From positions 62,001 to 126,000 of the forward strand of contig NZ_CP043329.1 of NCBI RefSeq assembly GCF_008195825.1: a stretch of DNA of 64,000 nucleotides, given 5' to 3'. Positions 1 to 64,000 of the stretch are shown here, piece by piece. Under the pieces are notes generated by a model. It had not been told where the DNA came from, did no database searches, and saw nothing but the letters and a program-made list of their open reading frames with translations. How positions within the stretch are numbered: position 1 is the first letter of the stretch; every line of letters starts with the position of its first letter. Source of the stretch: Pedobacter aquae (GTDB taxonomy: Bacteria > Bacteroidota > Bacteroidia > Sphingobacteriales > Sphingobacteriaceae). The translations under genes were made by a program, and so were the position numbers.

Positions 1-1186
1 TGAGGCCAAAGAAGGTTTATTAGGTTTACTTAATATGTTTGCAGGAGGTTCTTTCTCTAGAGCTTCTATTTTCGCATTAGGGGTAATGCCTTATATTTCC
101 GCATCTATCGTGATTCAATTATTAGGGATTGCGGTTCCTTATTTTCAGAAATTGCAAAAGGAAGGTGAAAGTGGAAGAAAGAAGATTAATCAAATCACGC
201 GTTATTTGACTATTGTAATCACTGCTTTACAAGCTATAGGGTACGTTAAATCTCAAATTACTCCTGATGCCAGACTTATCGCTGAGCCGCTTTTTAGTAT
301 TACCTCTATGGTAGTATTAACAGCCGGAACAATGTTTGTGATGTGGATGGGTGAGAAAATAACGGATAAAGGTATTGGTAATGGTATTTCATTATTAATC
401 ATGGTGGGTATTATTGCCCAGCTTCCTTATGGTATTTCAGCAGAGTTCTTAAGTAGACAAAATGGTCAAGGAGGTTTAATTGCTTTCTTTATTGAGTTTG
501 TTGCCTTATTTGCAGTTGTGATGTTCACGGTATTGATTATTCAAGGAACTAGAAAAGTGCCTGTACAATACGCTAAAAAGATTGTTGGAAACAAACAATA
601 TGGTGGTGTTAGACAGTACATCCCTTTGAAGCTTAATGCTGCTGGTGTTATGCCTATCATTTTTGCTCAAGCAATTATGTTTATTCCTTCAACTATCGGA
701 CAGTTTTTTCCAGAAGCTCAATCTTCTTTATTAACTTCTTTTAGTGATTATACATCTTTAGCTTATAATTTAACTTTCGCTATTTTAATCATCCTGTTCA
801 CTTTCTTTTATACAGCCATTACGATTAATCCTAATCAAATGTCTGATGATATGAAAAAGAATGGCGGTTTTGTACCAGGTGTAAAACCAGGAAAAACAAC
901 GTCCGATTATATTGACGGAGTTATTTCCAAAATCACCTTACCAGGTTCTATATTTTTAGCTATTATAGCAATTTTACCTTCAATAGCAATTATTGCTGGA
1001 GTTAACTCACAGTTTGCACATTTCTTTGGAGGTACATCTTTATTGATATTAGTAGCTGTAGTTTTAGATACTTTACAGCAAGTAGAAAGTCATTTGTTAA
1101 TGCGTCATTACGATGGATTAATGAAAACAGGTAGAATTAAAGGACGTAATCCTGTAGGTGCAACAACTACTGGTCCTGCTATTTAA
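1..1186 (+). CDS. secY: SecY, preprotein translocase channel subunit (5' end outside window)
   Basis: SecY forms the membrane pore of the Sec translocase with SecE and SecG. The reading frame is open from base 2 and passes through the ATG at 35, so the start lies upstream. About 395 residues are visible, and roughly 50 N-terminal residues are missing compared with the usual length of about 445. Visible signs are repeated hydrophobic segments, the SASIVIQLL and GIGNGIS stretches, and a C-terminal region with MRHYDGLMKTGRIKGR, all typical of SecY. It ends 6 bases before map, as in the conserved spc operon order, so co-transcription is likely. Confidence 0.97.
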   Translation, partial: EAKEGLLGLLNMFAGGSFSRASIFALGVMPYISASIVIQLLGIAVPYFQKLQKEGESGRKKINQITRYLTIVITALQAIGYVKSQITPDARLIAEPLFSITSMVVLTAGTMFVMWMGEKITDKGIGNGISLLIMVGIIAQLPYGISAEFLSRQNGQGGLIAFFIEFVALFAVVMFTVLIIQGTRKVPVQYAKKIVGNKQYGGVRQYIPLKLNAAGVMPIIFAQAIMFIPSTIGQFFPEAQSSLLTSFSDYTSLAYNLTFAILIILFTFFYTAITINPNQMSDDMKKNGGFVPGVKPGKTTSDYIDGVISKITLPGSIFLAIIAILPSIAIIAGVNSQFAHFFGGTSLLILVAVVLDTLQQVESHLLMRHYDGLMKTGRIKGRNPVGATTTGPAI

Positions 1187-1192
1187 TATTCC

Positions 1193-1978
1193 ATGCCTAG
1201 AGTTATTTTAAAGACAGCAGAAGAGATAGAGATGATTAGGGAGAGTTCTTTGTTAGTAGCTAAAACCCATGGTGAGGTTGCTAAGATAATTGGTCCAGGA
1301 ATTACTACTCAGAAGTTGAATGATTTAGCAGAAGAGTTTATTAGAGATAACGGTGGCATACCAGCTTTTCTAAATTATAATGGATTCCCTTACTCGCTAT
1401 GTATTTCTTTAAATGATCAGGTAGTGCATGGCTTTCCTGGAAAGTATGTTCTTAAAGAAGGAGATATTGTTTCTGTTGATTGTGGTGTAGTTAAGAATAA
1501 TTTTTACGGTGACTCTGCCTATACTTTCGCAATTGGTGATATAGATGAGGAGGCTGAAAAATTATTAAGAGTAACCAAAGAATGTCTTCTTAAAGGAATA
1601 GAAAAAGCTGTAGCAGGTAACAGAATAGGTGATTTAGCTTATGCTATTCAAGAGCATGCAGAAAGCAATGGTTTTGGAGTGGTAAGAGAGTTGGTAGGAC
1701 ATGGCGTTGGCCATAGATTACATGAAAAACCAGAAGTACCTAATTACGGTAAAAGAGGAGTAGGCATAAAGTTGGAAGAAGGAATGGTTCTAGCAATAGA
1801 GCCTATGATAAATGCGGGAAGAGCTGGTGTTAAATTTTGGGATGATGGATGGACAGTATCAACTGTAGATAAGAAACCATCAGCTCATTTTGAACACACG
1901 GTGGCAGTTAAAAAGGGCAAAGCAGATGTCTTATCGTCCTTTACGTACATTGAAGAAGTTTTAAATAATAAAATTTAA
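1193..1978 (+). CDS. map: type I methionine aminopeptidase
   Basis: It removes the initiator methionine from nascent proteins in the cytoplasm. The protein has 261 residues, the family's usual size. The metal-binding pita-bread fold is recognisable: VSVDCGVV and GDSAYTF carry the two Asp ligands, GHGVGHRLHE carries the His, and LAIEPM and HFEHTVAV carry the two Glu ligands. The ATG follows the secY stop by 6 bases. It sits between secY and infA, as in many Bacteroidetes ribosomal operons. Confidence 0.97.
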   Translation: MPRVILKTAEEIEMIRESSLLVAKTHGEVAKIIGPGITTQKLNDLAEEFIRDNGGIPAFLNYNGFPYSLCISLNDQVVHGFPGKYVLKEGDIVSVDCGVVKNNFYGDSAYTFAIGDIDEEAEKLLRVTKECLLKGIEKAVAGNRIGDLAYAIQEHAESNGFGVVRELVGHGVGHRLHEKPEVPNYGKRGVGIKLEEGMVLAIEPMINAGRAGVKFWDDGWTVSTVDKKPSAHFEHTVAVKKGKADVLSSFTYIEEVLNNKI

Positions 1979-2004
1979 ATATTAAAAAATTTTATTTAAT
2001 TTTG
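1975..2004 (+). promoter_or_regulatory. candidate promoter for infA and downstream ribosomal genes
   Basis: TAATTTTG at 1997-2004 fits the Bacteroidetes -7 box TAnnTTTG. The -33 position, 19 bases upstream, reads TTA instead of TTG, so the match is partial. A small stem (CCCGC/GTGGG, 2008-2021) follows in the 5' leader. This may allow infA onward to be expressed separately from secY-map. Confidence 0.45.
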
Positions 2005-2048
2005 CAGCCCGCTTTAGTGGGTAGAATTAAATAAATAATAATTATTAT

Positions 2049-2267
2049 ATGGCTAAACAATCCTCTATTGAGCAAGACGGAGTAATTAAAGAAGCATTAT
2101 CAAATGCGATGTTTCGTGTTGAATTAGAGAACGGTCATGAGATCATAGCACATATTTCTGGTAAGATGAGGATGCACTACATCAAAATTTTACCAGGCGA
2201 TAGAGTGAAACTGGAGATGTCTCCTTATGATCTTACTAAGGGTAGAATTACTTATAGATATAAATAA
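2049..2267 (+). CDS. infA: translation initiation factor IF-1
   Basis: A 72-residue OB-fold protein that binds the ribosomal A site during initiation. The sequence matches the family end to end, with [21 protein letters not shown] and the C-terminal [13 protein letters not shown]. It is followed 4 bases later by rpmJ, as in most bacteria. Confidence 0.97.
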
Positions 2268-2271
2268 GAAA

Positions 2272-2388
2272 ATGAAAGTTAGAGCATCCATTAAGAAGCG
2301 CAGCGCTGATTGTAAGGTGATCCGTAGAAAAGGAAAATTATACGTGATCAACAAAAAGAACCCTAAGTACAAGCAACGTCAAGGTTAA
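2272..2388 (+). CDS. rpmJ: 50S ribosomal protein L36
   Basis: A 38-residue protein beginning [10 protein letters not shown] and ending [10 protein letters not shown]. It has the zinc-finger-like core of L36 in the form with a Cys at position 14. It lies between infA and rpsM, its conserved location. Confidence 0.96.
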
Positions 2389-2420
2389 TCGAAAATTTTT
2401 AAACTATCAACAAATAATAA

Positions 2421-2797
2421 ATGGCAAGGATAGCAGGTATAGATTTACCAAAAAACAAAAGAGGAGAGATCGGCCTTACTTATATTTTTGGAATCGGTAG
2501 AAGTACAGCACAGTCAATTTTGGCTCAAGCTGGAATAGATTTCAATAAAAAGTTCAAGATTGGACCGATGAAGAATTAACAGCCATCCGTAACATCATTT
2601 CAGAATCAATCAAAGTTGAAGGACAACTACGTTCTGAGGTACAATTAAACATTAAACGTTTAATGGATATTGGATGTTACAGAGGATTACGTCACAGAAA
2701 AGGCTTACCATTACGTGGACAGAGAACTAAAAACAACTCTCGTACTCGTAAAGGAAAGAGAAAAACTGTTGCTAATAAGAAAAAGGCTACTAAATAA
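2421..2797 (+). CDS. rpsM: 30S ribosomal protein S13 (apparent single-base frameshift)
   Basis: S13 lies in the head of the small subunit and contacts the P-site tRNA. Translation from ATG 2421 gives [21 protein letters not shown] and stops early at 2577. Adding one A in the run at 2547-2551 restores a 125-residue S13 that continues [19 protein letters not shown] and ends with the basic tail [15 protein letters not shown]13 is essential, and the rest of the gene is perfectly conserved, so a sequencing or assembly error is the simplest explanation. Two bases of spacing logic also fit: without the lost A the gene length is one short of a multiple of three. Confidence 0.93.
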
Positions 2798-2813
2798 TAA
2801 TTGATAGTAAAAA

Positions 2814-3202
2814 ATGGCTAAGTCAAAAAAGTTACTAAAAAACGTGTTGTTGTTATTGAACCAGTTGGTCAAGCACATATCAACGCTACCTTTAATAACA
2901 TAATCATTACTCTTACAAATAATCAAGGACAAACTATTTCTTGGTCTTCAGCAGGTAAGCAAGGTTTTAAAGGTTCTAAAAAGAATACACCTTATGCAGC
3001 GTCACAAGCAGCAATTGATTGTGGAAAAGCAGCACACGATTTGGGTTTACGTAAAGTTGAGGTTTTTGTAAAAGGTCCAGGTTCAGGTCGTGAGTCTGCA
3101 ATCCGTACATTACAAAACTCAGGTTTGGAAGTTACAACTATAAAAGATATAACTCCACTACCTCACAATGGATGTCGTCCTCCTAAAAGAAGAAGAGTTT
3201 AA
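2814..3202 (+). CDS. rpsK: 30S ribosomal protein S11 (apparent single-base frameshift)
   Basis: S11 forms part of the platform of the small subunit near the mRNA exit. From ATG 2814 the frame reads MAKSKK and then departs. Adding one A to the run at 2825-2830 gives a complete 129-residue S11: [19 protein letters not shown], then [15 protein letters not shown], and the family signature near [13 protein letters not shown], ending [11 protein letters not shown]. It is the second consecutive ribosomal gene with one base lost from an A run, which supports an error in the sequence. Confidence 0.93.
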
Positions 3203-3207
3203 TAAAT

Positions 3208-3254
3208 TTTAAAGCTAAGATTCTCCTAGCGTTTGGTTAGGATGATACTTTAAA
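3208..3254 (+). promoter_or_regulatory. two-tier stem-loop in the rpsK-rpsD gap
   Basis: A perfect 7-bp outer stem, TTTAAAG at 3208-3214 with CTTTAAA at 3248-3254, encloses an inner stem TCCTA (3224-3228) with TAGGA (3238-3242). It ends 9 bases before the rpsD ATG. S4 is a known translational repressor of alpha operons in other bacteria; a similar role here is only inference. Confidence 0.4.
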
Positions 3255-3263
3255 CACAATAAA

Positions 3264-3872
3264 ATGGCAAGATATACCGGACCAAAGTCCAAAATCGCTC
3301 GTAAATTCAGAGAGCCAATTTTCGGCCCTGATAAAGCATTAGAAAGAAAAAATTATCCTCCTGGGCAACATGGTGCTTCTAAAAGAAGAGGAAAGCAATC
3401 AGAATATGCTGTTCAGTTAATGGAGAAACAAAAAGTAAAATACACTTATGGTGTATTAGAAAAGCAGTTCTCTAACTTATTCAAAAAAGCATCTTCAAGA
3501 GAAGGTATTACTGGTACAAATTTATTACAGCTTTTAGAAGCTCGTTTAGATAATACGGTATATCGTTTAGGCATCGCTCCAACAAGATCAGGTGCTCGTC
3601 AATTAGTTTCTCACAGACACATCATGGTAAATGGTGAAGTTGTTAATATCCCTTCTTACACTTTAAGAGCTGGCGATGTTATTGAAGTTCGTGAGAAGTC
3701 AAAATCACTAGAAGCAATTAGTAACTCGGTAGCTGGCCGTACTATTAATAAACACAACTGGTTAGAGTGGGATGCAAAAACCTTAACTGGTAAATTATTA
3801 CAGTATCCAGATCGTGATAGTATTCCTGAAAATATTAAGGAAAACTTAATCGTCGAGTTGTACTCTAAATAA
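3264..3872 (+). CDS. rpsD: 30S ribosomal protein S4
   Basis: A primary 16S rRNA-binding protein that nucleates small-subunit assembly. It has 202 residues, normal length. The N-terminal part reads [18 protein letters not shown] and carries NYPPGQHG. The S4 RNA-binding domain is at about residues 92-155 ([24 protein letters not shown]). It sits between rpsK and rpoA as usual, after a stem-loop that could be a control site. Confidence 0.97.
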
Positions 3873-3885
3873 TGATAAAATGATT

Positions 3886-3915
3886 AATTGCCAATTTCTA
3901 ACGAAGTTGGCAATT
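3886..3915 (+). promoter_or_regulatory. perfect 9-bp hairpin in the rpsD-rpoA gap
   Basis: AATTGCCAA (3886-3894) pairs with TTGGCAATT (3907-3915) around a 12-base loop. No T run follows, so it is not a typical intrinsic terminator. It may be an RNA-processing or attenuating element that sets rpoA levels relative to ribosomal proteins. Confidence 0.45.
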
Positions 3916-3958
3916 AGTTGTTTATCTAAGAATTAACGATAAAACATAAGGCAAATAA

Positions 3959-4951
3959 ATGGCAATTTTAGCATTTCAGAAACCTGACAAGGTAATTATG
4001 CAGAAATCTACAGATTTTGATGGTACGTTTGAATTTCGTCCGTTAGAACCTGGTTTTGGTGTTACTATAGGTAACGCTTTAAGAAGAATCCTGTTATCTT
4101 CATTAGAAGGTTACGCAATTACCTCAGTTCGTTTTTCAGGTGTATCACACGAGTTTTCTACCATCAAAGGTGTGGCAGAAGATGTTGTAGATATCATCTT
4201 AAATTTAAAACAAGTTCGTTTTAAGAAAACAGGCGAGTCTGGTGATTCAGAAAAAATCTTTGTGATCATCAACGGTCAGGAAAGTTTCAAAGCTGGAGAT
4301 ATTTCTAAGTTCTCTAATAATTTTGAGGTTTTAAACCCTGATTTTGTTATTTGCAACATGGAAGACTCTGTTACTTTAGAGATTGAATTAACAATTAATA
4401 AAGGTAGAGGTTACGTTTCTGCTGAGGAGAATAAAAATGCTGACGCTGTAGTTGGTGTTATTGCTATAGATTCAATCTATACTCCAATCAAAAATGTTAA
4501 ATATACTATTGAGAACTATCGTGTTGAGCAAAAGACTGACTACGAGAAGTTGTTATTAGATATTTCTACTGATGGTTCTATCCACCCTGAAGAAGCTCTT
4601 AAAGAAGCTGCTAAAATTTTAATTCAGCACTTTATGTTATTCTCTGATGAGAATTTAGTATTAGAGTCTCAAGCAAAAGAAGAAACTAAAGAAGTTGATG
4701 AGGAAGTTTTACACATGCGTAAAATCTTAAAAACTGAATTGGTTGACTTAGATCTTTCTGTAAGAGCTTTAAATTGCTTAAAAGCAGCTGATATTCGTTC
4801 ATTAGCAGAATTGGTTTCTTATGATGTTGCTGATATGTTAAAATTCAGAAACTTTGGTAAGAAATCATTAACAGAGATTCAAGAACTAGTAAAATCAAAA
4901 GGATTATCTTTTGGTATGAACTTGTCTAAATTTAAATTAGACGAAGAATAA
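3959..4951 (+). CDS. rpoA: DNA-directed RNA polymerase alpha subunit
   Basis: It nucleates RNA polymerase assembly and contacts promoter DNA and activators. It has 330 residues with both standard domains. The N-terminal dimerisation domain (residues 1 to about 230) carries [17 protein letters not shown] linker follows, then the C-terminal DNA-binding domain (about 255-325) with [19 protein letters not shown] and [12 protein letters not shown]. It is in its usual place between rpsD and rplQ. Confidence 0.97.
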
Positions 4952-4981
4952 TCTTTTAAAGATTATATAAAAGCGAAAATC

Positions 4982-5029
4982 TCGCATAATTCCCGGCTCG
5001 CCATAGGGGCTTGAGCTGACGGTATGCGA
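4982..5029 (+). promoter_or_regulatory. structured leader before rplQ
   Basis: TCGCATA (4982-4988) pairs perfectly with TATGCGA (5023-5029), and GCTC (4996-4999) with GAGC (5013-5016) inside it. The stretch is GC-rich compared with its surroundings and ends 14 bases before the rplQ ATG. Function unknown; an RNA control or processing element is plausible. Confidence 0.35.
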
Positions 5030-5043
5030 AAATTAATATAGTA

Positions 5044-5574
5044 ATGAGACACGGAAAAAAAATTAATCATTTAGGTCGTACAGATAGTCACCGTAAGGCG
5101 ATGTTATCTAACATGGCATCTTCGCTTATTTTACACAAGCGTATTACTACAACCTTAGCAAAAGCAAAAGCTTTACGTACTTATGTAGAGCCTATCTTAA
5201 CTAAGTCTAAAAATGATACTACTCACTCTCGTCGTACAGTATTCCAATTGCTACAAAACAAAGAAGTTGTTACAACTTTATTCCGTGAAGTAGCTGAGAA
5301 AATTGCATCAAGACCGGGTGGTTACACTCGTATCATTAAATTAGGTAATCGTTTAGGTGATAATGCTTCTATGGCTATTGTAGAATTGGTAGACTTTAAT
5401 GAAGTTTACGGTACTGAAGCTAAAGTTGAGAAAAAATCAACTCGTAGAAGAGGTTCTGGTAGCAAAGCTAAAGTTGCAGCACCTGCTGTAGTTGCAGAAA
5501 CAACTGAAGAAGTTGTTGAAGCACCAGCACAAGAAGAAGCATCTAATGAAGCTTCTGAAGAAGAAAAAGCATAA
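5044..5574 (+). CDS. rplQ: 50S ribosomal protein L17
   Basis: L17 lies near the peptide exit tunnel. The first 120 residues or so match the family ([20 protein letters not shown], then [16 protein letters not shown]). The total is 176 residues because of an acidic, Ala/Glu-rich C-terminal tail from about residue 125, which begins with a basic patch [12 protein letters not shown]. Such tails are common in Bacteroidetes L17. It is the last gene before a strong terminator, so it closes the alpha operon. Confidence 0.96.
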
Positions 5575-5596
5575 TTATCTTAACAAGATATTAAGA

Positions 5597-5628
5597 AAAC
5601 CCTAGTCATTTGGCTAGGGTTTTTTTGT
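5597..5628 (+). terminator. intrinsic terminator of the ribosomal operon
   Basis: AAACCCTAG (5597-5605) pairs with CTAGGGTTT (5614-5622), followed directly by a T run to 5627. It starts 22 bases after the rplQ stop. Confidence 0.9.
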
Positions 5629-5836
5629 TGACTTTTTTATTAATTTTTTTGAGTTTTGAAATATTTACGACCATGTTTATTTATAAGGTTAACCTAGGAA
5701 AAGCTAATACTAGCAATACCCCGCGTAAAATAGACCGGATAGCAATGGTATTGGCGCAGTTTACGGAGCCAATAAGAATGGATAGCCGGACTAGCGTATG
5801 ATATAAAAAACTGCTATTGCTCTTCAAAATAAAATC

Positions 5837-5849
5837 TGACAACATGTCA
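5837..5849 (+). promoter_or_regulatory. inverted repeat TGACA-N3-TGTCA upstream of dnaK
   Basis: A perfect 5-bp inverted repeat with a 3-base spacer, about 75 bases upstream of a -24/-12-like element. This is a sensible position for an activator or heat-shock regulator to bind. A further half-site CTGTCA lies at 5911-5916. The rest of the 5629-5985 gap holds no convincing gene. Confidence 0.4.
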
Positions 5850-5924
5850 TTCTTAGGGTGTGTATTTTGTCTTTAAAATCTATAGCTTTTGAAATTATGG
5901 ATATAAAATCCTGTCAAAATTCTA

Positions 5925-5941
5925 TTGGCATAGGCATTGAT
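5925..5941 (+). promoter_or_regulatory. candidate sigma-54-like promoter of dnaK
   Basis: TTGGCATAGGCATTGAT resembles the -24/-12 consensus TGGCAC-N5-TTGCW. GG is correctly placed, but GA stands in place of GC at -12. It lies about 45 bases before the dnaK ATG. No clear TAnnTTTG box is visible nearby, which makes an alternative sigma factor plausible but not proven. Confidence 0.35.
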
Positions 5942-5985
5942 AATGTTGGTTTATTAAAGATTTGTAAATAATAAATTTATATAGT

Positions 5986-7896
5986 ATGTCAAAAATTATT
6001 GGTATAGACTTAGGAACAACAAACTCTTGTGTTGCGGTAATGGAGGGTAACGAACCTGTAGTTATAGCAAACAGCGAGGGAAAGCGTACAACGCCATCAA
6101 TTGTAGCATTTGTTGAAGGTGGTGAGCGTAAAGTTGGTGATCCTGCAAAACGCCAGGCTATTACTAACCCTACTAAGACTATTTATTCTGTAAAGCGTTT
6201 TATGGGTAACAGCTTTGATGAAGTTACTAAAGAGGTTGGGCGTGTTCCTTATAAAGTTGTTAAAGGAGATAACAATACGCCGAGAGTGGAGATTGATGAT
6301 AGAAAATATACGCCTCAGGAAATTTCTGCAATGACGCTTCAGAAAATGAAGAAAACTGCAGAGGATTTTTTAGGAACTGAAGTTACCGAAGCTGTTATTA
6401 CAGTACCAGCTTATTTTAACGATGCGCAAAGACAAGCAACTAAGGAAGCTGGTGAAATTGCAGGTCTTAAAGTAAGAAGAATTATAAACGAGCCTACTGC
6501 TGCGGCTCTAGCTTATGGTTTAGATAAAACCAATAAGGATATGAAAATTGTTGTGTTTGACTGCGGTGGTGGTACACATGACGTTTCTATCTTAGAGTTA
6601 GGTGACGGTGTTTTTGAAGTTAAATCTACAGATGGTGATACCCATTTAGGTGGTGATGATTTTGACCAAGTAATTATAGATTGGTTATCTGAGGAGTTTA
6701 AAGTTGAGAACGGAATGGATTTAACCAAAGATCCGATGGCTTTACAACGTTTAAAAGAGGCTGCTGAAAAAGCTAAGATTGAGCTTTCTAGTGGTACTTC
6801 TACAGAGATAAATTTACCGTATATTACCGCTGATGCTAGTGGACCAAAGCACTTGGTACGTAATTTATCAAGAGCGAAATTCGAATCATTAGCAGGTGAT
6901 TTGATAAAACGTACGATAGATCCATGTAAATCTGCTTTGAAAAATGCAGGTTTATCAACTTCTGATATTGATGAGATTATCTTAGTTGGTGGTTCTACAC
7001 GTATCCCGGCTATACAAGAAGCGGTTGAGAAGTTCTTCGGCAAAGCGCCTTCTAAAGGCGTTAACCCTGATGAAGTTGTAGCTATTGGTGCTGCCATTCA
7101 AGGTGGTGTTTTAACTGGTGAGGTTAAAGATGTATTGTTATTGGATGTTACTCCGCTTTCTTTAGGTATTGAAACTATGGGTGGCGTAATGACAAAATTA
7201 ATTGACGCTAATACAACCATTCCTACTAAAAAATCTGAGACTTTCTCTACAGCGTCAGACAATCAGCCATCAGTGGAGATTCATATCTTACAGGGCGAGC
7301 GTCCAATGGCAAAAGATAACAGAACTATCGGGCGTTTTCATTTAGATGGTATTCCACCAGCGCCAAGAGGAGTGCCGCAAGTTGAAGTAACTTTTGATAT
7401 TGATGCTAATGGTATTTTACATGTAGGTGCTAAAGATAAAGCAACTGGTAAAGAGCAAAAAATAAGAATTGAAGCATCTTCTGGTTTATCTGATGATGAA
7501 ATCAAGAAAATGAAAGAAGAGGCAGAGAGAAATGCTGAATCTGATAAACAAGCAAAAGAAGAAGCGGATAAGATTAATGCTGCTGATGCTTTAGTATTCT
7601 CTACAGAGAAACAATTGAAAGAATACGGAGATAAAATTCCTGCTGATAAAAAAGGAGCTATTGAGGATGCTTTAAAAGCACTTAAAGATGCTTACGCAGC
7701 TAAGAATTTTGCTGATATTGATGCAGCTTCAGAGAAATTAAATACAGCGTGGGCTGCAGCTTCTGAAGATATGTATAAAGCAGGAGCCGAAGCAGAGGGA
7801 CAAGCACAAGGTGCACCTCAGGATAATGCTTCAGCTGGTGCTGATGATGTTACTGATGTAGACTTCGAGGAAGTGAAAGACGAAGATAAGAAGTAA
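5986..7896 (+). CDS. dnaK: molecular chaperone DnaK (Hsp70)
   Basis: An ATP-dependent chaperone that binds unfolded segments together with DnaJ and GrpE. It has 636 residues, full length. The nucleotide-binding domain starts [20 protein letters not shown] and contains the [12 protein letters not shown] and [14 protein letters not shown] signatures. The substrate-binding domain follows from about residue 385, then a helical lid and the C-terminal [13 protein letters not shown] tail. The DLGGGT motif reads DCGGGT (residues 191-196), a small variation. It is a single-gene unit between an unusual promoter region and a 20-bp terminator. Confidence 0.98.
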
Positions 7897-7910
7897 TAAG
7901 TTTACAGATT

Positions 7911-7955
7911 AAAAGAGAAGCCTGATTGAATTTTTCAATCAGGCTTCTCTTTTTT
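7911..7955. terminator. bidirectional terminator between dnaK and a convergent gene
   Basis: A perfect 20-bp stem: 7911-7930 pairs with 7934-7953 around a TTT loop, and the core is GAGAAGCCTGATTGAA. It has A/T runs on both sides, so it can end dnaK on the plus strand and the nucleotidyltransferase gene on the minus strand. Confidence 0.93.
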
Positions 7956-7975
7956 ATGCTATTTGTATAGCTATT

Positions 7976-8880
7976 TTACCAAAGTTTGCTTGGGTAAACA
8001 CCAGTTTGTACCAATTTATTTATACTTTCTTGTACAATAGGTTTATCTTCTTTGTAAGTAACGCCAAACCATTTTTCGTCTGTAGGGATTACTTTAAAAG
8101 AAGCTTCTTTAGATTTGATTAAATGATCTGCAATTAAAGGAATAAAAAATTCTGCTTTTGGTTTATCTTCATTTGCAGCAACAAATTGTGTGAAAAGTTT
8201 TTCTGCAATAGGGAATACAGAAGGAGTAAAGCCCCAGAAGTTCATAGAAACAGGCGTAGAAGCCGGAAGTTCTACTTTTTCATCGTTTTCTTCGTAGTAA
8301 ATCTTACCATTTTCTGGAAATACTTTTGTACGTTCGTTAATAGCGGCAAGCTCATCACTGTCATTTGTTTGGCAAACACCTCTAGAAACCGCTCCGTTTT
8401 CAGATAATGTATTCCCTATTTTATAACCAACCATGCAATATTTATCCTCAGCAGATTCGTTATTTAAGAATTGAACCATTTTTTCAAATGCTTCAAAGCC
8501 ATAATAATCATCGGCATTAATGACACAGAAGGGCTCATGAATTTGATTTTTAGCTTCTAAAATAGCATGTCCGGTTCCCCAAGGTTTTTCTCTGTATATT
8601 TCTTTATCTATACCGTATTTTTTAAATCAAAAGTTTGAAAAACATAGTCTGTTTCTACTTTTCCTTTTAGTTTAGGTTCAAAAATAGCCTTAAAGTTTTC
8701 TGCAAACTCTTCACGAATGATGAATGATATTTTTCCAAATCCAGCGTTTATGGCATCGTAAATAGAATAATCAATAATGGTTTCTCCATTAGGACCAAAT
8801 CCATCAATTTGTTTCATACTGCCATAACGGCTGGCCATCCCCGCGGCTAAGATTAATAAAGTAGGTTTTTTCATATACAT
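7976..8880 (-). CDS. sugar-phosphate nucleotidyltransferase family protein (apparent frameshift)
   Basis: A member of the NTP-transferase family that activates sugar phosphates as NDP-sugars; the substrate is not evident. The N-terminal piece (8608-8880) has the nucleotide-binding signature LILAAGMASRYGSMKQIDGF. The C-terminal piece (7976-8479) has GYKIGNTLSENGAVSRGVC and a WFGVTYKED motif near the end. Adding one T in the run at 8618-8623 (A on the coding strand) joins them into a protein of about 301 residues through KKYGIDKEIYREKPWGTGHA and the Asp-containing NADDYYGFEAFEKM stretch. The break is a single A/T loss like the others in the window, so the gene is probably intact. The start may be ATG 8880 or 8874. 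Confidence 0.85.
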
Positions 8881-9036
8881 AATAGTTCTAACCCATTCGT
8901 TTTTGGGTAGCTTAAAAATTGCTCTAAATTAAAGAAATATTTTATGTTAAAGATAAACTTCTTTAAAGCGTTCATGTTAAATTCAATGTTCTGTAGCCTT
9001 GCAATTCTCTTGCCTAAAATTGTGAAATTTAGAAAA

Positions 9037-11526
9037 TTACTTTTTTAAAGAACTATTGATTTGTTTATCGCCATCTTTCTTATTTTTCACATAAGTTTTT
9101 AACCAATTATCCATTTCCCATAACATATGTAGTACAGATTCTTTGGCTCTATAGCTATGCGCCTCATTAGGTAATAAAACAAACCTACTTGTAGCACCAT
9201 GACCTTTTAATGCGCTGTAAAATCTTTCGCTTTGTACAGGAAATGTACCCGAGTTATCATCTGCTTCGCCATGGATTAAAAGTATTGGCGTTTTAATTTT
9301 ATCGGCATAAGAAAAAGGAGACATTTTATAATAAACGTCTGGACTTTCCCAATAAGTTCTTTCCTCTGCTTGGAAACCAAAAGGGGTAAGCGTTCTATTA
9401 TAAGCGCCACTTCTAGCTATACCGGCGGCAAATAAATTGGTATGGGCAAGTAAATTAGCGGTCATAAATGCTCCGTAAGAATGGCCTCCAACGGCTATCT
9501 TTTTAGGGTCGCCAACGCCTAAATCATTTACTTTATTGATGGCTGCTTGAGCATTTTCTTTCAATTGTTCTATAAAAGTATCATTTGGCTGGTCATTACT
9601 TTCTCCAACAATAGGCATATCAACATTATCTAAGACGGCAAAACCTTGTGTTACCCAAAAGATAGGGGAAGCCCAAGATATACGCGTAAATTGATAAGGA
9701 GAACCTTTAACTTGGCCTGCTGCTGCTGCTGTTTTAAATTCGCGAGGATAAGCCCACATGAGTACAGGCAGTCTTCCTTGTGAAGTTTGATAATCTTTCG
9801 GTAGGTATAATACCGCATTAAGATTCAATCCATCTGCTCTTTTATAGCTGATAGGCTTTTTAATCACTCCAAAAAGCTCGGGATTTGGATTTGGGAAGAA
9901 GGTAAGTTGTGTTTGGTTTCTTCTATTCAAATCTATGCTGTAATAATTTGTAGGCTCTATGTTAGATTCTCTACTAATTAAGAGTTTGCTTTGGTTAGCA
10001 AAATAAATTGGCCTTTCATAGAAAGGGGCTTTAGACCTAAAAAGGGTATCTGTAACTTTAGTTTTAACATTGAATTTTAACAAGAAAGGTCTGTTTCCTT
10101 GAGGTGAAGCTCCTTCTGATATAGAAAAAATATTAATGTTGCTAGGGTCTGTAACTCTTTTAAGCGAGTTGTATTCTAGTAATAAAACATTTTTATTGAA
10201 CTCATTTTTAACTGTAACAAATTGTCCTGGGTCACTATAGGCATCTTCATAATACCTGTCCCAAAGGTTTACACGATAGCTTTGATTACCTGGTTTGATA
10301 AAAACACGGCGTTCGGCTCTGGTTTTCCACCATCTTTCTGTAAGGATAGCAATTTGGTCATCTCCCCAAACAATATCATTAAATCTTAAATAGCAAGAAG
10401 CTAGTTTTACAGGTTTATCATCGCCTATTAAATTTTGCATGTATACGATATCTCTGATAGAAACCCGTTCCGACGGATCTCCTTGGTCTTGCGCTTCTAC
10501 CCAAATATAAGTTTGAGGTTTGTCTGCTCTCCATTGAAATTCTCTTGGACCTTTAATAACGGCATCAAAGCCAGAAGGTAATTTATCTGCTAAAGGTACC
10601 TGAGCAAGTTTTTTTGTGAGTTTACCATATTTGTCAAAAATTTCAACATCGTAAGGGAATCTGCTGACAGGCACATAATAAGAATAAGGTTTAGTAACTG
10701 TCCAAACCATCACCATATTACCATCTGGCGAAAAGCTAAAGTTTCTATAAATTCCGGGTCTGTTAAAGTTTACAGCTTGCCCATTTAAGTAAACCATTTT
10801 TATTTGCGCTGTTAGGTGGTCATCAAAAAGCAGCTCGTCGTATTGGTTTTTGAGTAAGTCTTGATAAGTTCTGGCCGGAGATTTTCCACCTAAATTTTCC
10901 GTAATGATTGGGCCATCAGGCGTGAAATCTTGTTCTGGAAGTGCTTTGCGGTTGTCAACGATGAATTTAGCTAAGATAGCGGTTCCATCTGGTGCCCATT
11001 CCATCAACTTTCCATAGGTATCATTTAAAGGGAAGTTAGTTAATCTTTGTGCTACTCCAGTGCTGGTAGAAGCTACCCAAAGTTGAACTTCGTTATCTAA
11101 AAATACAGCAAATGCCAACTGGTTTTCTGTAGGGGAGAAAACTAAGTGACCAACTTGTGCATCTTTGGGAAGGCTAGTAATGGGGAACTCTTTATCAGAT
11201 TCAATATTTTTTAGCGTAACGGATGAATATTTAGCAATTCCATTACTGCTGCTATTTGTTGCGTTGATACGTAAACCTGCTAGTTTTAATAAAGGTTGAG
11301 AGATTTCTTTGATAGAAGGATAGCCTGGCTCTTGTAAAATAGCCATAAATTTACCTTTACCACTAATCACGATATTTCTATTTACCGTGTTTTCTATGAT
11401 GCTGGTAATTTCTTTAGGCGGTTTTTGGTAACCATTAAGGTCTTGTGCTACTGCTTTAAAAGCAAACAAAGCCGGAATAAGGTATATCCCGGCTATAGTT
11501 AAAATTCTTTTGGTTCTCCTGTTCAT
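9037..11526 (-). CDS. secreted S9 family prolyl-oligopeptidase-type serine peptidase
   Basis: It hydrolyses peptides in the periplasm or at the cell surface. It has 829 residues. An N-terminal hydrophobic signal segment lies at about residues 8-28, with an AVAQ cleavage-like site. A beta-propeller region spans about 40-580, and a C-terminal alpha/beta-hydrolase domain follows. The catalytic residues are visible: Ser683 in GGHSYGAFM, Asp756 in HGEADDNSG and His790 in PNEAHSYR. The length and layout resemble the glutamyl-endopeptidase-like S9 group. Its ATG overlaps the stop of the M42 peptidase gene by one base, so the two peptidases are probably co-expressed. Confidence 0.92.
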   Translation of the reverse strand: MNRRTKRILTIAGIYLIPALFAFKAVAQDLNGYQKPPKEITSIIENTVNRNIVISGKGKFMAILQEPGYPSIKEISQPLLKLAGLRINATNSSSNGIAKYSSVTLKNIESDKEFPITSLPKDAQVGHLVFSPTENQLAFAVFLDNEVQLWVASTSTGVAQRLTNFPLNDTYGKLMEWAPDGTAILAKFIVDNRKALPEQDFTPDGPIITENLGGKSPARTYQDLLKNQYDELLFDDHLTAQIKMVYLNGQAVNFNRPGIYRNFSFSPDGNMVMVWTVTKPYSYYVPVSRFPYDVEIFDKYGKLTKKLAQVPLADKLPSGFDAVIKGPREFQWRADKPQTYIWVEAQDQGDPSERVSIRDIVYMQNLIGDDKPVKLASCYLRFNDIVWGDDQIAILTERWWKTRAERRVFIKPGNQSYRVNLWDRYYEDAYSDPGQFVTVKNEFNKNVLLLEYNSLKRVTDPSNINIFSISEGASPQGNRPFLLKFNVKTKVTDTLFRSKAPFYERPIYFANQSKLLISRESNIEPTNYYSIDLNRRNQTQLTFFPNPNPELFGVIKKPISYKRADGLNLNAVLYLPKDYQTSQGRLPVLMWAYPREFKTAAAAGQVKGSPYQFTRISWASPIFWVTQGFAVLDNVDMPIVGESNDQPNDTFIEQLKENAQAAINKVNDLGVGDPKKIAVGGHSYGAFMTANLLAHTNLFAAGIARSGAYNRTLTPFGFQAEERTYWESPDVYYKMSPFSYADKIKTPILLIHGEADDNSGTFPVQSERFYSALKGHGATSRFVLLPNEAHSYRAKESVLHMLWEMDNWLKTYVKNKKDGDKQINSSLKK

Positions 11527-12635
11527 TACTTGATGTATCTGAAATCCTGATTCTTCTTAATATTTAACAACGAGTGATAGATGAGTTTAATTACATTGTC
11601 TACATCTTCTTTGTGAACCATTTCTACGGTAGTATGCATGTATCTTAGCGGTAGAGATATTAAAGCTGATACCACACCGTCATTAGAATAAGCAAAAGCA
11701 TCTGTATCTGTGCCTGTAGAGCGAGATGAAGCTTGTCTTTGGAAAGGAATTTCGTTTTTAACAGCGCTATCAATTAACAGTTTATTAAGATTGTTATGTA
11801 CCGCCGGAGCGTAAGAAATAACGGGCCCTTTACCACAAGATAAATCTCCTTGTGTTATTTTACTAATCATAGGTGTGGTGGTATCGTGGGTAACATCGGT
11901 AATGATAGCCACATCGGGTTTTATTTTATGAGCTATCATTTCTGCACCTCTTAAACCAATTTCTTCTTGAACAGCATTGACAATATAAAGCCCAAAAGGT
12001 AATTTGGTTTTGTTTTCATGTAAAAGTCTCGCCACTTCGGCAATCATGAAACCACCTACGCGGTTATCTAATGCTCTCCCAACATAATAACGGTCGTTAA
12101 GCACCATAAACTCATCTTCATAAGTAATTACACAACCCACATGGATACCTAGTTTTTCTACCTCTTCTTTTGAAGTGCATCCGCAATCAAGAAAAATATT
12201 TTTTAATTGAGGCGTTTCTTCTTTTTCGCCACCATGACGGGTGTGGATAGCTGGCCATCCGAAAACAGCTTTTACTATTCCTTTATCTGTATGGATATTT
12301 ACCCTTTTAGAAGGCGCTATCTGATGGTCTGAACCACCATTTCTGATGACATAGATTAAGCCATCGCTGGTGATATAATTTACAAACCAAGAAATTTCAT
12401 CGGCATGAGCTTCAATAACAACTTTATAGTCTGCTTTAGGATTAATAACCGCTACCGCTGTGCCATAATTGTCTACATAATGCTCATCTATATACGGTTT
12501 GATATAATCTAGCCATATTTTTTGTCCTTCCCACTCAAAACCTGTAGGAGATGGGTTGTTGATATATTGTTCTAAAAATGTTAGCGATTTTTTATTTACT
12601 ACTTCTGCTTTCTTCTGCTCTTTTTTCTTAGCCAT
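11526..12635 (-). CDS. M42 family metallopeptidase (aminopeptidase)
   Basis: A di-metal aminopeptidase of the M42 group, cytoplasmic because there is no signal peptide. It has 369 residues. The metal and catalytic motifs appear in order: HADEISW, ALDNRVGG, VQEEIGLRGAEM, ITDVTHDTTT and MHTTVEMVH. The N-terminus starts with a Lys-rich stretch MAKKKEQKKAE. It overlaps the start of the S9 peptidase gene by one base. Confidence 0.93.
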   Translation of the reverse strand: MAKKKEQKKAEVVNKKSLTFLEQYINNPSPTGFEWEGQKIWLDYIKPYIDEHYVDNYGTAVAVINPKADYKVVIEAHADEISWFVNYITSDGLIYVIRNGGSDHQIAPSKRVNIHTDKGIVKAVFGWPAIHTRHGGEKEETPQLKNIFLDCGCTSKEEVEKLGIHVGCVITYEDEFMVLNDRYYVGRALDNRVGGFMIAEVARLLHENKTKLPFGLYIVNAVQEEIGLRGAEMIAHKIKPDVAIITDVTHDTTTPMISKITQGDLSCGKGPVISYAPAVHNNLNKLLIDSAVKNEIPFQRQASSRSTGTDTDAFAYSNDGVVSALISLPLRYMHTTVEMVHKEDVDNVIKLIYHSLLNIKKNQDFRYIK

Positions 12636-12685
12636 ATTGATATAAAAATGTTTAAAGCAAATATATTGGTATTTACTTATTTGTA

Positions 12686-13105
12686 TTAGTTTAATCTTTT
12701 TTCCATGATGATATAATCAATGCCTTTTCTGGTAAAGGCTTCCTCAGTTTCAGTAAAACCAAACTGTTTATAAAAGCTAATGGCACTTAATCTTGCATTA
12801 CACCAGATTAAAGTCTTGCCTTGGCTTTTAGCTAAATCTATAGTAAAGTTCATCAATGCTTTCCCAAATCCTTTTCCTTGATACTCTTTTAATGTAGCAA
12901 ATTTTCTGAACTGTACAGATGAACCTTTATCAAAAACGGATAGTATAGCAACCAGTTTATTGTCTGTGAAAACGCCAAAATGTAGCCCGTAATAGTCTTC
13001 TTTTAGCTTAATGTCTGATATAGGGCTGCCCGGATAAAGTTCTTTTTGTCTGATATCCCAAGTAAGTTCTGGGGTAATTTGTTCTATGGTAAAATTTGGT
13101 GTCAT
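12686..13105 (-). CDS. GNAT family N-acetyltransferase
   Basis: It transfers an acetyl group from acetyl-CoA to an unknown amine. It has 139 residues, typical of single-domain GNATs. The acetyl-CoA-binding motif A is visible as KEYQGKGFGKALMNFTIDLA, and motif B as SAISFYKQFGFTETEEAF near the C-terminus. It lies between the M42 peptidase and an acyl-CoA carboxylase subunit with short gaps; the functional link is not clear. Confidence 0.9.
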   Translation of the reverse strand: MTPNFTIEQITPELTWDIRQKELYPGSPISDIKLKEDYYGLHFGVFTDNKLVAILSVFDKGSSVQFRKFATLKEYQGKGFGKALMNFTIDLAKSQGKTLIWCNARLSAISFYKQFGFTETEEAFTRKGIDYIIMEKRLN

Positions 13106-13142
13106 AAGTTTTAGCTTAAAATATCTACAAGTTTTAATTAAT

Positions 13143-14683
13143 TTATAGTGGAATATTACCGTGTTTTTTACGTGGCTTTTGCACCACTTTGTTTTCTAAC
13201 ATTTTAAAAGCTTTCATCAGTTTTGTTCTGGTTTCAGCGGGCTCTATTACCTCATCAATAAAACCTCTTTCTGCGGCTCGGTAAGGGTTGGCAAACAAAT
13301 CAGAATATTCTTTTTCTTTCTCTAACCATTTTTCTTGAGGGTTTTCTGCCGTACTGATTTCCTTTTTAAAGATAATTTCTGCCGCCCCTTTTGCACCCAT
13401 AACCGCAATTTCTGCACTAGGCCAAGCAAAATTCATATCTGCACCAATATGTTTAGAGTTCATCACATCGTAAGCACCACCATAAGCTTTTCTTACAATA
13501 AGGGTAATACGCGGAACGGTAGCCTCGCTAAAAGCAAACAATAATTTAGCACCATTGGTGATGATGGCATTCCATTCTTGGTCTGTACCGGGTAAAAAGC
13601 CAGGGACATCTTCAAAAACCAAAAGCGGAATATTAAAACAATCGCAGAAGCGAACAAAACGAGCCGCTTTTTTTGATGAGTTGATATCTAAAACGCCCGC
13701 AAGAAATGCTGGCTGATTAGCAATGATACCTATACTTTTTCCTGCAAGTCTGCCAAAGCCAACAACAATATTTTCTGCATATTCTTTATGAACTTCTAAA
13801 AAAGACTGCTCATCTATCACCTCTTCTATAACGCTTCTGATATCATAAGGTTGATTGATGTTTTCTGGAAGTACCGTATTGAGTTTTTCTCTTCTTTCGT
13901 CTCCAGCCTGATAATTTAAAGATGGTGCAGGCTCCTCGCAGTTTTGAGGAAGGTAAGAAAGAACTTTTTTGAGATGATTGATAACCTCAATTTCATTTGT
14001 ACAAGCAAAATGTGTAACGCCAGATTTTGTTGCATGCGTAAGTGCGCCACCTAATTCTTCTGAGCTTACCTCTTCATGGGTGACTGTTTTTACCACATTG
14101 GGGCCAGTTACAAACATATAAGAGGTGTTTTCTACCATGAAAATAAAATCTGTAATGGCCGGAGAGTACACCGCCCCGCCCGCACAAGGCCCCATTATGG
14201 CAGATAATTGCGGAATGACACCGGAAGCTAAAGTATTCCTATAAAAAATATCGGCATAGCCGCCTAAAGAAACTACCCCTTCTTGTATCCTCGCTCCTCC
14301 AGAGTCGTTTAAGCCAATAACTGGAGCTCCGTTTTGCATCGCTAAATCCATAATTCTACAGATTTTCTCGGCATGTGTTTCTGATAAAGAGCCACCAAAT
14401 ACCGTAAAATCCTGAGCGTATACATAAACCAAGCGATTGCTGATAGTCCCATAACCTGTTACCACACCATCGCCAAGGTATTGCTCTTTATCCATCCCAA
14501 AATCAGAAGAACGGTGGGTAACCATCATGCCTATTTCTTCAAAAGAGTTTTCATCTAGTAAGAAATGAAGTCTTTCTCTGGCTGTTAATTTGCCTTTTTT
14601 ATGCTGTGCAGCAATTCTATCTTGGCCTCCACCGTTTAGCGCTTCAGCTTTTTATTGTTTAGAAGATCTAATTTTTTATTCAC
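13143..14683 (-). CDS. acyl-CoA carboxylase beta (carboxyltransferase) subunit (apparent frameshift)
   Basis: The family transfers CO2 from biotin to propionyl- or methylmalonyl-type CoA substrates, or the reverse. The main piece (461 residues from 14528) has both crotonase-like halves: [43 protein letters not shown] and [12 protein letters not shown]. The missing N-terminus lies upstream in another frame. Adding one T to the run at 14649-14653 joins [19 protein letters not shown] to [17 protein letters not shown]. No ATG starts the restored frame; GTG at 14681-14683 is the best candidate. No biotin carboxylase or biotin carrier gene is adjacent. Confidence 0.86.
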
Positions 14684-14734
14684 TTGAGCTGTATTTACGA
14701 TTTAAAATGAATGTATAAATTTTTACGTTAATAC

Positions 14735-14764
14735 TTGCGATATAAAGAGCTAAATTTATATTTG
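14735..14764 (+). promoter_or_regulatory. Bacteroidetes-type promoter upstream of the SulP locus
   Basis: TTG at 14735-14737, a 19-base spacer, and TATATTTG at 14757-14764 match the TTG-N19-TAnnTTTG pattern exactly. It gives a leader of about 100 bases before the ATG at 14869. Confidence 0.7.
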
Positions 14765-14868
14765 CAGCGTTATCTATCGTAAGCTTTACAATTTATTGAT
14801 TTTGTAACACTAAAAAAAGTTTAATTTGCAACCAATATCAAACCTAAATGTTTGATTTTTAATTTTAA

Positions 14869-15216
14869 ATGAAAAGGGCCATACATATTAATTTAATAAG
14901 TGCATTATTCCTGTTCATCTTTGCGGTGAAGATGGGGATTTCTGTTGCGCCCTTAGTTTACAGTATAGATAAAGAAACTGTAAATGCCGCTATTTTACAG
15001 TTAGAATTAGAAAGCAATACAAAAGAGCATAATGCTGATCATTCAAAAGATATCAGCAAGCTTTTAAAATACGGTTCAGAGCTTAATCATATTTACGAGT
15101 TCTGCCTTAATCCTATGCCTACAAATAGTAATCTTAAATATTTTGTAAAGCCTAGGAATTATATCAATTCATTCTTTCCTTCAGTTTTAACTCCGCCTCC
15201 CAACCATCTGGTTTAA
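14869..15216 (+). CDS. small hypothetical protein with N-terminal hydrophobic segment
   Basis: I do not recognise this 115-residue protein. Residues 8-30 are hydrophobic (LISALFLFIFAVKMGISVAP) and look like a signal anchor or signal peptide. The middle is polar, and the C-terminus ends with FFPSVLTPPPNHLV. It lies directly behind a good promoter and 84 bases before the SulP gene, so it is probably the first gene of that operon. A second small protein with the same general layout and an FPSIFLPPELS ending lies downstream at 17785. Confidence 0.65.
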   Translation: MKRAIHINLISALFLFIFAVKMGISVAPLVYSIDKETVNAAILQLELESNTKEHNADHSKDISKLLKYGSELNHIYEFCLNPMPTNSNLKYFVKPRNYINSFFPSVLTPPPNHLV

Positions 15217-15300
15217 AATTTATTTACGTATATTGATGATAATCAGTATATAAGGGGGATATACAAAACAAAAAAATAACAACATTTATTTAAAATTTTT

Positions 15301-16965
15301 ATGGAAAAAGATAGTAAATCTTTATTTCCGGGCTTTAATGCGGCTAAATACTTTAGCTCGCAAACGCTAAAAAAAGATCTACCTTCTAGTATCGTAGTGT
15401 TTTTAGTGGCTTTACCTTTATGTTTAGGTATAGCATTAGCATCCGGGGCACCTTTATTTGCCGGTTTATTAACGGGTATCATAGGAGGTGTTGTCGTAGC
15501 AAGTTTCAGTGGTTCGCAATTAAGTGTTAGCGGGCCTGCCGCCGGTTTAACGGTAATTGTTTTAAATGCAATTACACAGTTAGGAAGCTATGACGTTTTC
15601 ATCCTTGCAGTTTTAATTGCAGGTATTATTCAAATCATTTTAGGAATAGCAAAAGCAGGTACTATTGGTAATTATTTTCCATCGGCTGTTATAGAGGGGA
15701 TGCTTGCAGCCATTGGTATCATCTTAATTTTAAAACAATTACCACATGCTTTAGGCTACGATAAAAGCTATGAAGGCGAAGAGTCTTTTAAACAAGTAAA
15801 TGATGATAACACTTTTACAGCCATTATAACCGCTGTAGAAAATATGCAGTTAGGTGCAGTTATCATCTCAGTACTTTCTTTGGCTATTTTAATCTTGTGG
15901 CCAAAAATTAAACAAGTGGCGGCTGTACCAGCTGCTTTGGTGGTAGTTTTAACAGGTATTGGTTTAACTATAGCTTTTCAAGGTACAGGCTTTGCCCTAA
16001 CTGGCGAGCATATGGTACAAATACCTACAGTAGCTAGTTTTGCAGAGTTTCAGAATTTATTTTTGTTTCCAGATTTTAGCGCTATTACCAATCCTAAAGT
16101 TTGGACAGTTGCCGTAACCATAGCTATTGTAGCTTCTTTAGAGACTTTATTAAGTTTAGAAGCTATTGATAAAATTGACCCACAGAAACGCGTTTCTCCG
16201 ACAAATAGAGAGCTTGTTGCGCAAGGAATAGGTAATACGGTAAGTGGTTTATTAGGTGGCTTACCTATGACATCTGTTATCGTTAGGTCATCAGCCAATG
16301 TAAATTCTGGCGCTAGAACTAAAATGTCGGCAGTTTTTCATGGTTTATGGTTATTAGCTGCCTTATTGGTAATCCCAGGGCTTATCAATCAAATCCCTTT
16401 AGCCGCTTTAGCCGCTATTTTGTTATTTACAGGTTACAAACTTGCTAATGCTACATTGTTTTCTAAAATGTGGCGACATGGTAAAAATCAGTTTATTCCT
16501 TTTGTAGTTACTGTTCTTGCAGTTGTATTTACAGATTTGCTTACAGGTGTTGCTGTTGGTATGTTAATAGGTGTTTTCTACCTGTTAAGAGCCAATATGA
16601 GAAATCCATACTTCTATAAATTAGAGAAAGATGGTAAACAAAAAACACTTCGCTTAAAACTCTCTGAAGAGGTGTCTTTTTTAAATAAAGGCGCTATCTT
16701 ATACACTTTAACGCATATCCCTAAAGGCGCTAAAGTTATTATTGATGGCTCTAACTCTAAGTATATTGATAGAGATGTTTTAGAAATTATTGAGAATTTC
16801 CACGAGCATGCATACGCCAAGCAAATAGACGTAGAGCTGGTTAATATTCATCCTAAATACGAGCTTCCTAAGCTACAGGATTTAATTATACAAGCAGACG
16901 ATATTGCAGAAATTGTAGATACGCATCAAATAGCTAAAGAAAAGGAATTACAAAAAAATAACTAA
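15301..16965 (+). CDS. SulP family anion transporter (probable bicarbonate or sulfate permease)
   Basis: A membrane anion transporter of 554 residues. About a dozen hydrophobic segments run from residue 27 (SSIVVFLVALPLCLGIALAS) to about 435, including the SulP-type SGPAAGLTVIV and SVIVRSSANVNSGARTKMSAV stretches. A C-terminal STAS-like domain follows at about 460-545 (AKVIIDGSNSKYIDRDVLE). A beta-carbonic anhydrase gene follows after 9 bases. In other bacteria this pairing is associated with bicarbonate uptake and interconversion with CO2, so bicarbonate is the favoured substrate by inference. Confidence 0.93.
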   Translation: MEKDSKSLFPGFNAAKYFSSQTLKKDLPSSIVVFLVALPLCLGIALASGAPLFAGLLTGIIGGVVVASFSGSQLSVSGPAAGLTVIVLNAITQLGSYDVFILAVLIAGIIQIILGIAKAGTIGNYFPSAVIEGMLAAIGIILILKQLPHALGYDKSYEGEESFKQVNDDNTFTAIITAVENMQLGAVIISVLSLAILILWPKIKQVAAVPAALVVVLTGIGLTIAFQGTGFALTGEHMVQIPTVASFAEFQNLFLFPDFSAITNPKVWTVAVTIAIVASLETLLSLEAIDKIDPQKRVSPTNRELVAQGIGNTVSGLLGGLPMTSVIVRSSANVNSGARTKMSAVFHGLWLLAALLVIPGLINQIPLAALAAILLFTGYKLANATLFSKMWRHGKNQFIPFVVTVLAVVFTDLLTGVAVGMLIGVFYLLRANMRNPYFYKLEKDGKQKTLRLKLSEEVSFLNKGAILYTLTHIPKGAKVIIDGSNSKYIDRDVLEIIENFHEHAYAKQIDVELVNIHPKYELPKLQDLIIQADDIAEIVDTHQIAKEKELQKNN

Positions 16966-16974
16966 TTAATAATC

Positions 16975-17619
16975 ATGATAGATACTAAGCATATAACATA
17001 CGAATCTTTAATAGAAGGAAATAAAGAATGGGTTGCCGAGACCTTAAAGCAAGATCCAGAATATTTTAACAGGTTATCTTCCGGACAAAAGCCGCCAGTT
17101 TTATGGATAGGTTGTGCTGACAGCCGTGTGCCTGCTAACCAGATAACGGGTACTTTACCAGGAGAAATTTTTGTTCATAGAAATATTGCTAATGTTATAG
17201 TGCATAGTGATATGAATATGTTATCAGTACTGGATTATGCTGTTAATGTTTTAAAAGTAGAACACGTTATTATTGCCGGACATTATGGTTGCGGAGGTGT
17301 TGCTGCTGCCATGACTGATAAACAATACGGCTTAATAGATAATTGGCTGCGTAATATTAAAGATGTTTACCGCTTGCACAAAGCAGAGGTTGATGCCATT
17401 GAAGACCAAGAAGAAAAGGTTAGATTAATGGTACATTTAAATGTGGTAGAAGGCGTAAATAAGCTTTGCGGAACTTCTATCATTCAGAATGCTTGGGCTC
17501 GTGGACAAGAGCTAGAAGTACATGGCTGGGTCATTGATATTGAGACAGGTTTTATCAAAGATTTAGAAGTGACTTGCAATAATAATGATGATTTCGATCA
17601 TATTTTTAAATTAGCTTAA
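16975..17619 (+). CDS. beta-class carbonic anhydrase
   Basis: It interconverts CO2 and bicarbonate. It has 214 residues. The zinc ligands are visible in CADSRVP (Cys and the Asp-Arg dyad) and in HYGCGGV (His and Cys), with HRNIANV between them. It starts 9 bases after the SulP gene, so it probably works with that transporter in supplying inorganic carbon to carboxylases. Confidence 0.96.
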   Translation: MIDTKHITYESLIEGNKEWVAETLKQDPEYFNRLSSGQKPPVLWIGCADSRVPANQITGTLPGEIFVHRNIANVIVHSDMNMLSVLDYAVNVLKVEHVIIAGHYGCGGVAAAMTDKQYGLIDNWLRNIKDVYRLHKAEVDAIEDQEEKVRLMVHLNVVEGVNKLCGTSIIQNAWARGQELEVHGWVIDIETGFIKDLEVTCNNNDDFDHIFKLA

Positions 17620-17634
17620 TTAAATATAATACCA

Positions 17635-17775
17635 AATGAGGCTGTTTCAAAAACCTTATTTACCACACTGAGCATCTGTTTGCGATAAGTAGTCAGGTTA
17701 AGTTTTATTAGATTTCCACAGAAAGTGGGTAGAGAATTTAGCCTAACATAAAATGGTAGTTGAGATAGCCTCATT
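17635..17775. mobile_element. 141-bp MITE-like element with terminal inverted repeats (candidate)
   Basis: AATGAGGCTGTTTCA at 17635-17649 is matched by TGAGATAGCCTCATT at 17761-17775, an inverted repeat with 13 of 15 positions paired. The interior has no ORF. GAGGCTGTYTCA-type ends are reminiscent of insertion-sequence termini, but no clear target-site duplication is visible. A long-loop RNA hairpin is the alternative. Confidence 0.4.
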
Positions 17776-17784
17776 ATTTTTAAA

Positions 17785-18174
17785 ATGAAGAAACTTAGGA
17801 CTTTTAAATTTAGTACCTTAATATTTTACATCATCGCAGCTATCGTGTTTAACTTTAGCTATGATACTCCTGATACGCTTCATACCAAACGCTTTACTAA
17901 ATTGGGTTATCAAGATAATCTCCAAATAAATGATTATGAATCTTACTACGAATTCTTCTCAGAATTTATATTCGGTTTAGATGACCATGTAGAAGAGCAA
18001 CAAGAAGCAGAACAAGAACAAAATCTTGTTAAATTAAAGTTCTACATCATACCTTTTACAACAATTAAACTCTTCTATACACTGATGTTTTTATCTGATT
18101 TGACTGATTTTAACATTAAAAAATTACCTCAAGGAAAGTTCCCATCTATATTTCTTCCACCAGAATTATCATAG
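17785..18174 (+). CDS. small hypothetical protein in the SulP locus
   Basis: I do not recognise this 129-residue protein. It has an N-terminal hydrophobic segment (residues 10-25, STLIFYIIAAIVFNFS), then a Tyr/Glu-rich acidic middle (HVEEQQEAEQEQN), a second moderately hydrophobic stretch at about 85-105, and the end FPSIFLPPELS. The layout resembles the 115-residue protein at 14869, and the two may be distant relatives. The gene starts 9 bases after the candidate MITE and precedes the HAEPLYID gene by 57 bases. Confidence 0.6.
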   Translation: MKKLRTFKFSTLIFYIIAAIVFNFSYDTPDTLHTKRFTKLGYQDNLQINDYESYYEFFSEFIFGLDDHVEEQQEAEQEQNLVKLKFYIIPFTTIKLFYTLMFLSDLTDFNIKKLPQGKFPSIFLPPELS

Positions 18175-18231
18175 TTTCCAGTAAATACGCTGTAAATAGA
18201 ATTTAAATAAAAAATTTTAATAAAAAGACTG

Positions 18232-19056
18232 ATGATTAAATATATAATTGGGCTAATGGCATTTTTGTGCCTTTATGGCTTATGTAATAAAGCCCAGGCC
18301 AAACAAGACACAACACAATTAATTAAGCTAGAACATGCCGAACCTCTTTATATTGATTTGATTAGAGATTTAGGAGCAAGAAAGGGTGAAAAAGAATGGA
18401 ATGTAGGCTTAGGAATTCAAGATAATCTTAATTATGATGAAATAGAGCTTTTGGTAGAATATGAATGGGCGGTAGCCAATCGTCTAGGTTTAGAGGTAGA
18501 AGTACCTGTAAGTTTGTATAGTAAAAATGGCAAGGAAACTATTATTAAACAACCTTCTCATGCTTTTGAAGGTTTAAAAACAGCTTTTCAATGGACGTTT
18601 CTGGTGAATCCAAAGCTAAGAACCTCAATGGCTTTTGGCTATATCAATAAAGTAAAATTTACTGAGTTAAATAATATCACAACCAGAAATATGTTTGTAG
18701 GAAATAGCTTCAATCCATTTTTAGTAATAGCTAAGAGGATAGGAGCTAATTTCCATAGTTTGGTGTATACCGGGCCACAGTTTTACAAACCTTTTGTGAA
18801 GAAAAGTTGGGAGAATAGCTACGATGTAAATACAAACTTTCATTATATGATACCTAGCTCAAGAAATTTTATAGGGATAGAATTCAACAAGACCTTTAGA
18901 AATGAGGATTTTGATATGATGATAAGACCCCAAATGCGAGTAAGTATTGCTGATAATTTAATGGTTGGAATTGTTTCTGGTATTCCTGTAAATCGGGAAA
19001 ATAAAAGGTTCCAAAGTTTTTTAAGGCTTATTTATGAGCCGGGCCACAAGCACTAA
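18232..19056 (+). CDS. HAEPLYID family protein, probable outer-membrane or periplasmic protein
   Basis: It has 274 residues with a signal peptide (about 1-23, ending NKAQA). The name-giving motif is directly visible as HAEPLYIDLIRDLGARKGEK at residues 35-54. The rest alternates aromatic and polar residues (WNVGLGIQD, LLVEYEWAVANRLGLEVEVP, SLVYTGPQFYKP) and looks like a small beta-barrel. The family has no firm function known to me. Its place after SulP and carbonic anhydrase suggests a role in the same process. Confidence 0.8.
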   Translation: MIKYIIGLMAFLCLYGLCNKAQAKQDTTQLIKLEHAEPLYIDLIRDLGARKGEKEWNVGLGIQDNLNYDEIELLVEYEWAVANRLGLEVEVPVSLYSKNGKETIIKQPSHAFEGLKTAFQWTFLVNPKLRTSMAFGYINKVKFTELNNITTRNMFVGNSFNPFLVIAKRIGANFHSLVYTGPQFYKPFVKKSWENSYDVNTNFHYMIPSSRNFIGIEFNKTFRNEDFDMMIRPQMRVSIADNLMVGIVSGIPVNRENKRFQSFLRLIYEPGHKH

Positions 19057-19060
19057 CCAT

Positions 19061-19101
19061 AAACAGCTTTGCAGAATTACCGCTGCAAAGCTGTTTCTTT
19101 T
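19061..19101. terminator. bidirectional terminator at convergent gene ends
   Basis: AAACAGCTTTGCAG (19061-19074) pairs perfectly with CTGCAAAGCTGTTT (19083-19096), followed by CTTTT. It lies 5 bases after the HAEPLYID stop. Its right arm falls inside the last codons of the convergent lipoprotein gene, which ends at 19077. Confidence 0.88.
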
Positions 19102-19685
19102 ACCTCTAAAAGGTTATAATTACTTACAGATAATTTTATCCAGCCATAGCTGATGCTGGCGTCTTGTTTTTCTAATCTGAGGCCTATATAGTAGTCTGTT
19201 TTTGAATTCCATGTGCCAGATATAGAATCTCTTACTGCACTTGAAGGAGACCTTTCATAATAAGCCATTAAAAATTCGCCACTTTCCCAGCGTTCTTTTT
19301 CTTCAATTAAATCTTTGTATAAAAAGGTTTTAGGGAAAGCTAAAATATTCACCAAAGCCATTTTTACCTTTCCATTTAAGGTTTTTGTTTTTAAGCTTTT
19401 GATGGTTTGACTGGTTGTATTGCTCTGGCTGGCCGTAAAACTAATATCCGGTACAGCGTCTTCATTAATATCAATGGTAATGGTTTTATTTTCAATAGCA
19501 TTTACAAGTTTGATATCCTTAATAGGATCAAATTTTTGATAAAAAAGTGAATCGGTTCTTAAGCTATCTATCACCACATAATTGGTGCGCCTGCTGAAGT
19601 TTTCATCCTCAGAACAAGCATAAAGTGTTATACTAGCGAGAAATAATATAAGATAGCTTAATCTCATTTCATTGAAATATTTCAC
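19077..19685 (-). CDS. hypothetical lipoprotein
   Basis: It has 202 residues, or 196 if the start is the second Met (MRLSYLILF), which better fits a signal peptide. The lipobox is visible as ITLYAC, with Cys at residue 24, followed by SEDEN. The mature part is rich in beta-strand-like polar sequence (KTITIDINEDAVPDISFTA) and ends SNYNLLEVKETALQR. I recognise no specific family. It stands alone, convergent with the SulP operon, and its last codons overlap the shared terminator. Confidence 0.75.
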   Translation of the reverse strand: MKYFNEMRLSYLILFLASITLYACSEDENFSRRTNYVVIDSLRTDSLFYQKFDPIKDIKLVNAIENKTITIDINEDAVPDISFTASQSNTTSQTIKSLKTKTLNGKVKMALVNILAFPKTFLYKDLIEEKERWESGEFLMAYYERSPSSAVRDSISGTWNSKTDYYIGLRLEKQDASISYGWIKLSVSNYNLLEVKETALQR

Positions 19686-19748
19686 TAAATGTATAAAAAA
19701 GCTATCGTTTTAAATAATCTATTCAAATGCTTTTGAGGCTATAAAACA

Positions 19749-19780
19749 AAAAAAGCTTTCATTTCTGAAAGCTTCTTTTT
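19749..19780. terminator. terminator downstream of tRNA-Met
   Basis: AAGCTTTCA (19753-19761) pairs with TGAAAGCTT (19766-19774) around a 4-base loop, with A-rich sequence on the left and T-rich on the right. Read on the minus strand it follows the tRNA after 2 bases and ends in a T run. Confidence 0.85.
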
Positions 19781-19781
19781 G

Positions 19782-19855
19782 TGCACCCACCTGGGCTCGA
19801 ACCAGGGACCAAAAGATTATGAGTCTTCTACTCTAACCAACTGAGCTATAGGTGC
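19782..19855 (-). tRNA. tRNA-Met (anticodon CAT)
   Basis: A 74-nt cloverleaf on the minus strand. The acceptor arm GCACCTA pairs with TGGGTGC and is followed by discriminator A. The D arm has AGCTCAGTTGGTTAGAG, the anticodon loop reads CTCATAA, and the T arm is CCTGG-TTCGAGC-CCAGG. The first pair is G-C, so it is not the usual initiator form. CAT could also be a lysidine-modified tRNA-Ile2, but elongator Met is more likely. CCA is not encoded. Confidence 0.92.
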
Positions 19856-19954
19856 TGAAAATCATTACTGATTTGCGGATGCAATGTTACGAATTTGCCA
19901 TCAAATTCTAAAAAATAAATTTAAAATACTTGCAAAATATTCATTACGAAAACT

Positions 19955-20452
19955 TTACAAGCTTCCATTCTTGATTTTTGCTTTCTCCTGCTCGTCTAAT
20001 TCATGGTATTTCTCAAAGCTGATGATGCTCTCGGCAGGTAAAATACGTTTGAAAGATAATTTCCGCTCGGCAATAGGAAGTTTTAATTCTTCGTAAATAA
20101 ATTCATCTCCAAAACCTGCCCAATCTGCATCTGTGCGGGTGTTTCCATAATAAACTTCTGTAATATTTGCCCAATAAATAGCACTCAAACACATAGGGCA
20201 TGGCTCGGCGCTGGTATATAAAATTGCTCCCTTTAAATCGGCTTGTTTAAGATTCTTACAGGCCAGCCTAATGGCATTAACCTCTGCATGTGCGGTAGGG
20301 TCGTTATCTTTATTTACGCTGTTGGCAGCTGAGGCTATTATTTTACCATTTTTAACAATCACACAACCAAATGGCCCGCCGTACAATGTTTTAAGATTTC
20401 CTTCTGCCAAGACAATGGCCTTTCTCATCATTTCTTCGTGTATGTTACTCAT
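19955..20452 (-). CDS. nucleoside deaminase (guanine deaminase-like)
   Basis: A cytidine/deoxycytidylate-deaminase-fold enzyme of 165 residues. The zinc site is visible as TAHAEVNAI (His and catalytic Glu) and EPCPMCLSAI (two Cys). The FGDEFIYEEL region and C-terminal KYHELDEQEKAKIK resemble the short bacterial guanine deaminases rather than the tRNA deaminase TadA. Substrate assignment is inference. It is a single gene, divergent from the HAD hydrolase gene. Confidence 0.88.
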   Translation of the reverse strand: MSNIHEEMMRKAIVLAEGNLKTLYGGPFGCVIVKNGKIIASAANSVNKDNDPTAHAEVNAIRLACKNLKQADLKGAILYTSAEPCPMCLSAIYWANITEVYYGNTRTDADWAGFGDEFIYEELKLPIAERKLSFKRILPAESIISFEKYHELDEQEKAKIKNGSL

Positions 20453-20514
20453 GCTAGATACGCTTATTTTTGTTCTTGATGCAAAAATCTATCCATAATC
20501 AGATGAAAGATTAA

Positions 20515-20522
20515 TACCTTTG
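20515..20522 (+). promoter_or_regulatory. -7 box immediately upstream of the HAD hydrolase gene
   Basis: TACCTTTG fits TAnnTTTG and ends only 7 bases before the ATG at 20530. If used, the transcript would be nearly leaderless. No TTG lies at the expected -33 position, so confidence is limited. Confidence 0.35.
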
Positions 20523-20529
20523 ACACATC

Positions 20530-21171
20530 ATGAAGGCAGTAAAAACAATCATTTTCGACTACGGTAACGTTATCTTCAACATAGATTTTAAAAGAACACA
20601 GCAAGCTTTTATAGATTTAGGTATCCAAAATATTGAAGAATTTTTTGCGCATAAAGGTCACGACCCGCTGTTTGATGAGTTTGAAAAAGGAAATATTTCG
20701 GCAGCCGAGTGGCGAGAAGGTATCAGACGTAAGGCAAAACAACCGCAACTAACCGACCAGCAGATTGATGATGCTTGGAATACTTTATTGTTGGGTGTTC
20801 CCGATGGAAATCATGATTTATTGTTGAAAATTAAAGCCCAGTACCCAACTTTTTTACTGAGTAATAACAATGAAATCCATTACGATTGGATTATGAAGTA
20901 TCTAAAAGCAGATTTTGGTTTAGCAGATAATTCCTCTTTCTTTATTAAAGATTATTATTCTCATTTGTTAAGGATGCGTAAGCCTAATGCCGATATCTTC
21001 GAATATGTATTAGATACACACGGACTAAAGCCAGAAGAAACATTATTTATAGATGATAGTCCGCAGCATCTTAAAACCGCCCAAGAATTGGGTTTACAAA
21101 CCTATTTGATGACAGCTCCAGATAATTTACAGCTGTATTTTAGTAAAAACGGACTGTTAAGAGACCTATAA
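20530..21171 (+). CDS. HAD family phosphatase (YihX-like)
   Basis: A hydrolase of the haloacid-dehalogenase superfamily with 213 residues. Motif I is FDYGNVIF (residues 9-16), with Tyr in place of the second Asp seen in phosphatases. Motif II is LLSNNNEIH, and motif IV is LFIDDSPQHLKTAQ. The arrangement resembles YihX-type phosphatases of sugar phosphates. It is followed 30 bases later by a small S4-domain gene and aroB. Confidence 0.88.
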   Translation: MKAVKTIIFDYGNVIFNIDFKRTQQAFIDLGIQNIEEFFAHKGHDPLFDEFEKGNISAAEWREGIRRKAKQPQLTDQQIDDAWNTLLLGVPDGNHDLLLKIKAQYPTFLLSNNNEIHYDWIMKYLKADFGLADNSSFFIKDYYSHLLRMRKPNADIFEYVLDTHGLKPEETLFIDDSPQHLKTAQELGLQTYLMTAPDNLQLYFSKNGLLRDL

Positions 21172-21201
21172 ATTGTAGATGATTTTTGTAAGTTTGCGCA
21201 A

Positions 21202-21408
21202 ATGATTGAATTTAAACTAGAAGGCGAGTTTATCCCGCTGATACAGCTCCTAAAAGCAACAGACTTAGTTTCCTCTGGGGGCGAAGCACAAGCGGTAGTA
21301 ATAGATGGCTTGGTACAATACAACGGCGTTACCGATTACCGTAAGCGCTTAAAAGTGCGTAAAGGCGATACCGTAAAATTCAATAATAAAACCATAAAGA
21401 TTGTATGA
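21202..21408 (+). CDS. small S4-domain RNA-binding protein
   Basis: A 68-residue protein made of one S4 domain (IPLIQLLKATDLVSSGGEAQ, then KRLKVRKGDTVKF), as in the YbcJ/YaaA family of small RNA-binding proteins. TAAGTTTG at 21189-21196 is a possible -7 box. Its stop overlaps the aroB start as ATGA, so the two genes are translationally coupled. Confidence 0.9.
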   Translation: MIEFKLEGEFIPLIQLLKATDLVSSGGEAQAVVIDGLVQYNGVTDYRKRLKVRKGDTVKFNNKTIKIV

Positions 21409-22472
21409 ATCCTATCCAAAGCAGTACCTATCAGGTATATTTCGATAATAGTTTACAGGTTTTACAAGACCTTCTTCAACAAGGTAATTACTCTAAAGTA
21501 TTTATCATCACTGATGAAAATACCGGACAGTTTTGCCTGCCTGTTTTACAAGAGAAATTACCAGCACTAGATAATTTTGATATTATAGAAATCCCTTACG
21601 GGGAGGAAAATAAAAATATTGATTATTGCATAGGTATCTGGAGGATGCTATTAGATTTTGAAGCTGATAGAAATGCTCTAGTGATAAATTTAGGTGGCGG
21701 TGTTGTAACCGATATGGGAAGCTTTGCTGCATCAACCTATAAAAGAGGGATAGATTTTATTCAGATTCCTACTACGCTGCTTTCGCAGGTAGATGCCTCT
21801 GTTGGTGGTAAAACAGGTATTGATATTGAAAATGTGAAAAATATCATCGGAACTTTTGCTTTGCCACAGGCGGTTATCATTTGTGCCGATTTTTTACAAA
21901 CCTTACCAGAAAGACAAATCATCTCTGGTTTTGCAGAAGTTATCAAACATGGTATCATCGCTGATGCTGCTTATTATCAAGATATCATCAGCTTACCTCA
22001 TGCAAAAGACATCAGTACCGCACAAATACATGCATCGGTAGCAATTAAAAATAAAGTGGTTTTAGAAGACCCTTTTGAAAAAGGCTTAAGAAAAATCTTA
22101 AACTTTGGACATACCATAGGGCATGCCGTAGAATCTTGGTCTTTAGAACATGATAGCAGCCCGCTTTTACACGGCGAAGCCATTGCTGTGGGGATGATAT
22201 GCGAATCGTATTTAGCTCACATGACAGGCATTTTAGAAGAAGAAGATTTTAAAACCATTGTTCAAGATGTGCTGAAATTCTTCCCAAAATACAAGCTTAA
22301 AGAAGGTATTGAAAATGATTTACTAGCGATTATGCAGCATGATAAAAAGAACAGCGTTGGTAATATCAATTTCTCTCTACCAAATAAAATCGGGAATTGC
22401 TTGTATAATCAGGTAGTTTCTAAAGATTTGATTATAGAAAGCTTAGCTTATTATAGAAGTTTAAATAGTTAA
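21405..22472 (+). CDS. aroB: 3-dehydroquinate synthase
   Basis: It converts DAHP to 3-dehydroquinate, step 2 of the shikimate pathway. It has 355 residues, normal length. The NAD-binding and active-site signatures are visible: PYGEENKNIDYCIGIWRMLL, LVINLGGGVVTDMGSFAAST, TTLLSQVDASVGGKTGID and LNFGHTIGHAVE. It overlaps the S4 gene by 4 bases and lies 368 bases before the attenuated pheA operon, which encodes other steps of the same pathway. Confidence 0.97.
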   Translation: MNPIQSSTYQVYFDNSLQVLQDLLQQGNYSKVFIITDENTGQFCLPVLQEKLPALDNFDIIEIPYGEENKNIDYCIGIWRMLLDFEADRNALVINLGGGVVTDMGSFAASTYKRGIDFIQIPTTLLSQVDASVGGKTGIDIENVKNIIGTFALPQAVIICADFLQTLPERQIISGFAEVIKHGIIADAAYYQDIISLPHAKDISTAQIHASVAIKNKVVLEDPFEKGLRKILNFGHTIGHAVESWSLEHDSSPLLHGEAIAVGMICESYLAHMTGILEEEDFKTIVQDVLKFFPKYKLKEGIENDLLAIMQHDKKNSVGNINFSLPNKIGNCLYNQVVSKDLIIESLAYYRSLNS

Positions 22473-22505
22473 ACTTTCATTTTTAAAAGTATAATCCTAT
22501 TCTAT

Positions 22506-22634
22506 TTGTAAGGTGTCTTTTTTAGAAGGGGTGCAGGGGAAGGTCTTTCTACTCAGTACTTTTTACTTACTACTTTTTAAAAACCCATTTGCAAAGTATC
22601 CAACTCATTGAGGGTGTGCAGGGGGAGGCTTTCT
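22506..22634. repeat. two diverged copies of a dispersed repeat plus TACTTTT heptamers
   Basis: 22506-22550 and 22588-22634 share the pattern TTGYAARGTRTC, a variable part, then GGTGCAGGGGAAGG-type sequence and CTTTCT. A third relative lies at 58421-58460. Between the two copies, 22551-22582 follows a 7-base rhythm TACTCAG-TACTTTT-TACTTAC-TACTTTT. No gene is visible here. Confidence 0.6.
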
Positions 22635-22662
22635 TATAAGGAAAAAAAATGTAAAAAAAATA

Positions 22663-22692
22663 TTGCATAAGAAAAATAAGTGTGTACATTTG
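22663..22692 (+). promoter_or_regulatory. promoter of the attenuated aromatic amino acid operon
   Basis: TTG at 22663-22665, exactly 19 bases, then TACATTTG at 22685-22692: a full match to the Bacteroidetes consensus. Transcription would start near 22698, about 12 bases before the leader peptide ATG. Confidence 0.8.
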
Positions 22693-22709
22693 CATCCAAC
22701 AAACAAAAA

Positions 22710-22772
22710 ATGAAATTCAACGCTACATATTACTTCGGTTACTTTTATTATTCAAATAAGAGCCGGGCATAG
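22710..22772 (+). CDS. Tyr/Phe-rich leader peptide of an attenuator
   Basis: A 20-residue ORF starting MKFNATYY. Residues 7-14 read YYFGYFYY, so 7 of 8 consecutive codons are Tyr or Phe. Such codon runs are the hallmark of ribosome-mediated attenuation: the ribosome stalls there when Tyr-tRNA or Phe-tRNA is scarce. The anti-terminator half GCCGGG (22762-22767) lies in its last codons, just before the TAG, and a terminator follows at 22801. The downstream genes make Phe precursors, which fits. The peptide itself probably has no other function. Confidence 0.88.
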   Translation: MKFNATYYFGYFYYSNKSRA

Positions 22773-22833
22773 TATGTTGTAATAGACTATAAAAATACAA
22801 AGACCCGGCCTAAGCAGACCGGGTCTTTTTTTT
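22762..22833 (+). promoter_or_regulatory. transcription attenuator: alternative anti-terminator and terminator stems
   Basis: Terminator: AGACCCGG (22801-22808) pairs perfectly with CCGGGTCT (22819-22826), followed by eight Ts at 22826-22833. Anti-terminator: GCCGGG (22762-22767) can pair with CCCGGC (22804-22809), which uses the terminator's left arm, so the two are exclusive. A ribosome stalled on the Tyr/Phe codons (up to 22751) leaves GCCGGG free and favours read-through. A ribosome at the leader stop (22772) covers it, and the terminator forms. Confidence 0.88.
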
Positions 22834-22840
22834 AATCAGC

Positions 22841-23671
22841 ATGAGCGCAAAAAAGAGAGTTGCAATACAGGGAATTAAAGCTTCTTTTCACGAAGAAGCC
22901 GCTTTTAAGTTTTTTGGAGAGGATATAGACACCATCGAGTGTAACTCTTTTAAAGAAACTTTTCAGAAGCTTAAAGCAGGTGAGGCCGACTATGTGGTGA
23001 TGGCTATAGAGAATAGCATTGCCGGAAGTTTATTGCCTAATTATACTTTATTAAGAGAGTATAATTTCCCAGTCATAGGCGAAGTCTACCTGCATATTCA
23101 ATTGCATTTAATGGCGCTTCCAGGGGTTAAGTTTGAGGATATTAAAACCGTAACTTCGCATCCCATTGCTATTCGCCAGTGTAATGATTTTCTGGATGAT
23201 TTCCCTCATCTAAAAGTGGTAGAAAGTAGCGATACTGCTGCCTGTGCTAAGAAAATCAAAGAAGAGCAATTAACAGATACGGTTGCTATTGCCAATAATT
23301 TAGCAGCAAAGCTTTATGGCTTAGAAATTTTAGAACGTAGGATAGAATCTAACAAGAAAAACTACACCCGTTTTTTAATTCTTACAGATAAACAGGTAGA
23401 TATTAAAGATAGTAACAAAGCTTCTTTGTGCTTTCAGGTAAATAATAATGTAGGTTCTTTAGCTGCGGTATTAAACATCTTTGCCGAGAATAAGATTAAT
23501 ATGAGTAAAATCCAATCTATGCCGGTACTGGGTAAAAGAAATGAATATAATTTTTATGTAGATGTAGAGTGGAAAGATACGAAGCAGTACGATAGAGCCA
23601 TCCGCGATTCATTAAAACATACCAGCAACTTTAGCATTTTGGGCGAGTATAAAAAGAACGATAAGGTTTAA
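22841..23671 (+). CDS. pheA: prephenate dehydratase
   Basis: It converts prephenate to phenylpyruvate, the committed step to phenylalanine. It has 276 residues. The catalytic domain (about 1-180) starts VAIQGIKASFHEEAA and contains MAIENSIAGS and the TRF motif in NYTRFLIL. A C-terminal ACT domain (about 190-270, SLCFQVNNNVGSLAAVLNIF) normally binds phenylalanine for feedback inhibition. It is the first structural gene behind the attenuator, 7 bases after its T run. No chorismate mutase domain is fused here; it is on the next gene. Confidence 0.96.
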   Translation: MSAKKRVAIQGIKASFHEEAAFKFFGEDIDTIECNSFKETFQKLKAGEADYVVMAIENSIAGSLLPNYTLLREYNFPVIGEVYLHIQLHLMALPGVKFEDIKTVTSHPIAIRQCNDFLDDFPHLKVVESSDTAACAKKIKEEQLTDTVAIANNLAAKLYGLEILERRIESNKKNYTRFLILTDKQVDIKDSNKASLCFQVNNNVGSLAAVLNIFAENKINMSKIQSMPVLGKRNEYNFYVDVEWKDTKQYDRAIRDSLKHTSNFSILGEYKKNDKV

Positions 23672-23730
23672 TATAGTCCATAGACTATTGACCATTAACC
23701 ATTAACAAAAACGAACAGAATAAAATAGAT

Positions 23731-24834
23731 ATGAAACTTAACTTAAACATACAACCACTAAGCAGCTGGATGAAGGTATCTAGCGAGCCATTAATCATCT
23801 CTGGACCATGTAGTGCAGAAACAGAAGAGCAATTATTAGCAACTGCTCATTTAGTAAAAAACACAGGTAAAGTAAGTGTTTTAAGAGCAGGTATCTGGAA
23901 GCCAAGAACTCGTCCAGGAGAATTTGAAGGTATCGGAAGCATCGGTTTACAATGGTTAAAAAGAGCTAAAGAAGAAACAGGTTTACCTACAGCAGTAGAG
24001 GTAGCAACAGCAAAACACGTTGAAGAAGCTTTAGCAGCAGGTGTTGATATCCTTTGGATTGGTGCTCGTTCTACCGTAAACCCTTTTACAGTACAAGAAA
24101 TTGCTGATGCTTTACAAGGAGCAGATGTTCCAGTAATGGTTAAAAATCCTATCAACCCAGATTTAGCTTTATGGATTGGTGCTTTAGAGCGTATCAATAG
24201 AGCTGGAATCACCAAATTGGCAGCTATCCACCGTGGATTCTCTTCTTTTGAGAAATCAGCTTACAGAAACGAGCCTATGTGGGATTTAGCTATCCACCTT
24301 AAAACATTAGCACCAGAATTACCTATCTTGAACGACCCAAGTCATATTTGCGGTACAAGAGACTTAATTCCTTACATCTCTCAACAAGCATTAGACTTAG
24401 ATATGCAAGGTTTAATGATCGAGTCGCATATAGACCCTTCTGTTGCATGGACAGATGCTAAGCAACAAGTTACGCCAGCTGCCTTAACAGAAATCGTTAA
24501 TAACTTAACCATCAGAAAAGCAGATTCTTCAAATCCAGAGTTTACCGATAAATTACAAGGTTTAAGAGATTCAATTGATAGAATTGATGATCAAATCTTA
24601 CAAAAACTAGGCGAGCGTATGGCTTTGGTAGAGAAAATTGGTGAGTACAAAAGAGATAACGATGTAACCATCTTACAGGTTAACCGTTGGGAAGAAATTT
24701 TAGAGAAAAGAACTGCTTTAGCAAGTGCTTTAAAATTAGAAAAAGATTTCACAGAGAAGGTTTTAGAATTGATACACGGCGAGTCTATTCGTAAACAAAC
24801 CGAAATCATGAACGCTAAAACAGAACTAAACTAA
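23731..24834 (+). CDS. bifunctional DAHP synthase / chorismate mutase
   Basis: It catalyses the first shikimate-pathway step (PEP plus erythrose 4-phosphate to DAHP) and, through its C-terminus, chorismate to prephenate. It has 367 residues. The N-terminal type I-beta DAHP synthase (about 1-260) has ISGPCSAETEEQL, LRAGIWKPRTRPGEFEG and NDPSHICGTRD. The C-terminal AroQ chorismate mutase (about 275-360) has LRDSIDRIDDQILQKLGERM. The 59-base gap after pheA contains a short run of 7-base repeats (TGACCAT, TAACCAT). The stop overlaps the aroA ATG by one base. Confidence 0.95.
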   Translation: MKLNLNIQPLSSWMKVSSEPLIISGPCSAETEEQLLATAHLVKNTGKVSVLRAGIWKPRTRPGEFEGIGSIGLQWLKRAKEETGLPTAVEVATAKHVEEALAAGVDILWIGARSTVNPFTVQEIADALQGADVPVMVKNPINPDLALWIGALERINRAGITKLAAIHRGFSSFEKSAYRNEPMWDLAIHLKTLAPELPILNDPSHICGTRDLIPYISQQALDLDMQGLMIESHIDPSVAWTDAKQQVTPAALTEIVNNLTIRKADSSNPEFTDKLQGLRDSIDRIDDQILQKLGERMALVEKIGEYKRDNDVTILQVNRWEEILEKRTALASALKLEKDFTEKVLELIHGESIRKQTEIMNAKTELN

Positions 24835-26078
24835 TGAGCGGAAATATCCTCATCAGTAATGCTCCAAAACAAATACAGGAGACGATTAGGTTAACAGGCT
24901 CTAAAAGCGAAAGTAACAGAGCGCTTATCATACAGGCATTAAGTGGCGGAAAGGTTAAAGTAGAAAACCTTTCGGCTGCTGCCGATACCGTAACGCTAAA
25001 CCATATTTTAAATAGTTTAGCCCAAGAACCAGCAGAAGTAAATGTTGGTCCGGCTGGTACGGCTATGCGTTTCTTGGCTTCTTACCTCACGGTTAAAGGT
25101 GTTCAGACCGTATTAACCGGTACAGAGCGGATGAAACAACGTCCTATTGGTATCTTGGTTGATGCGCTTAATAAAATTGGTGGGCAAATTACTTATGTAG
25201 AAAAGGAAGGTTTTCCACCTTTACAGATAGCGCCTGCTTTTAAACAAACGCAAAATAAGGTCAGTATCAAGGGAGATATCAGCTCGCAATATATTACTTC
25301 TTTACTATTGGTTGCAGCCGCTTTAGAAGAAGGTTTGACATTAGACATTGAAGGCGAGTTAACCTCCAAACCTTATGTAGAGATGACATTAGGTTTCTTA
25401 GTTCAGTGTGGCATTCAGCATACTTGGGAAGATAACCAAATTACAATAGCACATCAGGAGTTTGAAAGCAGCACCCTTGTGGTAGAGCCAGATTGGAGCG
25501 CAGCATCTTATTGGTATGCTTTTGCTGCTTTGGCAGATGAGGCCACCATTACTTTACCTTATTTAAGACAAAACAGCTTACAAGGTGATAGCGTTATTGC
25601 AGCTATCATGGCGCATTTTGGTATTGCTACGGCTTACAGTGAAGAAGGTATCATCATCAAAAAAGTTCCTCATCAGCTTAGCGAAAAATTCTTTGATTTA
25701 AAAGACTGTCCGGATTTAGCCCAAACTGTTATTGTTTGTAGTGCTGCATTAGGGCATGAGGCTACTTTTACAGGCTTGGAAACTTTAAAAATTAAAGAAA
25801 CAGACCGCGTTGCCGCTTTACAAAACGAATTGGCTAAGATTGGAGTTAAACTTATTGAGGAAAACCTAAATTATACTTTAGATTGTAGCGGATTACATTT
25901 TCCAGATAAAATCAGTATTGCTACCTACGAAGATCACCGTATGGCGATGGCCTTTGCACCTTTAGCAAGCTTTGTTAAAGAGGTTGAAGTAGAAGAAGCA
26001 AACGTGGTAGAGAAATCATATCCAAGCTATTGGGAAGATGTAAAGAAAATTGGATTCAGACTGGATGATTTAAAGTAG
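24834..26078 (+). CDS. aroA: 3-phosphoshikimate 1-carboxyvinyltransferase (EPSP synthase)
   Basis: It joins PEP to shikimate 3-phosphate, step 6 of the shikimate pathway. It has 414 residues. Visible motifs are LTGSKSESNRALI, VGPAGTAMRFLASYL (the Gly-rich PEP-binding loop), KGDISSQYITSLL, LKIKETDRVAALQNELAKIG and YEDHRMAMAFAPLA. It starts within the stop of the DAHP synthase gene. Its own TAG stop lies inside a short 7-base repeat run (GTAGAAA, GTAAAAA) that leads into the palindromic array. Confidence 0.96.
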   Translation: MSGNILISNAPKQIQETIRLTGSKSESNRALIIQALSGGKVKVENLSAAADTVTLNHILNSLAQEPAEVNVGPAGTAMRFLASYLTVKGVQTVLTGTERMKQRPIGILVDALNKIGGQITYVEKEGFPPLQIAPAFKQTQNKVSIKGDISSQYITSLLLVAAALEEGLTLDIEGELTSKPYVEMTLGFLVQCGIQHTWEDNQITIAHQEFESSTLVVEPDWSAASYWYAFAALADEATITLPYLRQNSLQGDSVIAAIMAHFGIATAYSEEGIIIKKVPHQLSEKFFDLKDCPDLAQTVIVCSAALGHEATFTGLETLKIKETDRVAALQNELAKIGVKLIEENLNYTLDCSGLHFPDKISIATYEDHRMAMAFAPLASFVKEVEVEEANVVEKSYPSYWEDVKKIGFRLDDLK

Positions 26079-26112
26079 AAAGTAAAAAGTACAGCGTAGA
26101 AAGTAGCTGGGT
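26079..26112. repeat. 7-base periodic repeat after aroA
   Basis: The sequence steps through GTAGAAA, GTAAAAA, GTACAGC, GTAGAAA, GTAGCTG with exact 7-base spacing, beginning at the aroA stop codon itself. Confidence 0.6.
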
Positions 26113-26134
26113 GTCTTTTGCGTTCGTTTTAATC

Positions 26135-27480
26135 ATAGCCCAAGGTTTAAACCTTGGGCTAAAAGATAAATCTTGCGCTCGTTTTAATCATAGCCCAAGG
26201 TTTAAACCTTGGGCTATAAGATAAATCTTGCGCTCGTTTGTAACGAGTGTTTAACATGGTCTAGCGATTCAATCGCTTTAAAGATATATGCACATCATAG
26301 CCCAAGGTTTAAACCTCGGGCTATAAGATAAATCTTGCGCTCGTTTGTAACGAGTGCTTAACATGGTTTAGCGATTCAATCGCGTTAAAGATATATGCAC
26401 ATCATAGCCCTAGGTTTAAACCTAGGGCTATAAGATAGAAAAGCTTTTGCGCTCGTTTGTAACGAGTGCTTAACATGGTTTAGCGATTCAATCGCGTTAA
26501 AGATATATGCACATCATAGCCCAAGGTTTAAACCTTGGGCTATAAGATAAATCTTGCGCTCGTTTGTAACGAGTGCTTAACATGGTTTAGCGATTCAATC
26601 GCGTTAAAGATATATGCACATCATAGCCCAAGGTTTAAACCTTGGGCTATAAGATAGAAAAGCTTTTGCGCTCGTTTGTAACGAGTGCTTAACATGGTTT
26701 AGCGATTCAATCGCGTTAAAGATATATGCACATCATAGCCCAAGGTTTAACCTTGGGCTATAAGATAAATCTTGCGCTCGTTTGTAACGAGTGCTTAACA
26801 TGGTTTAGCGATTCAATCGCGTTAAAGATATATGCACATCATAGCCCTAGGTTTAAACCTAGGGCTATAAGATAGAAAAGCTTTTGCGCTCGTTTGTAAC
26901 GAGTGCTTAACATGGTTTAGCGATTCAATCGCTTTAAAGATATGCACATCATAGCCCAAGGTTTAAACCTTGGGCTATAAGATAGAAAAGCTTTTGCGCT
27001 CGTTTGTAACGAGTGCTTAACATGGTTTAGCGATTCAATCGCGTTAAAGATATATGCACATCATAGCCCTAGGTTTAAACCTAGGGCTATAAGATAGAAA
27101 AGCTTTTGCGCTCGTTTGTAACGAGTGCTTAACATGGTTTAGCGATTCAATCGCGTTAAAGATATATGCACATCATAGCCCAAGGTTTAAACCTTGGGCT
27201 ATAAGATAAATCTTGCGCTCGTTTGTAACGAGTGCTTAACATGGTTTAGCGATTCAATCGCGTTAAAGATATATGCACATCATAGCCCTAGGTTTAAACC
27301 TAGGGCTATAAGATAGAAAAGCTTTTGCGCTCGTTTGTAACGAGTGCTTAACATGGTTTAGCGATTCAATCGCGTTAAAGATATATGCACATCATAGCCC
27401 TAGGTTTAACCTTGGGCTATAAGATAAATCTTGCGCTCGTTTGTAACGAGTGCTTAACATGGTCTAGCGATTCAATCGCT
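26135..27480. repeat. tandem array of 13 palindrome-bearing repeat units between aroA and aroC
   Basis: Each unit carries a 28-bp perfect palindrome whose left arm is ATAGCCCAAGGTTT or ATAGCCCTAGGTTT. Then come a short inverted repeat (AAGATAAATCTT or AAAAGCTTTT), the hairpin CTCGTTTGTAACGAG and the hairpin GCGATTCAATCGC, and a linker ending GATATATGCACATC. Palindromes begin at 26135, 26190, 26297, 26404, 26516, 26623, 26735, 26841, 26951, 27063, 27175, 27282 and 27394. After the first, which is 55 bases from its neighbour, the spacing is 106-112 bases, mostly 107 or 112. Copies 7 and 13 are one base shorter. Alternative arms change on both sides together, so base pairing is kept. It contains no gene. 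Confidence 0.93.
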
Positions 27481-27492
27481 TTAATTATATAA

Positions 27493-27537
27493 GAACCAGC
27501 AACCGGCAACCAAAAACTGGCAACCGGCAACTGAAAA
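27493..27537. repeat. 7-base periodic repeat upstream of aroC
   Basis: AACCAGC, AACCGGC, AACCAAA, AACTGGC, AACCGGC, AACTGAA follow each other at exact 7-base intervals. The reverse complement (GCCGGTT/GCCAGTT) is the same heptamer type as at 32395-32430 and 33200-33245. It ends 20 bases before the aroC ATG. Confidence 0.65.
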
Positions 27538-27556
27538 CCGATAAATAAATAAAAAC

Positions 27557-28645
27557 ATGGCAGGAAATTCATTCGGAAAAGTATTTAGAATCACCACATT
27601 TGGCGAATCGCATGGAGCGGCTATAGGCGTCATCATAGATGGCTGTCCGCCCAATATAGCGTTAGACTTAGATTTTATCCAGTACGAGCTGGATAAACGT
27701 AAACCAGGGCAATCTAAAATTACCACCCAAAGAAAAGAATCAGACACCTGTCAGATACTTTCAGGGGTTTTTGAAGGTAAAACAACAGGAACACCTATCG
27801 CTATCGTTATCCCAAATGAAGATCAGAAATCAAAAGATTACGATCATAATAAGGACACTTTCAGGCCTTCACATGCAGATTATACTTATCAGCATAAATA
27901 TGGGATAAGAGACCATAGAGGAGGAGGCAGGTCATCAGCTCGTGAAACTGCAGCTCGTGTAGCAGCAGGTGCTATTGCTAAGTTAGCTTTAAAAAAGGTA
28001 GGGATAGAGGTAGTAGCACACGTTTCTTCTGTAGGCACTATTGATGCTCCACATATCGATTTTACTTCCGTAGAAGATTTCGAAGCCTTAAGAGAAAGTA
28101 ATATTGTAAGATGTGCAGACCCGTCTACAGCAAAGGAAATGATTAACCTGATAGATCAAATCAGAAAAGAAGGCGATACCATAGGAGGTAAAGTAAGCTG
28201 TATCGTTAAAAATTGCCCGGTAGGATTAGGAGAGCCCGTTTTTGATAAGCTACATGCAGATTTAGGCAAAGCCATGTTGAGTATCAATGCCGTACATGGC
28301 TTTGATTATGGTTCTGGCTTTGATGGCTCTACCATGCGTGGCTCAGAGCATAACGATATTTTTGAAAAGAACCATTTAGGTGATGTGATTACCAGAACCA
28401 ATTTTTCTGGTGGTATACAAGGAGGTATTTCTAATGGTATGGATATCAATTTCAGGGTTGCTTTTAAACCTGTGGCTACCATCATGACCAACCAACAAAC
28501 GGTTAATAAGGATGGTGATGCTGCGGAAATCAAAGGAAAAGGCCGACATGATCCTTGTGTAGTCCCAAGAGCCGTTGCCATTGTAGAAGCCATGGCCGCA
28601 CTGGTCATCATCGACCATTATCTGAGGAATAACTTGTATCAATAG
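27557..28645 (+). CDS. aroC: chorismate synthase
   Basis: It makes chorismate from EPSP with reduced FMN, step 7 of the shikimate pathway. It has 362 residues. Family signatures are [17 protein letters not shown] at the N-terminus, [20 protein letters not shown] in the middle and the Arg-rich [11 protein letters not shown] near the end. It is separated from aroA by the palindromic array but ends the same gene group; a terminator follows at once. Whether it is still co-transcribed with aroA is uncertain. Confidence 0.97.
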
Positions 28646-28646
28646 C

Positions 28647-28678
28647 ATAAAAAAAGCTCCAAATTGGAGCTTTTTTTG
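28647..28678 (+). terminator. terminator of aroC
   Basis: AAAAAGCTCCAA pairs with TTGGAGCTTTTT around a minimal loop, with a T run at the right. It begins within a few bases of the aroC stop. Confidence 0.88.
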
Positions 28679-28752
28679 TTTAGGATGTGCATGTGATAGC
28701 GCATACTAAGAAGCTATCTTAAAAATTGTAATCTTATTCCATTTAACCTTTT

Positions 28753-28908
28753 TCTAACCACCCAACAAACTAACCACCTAACAAACTAACCACCTAACAA
28801 ACTAACCACCCAACAAACTAACCACCTAACAAACTAACCACCTAACAAACTAACCACCTAACAAACTAACCACCCAACAAACTAACCCCCAACAAACTAA
28901 CCCCCCAC
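28753..28908. repeat. G-free tandem array (AACCACCT/AACAAACT type)
   Basis: About 150 bases of alternating AACCACCT and AACAAACT octamers (16-base period) with no G on the plus strand until its end. On the minus strand it reads GGTTAG and TTGTTAG repeatedly. Its right end contains the TAG stop (28897-28899) of the acetyltransferase gene. Confidence 0.85.
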
Positions 28909-29454
28909 CACCCTTTCCTTAACCTTTACAGCAGGAGCGCCCTGATAGATGCTATAAGCTTCTAAATCATGATGAGCTACAGCAGCCATACTCAAAACAG
29001 CATGACTTTTACAGGTAACACCAGGGCACACAATAGCTCTGGCACCTATCCATACACCATCTTCTAAGATGATAGGCTTCGTAAGTAAATCGAAATTTTT
29101 GCTTTTATAATCATGATTTCCGGTCATCAACATTGCACCTTGGGAAACACAGCAATTAGCACCAATATGCACATGGTCCAGATTTTCAATAAAACATTCT
29201 GCTAGCCAGGAATGGTCTCCTAGGCTGAGTTTCCATGGAAATTTAATATGGACATAAGGTTTAACCCGAACATCTCTTCCTATTTTCGCACCAAATAGTC
29301 TTAACATCCATACTAAAATGATACTGAAAGGAATCAATCCTGACCTGAAGAACAAGGCACTACAAAAATACCAAAGAACTTGTTTAAGTACAGAAGCTCC
29401 ATGGTCAAACTTACCTGTATCAAATTTCTTTTTAAGTTGTACTTTCTCCGACAT
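28897..29454 (-). CDS. WcaF-like acetyltransferase (left-handed beta-helix)
   Basis: It probably O-acetylates a sugar of the exopolysaccharide. It has 185 residues from the second Met (MSEKVQLKKKF); the frame opens at 29475. A hydrophobic segment lies at about residues 22-47. The hexapeptide-repeat beta-helix follows (LGDHSWLAECFIENLDHVHI, CCVSQGAMLMTGNHDY, IILEDGVWIGARAIVCPGVT). This order matches colanic-acid-type WcaF acetyltransferases. It overlaps the exosortase gene by 23 bases. The last residues and stop lie in the repeat array. Confidence 0.88.
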   Translation of the reverse strand: MSEKVQLKKKFDTGKFDHGASVLKQVLWYFCSALFFRSGLIPFSIILVWMLRLFGAKIGRDVRVKPYVHIKFPWKLSLGDHSWLAECFIENLDHVHIGANCCVSQGAMLMTGNHDYKSKNFDLLTKPIILEDGVWIGARAIVCPGVTCKSHAVLSMAAVAHHDLEAYSIYQGAPAVKVKERVVGG

Positions 29455-30001
29455 GTGATTTTTTATTAGGTGCATTTTTTTTGTTCATCCAAAAATACAT
29501 CCCTGTAAAGATGATGATATAACATATCCAATTGAATATATCATGATGGTCTACACGCATACCTGCCACTGTCTTTGCATAAAAAGCTACAACAAATAAT
29601 CTCAACATATTAAATAAAGAAAATAATAATACACTGCTTAAGATGAAAATTAGCCTGTTTTTAAACTTCTTATCAGGCACTGCAATACCAAAAGCAATAA
29701 GTAAGCTGATGATGCCATAACCCAAACAGCTATAAACAATTTTAACCCCACCATACCCAATTAAGAGCATCGCAGTGGCATTACTAATACTTTTGATACC
29801 CCATAGGGCAGCAATCACTTGCGAGCCTGAGATCAAAAAATCCCTATACCAGGCAATAAAGTTTAGATGTTGATGCGCAAAAGGCCAATATAATCCGCCT
29901 GGAGCACAGATACCTATCCAAAATTCAAAAAAATAGTCTAAAGCAAAATAAATTAGCAGCAGAGCAAATACAAATTTTGATAGTTTTTGATTATAGCCCA
30001 T
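29432..30001 (-). CDS. exosortase family protein (probably XrtY type)
   Basis: A polytopic membrane cysteine-transpeptidase-like protein of 189 residues from MGYNQKLSKF; an ATG at 30034 would add 11 residues and overlap the preceding gene more. The exosortase triad is recognisable as Cys92 in YSCLGYG, Arg134 in FNMLRLF and His152/153 in DHHDIFNW, within about six hydrophobic segments. Exosortases process sorting-signal proteins at the membrane and are encoded with polysaccharide genes. XrtY is the variant I associate with Sphingobacteria and a Wzy-like partner, as here, but this subtype is inference. Confidence 0.8.
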   Translation of the reverse strand: MGYNQKLSKFVFALLLIYFALDYFFEFWIGICAPGGLYWPFAHQHLNFIAWYRDFLISGSQVIAALWGIKSISNATAMLLIGYGGVKIVYSCLGYGIISLLIAFGIAVPDKKFKNRLIFILSSVLLFSLFNMLRLFVVAFYAKTVAGMRVDHHDIFNWICYIIIFTGMYFWMNKKNAPNKKSHVGESTT

Positions 30002-30848
30002 CTTTTTGTTTCTTAAGTTCATAGATTTTAGCATCTATCAAAAATCTAAACCAGAAGCACTGTAAAAAATGAAAAATCAATCCTTCTTTGCCATCCAGAA
30101 ATCCTAATCTAAGAAAATACCTAATGAAAAAGTAAACAAAAGGTCTTACAAATAAAGGGAAACGTTCGTATAAATTTTTCATATACCTTCTTCTAGCAAT
30201 AGGATTATCATTTTGCAAAGAGCCTTTGATCACAGAGCCTTGTTGTTGCGGATGAAATTGTTCAAAAGCCTCTAAATTAGACCATTTATCGTGTCTTAAA
30301 GTAAAGGTGCTTAAAGATTCTGTAATTAAATCAATGATATCTCCTTTAAGTTTTTGGGTTTTACCCGCTACCTTAAAATGCTGGTCATAGAGTTTTTCTT
30401 CACATAAACCCTTGCCTTTCCTAAATAGTACAGCGTGATAGGTAGGGTAGTGGCCGCCATATTTAATCCATTTATTCATGAAAATGGTTTTCCTGCTCGC
30501 CAAAAATCCATGAATATCATCGGCTATAGGTTTACTAAAAATGGCACTAACTTCTAACCTAAATTCTTCTGTTAACCGATGGTCTGCATCCATATTTAAA
30601 ATCCAATGGGTGCGGATAGGTAAATGCTGGATGGCCCAATTTCTTTGTTGACTGTAATTTTCGAAAGGATGCTGAACAATCTGTACCGGATAATTTTTTA
30701 ATATTTCTAAAGTAGCATCTGTAGAACCAGAGTCTACAACAAATATTTCCTCAGCAAAATCTAGAGCACTCTCTACACAAGCTTTAATATTCTTTTCCTC
30801 ATTAAAGGTTAAGATGATGATACTGATGGGGACTGGTTTGGTATTCAT
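29991..30848 (-). CDS. family 2 glycosyltransferase
   Basis: It adds a sugar from an NDP-sugar to a growing glycan on the cytoplasmic side. It has 285 residues. The GT-A fold signature opens with ISIIILTFNEEKNIKACVES, followed by VVDSGSTDATLEI and the metal-binding ILNMDADHRL. A C-terminal hydrophobic stretch (FPLFVRPFVYFFIRYFLRLG) suggests membrane association. The sequence resembles the WaaE/KdtX-like group. It overlaps the exosortase gene. Confidence 0.9.
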   Translation of the reverse strand: MNTKPVPISIIILTFNEEKNIKACVESALDFAEEIFVVDSGSTDATLEILKNYPVQIVQHPFENYSQQRNWAIQHLPIRTHWILNMDADHRLTEEFRLEVSAIFSKPIADDIHGFLASRKTIFMNKWIKYGGHYPTYHAVLFRKGKGLCEEKLYDQHFKVAGKTQKLKGDIIDLITESLSTFTLRHDKWSNLEAFEQFHPQQQGSVIKGSLQNDNPIARRRYMKNLYERFPLFVRPFVYFFIRYFLRLGFLDGKEGLIFHFLQCFWFRFLIDAKIYELKKQKDGL

Positions 30849-30860
30849 CGTTATAAGTAT

Positions 30861-32858
30861 TTAATGAGTGTTGATATAATGATACATCGTTTGATAATGA
30901 TGAAGGATATTCCCTTCTTCATAATCCTTTCTAATGGTGTTTTGTAAGCCATTAAAGGCTATGTCTCTATTTATGATAGCTTTATAAGCTTTTATTAAAC
31001 TCTCTTTTAAAGCCGGAGCTGTTCTTTTACAAACCCATCCTAAATCCTTCTCTTTTACATAATCACTCAAACCTACGTTTTCGGTAATAAGTACTGGAGT
31101 TCCGCTATACAAGCTTTCAATAACTACGTTAGCAAAATTCTCATCATAAGAAGGTAAAACAAATAAGTCATGTGCTGCCAATAAGTCAAACTTTTCATCC
31201 CCATAAACAGGGCCTAACCAATGAACACGCTTAGCAAAGCTCTTCTTCTTAATTCCATCTTCACTTATCACTTCATGCTGTTCTCCACCCAGCCTACCTT
31301 CTTCGGTATTCGGTCTTCTTTCCCAACTTTCCACTTCACGCACAACTTCCTGCCGCTCACCATCCAGTCTACGGTCTGCGGACTTCGGTCCTCGGTCCTC
31401 AGACTTAAACCTTTCAACATCACTTATCCCTTCTATCTGCTCTCCATCCAGTCTACGGTCTGCGGACTGCGGTCCTCGGTCTTCTTCCAACTTCAATCTT
31501 TCAACATCACTTATCCCTTCTATCTGCTCTCCATCCAGTCTACGGTCTGCGGACTTCGGTCCTCGGTCTTCTTCCAACTTCAATCTTTCAACATCACTTA
31601 TCACTTCCTGCTGCTCTCCATCCAGCCTACGGTCTGCGGACTTCGGTCCTCCGTCCTCAGACTTCAACCTTTCAACATATTCCATTTCACCATCTCCAAC
31701 AACACTCAATTCCCAAGGAAAATCTAACTCATTCAAAACTTCAAATAACAGCTCAAGCCCCTTTTTCTCTTCTATACGAGATAAAAAGATCAATTTTAAA
31801 GTACAATCTATTTTTTCTTTTTTGTTTAGCTTTTTCTCCCAAGGGAGCTTTACAAAGTTTGGGATATTAAAAATAGACTTTGGTTTTAGTAAAGCTTGCG
31901 TATCTCCAGCCTCCTTAGCGCTGGTTGTATGAAAATAACAGGCATTCAACAAATGTTTACCCAATAATTGATGAAATACCTTTTTTAATAAACTTTTATC
32001 TTTTTCAAAAGAGTATAAACTAAGGGTGCCTCTTGGGCTTAAAACTACCTTCACGCCTCTACATAAAGCAATTAAGCAAGCAGGCATGGTAACCAAATTC
32101 CACCAAGCATGAATATGTACCACATCAAACTGTTTTACAGTTTTCCATAAATGCCATAAAAGGGCAGGAGAGAAGTGACTATGATCTTTGGTTATGCGCT
32201 TAAAATAGCTTACCTCAACACCATCTACCATTTTAGTTTCCCCATTCTGGTAGGGCAGTTCCTCTTTCCCATTAGCCAAAGTCGTATAAACAGAAATTAT
32301 CATCTTGTCAGGCTGAGCGGAGTCGAAGCCCCCATTCCCTAACCCCGTTCTGCTATCCCCCTCCAGTCTTCCGTCCTCGGTCATCGGACTTCTAGTTGTC
32401 GGTTGCCAGTTGTCAGTTGCCAGTTCTGGGTTATGTGCCGTCAGGCTGTGGTCATCGGTCATCGGACTTCTACCATCTGTTTCCAGTTCGCTGTTCCCTG
32501 TTTCCAGTTTTGTATCTATTAGACTATTTCTCTGCGGTCTGCGGTCCTCGGTCATCGGACTTCTACCATCTGTTTCCAGTTCGCTGTTCCCTGTTTCCAG
32601 TTTTGTATCTATTAGACTATTTCTCTGCGGTCTGCGGTCCTCGGTCATCGGACTTCTACCATCTGTTTCCAGTTCGCTGTTTCCTGTTGCCAGTTCTGGG
32701 TTATGTGCCGCCAGGCTGCGGTCCTCGGTCACCGGACTCCCCAAACCTCGCCTTTCGCTTTCAGCTTGAATTTCCTCACATAACTTCGCCACAGACATCA
32801 CTGGCCCGCCGTAAACGTATGCTGGTTTATATGATGCTGTAATATGGAGGATTTTCAT
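30861..32858 (-). CDS. family 4 glycosyltransferase with two large in-frame repeat insertions
   Basis: The core is a GT-B enzyme like the XrtY-associated glycosyltransferases: MKILHITASYKPAYVYGGPV at the N-terminus, VVHIHAWWNLVTMP, KVVLSPRGTLSLYSF, LIFLSRIEEKKGLELL, and the nucleotide-sugar site FVLPSYDENFANVVIESL. It has 665 residues, but about 154 (residues 32-185) and 141 (about residues 396-536) are low-complexity, highly polar repeat sequence inserted in frame. Removing them leaves about 370 residues, the usual size. The first insertion falls after the N-terminal Rossmann helix, the second after WELSVVGDGEMEYVE, both at likely surface loops. Whether the protein still works is unknown. 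Its ATG overlaps the stop of the preceding fragment as ATGA. Confidence 0.85.
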   Translation of the reverse strand: MKILHITASYKPAYVYGGPVMSVAKLCEEIQAESERRGLGSPVTEDRSLAAHNPELATGNSELETDGRSPMTEDRRPQRNSLIDTKLETGNSELETDGRSPMTEDRRPQRNSLIDTKLETGNSELETDGRSPMTDDHSLTAHNPELATDNWQPTTRSPMTEDGRLEGDSRTGLGNGGFDSAQPDKMIISVYTTLANGKEELPYQNGETKMVDGVEVSYFKRITKDHSHFSPALLWHLWKTVKQFDVVHIHAWWNLVTMPACLIALCRGVKVVLSPRGTLSLYSFEKDKSLLKKVFHQLLGKHLLNACYFHTTSAKEAGDTQALLKPKSIFNIPNFVKLPWEKKLNKKEKIDCTLKLIFLSRIEEKKGLELLFEVLNELDFPWELSVVGDGEMEYVERLKSEDGGPKSADRRLDGEQQEVISDVERLKLEEDRGPKSADRRLDGEQIEGISDVERLKLEEDRGPQSADRRLDGEQIEGISDVERFKSEDRGPKSADRRLDGERQEVVREVESWERRPNTEEGRLGGEQHEVISEDGIKKKSFAKRVHWLGPVYGDEKFDLLAAHDLFVLPSYDENFANVVIESLYSGTPVLITENVGLSDYVKEKDLGWVCKRTAPALKESLIKAYKAIINRDIAFNGLQNTIRKDYEEGNILHHYQTMYHYINTH
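31250..31673. repeat. tandem repeat insertion 2 inside the glycosyltransferase gene (84-87 bp units)
   Basis: Four to five units of 28-29 codons; on the plus strand each contains CAGTCTACGGTCTGCGGAC and CTTCGGTCCTCGGTC. The translated unit is DVERLK-(S/L)E(E)D-RGPKSADRRLDGEQ-plus a variable end. Unit length stays a multiple of three. The CGGTCNN heptamer rhythm is the same as at 32304-32765 and 33179-33610. Confidence 0.9.
32304..32765. repeat. tandem repeat insertion 1 inside the glycosyltransferase gene (93-bp units)
   Basis: Exact 93-bp units (31 codons) containing CGGTCCTCGGTCATCGGACT, then CTGTTTCCAGTTCGCTGTTC, then CCAGTTTTGTATCTATTAGA. At both ends it changes to 7-base runs of the GTCAGTT/GCCAGTT kind. 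The promoter-distal edge (32306-32330) is a copy of the dispersed element GGCTTCGACTCCGCTCAGCC in reverse orientation, translated as GFDSAQPD. Confidence 0.9.
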
Positions 32859-33118
32859 GGTTCAGCAGATACTTGAAGATGAGCTATCAAATCATTAAAA
32901 TATGGTGTCGACCAAATATTTAAAACATTCGGATTAGAAATAAACCTCTTGATATCGGCCTTCACCCTTTCCATACTTACGATAGCTATCCTCTCTCTTA
33001 TTAAGCTAATAAATTCTTCTTTATTGATAGTCTTTTTATTCCAATCACCACTCATTATTGCTCTTTCTAAAAAGTGATTTAGATTTAAAACTACGCCTTT
33101 TTTTATATACCATTCCAT
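32855..33118 (-). pseudogene. C-terminal remnant of an AbiEii-like nucleotidyltransferase toxin (candidate)
   Basis: An 87-codon ORF; the frame is open back to 33172 without another ATG. The sequence, including LNHFLERAIMSGDWNKKTI, ERVKADIKRFI and IWSTPYFNDLIAHLQ, resembles the extreme C-terminus of AbiEii/AbiGii family nucleotidyltransferases, which are about three times longer. The nucleotidyltransferase domain with its GS-x-D-x-D motif is absent. It is bounded upstream by the repeat tract and overlaps the glycosyltransferase start by 4 bases. The family call is from memory of motifs and is tentative. Confidence 0.45.
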
Positions 33119-33178
33119 ATCAAGATAATCGGTAAACTGTCGATTATCTTTGTATAAAATTACATCTAGGAATTACTG

Positions 33179-33610
33179 AGTTCTGGGTTATGAGTCGCCA
33201 GACTGCGGTTACTAGTTGTCGGTCGCCAGTTGTCAGTTGCCAGTTCATGGTTATCAGTCGCCAGACTGCGGTCCTCGATCATCAGACTTCTATCATCTGT
33301 TTTCAGTTCCCTGTTTCCAGTTTCCAGTTTTGTATCTATAAGACTATTCCTCTGCAGTCTTCGGTCATCGGACTTCTGTCATCTGTTTTCAGTTCCCTGT
33401 TTCCAGTTTTACATCTCTAGCACTAATAGGCTGCGGTCCACCGTACTCGGTCATCGGACTTCTACCATCTGTTTTCAGTTCCCTGTTCCCTGTTTCCAGT
33501 TTTACATCTATAGCACTAATAGACTGCGGTCCACCGTACTCGGTCCCCGGACTTCTAGTCATCAAAGTTACATCTATGAGACTATTCCCCCGCAGTCCAC
33601 CGTCCTCGGA
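33179..33610. repeat. intergenic copy of the glycosyltransferase-insertion repeat family
   Basis: Non-coding on both strands. It shows the same plus-strand phrases in the same orientation as the insertions at 31250-32765: CGGTCATCGGACTTCT, ATCTGTTTTCAGTTCCCTG, TTTCCAGTTTTACATCTAT and AGACTGCGGTCC, repeated about four times with variable spacing. 33200-33245 has 7-base GTCGGTC/GCCAGTT/GTCAGTT steps. Unlike the copies in the gene, the unit length is not fixed to a multiple of three. It fills most of the gap 33119-33676. Confidence 0.88.
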
Positions 33611-33676
33611 CTATTTCCCAATTGCAATACTCCATCTACACGACTATTAGTCTTCCAACTTTCCTCTTTCTTAACT

Positions 33677-35083
33677 TTAATCATTTTTTAAATACTCAAT
33701 GGTTTTTTTGATCACAAGTCTATTAAAAGCAAGATAAATAATCAAATACATAAAGAGTGCACCAAATATTTTATCTAGTGCTCTTTCATAATTGAAAATC
33801 ACAAAAAACAAAGGAATAGTTAGTGCAGTACCTATCAGCAAGTCTGGCGATTGTTTTAATATATATCTGTAAATACTTCCAATCACGAAGCCAAATACTA
33901 ATAAAATTAATAACATGCCAGTTTTTCCAAAATCTACATAACTTTCTGCAAAATAACCTAAACTAATAGAAGTGCCACTTTCAACACCAGAATAATCTTG
34001 ACCCGTATATAGTCTTGCTTTTTCAGAGTCATCAATAGCAGCCTTTTCAGGAAATAAAATTCTGGGTTTTAGCACACGTTCTACCGCACCAAGCCAAAGT
34101 TCACCATTGGTATGCTCTAATTGATAAGGCACATGTTCTATAGCTCCTGATAAAAATTCTATGTACGAAAGCCTATTTACGGTAGCTTCAAAACCTTCTT
34201 TTATACCAGTGCTGTCGATTTCTGTTACTAAGTTATAAAGCTTAAATAGCGATTCTTCTGTACTTCTTACAGATGTTTGGGTTTTTTGTCCTGCATTTAA
34301 AAATTCACGATAAGCGGGTTTAACATATTGCCAAATCATCAAAGTATAAAAACCTACAATTAGAATTACTCCTAGAGGGATGATGTTCTGTAATTTGAAG
34401 TTTTGACCATATAGCACAACCATACCAATAAATAAAATAAGGAAATAATCTTTAAACCCAGAAAAGAATCCTGTAAAACTAAATAATAATTCTGCTGAAG
34501 CTATCCATAAAAACATTTTCTTCTCGTTTTTATAGAAAGCATAAATCATAAATATAAAAAATAGTGCCCATTTAAACTCAATTAACTTACTTAAAGGTTG
34601 CTGTAAACCTCCTATAGAAAAAGATAATTTAAACAAAATAGGGTAAGCTATAGCTAGTAGCAGATAAAGTTTACCCAGCTTATCACCATTAAATTGATGA
34701 CTAGCGGCTAAAATGCTGGTATTATTAGTATGTTTAAAGCCTCTAATAGCGAAATGTATACCTAAAGCAAGTGTTACTAAGCCTCCCATTCCCCAATAAT
34801 AGGCCTCATTGATATAATCGGGATAACGGTGCAAGCTGATATCATCAAAAGCTAAATTGCTATAATTTGCATAAAACACTTTTACCGAAATAGCCATATA
34901 TTGAGTCATCAACGCGGTAAATAGGATAGGTGCCTCATCATTCTTCCAGCTCAACTTCACTAAAATAAATGGCAAGACAACGGCTAAAAATGTGTGCAAA
35001 GGATTAACGCTTAATAAAGAATAAATTAATCCTGCTACAAGGATAATATGGCCTATCGGACTAATAGATTTAAATTTACCCAT
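33677..35083 (-). CDS. Wzy-like polysaccharide polymerase (probably exosortase Y-associated)
   Basis: A membrane protein of 468 residues with about eleven hydrophobic segments (for example 12-40, 128-180, 205-225, 375-445). A large polar loop lies at about 245-370 (KPAYREFLNAGQKTQTSVRS to SGVESGTSISLGYF), as in O-antigen polymerases. It would link repeat units of the exopolysaccharide at the outer face of the inner membrane. The presence of an exosortase and a matching glycosyltransferase in the same operon supports the XrtY-associated Wzy-like group, by inference. Confidence 0.78.
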   Translation of the reverse strand: MGKFKSISPIGHIILVAGLIYSLLSVNPLHTFLAVVLPFILVKLSWKNDEAPILFTALMTQYMAISVKVFYANYSNLAFDDISLHRYPDYINEAYYWGMGGLVTLALGIHFAIRGFKHTNNTSILAASHQFNGDKLGKLYLLLAIAYPILFKLSFSIGGLQQPLSKLIEFKWALFFIFMIYAFYKNEKKMFLWIASAELLFSFTGFFSGFKDYFLILFIGMVVLYGQNFKLQNIIPLGVILIVGFYTLMIWQYVKPAYREFLNAGQKTQTSVRSTEESLFKLYNLVTEIDSTGIKEGFEATVNRLSYIEFLSGAIEHVPYQLEHTNGELWLGAVERVLKPRILFPEKAAIDDSEKARLYTGQDYSGVESGTSISLGYFAESYVDFGKTGMLLILLVFGFVIGSIYRYILKQSPDLLIGTALTIPLFFVIFNYERALDKIFGALFMYLIIYLAFNRLVIKKTIEYLKND

Positions 35084-35113
35084 TATAATTTTCTAAAGGA
35101 AAAAGGTCATTTA

Positions 35114-36076
35114 CTATTTTAAAATATGAAGAATGTTTTTATAGAACCACATATCCTTTTTTAGAGTTCTCAGAAAACGGATAAGCAACCAACGAAAAAA
35201 AAGAAGAAAAATATTTGAGTGATTTGCTAAAAGAAATAGACATTTTGTTGCTAGATTGATTTCTTTTTTAAAAACTAAAAATAGCATTTCATTAAAGTAA
35301 ATAACTTGTGTCTTCCATGTTAAACAAATTTGAACTTTTTTTCTATGTTCATCTGCAACCATTTCATTAATGTTCAATAATATAGGGATGTCTTCCTTCA
35401 TACTTAAATAGGTGCTTTTGTAACTTCTACTTAGTTGTCCTAAGTGTCTTCTTAAGAAGATAAGTGGCTGATTTAGAAAACCAATATCACCATTTTTAGA
35501 AAGCCTTGTCCACATTTCAAAATCACCACTTACTTCATAATTTTCATTAAAATTACCAGCCTTGGCTATACCCTTTTTGGTTAATGTTACATTTGCAATA
35601 TTACCAGCAATACAACCCCAATAAGCTGAAATATAAGCATATAATTCTGAGGAAATAACCTCTGGAGTTTCATCTTTTTGATAGAGTTCTATTAATTTTC
35701 CATTCTCATCTATATAGTCTCTACCAGAATAACTCATCAATAAGTCTGGGTGTTTTTCATGAAAAATTATACATTCTTGTAAACAATGTGGTTTCATTAC
35801 ATCGTCTTGCGACCATAAGTGAATTAGATCCGTTGATGTTTTGCTTAATAGGAAATTTAAAGTCTTAAATAGGCCTAAGTTTATTTTATTTTTAAAAATT
35901 TTAATATTGGGATGATTGGCGTATTTATTAATTAAATCCCAACTTTTGTCCGTAGAACAATCATCACAAATTAAAAAATCGAAATCAATTAAATTTTGTT
36001 TTAAAACAGATTCCATTGCATCTATTAAAAACTTTTCTCCATTATAAACTGGAAGAATCACACTGATTTTTTTCAT
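35114..36076 (-). CDS. family 2 glycosyltransferase
   Basis: It has 320 residues with a GT-A fold: ISVILPVYNGEKFLIDAMES, then LICDDCSTDKSWDLI and the metal-site LIHLWSQDDVMKPHC. The C-terminal part contains a hydrophobic segment (LFLLANHSNIFLLFFRWLLIRF) that may attach it to the membrane. It overlaps the preceding family 4 glycosyltransferase by 35 bases, which implies coupled translation. The sugar specificity cannot be read from the sequence. Confidence 0.92.
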   Translation of the reverse strand: MKKISVILPVYNGEKFLIDAMESVLKQNLIDFDFLICDDCSTDKSWDLINKYANHPNIKIFKNKINLGLFKTLNFLLSKTSTDLIHLWSQDDVMKPHCLQECIIFHEKHPDLLMSYSGRDYIDENGKLIELYQKDETPEVISSELYAYISAYWGCIAGNIANVTLTKKGIAKAGNFNENYEVSGDFEMWTRLSKNGDIGFLNQPLIFLRRHLGQLSRSYKSTYLSMKEDIPILLNINEMVADEHRKKVQICLTWKTQVIYFNEMLFLVFKKEINLATKCLFLLANHSNIFLLFFRWLLIRFLRTLKKDMWFYKNILHILK

Positions 36077-37250
36077 TTAATTGATTTATAAAAGCTTTCA
36101 ATTGGTTTGAAATACTCCATTCTTTAATTATATCCTGAGATTTATCTTTCATTTGATGGATAGATGGAGATAAAGTAATTTTAGATAGACAAACTTTTAG
36201 TCCCTCTAAATCACTGCTTTCAAATACATAACCATTTTCACCATTTTTAACCAAATCTATGGCACAACCTACTTTGTTGCTGGCAATAATTGCATTCCTA
36301 CTAATCATGGCTTCATTGATAGCCAACCCCCAAGTTTCACCTGGTCCTTGAGAAGGTAAACAAAAAATATCTGAAGCTTGATACACTACAGGCATTTGAC
36401 TTTGATTCTGAAAATTCATAAAATGTACCCGATTATCTTTGCGCTCCTCATTTTTAACTTTCAACTTTAAAGTTTCTACTCTCCATTTCAAACTCTCCTC
36501 CAAGACCCCATTCCCCACAAAAAGTAAATGTGCATTCGGTAAATTTAAAGCTATAAAAGCGTCTAATAGAAGTAGCGGATTTTTTTTAGGTTCAAACTTC
36601 CCCGCAAATAAAATAAGTATATCAAGCTTACTTAATCCAAGTCTAGCCCTTAAGGCTTTTGCTTCGTTTTTTCTAGGAACTAAAAAGCGTCCGCTGTCTA
36701 TGGCGTGTGGTGCGAATACCAACTGTCTTTCTTTTAAACCATATTTCTTAAAATAGGCTTTATTAGCTGTCCCAACATAAAAAGCCAAATCAACATGGCT
36801 ATAAACCCATTTCAGGTAAATACTTTTTATATACTTTTTCCAACCTGTATCTTTATCCAATAGGGTCGAATCTCCTCTAAACCATAGTGGTGTTTTTCCT
36901 TTAAAGTGTCTCAACACCTGTAAGTGGCTCTGGTAGGCATAACCAATTAGCATAATCGCGTCGGGATTAAATTCTTCAATATGCTCAATCAGATTAGGAT
37001 TTATAATTCCCTTAAAATGATGACTGCCAGGATACTTACTCTCATTTTTTAAAAACTGGTAAGGATAATCTTCTAACAATGGAATATCCCACTCAATCAC
37101 CTTACCAAACCCTGGATCAAACTTTTTTAAAGAACCCTCTCCCCAAGTATAAAATACCATTAGGTTAGTTTCTTTAGCTAATAGTTGAAATAGTGGAGCG
37201 TAATATTGAATAGGGTGTGTAGTAACAATTGCTAACTTTTTATCAATCAT
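36042..37250 (-). CDS. family 4 glycosyltransferase
   Basis: A GT-B enzyme of 402 residues: LAIVTTHPIQYYAPLFQLLA at the N-terminus, LILFAGKFEPKKNPLLLLDA at the domain boundary, and IFCLPSQGPGETWGLAINEA as the donor-binding E-x7-E region. It overlaps its neighbours on both sides (1 and 35 bases), so it is in the middle of the operon. Confidence 0.92.
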   Translation of the reverse strand: MIDKKLAIVTTHPIQYYAPLFQLLAKETNLMVFYTWGEGSLKKFDPGFGKVIEWDIPLLEDYPYQFLKNESKYPGSHHFKGIINPNLIEHIEEFNPDAIMLIGYAYQSHLQVLRHFKGKTPLWFRGDSTLLDKDTGWKKYIKSIYLKWVYSHVDLAFYVGTANKAYFKKYGLKERQLVFAPHAIDSGRFLVPRKNEAKALRARLGLSKLDILILFAGKFEPKKNPLLLLDAFIALNLPNAHLLFVGNGVLEESLKWRVETLKLKVKNEERKDNRVHFMNFQNQSQMPVVYQASDIFCLPSQGPGETWGLAINEAMISRNAIIASNKVGCAIDLVKNGENGYVFESSDLEGLKVCLSKITLSPSIHQMKDKSQDIIKEWSISNQLKAFINQLNEKNQCDSSSL

Positions 37251-38280
37251 CAGAATTTTTTAGAATGCTTTTTTAGGTTATTATACACCTTTTGTGATAA
37301 GCGGATAGCCGGCAGTTCGACCAATAGGTAGAAGACATAACTGGCAAAAACAATCAATACAAGTGTAAATATGATAAATAATGTTCTTTGTATATCAGTT
37401 TTGAAGAAGTTCATGCTCAAATTAATCATTCTACCACCTAAGGGTACATGAATTAGATAGAGAGAGTAGGAAATAGTACCTAAGAATAATATCCAATTAT
37501 ATTTAATTTTTTTAAAGAAAATAAGGATTATCCAAGCAAATAAACTTGCAAAGAAAGGAGTTGCTCCAAATTTGTAATATACCACTCCTAAAATAAGGCC
37601 GCTACATGTTTGATAGATTAATTTCCATTTCGAAGTGTAAATAGTTCCATAGAATATAAGGATACCTATAGAAAATAAGCGCTGTAATAAAAGATAAACT
37701 TACTGCTGAAGAAAAACATACTCAACAAATAAGCAAATACTATAGTCGCTCTTACGTAAGTTGATGAATGTATAAGTAATGGAAATATTAAAGCCATTAA
37801 TAAATAAAACTGAAACTCAATAGCTAATGTCCAAAAAACGGGGTTAAGCCACGGATGGTCAAAAAAGCTGTTGAGATAACCAATATGTAAAGCAAGATTG
37901 AAATAATCTATTGGAAGGTCTTTACCCTTAAAATAGGGAGATAGTGTACTTACATAATTCAAGGCTAAAATCAATAATATAGTGATGAAATAAGGTGGTT
38001 CAATTCTGCTAATCCTTTTAATTAAAAAATCTTTCCAGTTTTGATAAGTGTATTTGCTCTGGTTTAAAGAATAAGGGATAATGAAGCCGGAAATGATGAA
38101 AAATATTTCAACTCCGGCCCAACCATAACTCCCAAAATTTCTAAACCAATGACCGGAAGCCAAGTAATTTTTATTTCCATTGGTAAAATGAAATATACAG
38201 ACCATCAATGCTGCAATTCCTCTCAGCATATCTACAGAAGTGATTCTGCCAATTGGTTTTAAGACCGTGGGATTGTTCAA
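37250..38280 (-). CDS. acyltransferase family 3 membrane protein (apparent frameshift)
   Basis: It probably acetylates or acylates the exopolysaccharide. The N-terminal piece (204 residues) has the family start RITSVDMLRGIAALMVCIFH, with the conserved Arg and His, and LINRISRIEPPYF-type positively charged loop residues. The C-terminal piece continues with hydrophobic segments. One missing T on the coding strand in the run at 37672-37675 separates them. Restoring it reads YSAYFSIGILIFYGTIYTS and gives about 343 residues and about ten membrane segments. It overlaps the previous gene by 4 bases. Confidence 0.86.
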
Positions 38281-39584
38281 CGAGATGTATTTAATGATGA
38301 TAGTACAAGCTCAAAAAAATCACATTGCTCTGCTGTCTTGTTTCTGGCAGAATAATTATTCAGCTCACTTTCATTGCCAATAAATGGTTTCCCTTGTTTT
38401 AATAAGGTATTTTTCAAATTAATATAAATTTGATGGATTGCTGTATCTTCCGGCATATCAAAAGTAATTACCTCGCCTGCATTACATTCTCTTATGATTT
38501 TAGCTGCACTGCTGTCTTGGTGAAAAATAGCTAGTAGAGGATTTTTTGAGAACATATAAGGATACGTTTTGGAAGCAGTATATTGTGGATCATTAGATCC
38601 TGCAATAAATAATAAATCCGCACTTTTCAAAGTATTTAGCGTTTGGTAAAAAGGAATTCGATTGGTTTGCTCGGTAACGTAAGCTGCTATACCCATTTCT
38701 TGGGCCAATGGAAATATGGTTTGTTTCCCTTGTCCGTCAGGAGCATAACTGGTGCCTAAAAAATAAAAATGTATGTTTTTAAACAAAGATGCTTCTTGTC
38801 TTAATCCTAATCGAAAAGCACTGAATAGCTTGACTAATGCGTCTTTCATATCCAAACCTCCACGACCTACATAAACCACATTAACCACATCTTCATTTTT
38901 GTGAGGAATCATAGAAGAATAATCAAATTGATGTTTTTCAGCAATAGAGAAGTCCTGATCAAATGCACCAAAAGTGATTACTTTATAAGGTATGTTTAAA
39001 ATATTATGATATCGAATTTGCAGTGTTTTAATGTAAGCTTCAGATACGCTAATCAAACCATCTACATGTTTCATAGCCAAAGGCTCTAACCATTTATTTA
39101 AACGATAGGAAAACCAATATTTTGGTGGCTGTTCTGCTTTAGGTTTATTGATATAATAATCAGAATGCCAAGGGTCTTGCATATCAATGATATAAGGTAT
39201 CCCAAACCTTTTTTTCCAATAATTTCCTAAAATACACACGGGGAACTGCGTCGTAGAAAAATATATCAAATCAAAATGCTCTTTATTTAATAAAACATCT
39301 ACCTTCTTACGTATGGCGTTTAAAGACCTGATTGCTATACTGCCTAACCCTATTTTTTTTGTCCATTTTTTAGAAATAGGTTTTACAGTATAAATTTTAA
39401 TATCAGTTGGTATAGCCTCTAGTAATAGATGGTCTTTATTTACTTCACAAAAGTCTGGGTGCACACAAACAACGTTTGCCTCCCATCCAAATTCTTTGAA
39501 ATAGGGGAGACTCATCCTTATGCGCTGCATATCTGCCGCATTACACGGAGGGAAGTAAGGAGATATGATAAGGATTTTTTTTAT
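38277..39584 (-). CDS. family 4-type glycosyltransferase with unusual start
   Basis: A GT-B enzyme. From ATG 39530 it has 417 residues, starting MQRIRMSLPYFKEFGWEANV. This lacks the first beta strand of the fold. The same frame continues upstream as KKILIISPYFPPCNAAD, the expected N-terminus, back to ATA at 39582-39584, where a start codon would be expected. No ATG, GTG or TTG is present there. I therefore place the start near 39584 and note that either ATA is used or the sequence has an error. Other motifs: DLIYFSTTQFPVCIL, YIIDMQDPWHSDYY and VVNVVYVGRGGLDMK. Confidence 0.8.
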   Translation of the reverse strand: MKKILIISPYFPPCNAADMQRIRMSLPYFKEFGWEANVVCVHPDFCEVNKDHLLLEAIPTDIKIYTVKPISKKWTKKIGLGSIAIRSLNAIRKKVDVLLNKEHFDLIYFSTTQFPVCILGNYWKKRFGIPYIIDMQDPWHSDYYINKPKAEQPPKYWFSYRLNKWLEPLAMKHVDGLISVSEAYIKTLQIRYHNILNIPYKVITFGAFDQDFSIAEKHQFDYSSMIPHKNEDVVNVVYVGRGGLDMKDALVKLFSAFRLGLRQEASLFKNIHFYFLGTSYAPDGQGKQTIFPLAQEMGIAAYVTEQTNRIPFYQTLNTLKSADLLFIAGSNDPQYTASKTYPYMFSKNPLLAIFHQDSSAAKIIRECNAGEVITFDMPEDTAIHQIYINLKNTLLKQGKPFIGNESELNNYSARNKTAEQCDFFELVLSSLNTSR

Positions 39585-39588
39585 TAGA

Positions 39589-40809
39589 TTAGAGGTTGTT
39601 TATTATAAATAAAAATTTTTGCTTTTCTATATCCCAATTTAGTGTAGTCTGTCCAAGTATATAATTATTCTGCTTTGAATTTTCTAACTTATTCTCATCT
39701 AAGAATGTACTTAATGCAATTGCTATTGAATTGGAATTTCTCTTTTGATAAAGAATTCCATCAATAGGGTAATCATTGAATAAATTAAGTTGAGCAACGG
39801 TATTACTTGCAATTACTGCTAATCCAGATTGTATATAAGTAAAGATTTTATTGGTTAGGCAAATTTCTCTATTGTAGACATCAGCAATCTCCGTAGCCAT
39901 ACCTATATCAAATTGTTGAGCAAAATCGAAAATTAAATCTGGAGGTATTGGTTTATAAAAATAAATTTTATTATGATTTAGGCTGGCCTTGGTAACATGA
40001 CTAAGTATGGTTTCCTTTGTGAATTTATTGTATAAACCTAGTAGGTGTAGTTCAAATAAATCATTTTTGATTATACCTAACGCTTCAATGACTTCAATTA
40101 ATCCCCTGTCCACTCCAATTTTTTGTGAGAACCAAAATAATTTTATTGATTTATCTTGGTTCTCAATTCTTTTTTTAACTACATGTTCAATTTTAGGAAA
40201 GACATTCATAATTGGAATAACTTGTCGCAAATAAATTCTTTGATATTCCTGAGCAATTAAGGGGCTGGAAGCTGTGATATATATCGCTTTTGGTAAATAT
40301 AAATCTTCAACATGTATTAATGATTTTAGTACTTTACTACTTAGGTTTTCTTCTCTATGAAAATCTTCAGCATCAAATGCATATTTACTTAATGTTTTTT
40401 CTGCTGCGTTTGCTGCAACACTAAGCGCACCTACGTTGTGCGCTATATATAAGTCCGCTTTGTAGGCTTTAGCTGATTTTAGTTGCCAAAAATAGTTTCT
40501 GTTCAAAATCAGGTTGCTTAGCCAATTTAGATTCAAGATTAAGGAAGCCTTATGAATGAGGCCGAAAAGGAGTTTAATAACTTTAGATTTAATACAGCTT
40601 CCTGTCCAATCCAAATAATCAAAACTTATATTAGGATTGGATTTTAAAATATCAAAGTCGTCATTTATTAGGTAATTCATATATTGAGTAAAAATGATAT
40701 GAACTTTATAACCAGCTTTATCTAAAGCTGTTGCTTCTTTGACTAATCTCGGATTAGATGCAATGTGTCCAGGAGTTATTAAACAAATTCTTTTAATATT
40801 TTGATGCAA
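39589..40809 (-). CDS. glycosyltransferase (GT4-like)
   Basis: It has 406 residues. The N-terminal IKRICLITPGHIASNPRLVK matches a group of Bacteroidetes glycosyltransferases with a first Rossmann strand. KAYKADLYIAHNVGALSVA and SKYAFDAEDFHREE follow in the acceptor domain, and IKLFWFSQKIGVDRGLIEVI begins the donor domain. A recognisable E-x7-E motif is weak (NREICLTNKIFTYIQSGLAV). It overlaps the upstream gene by 17 bases. Confidence 0.82.
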   Translation of the reverse strand: MHQNIKRICLITPGHIASNPRLVKEATALDKAGYKVHIIFTQYMNYLINDDFDILKSNPNISFDYLDWTGSCIKSKVIKLLFGLIHKASLILNLNWLSNLILNRNYFWQLKSAKAYKADLYIAHNVGALSVAANAAEKTLSKYAFDAEDFHREENLSSKVLKSLIHVEDLYLPKAIYITASSPLIAQEYQRIYLRQVIPIMNVFPKIEHVVKKRIENQDKSIKLFWFSQKIGVDRGLIEVIEALGIIKNDLFELHLLGLYNKFTKETILSHVTKASLNHNKIYFYKPIPPDLIFDFAQQFDIGMATEIADVYNREICLTNKIFTYIQSGLAVIASNTVAQLNLFNDYPIDGILYQKRNSNSIAIALSTFLDENKLENSKQNNYILGQTTLNWDIEKQKFLFIINNL

Positions 40810-42034
40810 TTTTTTCTTCTATTTGTTTTATGACTTCTCTTCTGAAGTTTTTCCAGGGATAAGAATCTGCTTTAATTAAAGCATTTCTTCCAAGTTCTTT
40901 TAGCTTATTTTTATTTTCAACACACCATCTCAGACTTGCTATTAAAGCTTCTTTATCATTTGGTGGGATTATTATTCCATTTTTTTTATGCTCAATTATG
41001 TCTGGACCGCCTGAATGAGTGGTAGTGATTACTGGCATGCCTCTTGACATAGCTTCTGTAATAACCATTCCAAATCCATCAGCTAGTGTTGGTAATACAA
41101 ACACATCTGATTTGGCATAGAAAGACATTAATTCCTCATGCGGTATGTTTGGAATAAATTTTATATTTTCTGGTAAATCTTTTAAAAAAGATGTAGGTAA
41201 ATGATTTTTCCCTATCATTATTAGTTCAGCCTTATCACCAAAATTACATTCTTTCCATGCCTGGAATAAAATGTGAATTCCTTTTCTTAAATTTTGACTT
41301 CCGGCATTCATAAAAGATATTTTTTCTGTAGGATGTTTTTCACTTATTAAGGTTTCTATTTTAGGAAAACCATAAGGAATGGTAATAATTTTTTTAAGTT
41401 CAATGTCTGCTGCTAACAGTGATTTTTTTGTAAAAGTAGAATTACAAATAATATAATCACATACTTTTAACTCATTATCTCTCCTTTTATTCCTTTTAAT
41501 AGCTTTATCATTAGTGAGTAAATCAATATTCTTTGTTTTTAATTCAGGATACAGAACTAACTGCTCCTTTACAATTTTTTCGAATAGAGCGTGGTGTTGG
41601 CTAGGTTGTTCATAAAATGATAGAATTCCAAGTTCTTTTGCTCTCTCTAAAGTTTTTAATGCCGCATGTTCATATGTGTGAATAGAACTTAAACTTTTGT
41701 CTAATTGATTAGCAACCCATTGATCAAAACTAAGTTCGCCCCATTCCCATATTTTATCAGTTGTAATAGTATCTAGAAATCTCGCAGAAAAAACTCTAAT
41801 TAATTCTTTAAATGGTTTACCTTTAACTAGATTAAAATCAATTTCATTAAGATTACGTCTTTTAATGTTTTTCTTGAGATTCGGTAGATAATTTATAAGA
41901 AATTTAGTTAAGAAGTATTCCCTATGTTCAAAAAAAGTAGTATAAAATTTTTCTAAGTTATTTGATTCCTGATACGCTATTACAGTTTGCTTGATATAAG
42001 GAGCAATATTGGGATTAGCTACACTACATTTCAT
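40793..42034 (-). CDS. family 4 glycosyltransferase
   Basis: A GT-B enzyme of 413 residues. The C-terminal domain is typical: ISFMNAGSQNLRKGIHILFQ, then VFVLPTLADGFGMVITEAMS (donor-binding E motif) and PVITTTHSGGPDIIEHKKNG. The N-terminal half is long and charged and contains TYEHAALKTLERAKELGILS. It overlaps both neighbours (17 and 11 bases). Confidence 0.92.
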   Translation of the reverse strand: MKCSVANPNIAPYIKQTVIAYQESNNLEKFYTTFFEHREYFLTKFLINYLPNLKKNIKRRNLNEIDFNLVKGKPFKELIRVFSARFLDTITTDKIWEWGELSFDQWVANQLDKSLSSIHTYEHAALKTLERAKELGILSFYEQPSQHHALFEKIVKEQLVLYPELKTKNIDLLTNDKAIKRNKRRDNELKVCDYIICNSTFTKKSLLAADIELKKIITIPYGFPKIETLISEKHPTEKISFMNAGSQNLRKGIHILFQAWKECNFGDKAELIMIGKNHLPTSFLKDLPENIKFIPNIPHEELMSFYAKSDVFVLPTLADGFGMVITEAMSRGMPVITTTHSGGPDIIEHKKNGIIIPPNDKEALIASLRWCVENKNKLKELGRNALIKADSYPWKNFRREVIKQIEEKIASKY

Positions 42035-43043
42035 TATTAAACTTCTTATAAATAGATAAATATTGTCTTGATATTACTTCTGAAGAGAATCTTTTCTCAA
42101 CGCTATTTCTAACCTTTCTACGGTCAAGATTGGCAACCTTTTTTATAGTGCAAATCATATCTTCTAAGTTATCACAAGCAAAACCGTTTTCCCCATCTAT
42201 TACTACTTCTGGAACAGAACCTCTTTTGAATGCTACAACAGGAGTACCACAAGCCATAGCTTCAGCCATTACAATTCCAAATGGTTCATTCCACTCTATA
42301 GGCATTAGAAAGGCTAAAGCATTACCTAGTAACTCATTTTTCTCAACATCATTAACTGGCCCGATATAGGTGATATCTTCATTTAAGAAGGGTTTGATTT
42401 CATTTCTATAATAGTTTTGATAATTATCTGGGATATTACCTGCAATAACTAGTTTTTTACGGCAAGCAATAGCAACTTTAATTGCTATATGTGTGCCTTT
42501 AATAGGCTCAATACGACCTAAAAAAATCAGAGGGGCATCTACCCCTATTTTCGGTTTAAAAGTGTACTTGTCTAATAAAACACCATTGTAAATAGTTGAT
42601 GTTTTTGCTATAGGGGCTATTTTTTTACTTATATAATTACTACAGCCTGTGAATAGAAGGGTGTTTTTTTGAGCAAGCTTTTGTGCTAGTTTTACTTGGC
42701 TTAATGTGGGTTCTCTTTGGTAACTCATGATTTTTGGAATACTTAATGGTAATAAAAAAGTTAAGTAAGCTAATCTTGAAAAACTATGTAGAATATCATA
42801 TTGACCGAAAATAATATTTCTACTTATAAAAAGGGTATTACGTAAGGTTGATATTTTATCTAAACCTTCGCAAGGATAAGGCATAAGCTTACATTTTACT
42901 TTTGACTCCTTATGAGCAAATAAAACAACGGTATGTCCTAAATTAGTATACTCATTAATTAATAACTCCACTATACGCTCTATACCTCCATAATTTATAG
43001 GGGGTACAGGGATAAAAGGATCAGCTGAGATAGCAATTCGCAT
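42024..43043 (-). CDS. family 4 glycosyltransferase
   Basis: A GT-B enzyme of 339 residues: MRIAISADPFIPVPPINYGG, then LNTLVFSHK-like region VLFAHKESKVKCKLM. Donor-domain motifs are PLIFLGRIEPIKGTHIAIKV and FLMPIEWNEPFGIVMAEAMA, followed by GTPVVAFKRGSVPEVVIDGE. It is short but complete. Its stop overlaps the next gene by 11 bases. Confidence 0.92.
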   Translation of the reverse strand: MRIAISADPFIPVPPINYGGIERIVELLINEYTNLGHTVVLFAHKESKVKCKLMPYPCEGLDKISTLRNTLFISRNIIFGQYDILHSFSRLAYLTFLLPLSIPKIMSYQREPTLSQVKLAQKLAQKNTLLFTGCSNYISKKIAPIAKTSTIYNGVLLDKYTFKPKIGVDAPLIFLGRIEPIKGTHIAIKVAIACRKKLVIAGNIPDNYQNYYRNEIKPFLNEDITYIGPVNDVEKNELLGNALAFLMPIEWNEPFGIVMAEAMACGTPVVAFKRGSVPEVVIDGENGFACDNLEDMICTIKKVANLDRRKVRNSVEKRFSSEVISRQYLSIYKKFNNEM

Positions 43044-43100
43044 AATTTATTATCTGTTTAAGATAAGCTTTTTATAAAAAAACTATGGCTTAGTTGATTA

Positions 43101-44039
43101 TTAGAAGAGGTTTTTTATTCTTTTAGTTAATTTCCATCCAAAAATACTGCTAATAATTTTGCTAAGTCCAGCGTTGTAAGGTTTAATATTAGCATATTTG
43201 TATTCACCGTGACTTTTACATTTTTTTATTAATGAAGGATATAGAGGATACATTTGAAAAACTAAATATTTAAGAAAATTACCAATCGCCGTTTTAGCAA
43301 TTTCAGCGTCTGTTAATTTGTTTAGTGTGTTTTTATAAGTTAGTGCTGACAGATACTCTGATTTAAATCTTTTTTCTGACTTCATAGATGAAACACTTTC
43401 CTTATTCTCAGTTCTATAATAAACTATAGTTTCATCACAATATAGTACACTGCTAGCTTCTGCAACAACCCTATAGAAATACTCTCCATCATCATTATAA
43501 GTTATTTTTTCATTCCATAAACCAGCTTTTTTTATTAAAACTCTTGGAGTTAACCAACAGTGTAATAAAATAGTGTGTCTACAAATAAGCCAATCAATTG
43601 GATTTAGATTCTTTTTTAAGCAGTTATGTGGCCCTATAACTCCTATTGTTTCAGTTATATTATTTTTAAATCTTACCCATTTACAACTAACTACACTATT
43701 AGGATTTGGGGCTAGGTATTTCATTTGTTTAGAAATTTTATCCGTAGGCATCAAATCATCAGCATCTAAAAACTGTATATAGTCACCTCCTGATTTTTGT
43801 AATCCGCAATTACGAGCAGAACTACCACCTTTATTAGATTGATGAAAAACTTTTACTATATCATTTTCATATTGTTTTGCTATTAAATAGGAATTATCTG
43901 TTGATCCATCATCAACTATGATAATCTCTTTATTCGACCAATCTTGAGATATTGCACATTCTATGGTTTTCGCTAGAAAAGGTGCTGAATTATATACAGG
44001 TATTATTATACTAACTAAAGGAGTATTAGTTTTTTGCAT
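43101..44039 (-). CDS. family 2 glycosyltransferase
   Basis: A GT-A enzyme of 312 residues: LVSIIIPVYNSAPFLAKTIE, IIIVDDGSTDNSYLIAKQY and the metal-binding DYIQFLDADDLMPTDK. The conserved NDDGEYFYRV helps identify the acceptor-side region. It overlaps the upstream gene by 14 bases; a 57-base gap follows. Confidence 0.93.
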   Translation of the reverse strand: MQKTNTPLVSIIIPVYNSAPFLAKTIECAISQDWSNKEIIIVDDGSTDNSYLIAKQYENDIVKVFHQSNKGGSSARNCGLQKSGGDYIQFLDADDLMPTDKISKQMKYLAPNPNSVVSCKWVRFKNNITETIGVIGPHNCLKKNLNPIDWLICRHTILLHCWLTPRVLIKKAGLWNEKITYNDDGEYFYRVVAEASSVLYCDETIVYYRTENKESVSSMKSEKRFKSEYLSALTYKNTLNKLTDAEIAKTAIGNFLKYLVFQMYPLYPSLIKKCKSHGEYKYANIKPYNAGLSKIISSIFGWKLTKRIKNLF

Positions 44040-44916
44040 AAATACTTTTAGTTAAAAGTTTAAGCTTCATTATCAGACCTAGCTCTGCTCTTAATATAAT
44101 TGATATACGCTTTAGTAATGAAACTTTTTTCATTTCTATCGACAAAGAAAAGTAATTAGCTCTACAGATTTGTTTTTTATTGTAGTCAACAACTGTTTTT
44201 TGTTCTTCTTTTGATAAAAACTTTCTGTAGATATAATTTAGGCCAATTAATTCCATAGCTAGTATATGCTTAATTGTTTTTGTTTTTGTTTGCTCATGTT
44301 GTCTAAAAAGCGACAAACATCTATCAATATGTATTATTTTATACTTATTTATAATTAACTGTAACCAAAACTCATAGTCCATGCAAAAAGTAAGTGAATC
44401 ACAAAAGCTTAATTGATTTTTTTTCATAGTCCAAAACATACTTGGCTGTGGAGCTAAACCTGTATTTAATAAAGCATCTTTTAATGTCATGGGAAATCTA
44501 GGTTTGTCTAGTTGTCCATTCTCATCATTAAAGTCTTTGGCCCAATAACAATGACCTATTAAAAGTAAATCATCATTATCATTATTAGCTAAGTAAGCTT
44601 CTGCAATTAGTTTTAGAGTATTTGGATAATAACAATCATCACTATTTAAATAGGCAAATATGTCGCCCGTTGCTTTTCTTAATCCTTTATTAATTGCGTG
44701 AGTTTGTCCATTATCTTTTTCGCTTATCCAATAGGCTAATTTATTCTCATACTTTTTAATGATTTCAACAGTTTCGTCTGTACTTCCTCCATCAATAATG
44801 ATATATTCTAAATTAGGGTATCCTTGATTTAATACAGAGAGAATAGTTTCTTCTATAAACTTTCCTTGATTGAAACTGGGCGTGATAATTGAGATTTTAG
44901 GATATAATCTACACAT
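44026..44916 (-). CDS. family 2 glycosyltransferase
   Basis: A GT-A enzyme of 296 residues: ISIITPSFNQGKFIEETILS, YIIIDGGSTDETVEIIKKYE and GDIFAYLNSDDCYYPNTLK. The form with GGSTD and NSDD is common among Bacteroidetes family 2 enzymes. It overlaps genes on both sides (14 and 8 bases). Confidence 0.93.
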   Translation of the reverse strand: MCRLYPKISIITPSFNQGKFIEETILSVLNQGYPNLEYIIIDGGSTDETVEIIKKYENKLAYWISEKDNGQTHAINKGLRKATGDIFAYLNSDDCYYPNTLKLIAEAYLANNDNDDLLLIGHCYWAKDFNDENGQLDKPRFPMTLKDALLNTGLAPQPSMFWTMKKNQLSFCDSLTFCMDYEFWLQLIINKYKIIHIDRCLSLFRQHEQTKTKTIKHILAMELIGLNYIYRKFLSKEEQKTVVDYNKKQICRANYFSLSIEMKKVSLLKRISIILRAELGLIMKLKLLTKSIYAKN

Positions 44917-45724
44917 CAGATAAATTTATATGGTCTTTCCAAAATTCTGGCTCATATTTTAACCAACCATGACATCCAAAAGGAAGTATATTGTTGTTAA
45001 TGCGGTAATTTATCTTGGCTTTTTTTTCAGTAGCAAATTGTGAAGCAATATCTTCTGTTGGTATACGAAACCATTTAAAATTCCTTTTTACAATATTTCC
45101 CCAGAAATAATCTTCGTGTTTATGGCAATTGTTAAACATATAATAGGTGTTATTTCTGATGGTAAAGTTTAATAAAATTTTTATCAGATTTTTAACATTT
45201 AGTTTTTTGTCGTACCCTCTCATGAATTCTGAGGGTTTTTCTAAATAAGAAAAGCTACTTAGTACTTTTAAATGGCTATTAACCTTTCTTAATGAAAAGC
45301 CGCCATTTCCAACTCCTATAAATGGCGAATTATCCTCAGCTTGCCCATATCCTTCATACCATGGAGCTCCAATATAATCATATCCTAAATTACACCAGTA
45401 TTCTAATTCATCCCTAAAAACCCAAGCGTCAAGTTCATAAAATAAAATGTACTCATAATCACAATATCTATTATATAAAAAGGGAGCAATTTTTAACCTA
45501 TTAAACATAGCATAAGTAGCCTGCCATTTTGGATCAATGAAATCAACCTCTATATCAGGAATTAAGGCTCTATATTCTTGGATATTTAATCCTTTAGGAC
45601 AAATAATTCTTATCGGATATTTTCCTAGTATTTTGTAACATTGTTTAAGAGAAGCACCTTCGTTAGGACTTAGAAATGGTTTATGAGCCACAATTAAAAT
45701 AACTACGTTTGCTCTATTAATCAT
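44909..45724 (-). CDS. DUF5672 family protein, probable glycosyltransferase-related
   Basis: It has 271 residues without signal peptide or membrane segment. Recognisable stretches are VVILIVAHKPFLSPNEGASL, YILFYELDAWVFRDELEYW (a DxD-like acidic site) and NSPFIGVGNGGFSLRKV. This pattern recurs in polysaccharide clusters, and the biochemical role is unproven. It sits between two glycosyltransferase genes with 8-base overlaps on each side. Confidence 0.78.
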   Translation of the reverse strand: MINRANVVILIVAHKPFLSPNEGASLKQCYKILGKYPIRIICPKGLNIQEYRALIPDIEVDFIDPKWQATYAMFNRLKIAPFLYNRYCDYEYILFYELDAWVFRDELEYWCNLGYDYIGAPWYEGYGQAEDNSPFIGVGNGGFSLRKVNSHLKVLSSFSYLEKPSEFMRGYDKKLNVKNLIKILLNFTIRNNTYYMFNNCHKHEDYFWGNIVKRNFKWFRIPTEDIASQFATEKKAKINYRINNNILPFGCHGWLKYEPEFWKDHINLSDV

Positions 45725-46844
45725 TACAAATAGCTATAATTTTATTGTTTAAATTTTCAATAGCATTTAAATTAGGTAGTGACATCACTTTTTCAAAAGC
45801 TCTTTCTCCCATTATTTTCCACTCGTTTCTTCGTGTAAAAGCTTCTTCTAGAGCATAATCTATACCCTCACAGTCTAAAGTTAAAGCTATAAAACCTTCA
45901 ATACCATGTGTAATTAATTCTGAAATTCCTCCAACATTTGTTACAATAGCTGCCCTTTTATAGAACATAGCTTCAATAAGCGATAAAGACTGCCCTTCCA
46001 TTCTTGAAGGCATCATCAAAATATGATTTGCTTGCCAAATATTTGCAATTTCATTTTCATGCCCTTTAAAACAGACGTTATCAAGATTATTTAATTTTGA
46101 TAATCTTTTTAAAAGTTGTACGTGTGGACCATCACCATAAATGTTGAAAATTACATTTCTGTTTTTCCATTTATCTTTTGCTAAAATCTCAAATAACAAA
46201 TCATAACCTTTATGATAAGTTTCTAAACGTCCCACTAATGCTATCTTATAAAGGTCATTTAATAATGTTGGATATGGTATTTCTTGTGTTGATTTTTTAG
46301 CGAATGGATTGGGAATAACTATCGAATTATTTTGAATTACCCCTAGCATTTTTTGATGTAATTTGAGATTATGTTCAGAAACAAAGTAATTGACTTCTGA
46401 TGTAGAGTACGCTTCTACCAAATTCATTATTTTTTCATCTGATAAGAAAAGCCATAAAACATCAGTCACAAGTTGAGTAATAGTGATATATCTAATGTTT
46501 AATTTTTTACACAAACACATTAAGTTTAGGCCATCTACATTATTACCTTGTGAAATTATAACCAAATTAGGAGAGAAATTTTTCAAAAATCTTTCTAATT
46601 TATCGATTCTTGTAGACTGTTTGTTTTTTAGTTTCCATACTATTCTGTTAAACATCGAAGGACGTTTAAAACGGAGGTTGAGATTAAATCTATCAAAATC
46701 TTTTAGCTCACATTTAGCCTCATAATAAGTTGCAATTTTAATATCATACCCTCTTTTGCTAATTTCAATAGCAGATTTGGACCATAAGGTTTCACTACCT
46801 CCTAATATTTGATTTGTAGAAATATAAAGAAGTTTTTCTTTCAA
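45717..46844 (-). CDS. family 4 glycosyltransferase
   Basis: A GT-B enzyme of 375 residues: LLYISTNQILGGSETLWSKS at the N-terminus, YKIALVGRLETYHKGYDLLF at the start of the donor domain, and HILMMPSRMEGQSLSLIEAM as the donor-binding motif, then AAIVTNVGGISELI. Next upstream is a 113-base gap, the longest clear gap inside this part of the operon. Confidence 0.92.
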   Translation of the reverse strand: MKEKLLYISTNQILGGSETLWSKSAIEISKRGYDIKIATYYEAKCELKDFDRFNLNLRFKRPSMFNRIVWKLKNKQSTRIDKLERFLKNFSPNLVIISQGNNVDGLNLMCLCKKLNIRYITITQLVTDVLWLFLSDEKIMNLVEAYSTSEVNYFVSEHNLKLHQKMLGVIQNNSIVIPNPFAKKSTQEIPYPTLLNDLYKIALVGRLETYHKGYDLLFEILAKDKWKNRNVIFNIYGDGPHVQLLKRLSKLNNLDNVCFKGHENEIANIWQANHILMMPSRMEGQSLSLIEAMFYKRAAIVTNVGGISELITHGIEGFIALTLDCEGIDYALEEAFTRRNEWKIMGERAFEKVMSLPNLNAIENLNNKIIAICND

Positions 46845-46957
46845 AGTTTTTTTTTAAAGGTTTTAACCTAGGATTGGTTTTAGATAAAAATAAAAACTAA
46901 TTGGAGTTAGTAAATATAAAATATGTAAATCAACAAGGAAACAATTTTTAATAAATA

Positions 46958-47890
46958 TTATTTTGTTTTTAGATAGTTTTTTAATATAAAATAAGGTCCA
47001 TAATAGGTGAAATTTAAAGATTTTACAACAAAATTTAAATTCTTAAAAATATGTAATCTTGGGTAATGCCTTATATAATTATCAAAATAGTAAGAAAGTA
47101 ACTTTTTATTCTCTTTTCCTAATATTTCTGTAGTAACCCATTTATAAATTCTTAAAACTTCAATATTTCTAGTATATTGAAATTTTGATCGAGTAGTATT
47201 GTTATGAGTTCTAAAATAATTTTTTATTTCTGAATTAAAAATAACCTTATTTGTCTTTTTGAGATACATCAACCAAAAAAGCCAATCACCACAAAATTTG
47301 AAGTTTTGAATAGCACTTAAGCAATCTTTTATAGCTTCTATTTTTTTAAAGATTACACCACTTGCATTTGGTATTGTATTTTTATAAATCAGAAATGATT
47401 TAATCTCATCAAGATTATTATTAATATAATTAGACTTCCATTTACTACTATTCAAATCTTTATACCAAAAATCCAGGCTGTCTATATAATTATTTTTTTC
47501 ATCAACTCTAATTGTTTTAGAAATAAAAATATCAGCTTTTTTATCTAAAATCGATTTAAGCCCAATTTTTAAGAAGTTACTTTCACAATAATCATCACTT
47601 TCAGCAATCCAAATGTATTCCCCTTTAGCTAAACTGATGCCTTTCTCCCACTGTTTAAAAGGACTACCACTATTTTGTTCATTATAAATGATATGACTTA
47701 TTTTCTCATGACCTCTATATGTTTCAATGGCTGCTTTACTTTTATCTGTTGAACAATCGTCTAATATAATTAGCTCGAAATCTTGAAATGTTTGGTTCAA
47801 TACAGAATCTAAACGTTGTTTGAGATACTGAGCGTGGTTGTAATTAGGAACAATTACAGATATTAATGGATGAGCATTAGTGTTTAGCAT
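46958..47890 (-). CDS. family 2 glycosyltransferase
   Basis: A GT-A enzyme of 310 residues: LISVIVPNYNHAQYLKQRLD, FELIILDDCSTDKSKAAIET and GEYIWIAESDDYCESNFLK. A conserved FCGDWLFWLMYLKK region follows. It overlaps the frameshifted family 4 gene by 14 bases. Confidence 0.93.
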   Translation of the reverse strand: MLNTNAHPLISVIVPNYNHAQYLKQRLDSVLNQTFQDFELIILDDCSTDKSKAAIETYRGHEKISHIIYNEQNSGSPFKQWEKGISLAKGEYIWIAESDDYCESNFLKIGLKSILDKKADIFISKTIRVDEKNNYIDSLDFWYKDLNSSKWKSNYINNNLDEIKSFLIYKNTIPNASGVIFKKIEAIKDCLSAIQNFKFCGDWLFWLMYLKKTNKVIFNSEIKNYFRTHNNTTRSKFQYTRNIEVLRIYKWVTTEILGKENKKLLSYYFDNYIRHYPRLHIFKNLNFVVKSLNFTYYGPYFILKNYLKTK

Positions 47891-49018
47891 CTATATATAA
47901 TTGATTTACAACAGACTCGAATTGCTGAAATGAGTATTCAAAGTTATAAAGTTCAGAACATCTTTTCCAACCTGCTTCTCCTAATCGAGATCTTAACTTG
48001 TTGTCATGTAATAGGTTATGTAAAGCTTGATAAATACTTTCTATAGAGCCATCATGAAGAATGCCTGTTTCTTGAGCAATAATTATTTCAGTACTTGCTC
48101 CGGTGCTTCTGGCAATAACTGGAATTGCGTATGATGAAGCTTCAATCAGTACTCTGCCAAAGGCTTCTCTGGCTGAATTAGCTATTAAAATATCAGTTTT
48201 TAGATAATAAAGTTCTGTGTTTTCTTGAAAACCTGTTATAGATACAAGACTTTGTAGTTGATTATCATATATGAAAGTTTTTAAAGTACTTGTATCTCCT
48301 GCACCAACAAATACTAATTTTATATTCGGATAGTTTTTACTTAATAAATGAAAAGCTTTTAATATTTCAAGCTGACCTTTACCAGTAGCTATATTACCAA
48401 CCATACTAATAGTGGTTGTCTGACTTTGAGGTTGATTTTTTTTAATGTGCTGTTTTGAATAAATGTCTCTCTTTTAAAAACCCCATTATATAAAAGATAA
48501 CTTTTTATTTGATACTTTTCCTGATAATACTGTTGTATGGCTCGAGAGTTACTAAGATATAGTGTTGCTCTTTTTTTTAATAGATTAAACATTAAACCTT
48601 TAAAATTTTTAAAAACAGCATGGTCTTCTTTACCAAATTCTCTAAGATGGAGAATGATTGGTTTTTTATAGAAAAAGGAAAGTATCAATAGCCAATAATT
48701 TACACTGGTATTTATATATATAATATCTGGATTATATTCCTTGATGTAGGAAACTAATATGGGTAAATGTCTAAATGCACTATATAGTTTTTTAAATTGC
48801 GTTTTTAATTTGTCTTCCTTACCATATTGAATAAATAAAGGGTAAAACACCTTTTTGAAAGGTATATGTTTATTCTTTAAATAATTCTCAGCTAATCCTC
48901 CTGTAGGTAAAATCACCTTCGCTTCATGTCCTTTATTTGAAAATTCTTCTGCTAAATCTAGCATAGAACGTGTTGCGCCATGAAGATGGCTATCATGAGA
49001 AAGGAAAAGTATTTTCAA
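47877..49018 (-). CDS. family 4 glycosyltransferase (apparent frameshift)
   Basis: The N-terminal piece (209 residues, MKILFLSHDSHLHGATRSML) and the C-terminal piece (175 residues from 48404, MVGNIATGKGQLEILKAFH) are two halves of one GT-B enzyme. Adding one base to the 8-base T run at 48436-48443 joins them through KKNQPQSQTTTISMVGNI. The result is about 380 residues, normal for the family. Donor-site motifs are in the second half (ILIANSAREAFGRVLIEASS, PVIARSTGASTEII). The break is of the same single A/T type as others in the window. Confidence 0.88.
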
Positions 49019-49074
49019 TCTTTAAAATAACTTAAAAATATTATTTTTTACTATTTGCAATATCTAGAAAAAAT

Positions 49075-50202
49075 TTAATTCTTTGTTTTACTTAAATTAA
49101 GCTCGTGAGCATCTAAAATAACTTTTTCTAAGAGGCCTAAATGCTTTTCTAAGCTAAAGTATTCTTTAATATTTACCCTAGCATAATCCCCATAAACTTT
49201 ACATAGTTCAGGACTTTTAATTAACTTTAACATGTTTAAAGCCATCATATTTACATCTAACTCCTCACATAGCAATCCTGTTTTTTCGTGAATTACTACA
49301 TCAGGAATTCCTGCATGTTTCGTGGAAACAACGGGAAGTCCAGCTGCTTGAGCTTCTAATATGCCTACAGGAGTTCCTTCAGAATCTCCATTCTCAGCAA
49401 CAATAGAATGCTGTACAAATGCTAAGGAGTTAGAAAGTAAGGCTCTGATTTCCTCAGGCGTTTGTACACCTTTAAACATAATATTTTGCTCAATCCCCCA
49501 GATTTTAGCTAAATTTTTACAAGTATTTAGAAGAGGTCCATCGCCTATCATAAGTAAAATCGCGTCTGGATATTGTTTTATTACTGATTTAAAAGCTTTT
49601 ATTGTTGCATAAGGTGCTTTTTTGTCCACAAATCTTCCTACAGAAATGAATTGCTTACTATTATAATTAGGGATGATATTAAAAAAGGTAGGATTTGGAC
49701 CATATGTATTCAAAAGAACTTTATGCCTAGGACAGCCCATATTTAATAAAGTTTCTTCCATCGCTTTAGAAACTACTACTATAGTATGGGCATATGAGAA
49801 GATTTCTTTATACTTTATTTCGTATTTTCTTAAAATTGATTTTTCACTAGCATCAGCACCATGAAAATGAACAATTAAGGGTTTTTTAAGACACATAATT
49901 GTATTAAGACTTTCGGCAGCTGTAACCCCAAATTCTGCTAATACGACATCAATATTGTTTTTTTTTAGAGAATGCCTTAAAGCGAGTTCCGTTGGACTTA
50001 GCCTTTTGTTTATTTTATATTTTAATCTATAATAAAGCTTTAATAGATGATTTTTTTGAAGATGTCCATCATTTTCTAATTTAGTTGGTATTAAGCCCCC
50101 GAAGTAATATTTAATATTAAAAGGTATTAGTTTATGAGCTTGTATAAATGTCTCAGAATAGGCATTTTCATTTGGTGATAATATAGCAAGATTTTTCATC
50201 AT
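49075..50202 (-). CDS. family 4 glycosyltransferase
   Basis: A GT-B enzyme of 375 residues: LAILSPNENAYSETFIQAHK at the start, IVHFHGADASEKSILRKYE, then FISVGRFVDKKAPYATIKAF and FVQHSIVAENGDSEGTPVGI, which holds the donor-binding Glu residues. This arrangement resembles enzymes that build colanic-acid-like polymers. It overlaps the upstream methyltransferase gene by 4 bases. Confidence 0.92.
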   Translation of the reverse strand: MMKNLAILSPNENAYSETFIQAHKLIPFNIKYYFGGLIPTKLENDGHLQKNHLLKLYYRLKYKINKRLSPTELALRHSLKKNNIDVVLAEFGVTAAESLNTIMCLKKPLIVHFHGADASEKSILRKYEIKYKEIFSYAHTIVVVSKAMEETLLNMGCPRHKVLLNTYGPNPTFFNIIPNYNSKQFISVGRFVDKKAPYATIKAFKSVIKQYPDAILLMIGDGPLLNTCKNLAKIWGIEQNIMFKGVQTPEEIRALLSNSLAFVQHSIVAENGDSEGTPVGILEAQAAGLPVVSTKHAGIPDVVIHEKTGLLCEELDVNMMALNMLKLIKSPELCKVYGDYARVNIKEYFSLEKHLGLLEKVILDAHELNLSKTKN

Positions 50203-50906
50203 GGTTTAAATGCTACGCCTGTTAATCCTGTAATCATCAGCCCATCTGTAATTGTCTTAGGATGTATTTCCTTTTTTAAAAGGAACTTATAGAAAGGGAA
50301 AATTAAAAACTTCAGAAAAGTTCTCCATTTTTCGCTTATAGGAGCCCGACATACCCATAATCCAAGCATTTGTGCCATGCTTGCATGCCAGCCACCTTGA
50401 GCTTCAAGTTTTATATTGGTAAAACCGGCTTCAGTTAATAACCTACTTAATGCAAAGGGGGTATATCTATATTCATCGTTAGGCGTTTCATGCAAATTCC
50501 ATAAAAAAGGTACAGTAAATAGAAATTTACCACCAGGTTTTAAAACTCTAATTATTTCTTTTAAAATTATGGATGGATTAGGGCAGTGTTCTAAAACTTC
50601 TGTTGCCAATGCATTTTCATAAGAATTATTTTCAAACGGCATTTTTATCCCGTCCCAGGTAAAATCAGGTTTTACATGAGCATCATAAATAATTGCAGAG
50701 TTTATATCTAACCCAGTATAACTTGTCATGGTAGAGTTATCCATTAGGAATTTTTTATAGGGCATTTTACCGCACCCTACATCTAATAAAGTACCTGTAA
50801 GTTGAGATGAATTTCTTTTAAGGAAATTAAAAATACAAGTTCTAATTAGATATCTATCTAAGTTATGCCTTGTTAATTTAGGACTTATAAAATTTTCATC
50901 TATCAT
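50199..50906 (-). CDS. class I SAM-dependent methyltransferase
   Basis: It has 235 residues with a Rossmann-fold methyltransferase core. Motif I is LLDVGCGKMPYKKFL (about residues 41-55), with the family's acidic motif II near YTGLDINS and motif IV region LATEVLEHCPNP. It probably methylates a sugar of the polysaccharide or a lipid-linked intermediate; the substrate is not evident. It is coupled to genes on both sides (4- and 1-base overlaps). Confidence 0.88.
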   Translation of the reverse strand: MIDENFISPKLTRHNLDRYLIRTCIFNFLKRNSSQLTGTLLDVGCGKMPYKKFLMDNSTMTSYTGLDINSAIIYDAHVKPDFTWDGIKMPFENNSYENALATEVLEHCPNPSIILKEIIRVLKPGGKFLFTVPFLWNLHETPNDEYRYTPFALSRLLTEAGFTNIKLEAQGGWHASMAQMLGLWVCRAPISEKWRTFLKFLIFPFYKFLLKKEIHPKTITDGLMITGLTGVAFKP

Positions 50907-51835
50907 TAATCTCTCTTTTTTAATACTGCTACTATGTTTCTACCTTTAATTAATTGAGGGATTACCTTTGTTTTAATACTTTTAATATTAAATATATCAG
51001 CTATTTTGATTATAAATTTATAAATTAAATATTTTGATCTGAATTTCAGCTGTGTTTCATTAGCCCAAAATGTAAGTATTTTATTAATTTCATCTATCGT
51101 TGGATTCTCTATTTGAATTCTAATCACTTCAAGATTAAAATGACTAGCTACGTTAATAATAGTTTTTTTATCCCAAAGACCAATGTGATGAGGCGGTAAA
51201 TTTAATGTGTGAAATTTATCAGAATAGTATAAGTAAGGATTTGAGTTAGGAACACCAAATATGATATATCCATTTTTATCTAAAAGGTTTAATGAATTTA
51301 TAAAGAATGAATTAACATCATATATATGTTCTAAGACTTGAAAAGAACAAACGAGATTGTATTTTAATCCTCTATTTTTATGTTCTTCTATGATCTCATC
51401 GTAAACATTTAGGCCTCTAATTTTACAAAAATCTGCAGCATTTTTATTTAACTCTATTCCAGAACATTGGATTTTAGTATTGTTTTTTAAATAATAAATA
51501 AAGTCTCCAGTTGCACAACCTATTTCCAATAATTCACTAATTTCTAAATTCTTAATTATATCTAAACTTGTTTGGTGTTCCCATTTTGGAAATCTATAAT
51601 AAGTAGATCTATTTTTATGTAAATCAATATATAACTTTTCTTTTCCTTCCAAGGTTTCCGGATAAAAAAAACGATATTTCGTCTTAATACATCTTCTAAG
51701 TTGAAATTTTCCTTTCTGGAAGTATTCACTTACGTCTATTCCATAATCTTTTAAATATAAGTCTATTATCTTAGTTGAATCAAATTCTTCAACTAGTTCT
51801 GTGTTGGAAATATTATCTATGGGACTTTTTATCAT
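50906..51835 (-). CDS. class I SAM-dependent methyltransferase
   Basis: It has 309 residues. SAM motif I is LLEIGCATGDFIYYLK, followed by CSGIELNKNAADFCKIRGL and LVCSFQVLEHIYDVNSFF. This form is frequent in capsule and O-antigen clusters, where it may cap or modify the terminal sugar. It lies directly after the Wzt-like ATPase gene with one shared base, so it could act on the exported chain. Confidence 0.88.
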   Translation of the reverse strand: MIKSPIDNISNTELVEEFDSTKIIDLYLKDYGIDVSEYFQKGKFQLRRCIKTKYRFFYPETLEGKEKLYIDLHKNRSTYYRFPKWEHQTSLDIIKNLEISELLEIGCATGDFIYYLKNNTKIQCSGIELNKNAADFCKIRGLNVYDEIIEEHKNRGLKYNLVCSFQVLEHIYDVNSFFINSLNLLDKNGYIIFGVPNSNPYLYYSDKFHTLNLPPHHIGLWDKKTIINVASHFNLEVIRIQIENPTIDEINKILTFWANETQLKFRSKYLIYKFIIKIADIFNIKSIKTKVIPQLIKGRNIVAVLKKRD

Positions 51836-53097
51836 TAATTTTCAATTTTAATTTGCCAATCATTCTGTTGTATGAACTTAGCGCTTCCTTCTTGCCAATA
51901 ATAATCTCTAAGTTCACTGTCTTGGAAAACTTGAAATTGACAAACATTAGTAATCGTTTCTAGCTTTTGTTTAGTAGCTGACTCAGCGAAATGTAATGTT
52001 AGACTATAAAGACCTGGATAAAGTTTTAATTCTTTAATAACATTAGTAAGAATTGTTTTCCCTGGTTGAGTACCAAATTTTGCATCTTGAAAAGTAATTA
52101 GGTTATGGATAAGAGGAAGGTCGTTCATATCCATAATTTGATATGATATCGCAGGTCTTTGTAATGGCTCTACAATATTTATACTAATATTTATTTCAAG
52201 ATTATTATTTATATTCTGATTATTATTTAGATGTGTGGTTTTAAGAAAGACTCTATCAATACAAGTTTTATCCTTTCTTTCATTTAGATATTCTAAATTA
52301 TCATTTTGGCCATCATTTTGATATTGGCTTATAACTTTAGGCGTTTTATCTATACTTTTTAAGATGCCATTCTTTAAATATATACAGTTTGAAGTTAGTG
52401 TGTTAACTGCTGCCATATTATGGCTTACGAATAAAACCGTTCTCCCTTCTCCCTTATTCACATCATTCATCTTCCCCAAACATTTTTTCTGAAACTCTGC
52501 ATCTCCAACAGCTAATACCTCGTCTACAATTAAAATTTCAGACTCTAAATGCGCAGCCACTGCAAAAGCGAGCCTCACATACATACCAGAAGAATAACGC
52601 TTTACTGGGGTATCTATATAGCGCTCAACACCAGCAAAGTCTACAATTTCATCAAACTGACTTTGTATTTCATACTTGCGCATACCTAAGATGGCGCCAT
52701 TAAGGAAAATATTTTCCCTGCCAGAAAGTTCAGGATGAAAACCCGTACCTACCTCCAATAAGGAAGCAATACGGCCTTTTACTTTTACAGAGCCAGTGGT
52801 GGGTCCTGTTACCCGGCTTAAGATCTTTAAGAGGGTACTTTTACCTGCACCATTACGACCGATGATACCAACGGCATCTCCCTGCTCAATCTCAAAATTG
52901 ATATCCTTTAAGCTCCAAACATAATCGCTATTGCCTTTGGTACTGCGGTCATTGGTTTCCCCAATTTTAAGGTAAGGATTCTCTTTACCTCTTACGGTAT
53001 GCCACCATTTATTAAGATCATGAGCAATAGAACCTGTACCAATTTTACCTAAGCGGTATTGTTTAGATAGGTTCTCTACTTTTATGGCTACTCCCAT
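51835..53097 (-). CDS. ABC transporter ATP-binding protein, Wzt-like polysaccharide exporter
   Basis: It powers export of a polysaccharide with the permease at 54943. It has 420 residues. The ATPase domain (about 1-240) has Walker A GRNGAGKST (residues 80-88), signature YSSGM (168-172) and Walker B ILIVDE (188-193). A C-terminal domain of about 170 residues (RPAISYQIMDMNDLPLIHNL and beyond) resembles the Wzt substrate-binding domain that recognises the chain end. It is the most upstream gene of the compact minus-strand run. The permease gene is separated from it by an unrelated ATPase gene and repeats. Confidence 0.93.
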   Translation of the reverse strand: MGVAIKVENLSKQYRLGKIGTGSIAHDLNKWWHTVRGKENPYLKIGETNDRSTKGNSDYVWSLKDINFEIEQGDAVGIIGRNGAGKSTLLKILSRVTGPTTGSVKVKGRIASLLEVGTGFHPELSGRENIFLNGAILGMRKYEIQSQFDEIVDFAGVERYIDTPVKRYSSGMYVRLAFAVAAHLESEILIVDEVLAVGDAEFQKKCLGKMNDVNKGEGRTVLFVSHNMAAVNTLTSNCIYLKNGILKSIDKTPKVISQYQNDGQNDNLEYLNERKDKTCIDRVFLKTTHLNNNQNINNNLEINISINIVEPLQRPAISYQIMDMNDLPLIHNLITFQDAKFGTQPGKTILTNVIKELKLYPGLYSLTLHFAESATKQKLETITNVCQFQVFQDSELRDYYWQEGSAKFIQQNDWQIKIEN

Positions 53098-53182
53098 TTT
53101 AAAAAAAATTAAGCTGAATTTAAGAAAATTGTTCGGGCTAAATATGATATGATGAATCTACCTCTTAAGAGCAATCAGTATA

Positions 53183-54387
53183 TTAAGAAAGTAGAAATGT
53201 TCTTAAACTTACAGCCTTTATACCTTCTATACTATTGCCAGTGTAAGCGTCTAAAGTAACCACTTCTTTAGGGTAGTTATCTTGGATAAGTTTCAAATTT
53301 CCAAACTCTCTATCAAACGTTTTTTGTTCGTTTAAAGATAATGCTACTTGTACATATTTTTTTCGCCATTTCTCTCACAAAAAAAATCAATTTCTTGAGT
53401 TCCTATGATACCTATTTTTACATGATATCCGGAAGATATAAGATGATTGTAAACAACATTTTCAATGATTTTTCCTTTATCTTCTAAGCGATATCCCCAA
53501 ATGCCATTTCTAATTCCTAGATTTTCAAAGTAAAATTTTTCTCCTATTTCAAATATTCGCTTTCCTAGAAGATCAAATCTGGAAACTTTATGAATTAAGA
53601 ACGCATTTACTAGATGCTGAATATAAATTTGAACCTGGTTAGGGGGGATATTGGTTTTTTGGGATTTTAAAAAGTCACTTATTTTTTTTGCAGAAAATAG
53701 GCTACCCGTATGGGCAGCTAAGAAAATAACAAGCTGCTCTAAAAAAACAGTATTTCGTATAGCATATCGGTTGATAATGTCTCTATATACTATGGTATTG
53801 TAAATATTTTTTAAATATTCAAAAATCACCATGTCTGTTAAAGGCAAATTTTTAAGATAGGGTAAACCACCATATTTGATATATAAGTCTAAAGAATTAT
53901 CTGTATCTGTTAAATGATGAAATTGCAAAAATTCTTCATAAGATAAACTATAAACGGTAAACTCTATATATCTACCACTTAATTTACCTGCAATATCGCC
54001 TGACAATAAATTGGCATTGCTTCCTGTACAATATAGGTCTAAATCTTGATGTAATAAAAGTGAGCGTAGTGCGTCTTGGAAATCTATAATATCCTGTATT
54101 TCATCTATGAAAACAAAAGTCTTTTTGCTAGCATGTTTCTTCGCTAATACATATTGATGTAAATCTTCTGCTGTTTTAATAAACGAAAAAGATAAATCTT
54201 CTTTATTGATGTATAAGATATTAGCATCTTCATGTTCTTTTTGAAGGAAATCAATAATTTGGAAAATTAAATAACTTTTACCAACCCTACGCTGTCCAGT
54301 AAATACTTTAATGATTGATTTTCCAATAAACGGTATTACCCGATTTAAATAATCAGTTCTTATTTCCAAATCAGCAGGAATCTTCAT
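53183..54387 (-). CDS. AAA_14/DUF4143 ATPase (apparent frameshift)
   Basis: A P-loop ATPase with a C-terminal DUF4143 nuclease-like domain, a family of unknown role often found on mobile or accessory DNA. Walker A is GQRRVGKS (residues 31-38) and Walker B is FVFIDEIQD (91-99). The main ORF ends at 53344 with GEKNMYK. Adding one T to the 7-base run at 53357-53363 restores KKYVQVALSLNEQKTFDREF and about 57 further residues to 53183, giving about 401 in all, the normal family length. It lies inside the polysaccharide exporter locus, between the two ABC subunits, and is not expected to belong to that pathway. Confidence 0.85.
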
Positions 54388-54942
54388 TGTAGTTATAGCT
54401 ATAATTTGAGGTAAAAATACAGTAAGTTTTAGATATAACTAAAACTTTAATGTGTATTTTATAAGAACTTTCTCTTAAAATAAAAAATCAATCTTCAAAA
54501 ATATAATCACTCACTAATGAACTAGTGACTAATAAACTAATTACTAAATAAAAACTCACTCCATTAAAAATAACCATAGGGCTTCGACTCCCTGTCTGCC
54601 GAAGGCAGACGCTCAGCCTGACAATTCTTAATAATGACATCTTAGCACTCACTATCGACCATCAACCATTACCCACCGACCATTTTCTATCGACCATTTT
54701 CCATCAATCATTGCTCACCGACCATTGCCCATTGTCCATCAACCATTGCCCATTGACTCCCTACTCATGAACTAACCCCTAACCACCTAACAAACTAACC
54801 CCTAACCACCTAACAAACTAACCCCTAACCACCTAACAAACTAACCCCTAACCACCTAACAAACCAACCCCTAACCACCTAACAAACTAACCACCTAACA
54901 AACTAACCAACTAACAAACTAACCAACTAACAAACTAACCAC
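54388..54942. repeat. gene-free region filled with several repeat types
   Basis: It contains 7-base ACTAATA/ACTAATT steps (54521-54547), a dispersed GGCTTCGACTCC element (54579-54630), ACCATCGACC-type heptamers (54655-54770) and then the G-free octamer array (54771-54942). I see no coding potential. Confidence 0.8.
54579..54630. repeat. dispersed CTTCGACTCC-CTCAGCCTGAC element with inserted hairpin
   Basis: The element seen intact at 55901-55932 (GGCTTCGACTCCGCTCAGCC then TGACAATTCTTA) is here split by GTCTGCC-GAA-GGCAGAC, a perfect 7-bp hairpin with a 3-base loop. Confidence 0.8.
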
Positions 54943-54945
54943 CTA
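54771..54945. repeat. G-free tandem array ending in the permease stop codon
   Basis: Repeats of AACCCCT, AACCACCT, AACAAACT and AACCAACT without G on the plus strand. The final CTA (54943-54945) is the TAG stop codon of the Wzm-like permease on the minus strand. Confidence 0.85.
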
Positions 54946-55800
54946 CACCGTATCCATAAAGCTTTTCTCCACCCTGTTAAAGATGATATAGCCTATACCA
55001 ACAGAAAGAAGCATGAAAATAATACTGTATAGAATATGCAGAGGATCTACGTAACCTTTGGAAAAAAGAACATATTTAAAACTCTCTACAACGGGAGATA
55101 GCGGATTGATATCTACCAGCCAACGAAAACTTTTACCTTGTAAATAGGAGAGGGGATAAATCACTGGGGTAGCATACATGAGTAGTTGTACTGCGAAAGA
55201 AAGCAAAACAGCAAAATCCCGATATTTTGTAGTGACCGAAGAAATGATGATGCCCAAACCTAAGCCAATCCCTGCCATCAACAAAACAATAAAGGGTATA
55301 AATAATAAATTTGCACTCAACTGTAAAGGATATCCATTAAAATGGTAATAAATAATGACAAATATTAATAAGGCAAATTGGATAGCAAATTTTACCATAT
55401 TAGAAATCACAACAGATAGCGGCATGACGATTCTGGGGAAATAAACTTTACCAAAAATGGAAGCATTGGAAGTAAAAGTACCCGAAGTACCGTTTAAGCA
55501 AGCTGCAAAATAGTTCCAAATCGTTAATCCGGCCATGTAAAAGGCCGCAGGTGCAATACCATCTGTAGGGATGCGAGCAATTTTGCCAAAAACCAATAAA
55601 AACATCATGGTGGTTAAAGCTGGCTGAATCACATGCCACATTGGCCCAAGAATTGTCTGTTTGTATTGAGCAACAAAATCACGCTTTACAAACAGCCACA
55701 TCAAGTCACGGTAGTGCCAAACCTCTTTCAACTGTAAATCAAACAGTTTGTTTTTGGGTTGTATTTCTAAATCCCACTCATTTTGGGCTTGTACCTTCAT
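54943..55800 (-). CDS. ABC transporter permease, Wzm-like polysaccharide exporter
   Basis: The membrane subunit of the exporter pair. It has 285 residues from MKVQAQNEWDLEIQPKNKLF; the frame is open to an ATG at 55884, but the extra N-terminus overlaps repeat sequence and looks spurious. The family-type start DLQLKEVWHYRDLMWLFVKR is followed by six hydrophobic segments, including PALTTMMFLLVFGKIARIP and YATPVIYPLSYL. It pairs with the Wzt-like ATPase. The stop codon is supplied by the repeat array. Confidence 0.9.
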   Translation of the reverse strand: MKVQAQNEWDLEIQPKNKLFDLQLKEVWHYRDLMWLFVKRDFVAQYKQTILGPMWHVIQPALTTMMFLLVFGKIARIPTDGIAPAAFYMAGLTIWNYFAACLNGTSGTFTSNASIFGKVYFPRIVMPLSVVISNMVKFAIQFALLIFVIIYYHFNGYPLQLSANLLFIPFIVLLMAGIGLGLGIIISSVTTKYRDFAVLLSFAVQLLMYATPVIYPLSYLQGKSFRWLVDINPLSPVVESFKYVLFSKGYVDPLHILYSIIFMLLSVGIGYIIFNRVEKSFMDTV

Positions 55801-55900
55801 GTTTTTTCTGTTGTTTTGTCTAATACGATTAACCATACACCATTGAACAACGGCTATCATCCCACTCTTTAAATCAAAACTCATTAAATCAAAAATATTA

Positions 55901-55932
55901 GGCTTCGACTCCGCTCAGCCTGACAATTCTTA
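55901..55932. repeat. dispersed CTTCGACTCC element, intact copy
   Basis: GGCTTCGACTCCGCTCAGCC followed by TGACAATTCTTA. Related copies are at 54579, 56554 and, reversed, 32306. Confidence 0.85.
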
Positions 55933-55980
55933 AAATGACTCTCTACTATCCACTATTAATTGCATCAAAAAATAATCTGG

Positions 55981-56259
55981 CTATTTATCATAATGACCTA
56001 GTGCAGAAATTACGAACACAGTTACAATATCTTCTTGTACTTTATAGATTAGTCGGTCTTTTTGATTTATTCTTCTGGACCAGAAACCGGATAGTTCATA
56101 TTTTAGGGGTTCTGGATTTCCAATTCCATGATAAGGAGTTTGGGCAAGCTCAATAAATATTTGCTCTATTTTTTTAATATTAGATTTATTGCCTGATTTG
56201 AAGTGTTTTTTGAGATGTTCTTCTGCAATTTTTTCTACTTTAATTGTAAACTTTCCCAT
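55981..56259 (-). CDS. YoeB/Txe-type mRNA interferase toxin
   Basis: A small RelE-superfamily ribosome-dependent RNase of 92 residues. The C-terminal YELSGFWSRRINQKDRLIYK and VTVFVISALGHYDK match the YoeB/Txe pattern, with conserved basic residues and a terminal His-Tyr. The antitoxin gene lies upstream and overlaps by 25 bases, the usual order for this class. It is located between polysaccharide genes but is unrelated to them. Confidence 0.88.
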   Translation of the reverse strand: MGKFTIKVEKIAEEHLKKHFKSGNKSNIKKIEQIFIELAQTPYHGIGNPEPLKYELSGFWSRRINQKDRLIYKVQEDIVTVFVISALGHYDK

Positions 56260-56444
56260 AGGTTGTTTGGGTCAACAGTTTTATAGCTAGGATTTTTTTC
56301 AGCCTTTTTTATCATATCTACAAATTCTGGATTATAAGGTGATTCCTCTAACTTTTTCTCAAAATTGATTTTAAGAGCCTTCATAAAAGCTTTTATAGCT
56401 GCCAATTGCTCTTTGTTCTCAGGATGTACGATTAAGGTTTCCAT
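56235..56444 (-). CDS. antitoxin of the YoeB-type module (DUF2683-like)
   Basis: A 69-residue protein starting METLIVHPENKEQLAAIKAF with a helix-rich middle (MKALKINFEKKLEESPYNPE). It is charged and probably partly disordered at the C-terminus (KTVDPNNLWESLQLK), where it would bind the toxin. The first gene of a two-gene operon with the toxin. The family name is from sequence resemblance; the antitoxin role follows from gene order. Confidence 0.8.
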   Translation of the reverse strand: METLIVHPENKEQLAAIKAFMKALKINFEKKLEESPYNPEFVDMIKKAEKNPSYKTVDPNNLWESLQLK

Positions 56445-56929
56445 ATGTCACAATTTTCTCTTACAAATTTACAGAAATATTTTTATTCACTATCGACCAT
56501 TAACTACCATACCAATCACTCCATCACAACTCACTCCATCAAAAATAATTGAAAGGCTTCGACTCCCACTTCGACTCCGCTCAGTGTGACAATTCTTACT
56601 CATAACTATTGACCATCGATCATTGACCATCAACCATAAACCAATCCCTAAATCAAAAATCACTCCATCAAAAATATCATCATCCACTAATGAACCAATG
56701 ACTCCCTACTAACCAACTAACCAACCAACAAACTAACCAACTAGACCCTAACCAACTAACCCCTAACAAACTAACCCACTAATCCCTAACCAACTAACCC
56801 TAACAAACTAACCAACTAGACCCTAACCAACCAACCAACTAGAACCTAACAAACTAACCCCTAACAAACTAACCAACTGGACCCTAACCAACCAACCAAC
56901 TAGAACCTAACAAACTAACCAACTAGTCC
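56445..56929. repeat. gene-free region with dispersed element and repeat arrays
   Basis: It contains a CTTCGACTCC element at 56554-56598 with a partial duplication (CTTCGACTCC appears twice), ACCATCGATC-type heptamers at 56600-56640, and from 56704 a 7-8-base periodic G-poor tract of AACTAAC, CAACCAA, CTAACCC and similar units. No coding potential is seen. Confidence 0.8.
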
Positions 56930-56938
56930 CTAACCAAC
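56704..56938. repeat. G-poor tandem array ending inside the glycosyltransferase gene
   Basis: Long run of AACCAACT, AACCCCT and AACAAACT units. It continues into the 3' end of the adjacent minus-strand gene, where CTA at 56930-56932 is that gene's TAG stop and the preceding codons give the final Val-Gly. Confidence 0.83.
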
Positions 56939-58051
56939 CAGTCTCTCAACCTCTCCCGAAAACTTCTCATATGCAAACTTCTCCAAACAAGCATGTTGAA
57001 TAGCTTTCTTCTCTTGTATGGATAATTTATTTTGAGACAAACTTTTTAGGGCTTCTTGAATAGCTTTGAAATCTCGAGGATTCACTAAAATACCAGCATC
57101 AGGGTTTTGTACAGCATCAATAGAGCCATCTTGATTTCCCGCTACTACTCGCAACCCACAAGCTTGCGCTTCAATAAACACCAGCCCAAAGCCTTCCTTT
57201 TCACTAGGTAAAACAAAAGCATCAGCAGCCTGGTAATAGTTGCTAATAGCTTCATCAGCAATAAATCCCGTGAGTATAATTTGTTTTTGTATGTTTAAGC
57301 TTATAGCCAAATCTTGTATACGTTGGTATTCTGCATCCTCGTATTTACCACCTAGCATATAATAAGCCGCTATACCTTCATCTTTTAGTGCAGCAATGGC
57401 TCGAATAACCAAATCATAATTTTTTTGTTGTTCGCTATTTTTTAAACGAGTCAAAGCAAAAAACAAAGGAGCATCAGCTGGAATAGCATAAAGCTTGCGG
57501 ATAGCAGATTCATCATCTTCCTTAATTTCTGGAATAACAAAATAAGGGTCAAGTGCATTGGGGACTACTTTTATCCTTTCAGCTTGTATAGCATGCCTTT
57601 TTGTTATTTCACTCTTCGTAAAGGCGCTTACCGCAATAATTTCATCTGCAACTTCTAATAACCTTCTTTTAAAGCCCTTTAAAGGTCGCCATACTTCAAT
57701 ACCATGTGTCCATAAAATAATCCGGCATGTTGGTTTTAGAAACTTGATAAAACAGGCAATAGGGGCCAGGTTAATATGACTTAATATGATGGTATTATAT
57801 TTGAATGCTGTAAAACAAGAAGCAAGAGCACCAAGTTTAGGCGATAAGCCATAAGCTTTAAAATGCATTTTTTTTACATAACGCTCATCCGCCAAGTCAT
57901 CATAAAGGGAAATCATCCGAAAATGTATTTTTCCTTCTTGCTGAAAATTCTGAAGAGCAAAGGCAATGCCTCTACATACTTTTTCTATGCCGCCAGTTAA
58001 ACTAAAAGTACGAAGAGTAAGGAAAAGAACTTTTTGAGGTTTGGGAATCAA
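56930..58051 (-). CDS. family 4 glycosyltransferase
   Basis: A GT-B enzyme of 373 residues: VLFLTLRTFSLTGGIEKVCR at the N-terminus, RIILWTHGIEVWRPLKGFKR, then PLFFALTRLKNSEQQKNYDL and AFVLPSEKEGFGLVFIEAQA with the E-x7-E donor site. It is the first gene of the polysaccharide region on the minus strand, and its last two residues and stop lie in a repeat array. Confidence 0.92.
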   Translation of the reverse strand: MIPKPQKVLFLTLRTFSLTGGIEKVCRGIAFALQNFQQEGKIHFRMISLYDDLADERYVKKMHFKAYGLSPKLGALASCFTAFKYNTIILSHINLAPIACFIKFLKPTCRIILWTHGIEVWRPLKGFKRRLLEVADEIIAVSAFTKSEITKRHAIQAERIKVVPNALDPYFVIPEIKEDDESAIRKLYAIPADAPLFFALTRLKNSEQQKNYDLVIRAIAALKDEGIAAYYMLGGKYEDAEYQRIQDLAISLNIQKQIILTGFIADEAISNYYQAADAFVLPSEKEGFGLVFIEAQACGLRVVAGNQDGSIDAVQNPDAGILVNPRDFKAIQEALKSLSQNKLSIQEKKAIQHACLEKFAYEKFSGEVERLVG

Positions 58052-58573
58052 GAATTTAGGTTAGTTCAAGCGGTTTAGACAAGCCCAAAAATAAAAAGAG
58101 GAAATTGCAGTTGTTATGTGTGTATGAGTTAGAACTTTTAGCATGATGCACAGCTTCGCTTCCTCAGTCCCAAATTTATAAAATGGGCTAAGTGCTTTCG
58201 TCTGTAAAATTATCATAATTTATGAAAGCCAAAGTAGGTTTTTTTAAAAAATTCATATCTCATAATTTATAATCATTGATAATCAAAAAAATGCTATGGA
58301 CACCTCTATCAGTTTTCTAGTTACTAAAAATCAAAATGATATATCTTTGTAGTGTTAAGTTTTAAATGTTAAGATTTAATAACTGACTTTAGTCCTGCTT
58401 AAATAAGCATCTTAAGCCAATTGCAAGGTATCCTCCCCTTGGAGGAGGTGCAGGAGGAGGAAAAAGATGAAAAACCTAAATAAACACTACTTCACAAAAT
58501 TTTTCTACTTCACAATCATAACATTTCCTTTTTAAGAAAATTATTTCTATAATTACCCTACATTTTAAACTGT
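58052..58573. other. intergenic region without clear genes
   Basis: 58421-58460 holds a third copy of the AAGGTATCC...GGTGCAGG repeat, here with CCTCCCCTTGGAGGAGG, which can form a small hairpin. Otherwise I see only AT-rich sequence that should hold the promoters of the divergent genes; none matches the consensus well. Confidence 0.5.
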
Positions 58574-58663
58574 ATGGAACACATCTACTATCAACTGCTT
58601 ATGGCATTATGCTGTGCTTTTTTCTTAAAGCAAACATTACTCGGCGAATTCTACAATACTTAA
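58574..58663 (+). CDS. possible 29-residue small protein
   Basis: ATG at 58574 opens a 29-codon ORF, MEHIYYQLLMALCCAFFLKQ plus nine residues, with a hydrophobic middle that could insert in a membrane. It ends 20 bases before the DUF1016 gene. Nothing else supports it, and it may be a chance ORF. Confidence 0.2.
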   Translation: MEHIYYQLLMALCCAFFLKQTLLGEFYNT

Positions 58664-58682
58664 TCGCATAATCCCTTTACAA

Positions 58683-59708
58683 ATGCTGATTAACGAAACC
58701 ATCATTACAGACATTAAAAACATTATAGCCCATTCAAAAGACAAGGCTATAAAAGCTGTTGATCACCAAAGAACTTTAATGTATTGGCATATAGGGGAAC
58801 GTATATTTGAAGAAGAACAAAAAGGAAAAGACCGGGCAGATTATGGGACTTTTCTTATTAAATACCTTTCAGAACAGCTACAACCAGAATTTGGTAGTGG
58901 TTTTTCAATCAGACAAATTAATCTTTACAGACAATTTTATCGCACTTTTACAAATGTGCATACACTGTATGCGCAATTAAGTTGGAGCCAGTATAAACTA
59001 TTACTAAGTGTTAATAGTCAAGATAAGAGAGAATTTTATATCGCCGAAACAATAAAGAACAACTGGACCGTAAGACAATTAGAAAGGCAAATTCACACCA
59101 GCTTATACGAACGCTTGCTGTTGAGTAATGATAAAGAAAGTGTACTCGCAGTAGCCAAAAAAGAAAAATTACCTTCCGATGCTAAAGAAATCATCAAAGA
59201 TCCCATGTTTCTGGAATTTCTTGGACTTAAAAAAGAATCAGCTTATTACGAGCGTGATTTAGAATCAGCAATTATCACACATCTTCAGGAATTTCTATTA
59301 GAGCTAGGGAATGGTTTTTCATTTGTTGCAAGGCAAAAAAGAATACATATAGAAGGTGATGAGTTTTTTGTAGACCTAGTATTTTATAATCGCATTTTGC
59401 AGTGCTTTGTTATTATTGAAATAAAAACGCATAAGCTTACCCATCAAGATATTGGACAACTACAGATGTATGTCAATTATTACGACAGAACAGAAAAGTT
59501 ACCACATGAAAACTCCACCATTGGCATTTTATTCTGCGCTGATAAAAATGATGCAGTAGTAAAATTTACACTCCCAGAAAATCAGAAGCAAATTATTGCC
59601 AGCCAGTATGAGTTATACCTGCCTACTGAGCAACAGTTAATGGCAGAACTAAATAAAGAATTAGAAAACTTTGAAGAAAGAGATAAGCCTAAAAAAGAGA
59701 TACAATAA
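58683..59708 (+). CDS. PDDEXK nuclease-domain protein (DUF1016, YhcG family)
   Basis: It has 341 residues. An N-terminal DUF1016 helical domain (about 1-150: YWHIGERIFEEEQKGKDRAD, YGTFLIKYLSEQLQPEFGSG, LSWSQYKLLLSV) is followed by a PDDEXK-type nuclease domain (about 195-320), with YERDLESAIITHLQEFLLEL, FVDLVFYNRILQCFVIIEIK and GQLQMYVNYYD. The Asp and Glu-x-Lys of the nuclease site are visible in FFVDLVFY and IIEIK. The family is common in accessory DNA; a defence or DNA-processing role is suspected but not established. Confidence 0.9.
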   Translation: MLINETIITDIKNIIAHSKDKAIKAVDHQRTLMYWHIGERIFEEEQKGKDRADYGTFLIKYLSEQLQPEFGSGFSIRQINLYRQFYRTFTNVHTLYAQLSWSQYKLLLSVNSQDKREFYIAETIKNNWTVRQLERQIHTSLYERLLLSNDKESVLAVAKKEKLPSDAKEIIKDPMFLEFLGLKKESAYYERDLESAIITHLQEFLLELGNGFSFVARQKRIHIEGDEFFVDLVFYNRILQCFVIIEIKTHKLTHQDIGQLQMYVNYYDRTEKLPHENSTIGILFCADKNDAVVKFTLPENQKQIIASQYELYLPTEQQLMAELNKELENFEERDKPKKEIQ

Positions 59709-59726
59709 CCTATAATTTAAAAGCCT

Positions 59727-59834
59727 ATGAGTTTAAATAAATTCCCTCAAGAACCAGCCACCTTATACAACCATAAACGTATTTGTGTAACTGGGAAGCT
59801 TACAGAGTATAAAGGAAAATTGCTTTGGTTATAA
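59727..59834 (+). pseudogene. 35-codon fragment resembling an OB-fold (RICVTGKLTEYKGK) domain
   Basis: MSLNKFPQEPATLYNHKRIC followed by VTGKLTEYKGKLLWL and a stop. The phrase CVTGKLTEYKGK is typical of small OB-fold domains that continue with PQI-type strands, absent here. It is probably a decayed remnant. It follows the DUF1016 gene by 18 bases. Confidence 0.35.
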
Positions 59835-59965
59835 ATGGGGTGGGACAGGTTAAATAATATAATATGTTTTTATAGGGTGTTATGCGATATAGGATAGCAG
59901 ATATTACAAGTTAGGGGAAGGATATAAGGACATCGCAGAATCAATTTCTATCATATTTTAACAAC

Positions 59966-60985
59966 ATGGAAAATTTAAAAGAAATTCTCGCAACACCGAA
60001 ACAAATAGGTCTTTTACTAGGTGCGGGTGTATCCAAAGCTTGTGGTTTACCAAATATTTATGATTTAACTATAAAAGCAAAGGAGTTAATAAAAAATGAA
60101 CACTTTTTAGGCTTATTAGAAGATATTGATACAGTTGAAGATATATTAAATAAAACACAACAATTAAGAGTATTACTAAAATCAGGTAAAGAAATCAATA
60201 GTTTAAAAGAAAGTGATATACATGATATTGAGAAAAATATAAAGCAAGTTATTTTTGACGAATTATCCATTGAAATTAATACTGAAAACTTTTACAAATT
60301 AATTGTTTGGTTAAATTTTATTAATAGAGATTACGAAAAAGAAATCTTTACACTTAACTATGATTTATTGGTTGAAGAAGCTTTAGAAAAGGCCACTTTA
60401 CCTTATTTCAGTGGTTTTGTTGGTAACGTAAAACCTTTTTTTATTACAGATTCAGTTGAAGATTTTCAAGGGATTTATGTTAAGCAAAGTTTTGTTAAAC
60501 TATGGAAATTACATGGTTCATTAAACTTCGCAAAAGATAAAGATGATAAAATTTATATTGACAATAATATAGGTGAATCTTCTGAAAATCTTTTGATTTA
60601 TCCTTCCATGGATAAATATCTATCTTCTAGAAAAGCTCCATATATCTCCTATTTAGATAGATTTCGTAAATATCTTATTGATAGAGAAAAAATTGTTTTT
60701 GTTCTAGGTTACTCATTTTGTGATGATCATATCAATGAAGTTATTATTAATGGGCTGAGTAATAATTACAGATTATCTGTAATTGCGTTCGCATATGATG
60801 AAACTACTTTTAATAAAGGAAAAGAATTATTAGGATCTCATCCTAACTTTTCTATTTATACAGATAAGAAAAAATATACTAACAGAAAGGAAAGTGAATT
60901 CGACAACGAAACAAACATTGGAGATTTTAATAATTTCATTTCAATTATAGATGAAATTTCATTTTCAAAAACTAATCAGGAATAG
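59966..60985 (+). CDS. SIR2-family protein, predicted NAD-consuming effector of a SIR2-HerA system
   Basis: It has 339 residues, with no signal peptide. The SIR2-like fold is indicated by LLLGAGVSKACGLP at residues 14-27, Asn131/Asp133 in FTLNYDLLVEE, His183 in LWKLHGSLNF and the second Rossmann element IVFVLGYSFCDDHI. In known SIR2-HerA anti-phage systems the SIR2 protein degrades NAD+ when activated, together with a HerA ATPase. The HerA-like gene follows after 17 bases, which strongly suggests this pairing. Activity has not been shown for this protein. Confidence 0.9.
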   Translation: MENLKEILATPKQIGLLLGAGVSKACGLPNIYDLTIKAKELIKNEHFLGLLEDIDTVEDILNKTQQLRVLLKSGKEINSLKESDIHDIEKNIKQVIFDELSIEINTENFYKLIVWLNFINRDYEKEIFTLNYDLLVEEALEKATLPYFSGFVGNVKPFFITDSVEDFQGIYVKQSFVKLWKLHGSLNFAKDKDDKIYIDNNIGESSENLLIYPSMDKYLSSRKAPYISYLDRFRKYLIDREKIVFVLGYSFCDDHINEVIINGLSNNYRLSVIAFAYDETTFNKGKELLGSHPNFSIYTDKKKYTNRKESEFDNETNIGDFNNFISIIDEISFSKTNQE

Positions 60986-61002
60986 AATTTAGCCCTTTAA
61001 TT

Positions 61003-62769
61003 ATGAATCGGAATAATATTGATAGTGGCAAAATTGGTCAGGTAATAGAAGTAAATACTGAACGGGTTATAGTTGAAGTTAGTAATGAACTTGATAATTA
61101 TAATATAATTCATAATGGAACATTACATAGAGTTGGACAAGTTGGTAGTTTTGTGAAAATTATAAATGGTCTTTGCTGTGTTTATTGCGTTGTCGAATCT
61201 TTTTCAACGTATATGCAAACTGGTGATATTGCTATAAATAAGAAGGTAATTAATGTCTCTTTACTTGGGTATAAAAACATTAATGGAGAATTTGAAAGTG
61301 GTGCTAAGATTACACCAAGCATTGCAGATTCGGTTTTTTTAATCGATGAAGATGATATTAATATCATTTTCAAATCAGATGTGAAATTCCCAGTTGAAGT
61401 TGGTAAAAATTATTTTTCTAATAGTCTTCCTGTTTATTTGAATCTTAATGAATTTGTACTAAAGCACTCGCTTATAGTTGGAAGTACAGGAAGTGGTAAA
61501 TCAAATACAGTTGCTTATCTACTTAATAATATAACCACAAAATATAAAAGTTCTAGGATTATAATTATTGATATTCATGGTGAATACATGAAATATCTCG
61601 GTGAAAATGCTTACGAATTTTCTATTTATGACCCAACAAAGAAATTAGTATTACCTTATTGGATGCTTGATTTCGATATCCTTTGTAGATTATTTGGATT
61701 AGGTAATAGTTTAACTTCTTCATCTATAATTGATGTATTTAGAGATAGAATTCTTCAAATGAAGAAGGAATTTATTAATGGGAATGATGAGCTTAAGAGC
61801 AAAATAAAACTTGCAGATATAAATATTAACTCTCCTATTCCTTTTAATATTAAAACTATCTGGTTCGAGTTTTATAAAAGAGGTTATGGTACTTTTAATA
61901 ATACTTCGAGAGAATTCGGAGATTTTGCCTATATGAAAGCTGATAATCAGGATGATTTAATTGGAAAAGCAGAAGAATTAATTAAGCCTGTGTTTAAACC
62001 ATACACCTCATTAAATAGTGCTCCTTTTAAATCTAATGAGTCTAATTATAAAAATATTGCAGATAACATTGAAAATTTATTACGTAATGAAGACTTTAAG
62101 TTTGTTTTTGGCGATGATGAATATATAAAAGGAGATAAAGGCATAGCAGAATTAATAGAATCTTGGATAGAAAATGACAAACAAATAAGTGTTTTAAATC
62201 TAAGCGGAATACCATATAATATACTAGATGTGGTTATAGGGGTACTTTCAAACCTATTATTTGATACAGTATATTATACTTTAAAAATTAATGCCAAAAA
62301 ATTTGAAGGTAGACCATTATTAATTTGTTATGAAGAAGCACATCGTTATTTAAACTCTGGCACTCAAAACAGTTTTTCTCAAAATGCTGTGGAGAGAATA
62401 ATGAAAGAAGGTAGAAAATTTGGATTAGGTGCAATGATAATATCACAAAGACCTGTTGAAATACCTAATACTGTAATATCTCAGGTTAGTACTTTTATAG
62501 CTTTACGTTTAACTAACAGTGACGACCAATCTAGAGTAATAAGCTTTGCCCCAAATAATTTTTCGATGTTTTTAAAATCTTTGCCGTCTTTAGGTAATGG
62601 TGATGCATTTGTAATTGGAGAGTCTATGAAAATACCGATGAAAGTTAAAATACCTTTATTAGAAACTGTTAAGAATATAAACTTTGCTGAAAAAATTGGA
62701 GCATGGAATCAAGATAGACCTGATAATTTAAGTTATAATGATACAGTTATAAGTTGGATGCAAAAATAA
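61003..62769 (+). CDS. HerA-like ATPase / DUF87 helicase
   Basis: It has 588 residues. An N-terminal beta-barrel (HAS-like) domain of about 90 residues (GKIGQVIEVNTERVIVEVSN) is followed by a FtsK/HerA ATPase core: Walker A GSTGSGKS (160-167), IIIIDIHGEY, catalytic Glu residues at 444-445 in CYEEAHRYL, and the sensor/arginine-finger region SQRPVEIPNTVISQVSTFIA with RLTNSDDQSR. HerA forms hexamers. With the SIR2 gene before it, it fits the two-gene SIR2-HerA defence arrangement. A KTSC-type gene follows after 24 bases. Confidence 0.92.
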   Translation: MNRNNIDSGKIGQVIEVNTERVIVEVSNELDNYNIIHNGTLHRVGQVGSFVKIINGLCCVYCVVESFSTYMQTGDIAINKKVINVSLLGYKNINGEFESGAKITPSIADSVFLIDEDDINIIFKSDVKFPVEVGKNYFSNSLPVYLNLNEFVLKHSLIVGSTGSGKSNTVAYLLNNITTKYKSSRIIIIDIHGEYMKYLGENAYEFSIYDPTKKLVLPYWMLDFDILCRLFGLGNSLTSSSIIDVFRDRILQMKKEFINGNDELKSKIKLADININSPIPFNIKTIWFEFYKRGYGTFNNTSREFGDFAYMKADNQDDLIGKAEELIKPVFKPYTSLNSAPFKSNESNYKNIADNIENLLRNEDFKFVFGDDEYIKGDKGIAELIESWIENDKQISVLNLSGIPYNILDVVIGVLSNLLFDTVYYTLKINAKKFEGRPLLICYEEAHRYLNSGTQNSFSQNAVERIMKEGRKFGLGAMIISQRPVEIPNTVISQVSTFIALRLTNSDDQSRVISFAPNNFSMFLKSLPSLGNGDAFVIGESMKIPMKVKIPLLETVKNINFAEKIGAWNQDRPDNLSYNDTVISWMQK

Positions 62770-62793
62770 AAATAAATTAAAAACAAAATAATT

Positions 62794-63042
62794 ATGGAAT
62801 TAGAATGGCAAGAAATTGGGTACGACTCAAAAGATATGGAAAGAATTGCCCATGATGGAGTGAATATGTACGTGGAATTTTTAACAGGCAGATGTTATAA
62901 ATATCCTAACTTACCTTATGAAATATTTCAAAGAATTTTGAATAAAGAAGTCATAAGTAAAAGTGAAGGAAAACCATCGTATGGTGCTACGTTACACCAA
63001 TTAGTAATTAAAGGAGGATATAAAGGTGAGCAATATAAATAA
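62794..63042 (+). CDS. KTSC-domain small protein
   Basis: It has 82 residues. The order IGYDSKDMERIAHDGVNMYV, EFLTGRCYKYPNLPYEIFQR fits the KTSC-domain pattern (a first-strand hydrophobic segment, then Gly-x-x-Tyr-x-Tyr and Pro). The last third (KSEGKPSYGATLHQLVIKGG) is less typical. KTSC domains are short and of uncertain function and also occur in accessory genes. Gene spacing suggests it is the third gene of the SIR2-HerA operon; its role could be as a partner or regulator. Confidence 0.75.
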   Translation: MELEWQEIGYDSKDMERIAHDGVNMYVEFLTGRCYKYPNLPYEIFQRILNKEVISKSEGKPSYGATLHQLVIKGGYKGEQYK

Positions 63043-63060
63043 ATACGAAAATAAATCCCA

Positions 63061-63138
63061 GCCACTAACATCGGTTTGTGCTTTGTTGACAGTAAAGCGC
63101 TTCGAAAACGCCACCTCCGCCAAGCACCAAAACGTGGC
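63061..63138. repeat. long imperfect hairpin, attC-like site upstream of a possible cassette
   Basis: GCCAC (63061-63065) pairs with GTGGC (63134-63138), and CGGTTTGTGCTT (63072-63083) with AAGCACCAAAACG (63122-63134) with one bulge and one mismatch. The loop is about 40 bases. The phrase CCACTAACATCGGTTTG...CCACCTCCGCC resembles sequences I know from Bacteroidetes accessory gene boundaries. Confidence 0.45.
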
Positions 63139-63172
63139 ATTATAAACAGACAATCTGTAAGAAAACTACATT

Positions 63173-63786
63173 ATGAGAAAAATACTTTTAATAATCACAT
63201 TTATTTTAACGAATGGAAATCTATTCGCTCAAAAACTATACGTTTGGTGTCCCAAAGAGCAAATTGCTACACCAAGACAAGGATTTTTAGAGAAAGACAC
63301 AATAGACTTGGTAGTTTTTGACGGAAGAATTTTAACCCCTAAATTAAAAGTTGAATGTTCGTCAGAAGAAACTATCAACAAATTTACAGACTTCATAAGA
63401 CGAACTTATCCGTCAGCGACAATAAACATTTTAAATTCAAATCAATACTACAAAGACCCGGCTAAAATAGAATTACTGTCAAAATTGGAATTTCAGCATA
63501 CCACGCAGCATTTGGAGCTGACGTGAAAGTTGGGATAGGTAGTGTAGGAGGGAATTTTTCTTATGGTATTTTTCCAGAAGGAAGATGGAATGCCGTAACA
63601 GCGTATGCCGTAAAAATATATGACTATAGGAATAATAGCGAGATAAAGAAAGTAAAAGATATATTAAAAACGGCTTCTCGACCAAATACGGGAGGTTATA
63701 TAACAGCAAAAAACATACTGAACTCTTCATATATTGAAGCTAATCAAGAAATGCTATTCTTTATTGATGAAACATTAATGAAATAA
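63173..63786 (+). CDS. hypothetical secreted protein (apparent frameshift)
   Basis: I do not recognise the family. The first piece (117 codons) has a clear signal peptide, MRKILLIITFILTNGNLFAQ, then KLYVWCPKEQIATPRQGFLE. The second piece, in the next frame from 63523, reads KVGIGSVGGNFSYGIFPEGR. Adding one A at 63481-63484 joins them as LLSKIGISAYHAAFGADVKV and gives about 204 residues. There is no lipobox and no membrane segment after the signal, so it is probably periplasmic or secreted. It is flanked by hairpin repeats on both sides like a cassette gene. Confidence 0.7.
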
Positions 63787-63793
63787 CGCGACA

Positions 63794-63824
63794 TAACAGC
63801 GTATTGGCAATACGCTGCCCGTTA
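63794..63824. repeat. perfect hairpin, attC-like site downstream of the possible cassette
   Basis: AGCGTATT (63798-63805) pairs with AATACGCT (63809-63816) around GGC, framed by TAAC (63794-63797) and GTTA (63821-63824). It begins 8 bases after the gene's stop codon. It may instead be a simple terminator, although no T run follows. Confidence 0.45.
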
Positions 63825-64000
63825 AATAGAGATAGATAAATAAATAGAAGAAATAATATATTAAATTTAAGTTAGAACCTCCACTTTTGGCACTGGAACT
63901 AAGACTTAAACTAGTTGGGGAATGATTTGGGAAAGTGAGAGTTAATTAGGCTAAAGTTTTGAGGATTATTAAAGAAATAAATATTTGTGAATTTAGAAGC
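63825..64000. other. window end without recognised features
   Basis: AT-rich sequence with no ORF of note and no clear promoter. Confidence 0.5.

Follow-up and report, generated by a model that had tools for sequence, protein, structure and literature searches.

The operon that opens with pheA in Pedobacter aquae raises the question of how entry of RNA polymerase into it is controlled, and to which amino acids that control answers. Within the window, the whole stretch of 64,000 nucleotides of contig NZ_CP043329.1 that was analysed, the forward strand carries pheA, encoding prephenate dehydratase (22841-23671), a gene for a DAHP synthase-chorismate mutase (23731-24834), and aroA, encoding 3-phosphoshikimate 1-carboxyvinyltransferase (24834-26078). 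These are the genes that an earlier note, made from the sequence alone, had named, and nearly every related locus with sufficient flank has them in this order. Judged from sequence and its comparison across relatives, which establish an ORF, its codon run and three stems that exclude one another, together with the conservation and spacing of these parts, the element upstream of pheA is very probably a classical ribosome-mediated transcription attenuator.

A promoter of the Bacteroidota type lies at 22663-22692 on the forward strand. Its -7 box, TACATTTG (22685-22692), fits the consensus TAnnTTTG of the phylum (PMC9723704), with a TTG at 22663-22665 placed upstream across a 19-nt spacer, and transcription would be expected to start near 22698. 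The promoter announced by the earlier note is therefore present, but it is not of the E. coli sigma-70 kind, for which a consensus scan returned zero sites. In 121 of 177 loci an exact TAnnTTTG occurs in the 70 nt that precede the leader ATG, most commonly at a distance of 20-26 nt. Downstream of the box, a leader ORF of 20 codons, MKFNATYYFGYFYYSNKSRA, runs from ATG to TAG on the forward strand (22710-22772; stop codon 22770-22772), and its codons 7-14 (22728-22751) read YYFGYFYY, a control run of five Tyr and two Phe codons found just as had been described. With at least 7 aromatic residues in 8, the pheA leader stands alone among the 1030 short ATG ORFs counted over the two strands of the window, and when the 320 nt upstream were shuffled 5000 times, no ORF with 7 aromatics in 8 arose. 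The leader is, in short, an ORF rich in codons for the amino acids of its own operon, as expected of an attenuator of this class.

Three stems compete within the RNA. The antiterminator half GCCGGG (region 2, 22762-22767) sits at the end of the leader, in its last three codons (18-20, AGC CGG GCA), and pairs with CCCGGC (region 3, 22804-22809), as the earlier note had proposed and as folding and pair counts confirm. Region 3 is common to the antiterminator and to an intrinsic terminator (3:4) located between the leader ORF and the first gene (22799-22833), with a predicted stem at 22799-22828 and a T8 tract at 22826-22833; the claim of a strong terminator sharing its left arm with the antiterminator stands, with the stem beginning 2 nt earlier than the 22801 first given. 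The folding energy of 22772-22833 is -20.6 kcal/mol (z -4.7; no shuffle equals it), and 7 nt separate the end of the terminator from the pheA start codon. Folding of the full leader returned the terminator together with a second hairpin, also seen in alignment counts, in which region 1 (22725-22738), lying in the stretch of control codons, pairs with 22763-22777 and masks GCCGGG. When 22696-22815 was folded, with the right arm of the terminator not yet made, the antiterminator was obtained. Since this third stem exists, the element holds the full set of 1:2 protector, 2:3 antiterminator and 3:4 terminator of the E. coli trp leader; the protector, missed earlier, completes a trp-type design. 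The ribosome-stalling geometry previously likened to E. coli pheA and trp is supported. The antiterminator uses the left arm of the terminator and, in the model described below, is hidden once a ribosome has reached the stop codon of the leader, and the protector, with moderate support, would favour termination when translation is lacking.

The effect of ribosome position was modelled by folding the RNA with region 3 just emerged and the ribosome masked at each codon in turn. In the window, the modelled probability of the antiterminator was 0.99-1.00 with the A site anywhere in codons 7-14 and fell to zero at the stop codon, with switch-off within two codons past the last Tyr, a distance that follows from the assumed footprint. 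In the same model, a ribosome at the stop codon blocked the antiterminator in 158 of 158 family loci. With the leading edge set at A+10 or A+12, every aromatic codon permitted the antiterminator in 154 of these loci; at A+14 this held for 118. Measured from its first base, the last aromatic codon precedes the antiterminator by 10-14 nt in 147 of the 158. The equilibrium fold of the full-length RNA favours the terminator for every ribosome position and does not reproduce antitermination, which must therefore be kinetic, occurring during transcription; the co-transcriptional view does reproduce it.

The mechanism proposed would link leader translation and ribosome stalling to termination, and so to a Tyr and Phe response, in the following way. 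Transcription would begin just past the TACATTTG box, and the 20-codon leader would be translated at once. When charged tRNA-Tyr or tRNA-Phe is scarce, the ribosome would stall with its A site in codons 7-14, covering region 1 (22725-22738) and leaving GCCGGG free to pair with the emerging CCCGGC; the terminator would come too late to form, and RNA polymerase would enter pheA, the DAHP synthase-chorismate mutase gene and aroA. When Tyr and Phe are both plentiful, the ribosome would reach the stop codon at 22770 and cover GCCGGG, and the terminator would act before pheA. If the leader were left untranslated, region 1 may pair with region 2, and the terminator would form too.

Relatives of pheA came from 80 named contigs, supplemented by searches through 121 genomes of the family and 149 of the class. 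In Sphingobacteriaceae, counting distinct upstream regions of pheA genes at least 60% identical and taking at least 6 aromatic residues in 9 as a leader, an aromatic leader precedes pheA in 164 of 164 regions when GTG and TTG starts are included; conservation of the codon run, which the earlier note had singled out for checking, is thus complete in that count. Two loci (L139 and L165) had been taken for cases without a leader and were rejected as such, their leaders beginning with TTG and GTG, starts that an ATG-only scan had overlooked. Among named relatives, Pedobacter puniceum is the closest, with pheA identity of 100%, followed by P. glucosidilyticus at 97%. One genome of the same genus lies outside the 164 (G118, locus L214); its dehydratase is divergent (45%) and is not preceded by a comparable leader with terminator. 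Among 142 distinct leader ORFs the residues in the run comprise 576 Y, 482 F, 111 G and 55 W, and little else. The aromatic share is 40.5% in frame, against 8.5% and 11.6% in the two alternative frames, most of which are interrupted by stops. By this comparison the leader reading frame is constrained, the aromatic codons being conserved as codons, in frame.

The composition of the run bears directly on the alternative that deserves most attention, namely that the attenuator is real yet answers in practice to either Tyr or Phe alone, with no role for the remaining codons, much as the E. coli leader responds only to Phe. Tyr outnumbers Phe 5 to 2 in the run, and in the folding model a stall at any single codon would suffice. 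However, Tyr and Phe codons are both present in all 142 distinct family leaders and in 19 of 19 leaders from outside Sphingobacteriaceae, although they are one base apart and freely exchanged between species; a single-amino-acid response is therefore unlikely, though it retains some weight, and the suggestion of the earlier note that the operon may sense both amino acids gains support. A Trp codon is additionally found in 54 of the 142 family leaders; its presence on the pheA tree shows 18 changes, of which 10 or more fall on well-supported branches, and Trp codons enter the pheA leader in other genera.

Two variations in layout were observed among the relatives. In seven loci of a Pedobacter group (L017, L022, L026, L043, L052, L061 and L074) an extra stretch places the terminator about 90 nt before the pheA start, against the usual 15-20 nt or so. 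Shorter leaders of 16-17 codons (L089, L095, L099, L146, L164 and others) end immediately upstream of the antiterminator half rather than within it; by the model, this half would still be covered when a ribosome sits on such a stop.

Pairing statistics were taken from an alignment of 62 leaders, with shuffled (500) and slid controls. The terminator has 95.2% of cells paired and two-sided changes in 9 of 11 pairs (0 of 500 shuffles match), the antiterminator 85.0% and 6 of 10 pairs (10 of 500 shuffles), and the protector 79.5% with 36 two-sided cells (0 of 500 shuffles); pairing drops sharply for all three when the partners are slid by 1-3 columns. The terminator covaries strongly and the antiterminator and protector moderately, the statistics of the latter two being modest on some measures, the protector not outstanding on every one, and the columns of both being constrained also by coding and by one another. 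The clearest compensatory case is that of L170 and L173, with the antiterminator pair GCCAGGAC/GTCCTGGC, in which GCCGGG becomes GCCAGG and the terminator arm CCCGGC becomes CCTGGC, with the right arm in step, while KSQD replaces KSRD in the leader. Further variants of the pair are GAGCGGGA/TCCCGCTC in L216 and L217 and GGCAGGA/TCCTGCC in L132, and the covariation between 22762-22767 and 22804-22809 on which the earlier reading depended is accordingly present. Contiguous antiterminator pairs number only 6 bp in the window versus 9-10 in most relatives, which, like the equilibrium preference for the terminator, counts against the attenuator reading. The Gly codon kept in most runs may be explained by its GG pairing with region 2. 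A cross-locus pairing control was dropped as uninformative because the arms are conserved, and the alignment pair counts were used in its place.

These changes also speak to the possibility of an ordinary intrinsic terminator of an upstream transcript, the ORF and its pairing being a coincidence or the ORF encoding a short functional peptide. Similar GC-rich terminator stems are indeed common in the genome, but this element lies between its own promoter box and pheA, 7 nt from the start codon, and every relative keeps the leader, its run and the spacing. In L170 and L173 the peptide tail shifts along with the RNA pairing, so the conserved tail is best read as an RNA constraint, and such an explanation is very improbable. 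Attenuation dependent on a protein or ligand (TRAP-like, T-box or riboswitch), in which the ORF would play no part, would share the competing terminator and antiterminator stems that are common to those systems too, but it is hardly credible here, as no T-box or riboswitch family reaches the Rfam threshold, the stems overlap the control codons themselves, and it is as in-frame codons that the aromatic positions are conserved.

For the ribosome-mediated attenuator, the gene content of the genome offers a rationale for pooled sensing. Two PF00793 proteins are encoded, one of them KDO8P synthase, and the genome yielded no DAHP synthase of class II; the operon therefore holds the only DAHP synthase detected, and it would be sensible for the switch to sense more than Phe. 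The tyrA gene is divergent and unlinked to pheA, lying about 34 kb upstream; it encodes the sole prephenate dehydrogenase found (L218:1321-2634, C1 about 50.3-51.6 kb), whose best match is of the PRK08655 type, far below the cut-off. A missing tyrA had been suspected from a weak PF02153 match and from the lack of PF20463 and PF00351 matches in the genome; this was rejected, the weak match being the divergent dehydrogenase itself. A covariance-model search of the same genome gave pheA alone as a strong match (107 bits). Most of the weaker matches inspected resemble ordinary terminators, and one (L227, C1:3113994-3114133, 32.7 bits), outside the window, is a second attenuator, with a WWW leader, MKMKTNTLKWWWYSHM, and a terminator just before trpE. 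The His-codon pattern, which could miss a his leader, gave none, its only match being antisense to another gene.

The E. coli pheA leader, pheL, combines a leader peptide, an antiterminator and a terminator before the prephenate dehydratase gene and senses Phe only, whereas the window leader carries Tyr plus Phe codons. The E. coli trp leader has the exclusive 1:2, 2:3 and 3:4 pairings in common with the window leader, yet it has Trp codons and precedes trp genes, in contrast to the Tyr/Phe codons and pheA found here. In the E. coli ilvGMEDA and thrABC leaders one codon run pools several amino acids of a shared pathway, branched-chain or Thr/Ile, whereas the window leader would pool aromatic ones. 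A 2004 survey by Vitreschak and colleagues reportedly names attenuators in Bacteroidetes too. An Rfam scan of the leader gave no family at threshold, with RF01859 (Phe_leader) at 20 bits against 55 and RF00513 (Trp_leader) at 15.6 bits against 41.

Strong transcriptome clues for leader-peptide attenuation before amino-acid operons were described in Flavobacterium psychrophilum, where pheA is preceded by a structured element conserved in Flavobacteriaceae and without Rfam hits (PMC9723704). By this description it resembles the present element in phylum, gene and lack of an Rfam hit; the main text of that paper gives no codon run, stems or specificity for it, and two Flavobacteriaceae-like loci (L296 and L297) have an aminotransferase next to pheA, not the DAHP synthase of the window. 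The literature search on Bacteroidetes attenuation found only this work and a passing remark in PMC7366714. Leader-peptide attenuation in Bacteroidota and a structured pheA element have thus already been reported, and the mechanism itself is textbook; what is notable in the Sphingobacteriaceae version is the pooled aromatic specificity, for two and often three amino acids, that its codons predict.

The leader covariance model picks up pheA leaders in other Bacteroidota families, and some before hisG-like genes. An aromatic leader was found in 36 of 47 distinct pheA upstream regions from the wider searches, a sample partly chosen by the model. On this comparative footing, trp-type attenuation appears as the conserved means by which Sphingobacteriaceae as a whole, and probably much of Bacteroidota, control aromatic synthesis. 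Opinion is evenly balanced on the broader proposal that such an aromatic attenuator spans the phylum, a single run pooling Tyr, Phe and often Trp over the sole DAHP synthase, and that, given the repeated gain and loss of the Trp codon, specificity is adjusted one codon at a time while the switch itself stays constant. If so, a single RNA switch would set the flux into the whole aromatic pathway. Aromatic attenuators of Bacteroidota escape Rfam, where no model reports them, and the natural series of Tyr/Phe/Trp runs on a near-constant switch is a ready test set for relating the position and identity of control codons to the response.

Beyond the operon, the gap between aroA and aroC (26116-27512) contains a repeat array with a start-to-start spacing of 107-112 nt, in which some pairs of repeats are 100% identical over 300 nt, whereas in close relatives the same gap measures only about 160-330 nt.

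Follow-up and report, generated by a model that had tools for sequence, protein, structure and literature searches.

A 13-unit palindromic array between aroA and aroC appears to be a composite of two dispersed repeat families that accompany different small transposases

Introduction

What kind of element is a regular array of palindromes between two same-strand aro genes, and how did it come to multiply there? The array lies in a 64,000-nucleotide stretch of the Pedobacter aquae genome, which we refer to as the window. A preliminary description, made from the letters of the window, had noted thirteen units containing palindromes with apparently compensated alleles, and had offered amplification by a REP-associated transposase-like activity, a chromosome-structure site and mRNA stabilisation as possible explanations. 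Here, we compare the array with the rest of its genome, with 18 genomes of the genus and with transposase relatives in other species. On comparative sequence evidence, the array unit is a composite of two dispersed repeat families, a two-hairpin core and a palindrome (P), each of which goes with a different small transposase.

Results

Structure of the array

The preliminary report of a thirteen-unit array is confirmed by the unit starts, the alignment of the units and TRF (Table 1). The units begin with ATAGCCC at positions 26135, 26190, 26297, 26404, 26516, 26623, 26735, 26841, 26951, 27063, 27175, 27282 and 27394, giving spacings of 55, 107, 107, 112, 107, 112, 106, 110, 112, 112, 107 and 112 bp. 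The two unit lengths first given, 107 and 112 bp, are thus the main ones, but variants of 106 and 110 bp also occur, and unit 1 is cut short at 55 bp, which is why complete cores number one fewer than palindromes. Each unit contains four inverted repeats, as had been described. The TRF score is far above threshold at periods of 112 and 219 bp, and the longer period reflects a two-unit pattern: aligned units differ at a mean of 3.6 positions at lag 2, versus 5.4 at lag 1 and 5.4 at lag 3. The variants GTCTAG and CGCTTT are common to units 2 and 13 and absent from most inner units, as expected if the array expands from the inside and becomes uniform there. The array matched no Rfam family at its gathering score and gave sub-threshold chance matches only, and a simple pattern for a Bacteroidetes-type promoter had no match in 25500-27560, a result that proves little.

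Table 1. Features of the array, its neighbours and the two transposase genes (window positions, except for the last two rows, which are genome positions)
Feature	Position	Strand	Remarks
aroA (3-phosphoshikimate 1-carboxyvinyltransferase), upstream neighbour	24834..26078	+	284 bits, just below curated cut-off of 287.25
Older truncated core, 5' remnant TTTTGCGTTCGTTTTAATC	26116..26134	+	similar remnant at the same place in sister species
Whole array	26135..27480	+	13 palindromes and 12 complete cores, head to tail throughout
Core, unit 2	26227..26280	+	core model match
Core, unit 3	26334..26387	+	core model match
Palindrome P, T/A allele, example	26404..26431		same allele in the only unit of G004
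Short inverted repeat, l form AAAAGCTTTT	26439..26448
Core, unit 4	26446..26499	+	core model match
Palindrome P, A/T allele, example	26516..26543		relatives at dispersed places
Short inverted repeat, s form AAGATAAATCTT	26544..26555		P-core junction
Core, unit 5 (example)	26553..26606	+	9-bp hairpin 1 and 5-bp hairpin 2, each with a 3-nt loop, joined by a 13-nt linker
Core, unit 6	26665..26718	+	core model match
Core, unit 7	26771..26824	+	core model match
Core, unit 8	26883..26936	+	core model match
Core, unit 9	26993..27046	+	core model match
Core, unit 10	27105..27158	+	core model match
Core, unit 11	27212..27265	+	core model match
Core, unit 12	27324..27377	+	core model match
Palindrome P, unit 13, hybrid T/T	27394..27420		uncompensated, minus one central base
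Core, unit 13	27430..27483	+	core model match
aroC (chorismate synthase), downstream neighbour	27557..28645	+	
RAYT-A gene	G000:C1:2294181-2294753		cores on both sides: same strand upstream, opposite strand downstream
Y1-B gene	3148565-3148996		flanked by P-type palindromes of 26-28 bp

The palindrome had been reported in two alleles altered on both arms together. These alleles are real, with seven A/T and four T/A units, but the remaining two of the 13 are uncompensated (A/C at 26297 and T/T at 27394), and a central base is missing in two of the 13 palindromes. Because 13 tandem units of shared descent amount to one or two events, we rejected the array alleles as a measure of selection for pairing; the broader claim that pairing is conserved finds its support in dispersed copies and in other species, where pairing is kept. 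The adjacent short inverted repeat, said to exist in two compensated palindromic forms, does not bear this out. Its s and l forms pair in different registers, so they do not represent compensation within the same pairs, and a 5-bp inverted repeat arises in those segments in 8-9% of shuffles. The difference between 107 and 112 bp amounts to one 5-bp indel and two substitutions at this site.

Other repeats were seen in the window. Words of 14-23 bp, for example CTAACCACCCAACAAA, form low-complexity tandem arrays at 28754-28907, 54770-54945 and 56709-56943. A 665-aa ORF on the minus strand (30861-32858), which we take to be glycosyltransferase-like, has in-frame tandem repeats at 31355-31678 and 32446-32695 that resemble words in the nearby segment 33214-33563; its orthologue in the genus genome G007 has 601 aa and is 71% identical over the matched part.

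A two-hairpin core dispersed in the genome

The core, about 50 bp of a long and a short hairpin, was modelled over 54 positions from 17 copies, four degenerate or half-lost copies being excluded from the alignment. With the cut-off set at E 0.01, at least 56 copies at 21 places were found in the genome (3.85 Mb), a count that may be a lower bound because 150 of 2593 first-look candidates were scored. The core is therefore present at 20 places besides the array, and single units, for which the preliminary description had suggested a search, do exist elsewhere. At E 1e-4 or better, there are 50 matches in the genome itself, 34 in G007, 25 in G004, 20 in G003, 6 in G002 and none in the other 13 of the 18 genus genomes. 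Every one of the 34 distinct dispersed copies tested falls outside ORFs of at least 100 aa; the test set also included two rows that duplicate copies, and there was no match at locus L171. In the 17 modelled copies, hairpin 2 has an outer pair that is A-U in six, U-A in four, G-C in three, C-G in one and G-U in one, and is unpaired in two.

At its 5' foot the core has a conserved CTT preceding a G-C base pair. It was considered as a classical GTAG REP and rejected, the GTAG/GTGG foot being absent. A REPIN consists of two inverted REPs, and the core was likewise rejected as a REPIN or BIME of this kind, since strand is uniform at 10 of the 11 multi-copy places, the exception being the locus of a RAYT gene.

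That gene, RAYT-A, is of the kind (RAYT/IS200-like transposase) for which the preliminary description had proposed a search, and the layout of the cores around it is identical in G007. Its product scores 99.9 bits against a cut-off of 80 for the NCBIfam model REP_Tyr_transpos NF047646. The catalytic residues H60, H62 and Y144 are invariant in 18 sequences, as in single-domain Y1 HUH enzymes, and the gene is flanked by repeats dispersed in the genome (the 56 cores), as is characteristic of a RAYT. A model built on an 18-row alignment (pLDDT 81.9) has as its best PDB chain 4er8 (E 1.4e-8), a REP transposase in complex with a REP hairpin; an alignment-free model was poor (pLDDT 41.7) and was left unused, and a PDB sequence search with RAYT-A returned no match. 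The protein carries the motifs NHLH, WQDGY and YIHNNP. Its close relatives are nearly all Bacteroidota, the nearest with names including Mucilaginibacter and Pedobacter. In the available text of PMC6006769, subclass 2.6 (group 5) is defined by NH[LIV]H, WQ and YIH[QN]NP motifs, a Bacteroidota host and non-GTAG structures. By motifs, host group and the non-GTAG structures beside it, RAYT-A is assigned to this subclass. An orthologue (86% identity or more) is present in three of the 18 genus genomes, all three among the five with cores (p 0.012, kinship ignored), and is split into two pieces in G004; G003 and G002 have cores and no orthologous RAYT. A second RAYT in the genome, at L004:1423-1974, is about 41% identical and has a different flanking repeat of its own, GCGCAAGTCTTAGCG.

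The two-hairpin geometry recurs at RAYT relatives in other species. Of 76 relative loci, we used 52, namely L091-L142 as ordered in the list; the remaining 24 rows, which include a few at 46-53% identity (L145, L147 and L148), were left out. At 31 of the 52, a 9+3+9 hairpin is followed 6-17 nt on by a 5+3+5 hairpin within 500 bp of the gene, compared with 0.3 expected from dinucleotide shuffles and 1 of 51 far controls. The strict geometry is missing at the other 21, including all 13 of L130 to L142. The linker between the hairpins is mostly 11-14 nt, and the arms differ by clade (CTCGTT/AACGAG, CGGATT/AATCCG and GCGAATT/AATTCGC). A 31-row table of hairpins was compiled from 29 of the 31 loci (minus L121 and L125) and two copies from the genome under study; pairing holds in every row by construction. 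Two properties that were not selected for emerged from it: many pair types occur at each hairpin position, and in 15 of the 31 rows the inner stem of hairpin 2 exactly repeats that of hairpin 1.

The palindrome family and Y1-B

The palindrome goes with a second gene, Y1-B. Its signature YIKNQKQHH matches Y---Q--HH, and it scores 71.4 bits against a cut-off of 55 for NCBIfam transpos_IS200; on this signature and the IS200-type core, Y1-B is assigned to subclass 1.2. P flanks Y1-B in its own genome and in G007 (99% identity), G011, G017 and G002. Across the 18 genus genomes, P is found in eight, Y1-B (50% identity or more) in seven and both in six (hypergeometric p 0.009, kinship ignored). In G010, Y1-B occurs with no P at the tolerance used; conversely, G004 and G015 lack Y1-B but each contain a single P.

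The association extends beyond the genus. From 39 matches in 81 family genomes we obtained 30 loci, of which 26 remained after four cut by contig ends were dropped. A palindrome with an arm of 10 or more lies within 350 bp in 12 of these 26 Y1-B homologues, on both sides in four; the corresponding figures for distant sequence and for shuffles are 1 of 26 and 0.9. The full Y---Q--HH is present in 20 of the 24 homologues whose translation was checked, and the sequence of the palindrome varies by clade.

We also compared 22 hand-chosen P references from eight genomes (11 distinct rows), two of them from the array. At pairs 6, 7 and 8, changes occur on both arms, and 96.4% of cells are paired, versus 86.7% in shuffles. 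The covariation score of 0.247 (versus 0.073) was reached by none of 500 shuffles; this signal is carried by the free positions only, because the search pattern for most copies fixes most positions. Of the nine places listed with a P-like palindrome outside the Y1-B island, four have a core no more than about 60 bp away, for which a hand calculation gives about 4e-6, a figure that hangs on a guessed 1.3% chance per place. The places without a core are at 207, 1557, 1575, 1596 and 2161 kb, and some are weak matches. In the flanks examined, neither this core nor P accompanies any of the genome's remaining Y1 genes (L002, L003 and the L004 RAYT).

Two observations were made near Y1-B. One P copy (L050:1501-1526; G000:C1:3146624-3146649) lies upstream of the gene within an open frame, presumably a restriction-modification gene, and leaves the frame unbroken. 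Upstream of the Y1-B copy in G007, four 72-bp head-to-tail units of P and flank occupy L280:3015-3256, where the genome under study has one.

The aroA-aroC gap in relatives

Of the 18 genus genomes, 16 have aroC, and aroA adjoins it in 12 of 15 relatives examined, plus the genome under study. The gap is 327 bp in G007, with three cores and one decayed P; 194 bp in G004, with one core and one P (the T/A allele, within a 38-bp perfect palindrome); and 158 bp in G003, with one core and one truncated core and no P. Neither core nor P was found in the gap of the nine other genus members with the adjoining pair. On this comparison, the large array is confined to this species among the genus genomes compared, and since the sister gaps contain between one and three cores and either one P or none, the 13-unit array appears to have grown locally. 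The core and truncated core were probably present first, with P arriving between or beside them.

Elsewhere in the genome, a second head-to-tail tandem array at L167:4100-6800 (G000:C1:144.6-147.3 kb) contains eight cores at spacings of 271, 341, 354 and 492 bp, together with duplicated 90-aa ORFs. This core array and the P array in G007 are head-to-tail expansions of the same elements that arose independently of the one described here.

Discussion

Our results support a model in which two kinds of non-autonomous palindromic repeat, each associated with a transposase, joined into a composite that was then amplified locally, a reading to which we assign a probability of roughly three in four. 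The array would represent a recent expansion of selfish or domesticated repeats, not a new regulator. The links of the core to RAYT-A and of P to Y1-B are drawn from association and comparative evidence. In this model, the core is, or once was, dispersed by the RAYT in the form of single-stranded DNA hairpins, and such travel would explain why pairing rather than sequence is conserved; the strand specificity of the hairpins and their association with single-strand transposases would likewise fit repeats moving as folded single strands. A palindrome spread by Y1-B would then have landed beside a core, and the repeated homology and hairpins of the composite would have allowed head-to-tail copies of it to accumulate through slippage during replication or through unequal exchange, a process that could also have produced the 219-bp two-unit pattern. 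We favor slippage or unequal exchange because the units include flanking DNA and the centre of the array is homogenised. A mild effect of the array on read-through from aroA to aroC is possible.

The main rival, which we regard as unlikely, though less so than the other alternatives, makes the transposase (RAYT-A or Y1-B) the builder of the array: it would have copied a circular single-stranded intermediate by a rolling-circle mechanism. Nunvar and colleagues proposed that BIMEs arise in this way, and their model, in the available text of PMC2817692, predicts modular tandem BIMEs. The near-identical head-to-tail units would fit, as would the tandem arrays that the same elements form in other flanking DNA (144.6-147.3 kb and G007). 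However, the ordinary flanking DNA within the units is equally explained by slippage, neither a junction nor a circle was seen, and the genome's own RAYT is a single gene distant from the array.

It is still less probable that the array is maintained for a role in RNA, with stable hairpins that protect or end a transcript and so set aroC dosage. The position between two same-strand aro genes would suit this role, the RNA of a unit folds well (-39.0 kcal/mol), and REPs elsewhere are hypothesised to stabilise mRNA (PMC3733652, in the part available). Yet nine genus members with the adjoining gene pair have neither repeat, three sister species have far fewer units, dispersed copies occur at 20 other places, and the Rfam search speaks against a known family.

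That a chance sequence unconnected with any transposase simply slipped locally, or that the array is an assembly artefact, is very improbable. The preliminary description had held that slippage would be indicated if there were no other copies and the unit count changed between assemblies. The copy number in the gap does differ, but between species, and the central units are nearly identical; against this, the core occurs at 20 other places and in sister genomes and flanks a RAYT, and the existence of dispersed copies refutes chance slippage as the full story. An artefact is further disfavored because the units differ in phase (A/T versus T/A, s versus l), unlike duplicated reads, and the genome is one contig. 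Least probable of all is a CRISPR or chromosome-organising array, for which the regular spacing and the gyrase-binding BIME-2 arrays of E. coli (PMC2817692, available text) might be cited, because the near-identical units of 107-112 bp are themselves palindromic and, as the preliminary description had correctly observed, contain no unique spacers between them.

Returning to the composite model, one tentative extension, which we consider doubtful, is that subclass 1.2 Y1 transposases are a second, independent REP-maker, dispersing perfect palindromes whose sequence follows the transposase clade while self-complementarity is kept, and in this lineage sharing sites with a subclass 2.6 RAYT that has a tandem long-plus-short hairpin as its cognate repeat; the array would then be a hybrid substrate of both transposases, amplified via single-stranded intermediates. 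More generally, the findings give the loosely described 'atypical' Bacteroidota RAYT repeat a definition, as a two-hairpin element, and open it to covariance-model searches and binding tests. They also give subclass 1.2 transposases, although described as generally without typical terminal structures, a candidate DNA substrate. The array itself would be an example from nature of two repeat families that fused and then multiplied jointly.

Among the closest known systems are the REP/BIME elements of RAYTs (TnpAREP), especially those of subclass 2.6 (group 5 of Bertels), whose structures are termed only 'atypical' in the available text of PMC6006769 and were found by manual inspection. The likeness lies in the RAYT motif type, the flanking hairpins with dispersed copies, the intergenic tandem clusters and the imperfect, strand-specific hairpin. 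In contrast to that system as so described, a long and a short hairpin here stand in direct order without a GT[AG]G foot, and clusters run head to tail instead of as inverted pairs. In the literature searched (PMC6006769, PMC3733652, PMC2817692, PMC8266576, PMC12306157 and PMC1525189, in the parts available), we found no account of the two-hairpin element or of subclass 1.2 palindromes, and we claim no priority. Y1-B resembles subclass 1.2 in its Y---Q--HH signature, low copy number and Bacteroidota host (judged from its relatives); members are described in the accessible part of PMC6006769 as generally lacking typical terminal IS200 structures, whereas palindromes here flank 12 of the 26 homologues tested. 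The landing of one repeat at or near another recalls IS insertion into REPs (PMC1525189, available text), except that the presumed inserted partner here is a short gene-less palindrome. Finally, like the REPINs of Pseudomonas, the core is a short non-autonomous repeat that goes with a RAYT, but it is made of two unequal hairpins in direct order.

Follow-up and report, generated by a model that had tools for sequence, protein, structure and literature searches.

Glycosyltransferase gene and its surroundings

The window, that is, the whole stretch of 64,000 nucleotides analysed here, lies within one 3.85-Mb contig of a 99.92% complete genome of Pedobacter sp., a soil bacterium that has Pedobacter puniceum and P. 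glucosidilyticus as its nearest named relatives. An intact ORF on the minus strand (30861-32858) encodes a protein of 665 aa with the N-terminus MKILHITASYKP, which was assigned through ORF, Pfam, structural and motif analyses to the GT4 glycosyltransferases of the GT-B fold, and 44% of which derives from two in-frame repeat inserts. Matches to Glycos_transf_1 (PF00534; 72 bits, cut-off 26.4) and Glyco_transf_4 (PF13439; 37 bits, cut-off 28.5) flank both insert stretches, and the inserts split the GT4 domains into pieces. The original prediction had placed these inserts at residues 32-185 and 396-536, and the flanking Pfam matches, Tandem Repeats Finder (TRF) and a 7-nt periodicity (z about 11) all confirm them.

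Conserved sequence remains in two parts, as defined by orthologs, structure, Pfam and motif. The region between the inserts (31674-32303, minus strand) contains the remainder of the N-domain and the beginning of the C-domain, and the C-terminal catalytic core (30864-31250, minus strand) contains E573-x7-E581. These two glutamates, together with R361, K365 and K366, are residues of the GT4 catalytic-site type and are invariant in 70 orthologs; both the E-x7-E motif and the basic residues of the sugar-nucleotide site are thus retained. Judging from sequence and structural model, the ORF apparently encodes a working GT4 glycosyltransferase.

The surroundings of the gene are an exopolysaccharide locus with further glycosyltransferases, an exosortase-like protein and a hexapeptide transferase. 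An 87-aa ORF with no Pfam match (32855-33118, minus strand) overlaps the start codon of the glycosyltransferase gene (ATGA), and in L041, a locus from a metagenome-assembled genome, nothing matches about 220 bp of this region. The second GT4 of the window (36042-37250, minus strand) has a heptad-like helix (LEESLKWRVETLKLKV), and related glycosyltransferases in L098, L107 and L108 are expanded at the corresponding region. Other repeats are also present in the window. A tandem array of 12 copies with units of about 112/219 bp and a palindromic CCCAAGGTTTAAACCTTGGG core (26187-27491) sits between two shikimate-pathway-like genes, and short CTAACCA-type arrays with 14-23-nt periods (28754-28907, 54770-54945 and 56709-56938) lie between polysaccharide-locus genes.

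Heptanucleotide structure of the inserts

Insert 1 (32304-32765, minus strand; residues 32-185) occupies the α1-to-β2 connection of the N-terminal domain, and insert 2 (31251-31673, minus strand; residues 396-536) splits a C-domain helix before the strand 'VHWLG'. TRF, autocorrelation and ortholog comparison define both as heptanucleotide arrays that are organized further into 93-bp units in insert 1 and 84/87-bp units in insert 2. TRF detected a period of 93 at 32446-32695 and of 87 at 31355-31678, in agreement with the unit lengths of 93 and 84-87 bp first proposed; these units are, however, secondary to a basic period of 7 nt, not a multiple of three, which the original prediction had missed. 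Autocorrelation at lag 7 is 0.515 and 0.535 for the two inserts, compared with averages of 0.279 and 0.290 after shuffling (z = 11.5 and 11.2; none of 2000 shuffles reached these values); in the core, z is 1.8. Codon-preserving shuffles leave the z of the inserts at 10.8 and 12.1. Peaks at 7, 14 and 21 are found in both inserts and in the intergenic array at 33179-33610. Since a period of 7 nt is unobtainable from codon structure, this periodicity is a property of the DNA. An exact lag-93 run of 227 nt in the gene is, to judge from its sequence, a recent in-frame duplication, and the longer units thus seem fresh.

The intergenic array (33179-33610), identified by TRF, alignment and stop count, belongs to the same heptamer/93-bp family and has minus-strand stops in all three frames. 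The claim that the repeat family recurs outside the gene is borne out by an 82% DNA match to insert 1 through the shared 93-bp unit; its periods by TRF (33266-33563) are 86 and 93, and only the first of these fits the accompanying claim of intergenic unit lengths indivisible by three. Stops per forward frame number 0/11/13 and 0/11/18 in the inserts versus 12/10/10 in the intergenic array; because the alternative-frame stops of the inserts resemble those of normal coding DNA (35/39 in the core), only the contrast with the intergenic copy, 0 versus 10-12 per frame, is usable, and it supports the view that the frame has been kept.

The arrays are degenerate, the longest perfect heptamer run in the inserts being 2.3 units. 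Lacking perfect head-to-tail copies, they are better described as heptamer-derived arrays than as clean simple repeats. This bears on whether the gene is a phase-variable contingency locus, in which slippage by one heptamer (7 = 1 mod 3) would switch the enzyme between an active and an inactive state. Such switching is known from the tetranucleotide repeats of lipopolysaccharide genes, and a simulated change of one or two units, which are not multiples of three, leads to a stop within about 11 codons. Nevertheless, this explanation is very improbable and was rejected, as there is no long perfect tract able to slip out of frame; moreover, all ortholog inserts read are in frame, and the duplications seen, of 84, 87 and 93 bp, are all in frame as well.

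Three heptamers add up to 21 nt, the length of seven codons, and it follows arithmetically that a stop-free heptamer gives one and the same seven-residue repeat in every forward frame. The (DRGPKTG)n peptide in P. puniceum shows such a seven-residue repeat directly.

An arm of a dispersed palindromic element in insert 1

The downstream end of insert 1 consists of a different kind of repeat. A 25-bp stretch (32306-32330, minus strand), GGCTTCGACTCCGCTCAGCCTGACA, which encodes GFDSAQPDK, was recognized by a genome pattern search as one arm of a dispersed palindromic repeat. The genome contains 25 exact copies of this 25-mer and 41 with up to three mismatches, against 0 for a reversed-pattern control, and most copies form one arm of a palindromic element that starts with GTCACATTGAGCGGAGTCGAAAT. 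Among the 30 copies read, 29 are intergenic, and only that of insert 1 falls in an ORF. Of 18 genomes from the genus, 13 contain the 25-mer, and the peptide GFDSAQ also occurs in the inserts of P. glucosidilyticus and P. psychrophilus. Insert 1 thus combines intergenic repeats of two kinds, a heptamer array and a palindromic arm. The dispersed intergenic element GTCACATTGAGCGGAGTCGAAAT...GGCTTCGACTCCGCTCAGCCTGACA is found at G000:C1:117901 and about 40 other sites; a literature text search by its sequence found no published description, and the predicted RNA fold of the arm is not unusually stable (z 0.5).

Turnover of the inserts among orthologs

Ortholog comparison, which had been proposed as a check, covered 86 orthologs and revealed turnover of insert length at the same sites, in which loop 1 ranges from 0 to 151 aa and loop 2 from 0 to 134 aa. 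Loop 1 has 151 aa in the window protein, 112 in P. puniceum, 123 and 88 in two P. glucosidilyticus genomes and 29-52 in further Pedobacter and Pelobium, and is absent in Mucilaginibacter. Distant orthologs of this genus thus lack the inserts, and the outcome named as refuting the original prediction did not occur. Insert 2 (134, 106, 38 and 70 aa) is limited to the four closest genomes among the 86 orthologs. In a tree from the core only, these four genomes form one clade, and loop 1 is expanded throughout one Pedobacter/Pelobium clade with the exception of L101; at least four changes are required for the loop-1 expansion. Every ortholog insert read is in frame, and the sequence, composition and length of inserts differ even between close species. 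Polar inserts of 28-74 aa are also found at a third site in three other Pedobacter, being clearly heptameric in two. Two sets of inserts were set aside: those that P. fastidiosus and the P. borealis group have at core column 99, which are not heptameric, and the short loop-1 inserts of L014, L042 and L088, which have no clear lag-7 signal.

The idea that an intergenic repeat invaded the gene stands in part. Intergenic-type repeat DNA is indeed inside the gene, but its source in the adjoining array is not established, because P. puniceum and P. glucosidilyticus DSM 23534 carry both inserts and their glycosyltransferase gene adjoins another gene directly, with no array between. Among close relatives, the upstream array was seen only in the UBA7667 genome.

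A rival reading, somewhat less likely than not, is that insert 2, and perhaps the beginning of insert 1, was not copied in from intergenic repeats and instead grew in situ by slippage from native DNA encoding a heptad helix. In clade members without insert 2, its site is the most heptamer-like 63-nt window of the gene (rank 1/340, z 3.1), a preference not seen in Mucilaginibacter and other orthologs, although the test is post hoc and the windows overlap (roughly 16 are independent). Insert 1 of L041 starts as (AESERLK)n and continues helix α1. On the other hand, the 93-bp unit of insert 1 matches that of the intergenic array at about 82%, and slippage cannot create the palindromic arm that this insert also has, which makes copy-in of intergenic-type DNA likely there. 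The sequences make growth in place plausible for insert 2.

Predicted structure and selection

The AlphaFold model of the window protein has a GT-B core with pLDDT mostly above 90 and both inserts below 50, and the inserts are predicted to form disordered surface loops. Alignment with VIA-align gave Z 28 to HepE (4xso) and about 27 to BshA and PimA over about 340 residues; the three share the GT-B fold, but their solved chains have 360-400 residues and lack the 130-150-residue inserts of the Pedobacter enzyme. The model of an insert-free ortholog, L059 (pLDDT 90), served as a map for the insert sites. On this map, loop 1 joins helix 18-32 to strand 36-42 and the third site lies in the link from helix 163-172 to strand 177-180; insert 2 sits close to where helix 239-251 ends, ahead of strand 258-262. 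Rossmann-like domains build their catalytic cleft from strand-to-helix loops. All three heptamer sites are at helix-to-strand connections, of which there are 10 versus 11 in the opposite direction (p about 0.09, hand calculation); with three sites, a placement bias toward these connections is suggestive only.

Among the four close genomes, the core has a pairwise dN/dS of 0.08-0.15 and the inserts have one of 0.33-0.99; the insert values come from protein-guided alignment of repeats, in which the register is uncertain and the direction consistent. A protected reading frame combined with weakly constrained loop sequence favours tolerated passengers over a precise function. The suggestion that the enzyme tolerates very long disordered loops therefore agrees with the predicted disorder of the inserts, the confident core and its low dN/dS, while the alternative suggestion, length-variable control of polysaccharide synthesis, is conjectural; with dN/dS so relaxed in the inserts, a precise role that depends on their sequence is disfavoured.

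The same data bear on an assembly artefact or a decaying gene. Such repeats are difficult to assemble, and an artefact might be suspected for this reason, but the genome is a single contig and independent assemblies of relatives have related inserts, so that an artefact is unlikely; the intact catalytic residues and the dN/dS of the core speak against decay. Either explanation is hardly credible.

Heptamer arrays in other loci

Arrays of the own genome were surveyed in a systematic 400-kb sample together with targeted loci and searches. Heptamer arrays are dispersed, and in the sample and targeted loci all of those outside the glycosyltransferase gene are noncoding. In relatives, coding arrays were found in several other proteins. 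One is a second GT4 of 515 aa with an insert of about 130 aa; a further ORF of the same locus looks like a glycosyltransferase; and another GT4 family has an array in the corresponding C-domain region. A polysaccharide deacetylase (L179, 1069-1827) carries a heptad insert of about 70 aa after RPPYGR, and a similar insert is also present in a protein without obvious relation. In-frame fusion of intergenic-type repeats in relatives thus extends to several glycosyltransferases and a polysaccharide deacetylase. The exopolysaccharide locus of one relative (L183 and L184, G014 contig 47) has three genes with heptamer inserts, at least two of them for glycosyltransferases, and one of its inserts ends in GFDSSFDSAQ, a peptide resembling that of the palindromic arm.

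The two inserts of the window glycosyltransferase might have been recruited, as length-variable, acidic, disordered linkers that tune the enzyme, its association with membrane or partners, or polysaccharide output. Both inserts are strongly acidic (net charge, -14 and -15), they persist in four species, loop 1 is expanded through the Pedobacter/Pelobium clade except L101, and several exopolysaccharide glycosyltransferases are affected in one relative. However, recruitment is quite unlikely in view of the variation of insert sequence, composition and length between close species, the dN/dS of 0.33-0.99, the abundance of orthologs without inserts, and the similar inserts in the deacetylase and in the protein of no obvious relation. 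Function could still be the cause of the inserts being kept long across the four-species clade, and the acidic composition may leave room for a length- or charge-dependent role compatible with low sequence constraint.

Origin of the inserts

The best explanation, to which we assign a probability of roughly 0.7, is that intergenic-type repeat DNA, made of degenerate heptanucleotide arrays and, in insert 1, a palindromic arm, colonised surface connections of the GT4 enzyme and was tolerated there. Heptamer arrays would be unusually easy for a gene to carry, three units being equal to seven codons. Insert 1 would have entered as a copy of intergenic-type DNA, and insert 2 possibly by growth from a heptamer-like native helix. 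Once inside the gene, an array would lengthen and shorten through recombination between the secondary 84/87/93-bp units, and only in-frame products would survive, since the catalytic C-terminal domain is encoded downstream of the arrays. The loops themselves would be near-neutral passengers rather than functional parts. A broader scheme can be sketched more tentatively, and is somewhat doubtful: heptanucleotide repeats, commensurate with protein heptads of about two helical turns, might be a recurrent route of growth for enzyme loops and helices in Pedobacter and relatives, with nucleation at heptamer-like helix DNA or copy-in and later decay to disordered loops on the non-catalytic face.

Relation to known repeats and implications

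The closest parallel is offered by the Rickettsia palindromic elements (RPEs), repeats found between genes as well as within the reading frames of conserved enzymes, which tolerate them (Ogata et al., 2000; see the review PMC2229807). In one tested case, the RPE-bearing guanylate kinase, the enzyme is active with an altered substrate affinity (PMC2229807). RPEs are single palindromic elements of 105-146 bp (PMC2229807), whereas the bulk of the Pedobacter inserts consists of degenerate heptanucleotide tandem arrays of variable length, and the palindrome is merely a 25-bp arm at one end. Heptanucleotide arrays are known in cyanobacteria (STRR), Xanthomonas and some Bacteroidetes, where they are mainly intergenic; heptamers are reported as the most abundant class of long repeats in many genomes, and coding repeats have been reported mostly as multiples of three (PMC4679880 for TAACTGA; PMC4692102 for GGGAATC). 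The Pedobacter arrays resemble these in their 7-nt tandem units and in being dispersed and mainly intergenic elsewhere in the genome, but have different motifs, are highly degenerate and lie inside enzyme genes. Palindromic amphipathic coding repeats, PARCEL, likewise form tandem arrays of repeat-coding DNA in ORFs (PMC2996958); their fixed 25-residue motif, however, builds a repeat protein, and the Pedobacter inserts are disordered insertions in a known enzyme. A literature search of incomplete coverage found no description of heptanucleotide arrays that expand enzyme loops, and nothing that deals directly with such repeats in Pedobacter or in reading frames.

The finding suggests that conserved enzymes of free-living bacteria have repeatedly captured noncoding repeat DNA in frame, an idea that was established in obligate intracellular lineages. 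As a warning for annotation, a long polar heptad stretch in a Bacteroidota protein may stem from repeat DNA and need not be a functional domain. With loop lengths of 0-151 residues over many species, this family makes it possible to measure what such inserts cost or bring and how repeats find their way into a gene.
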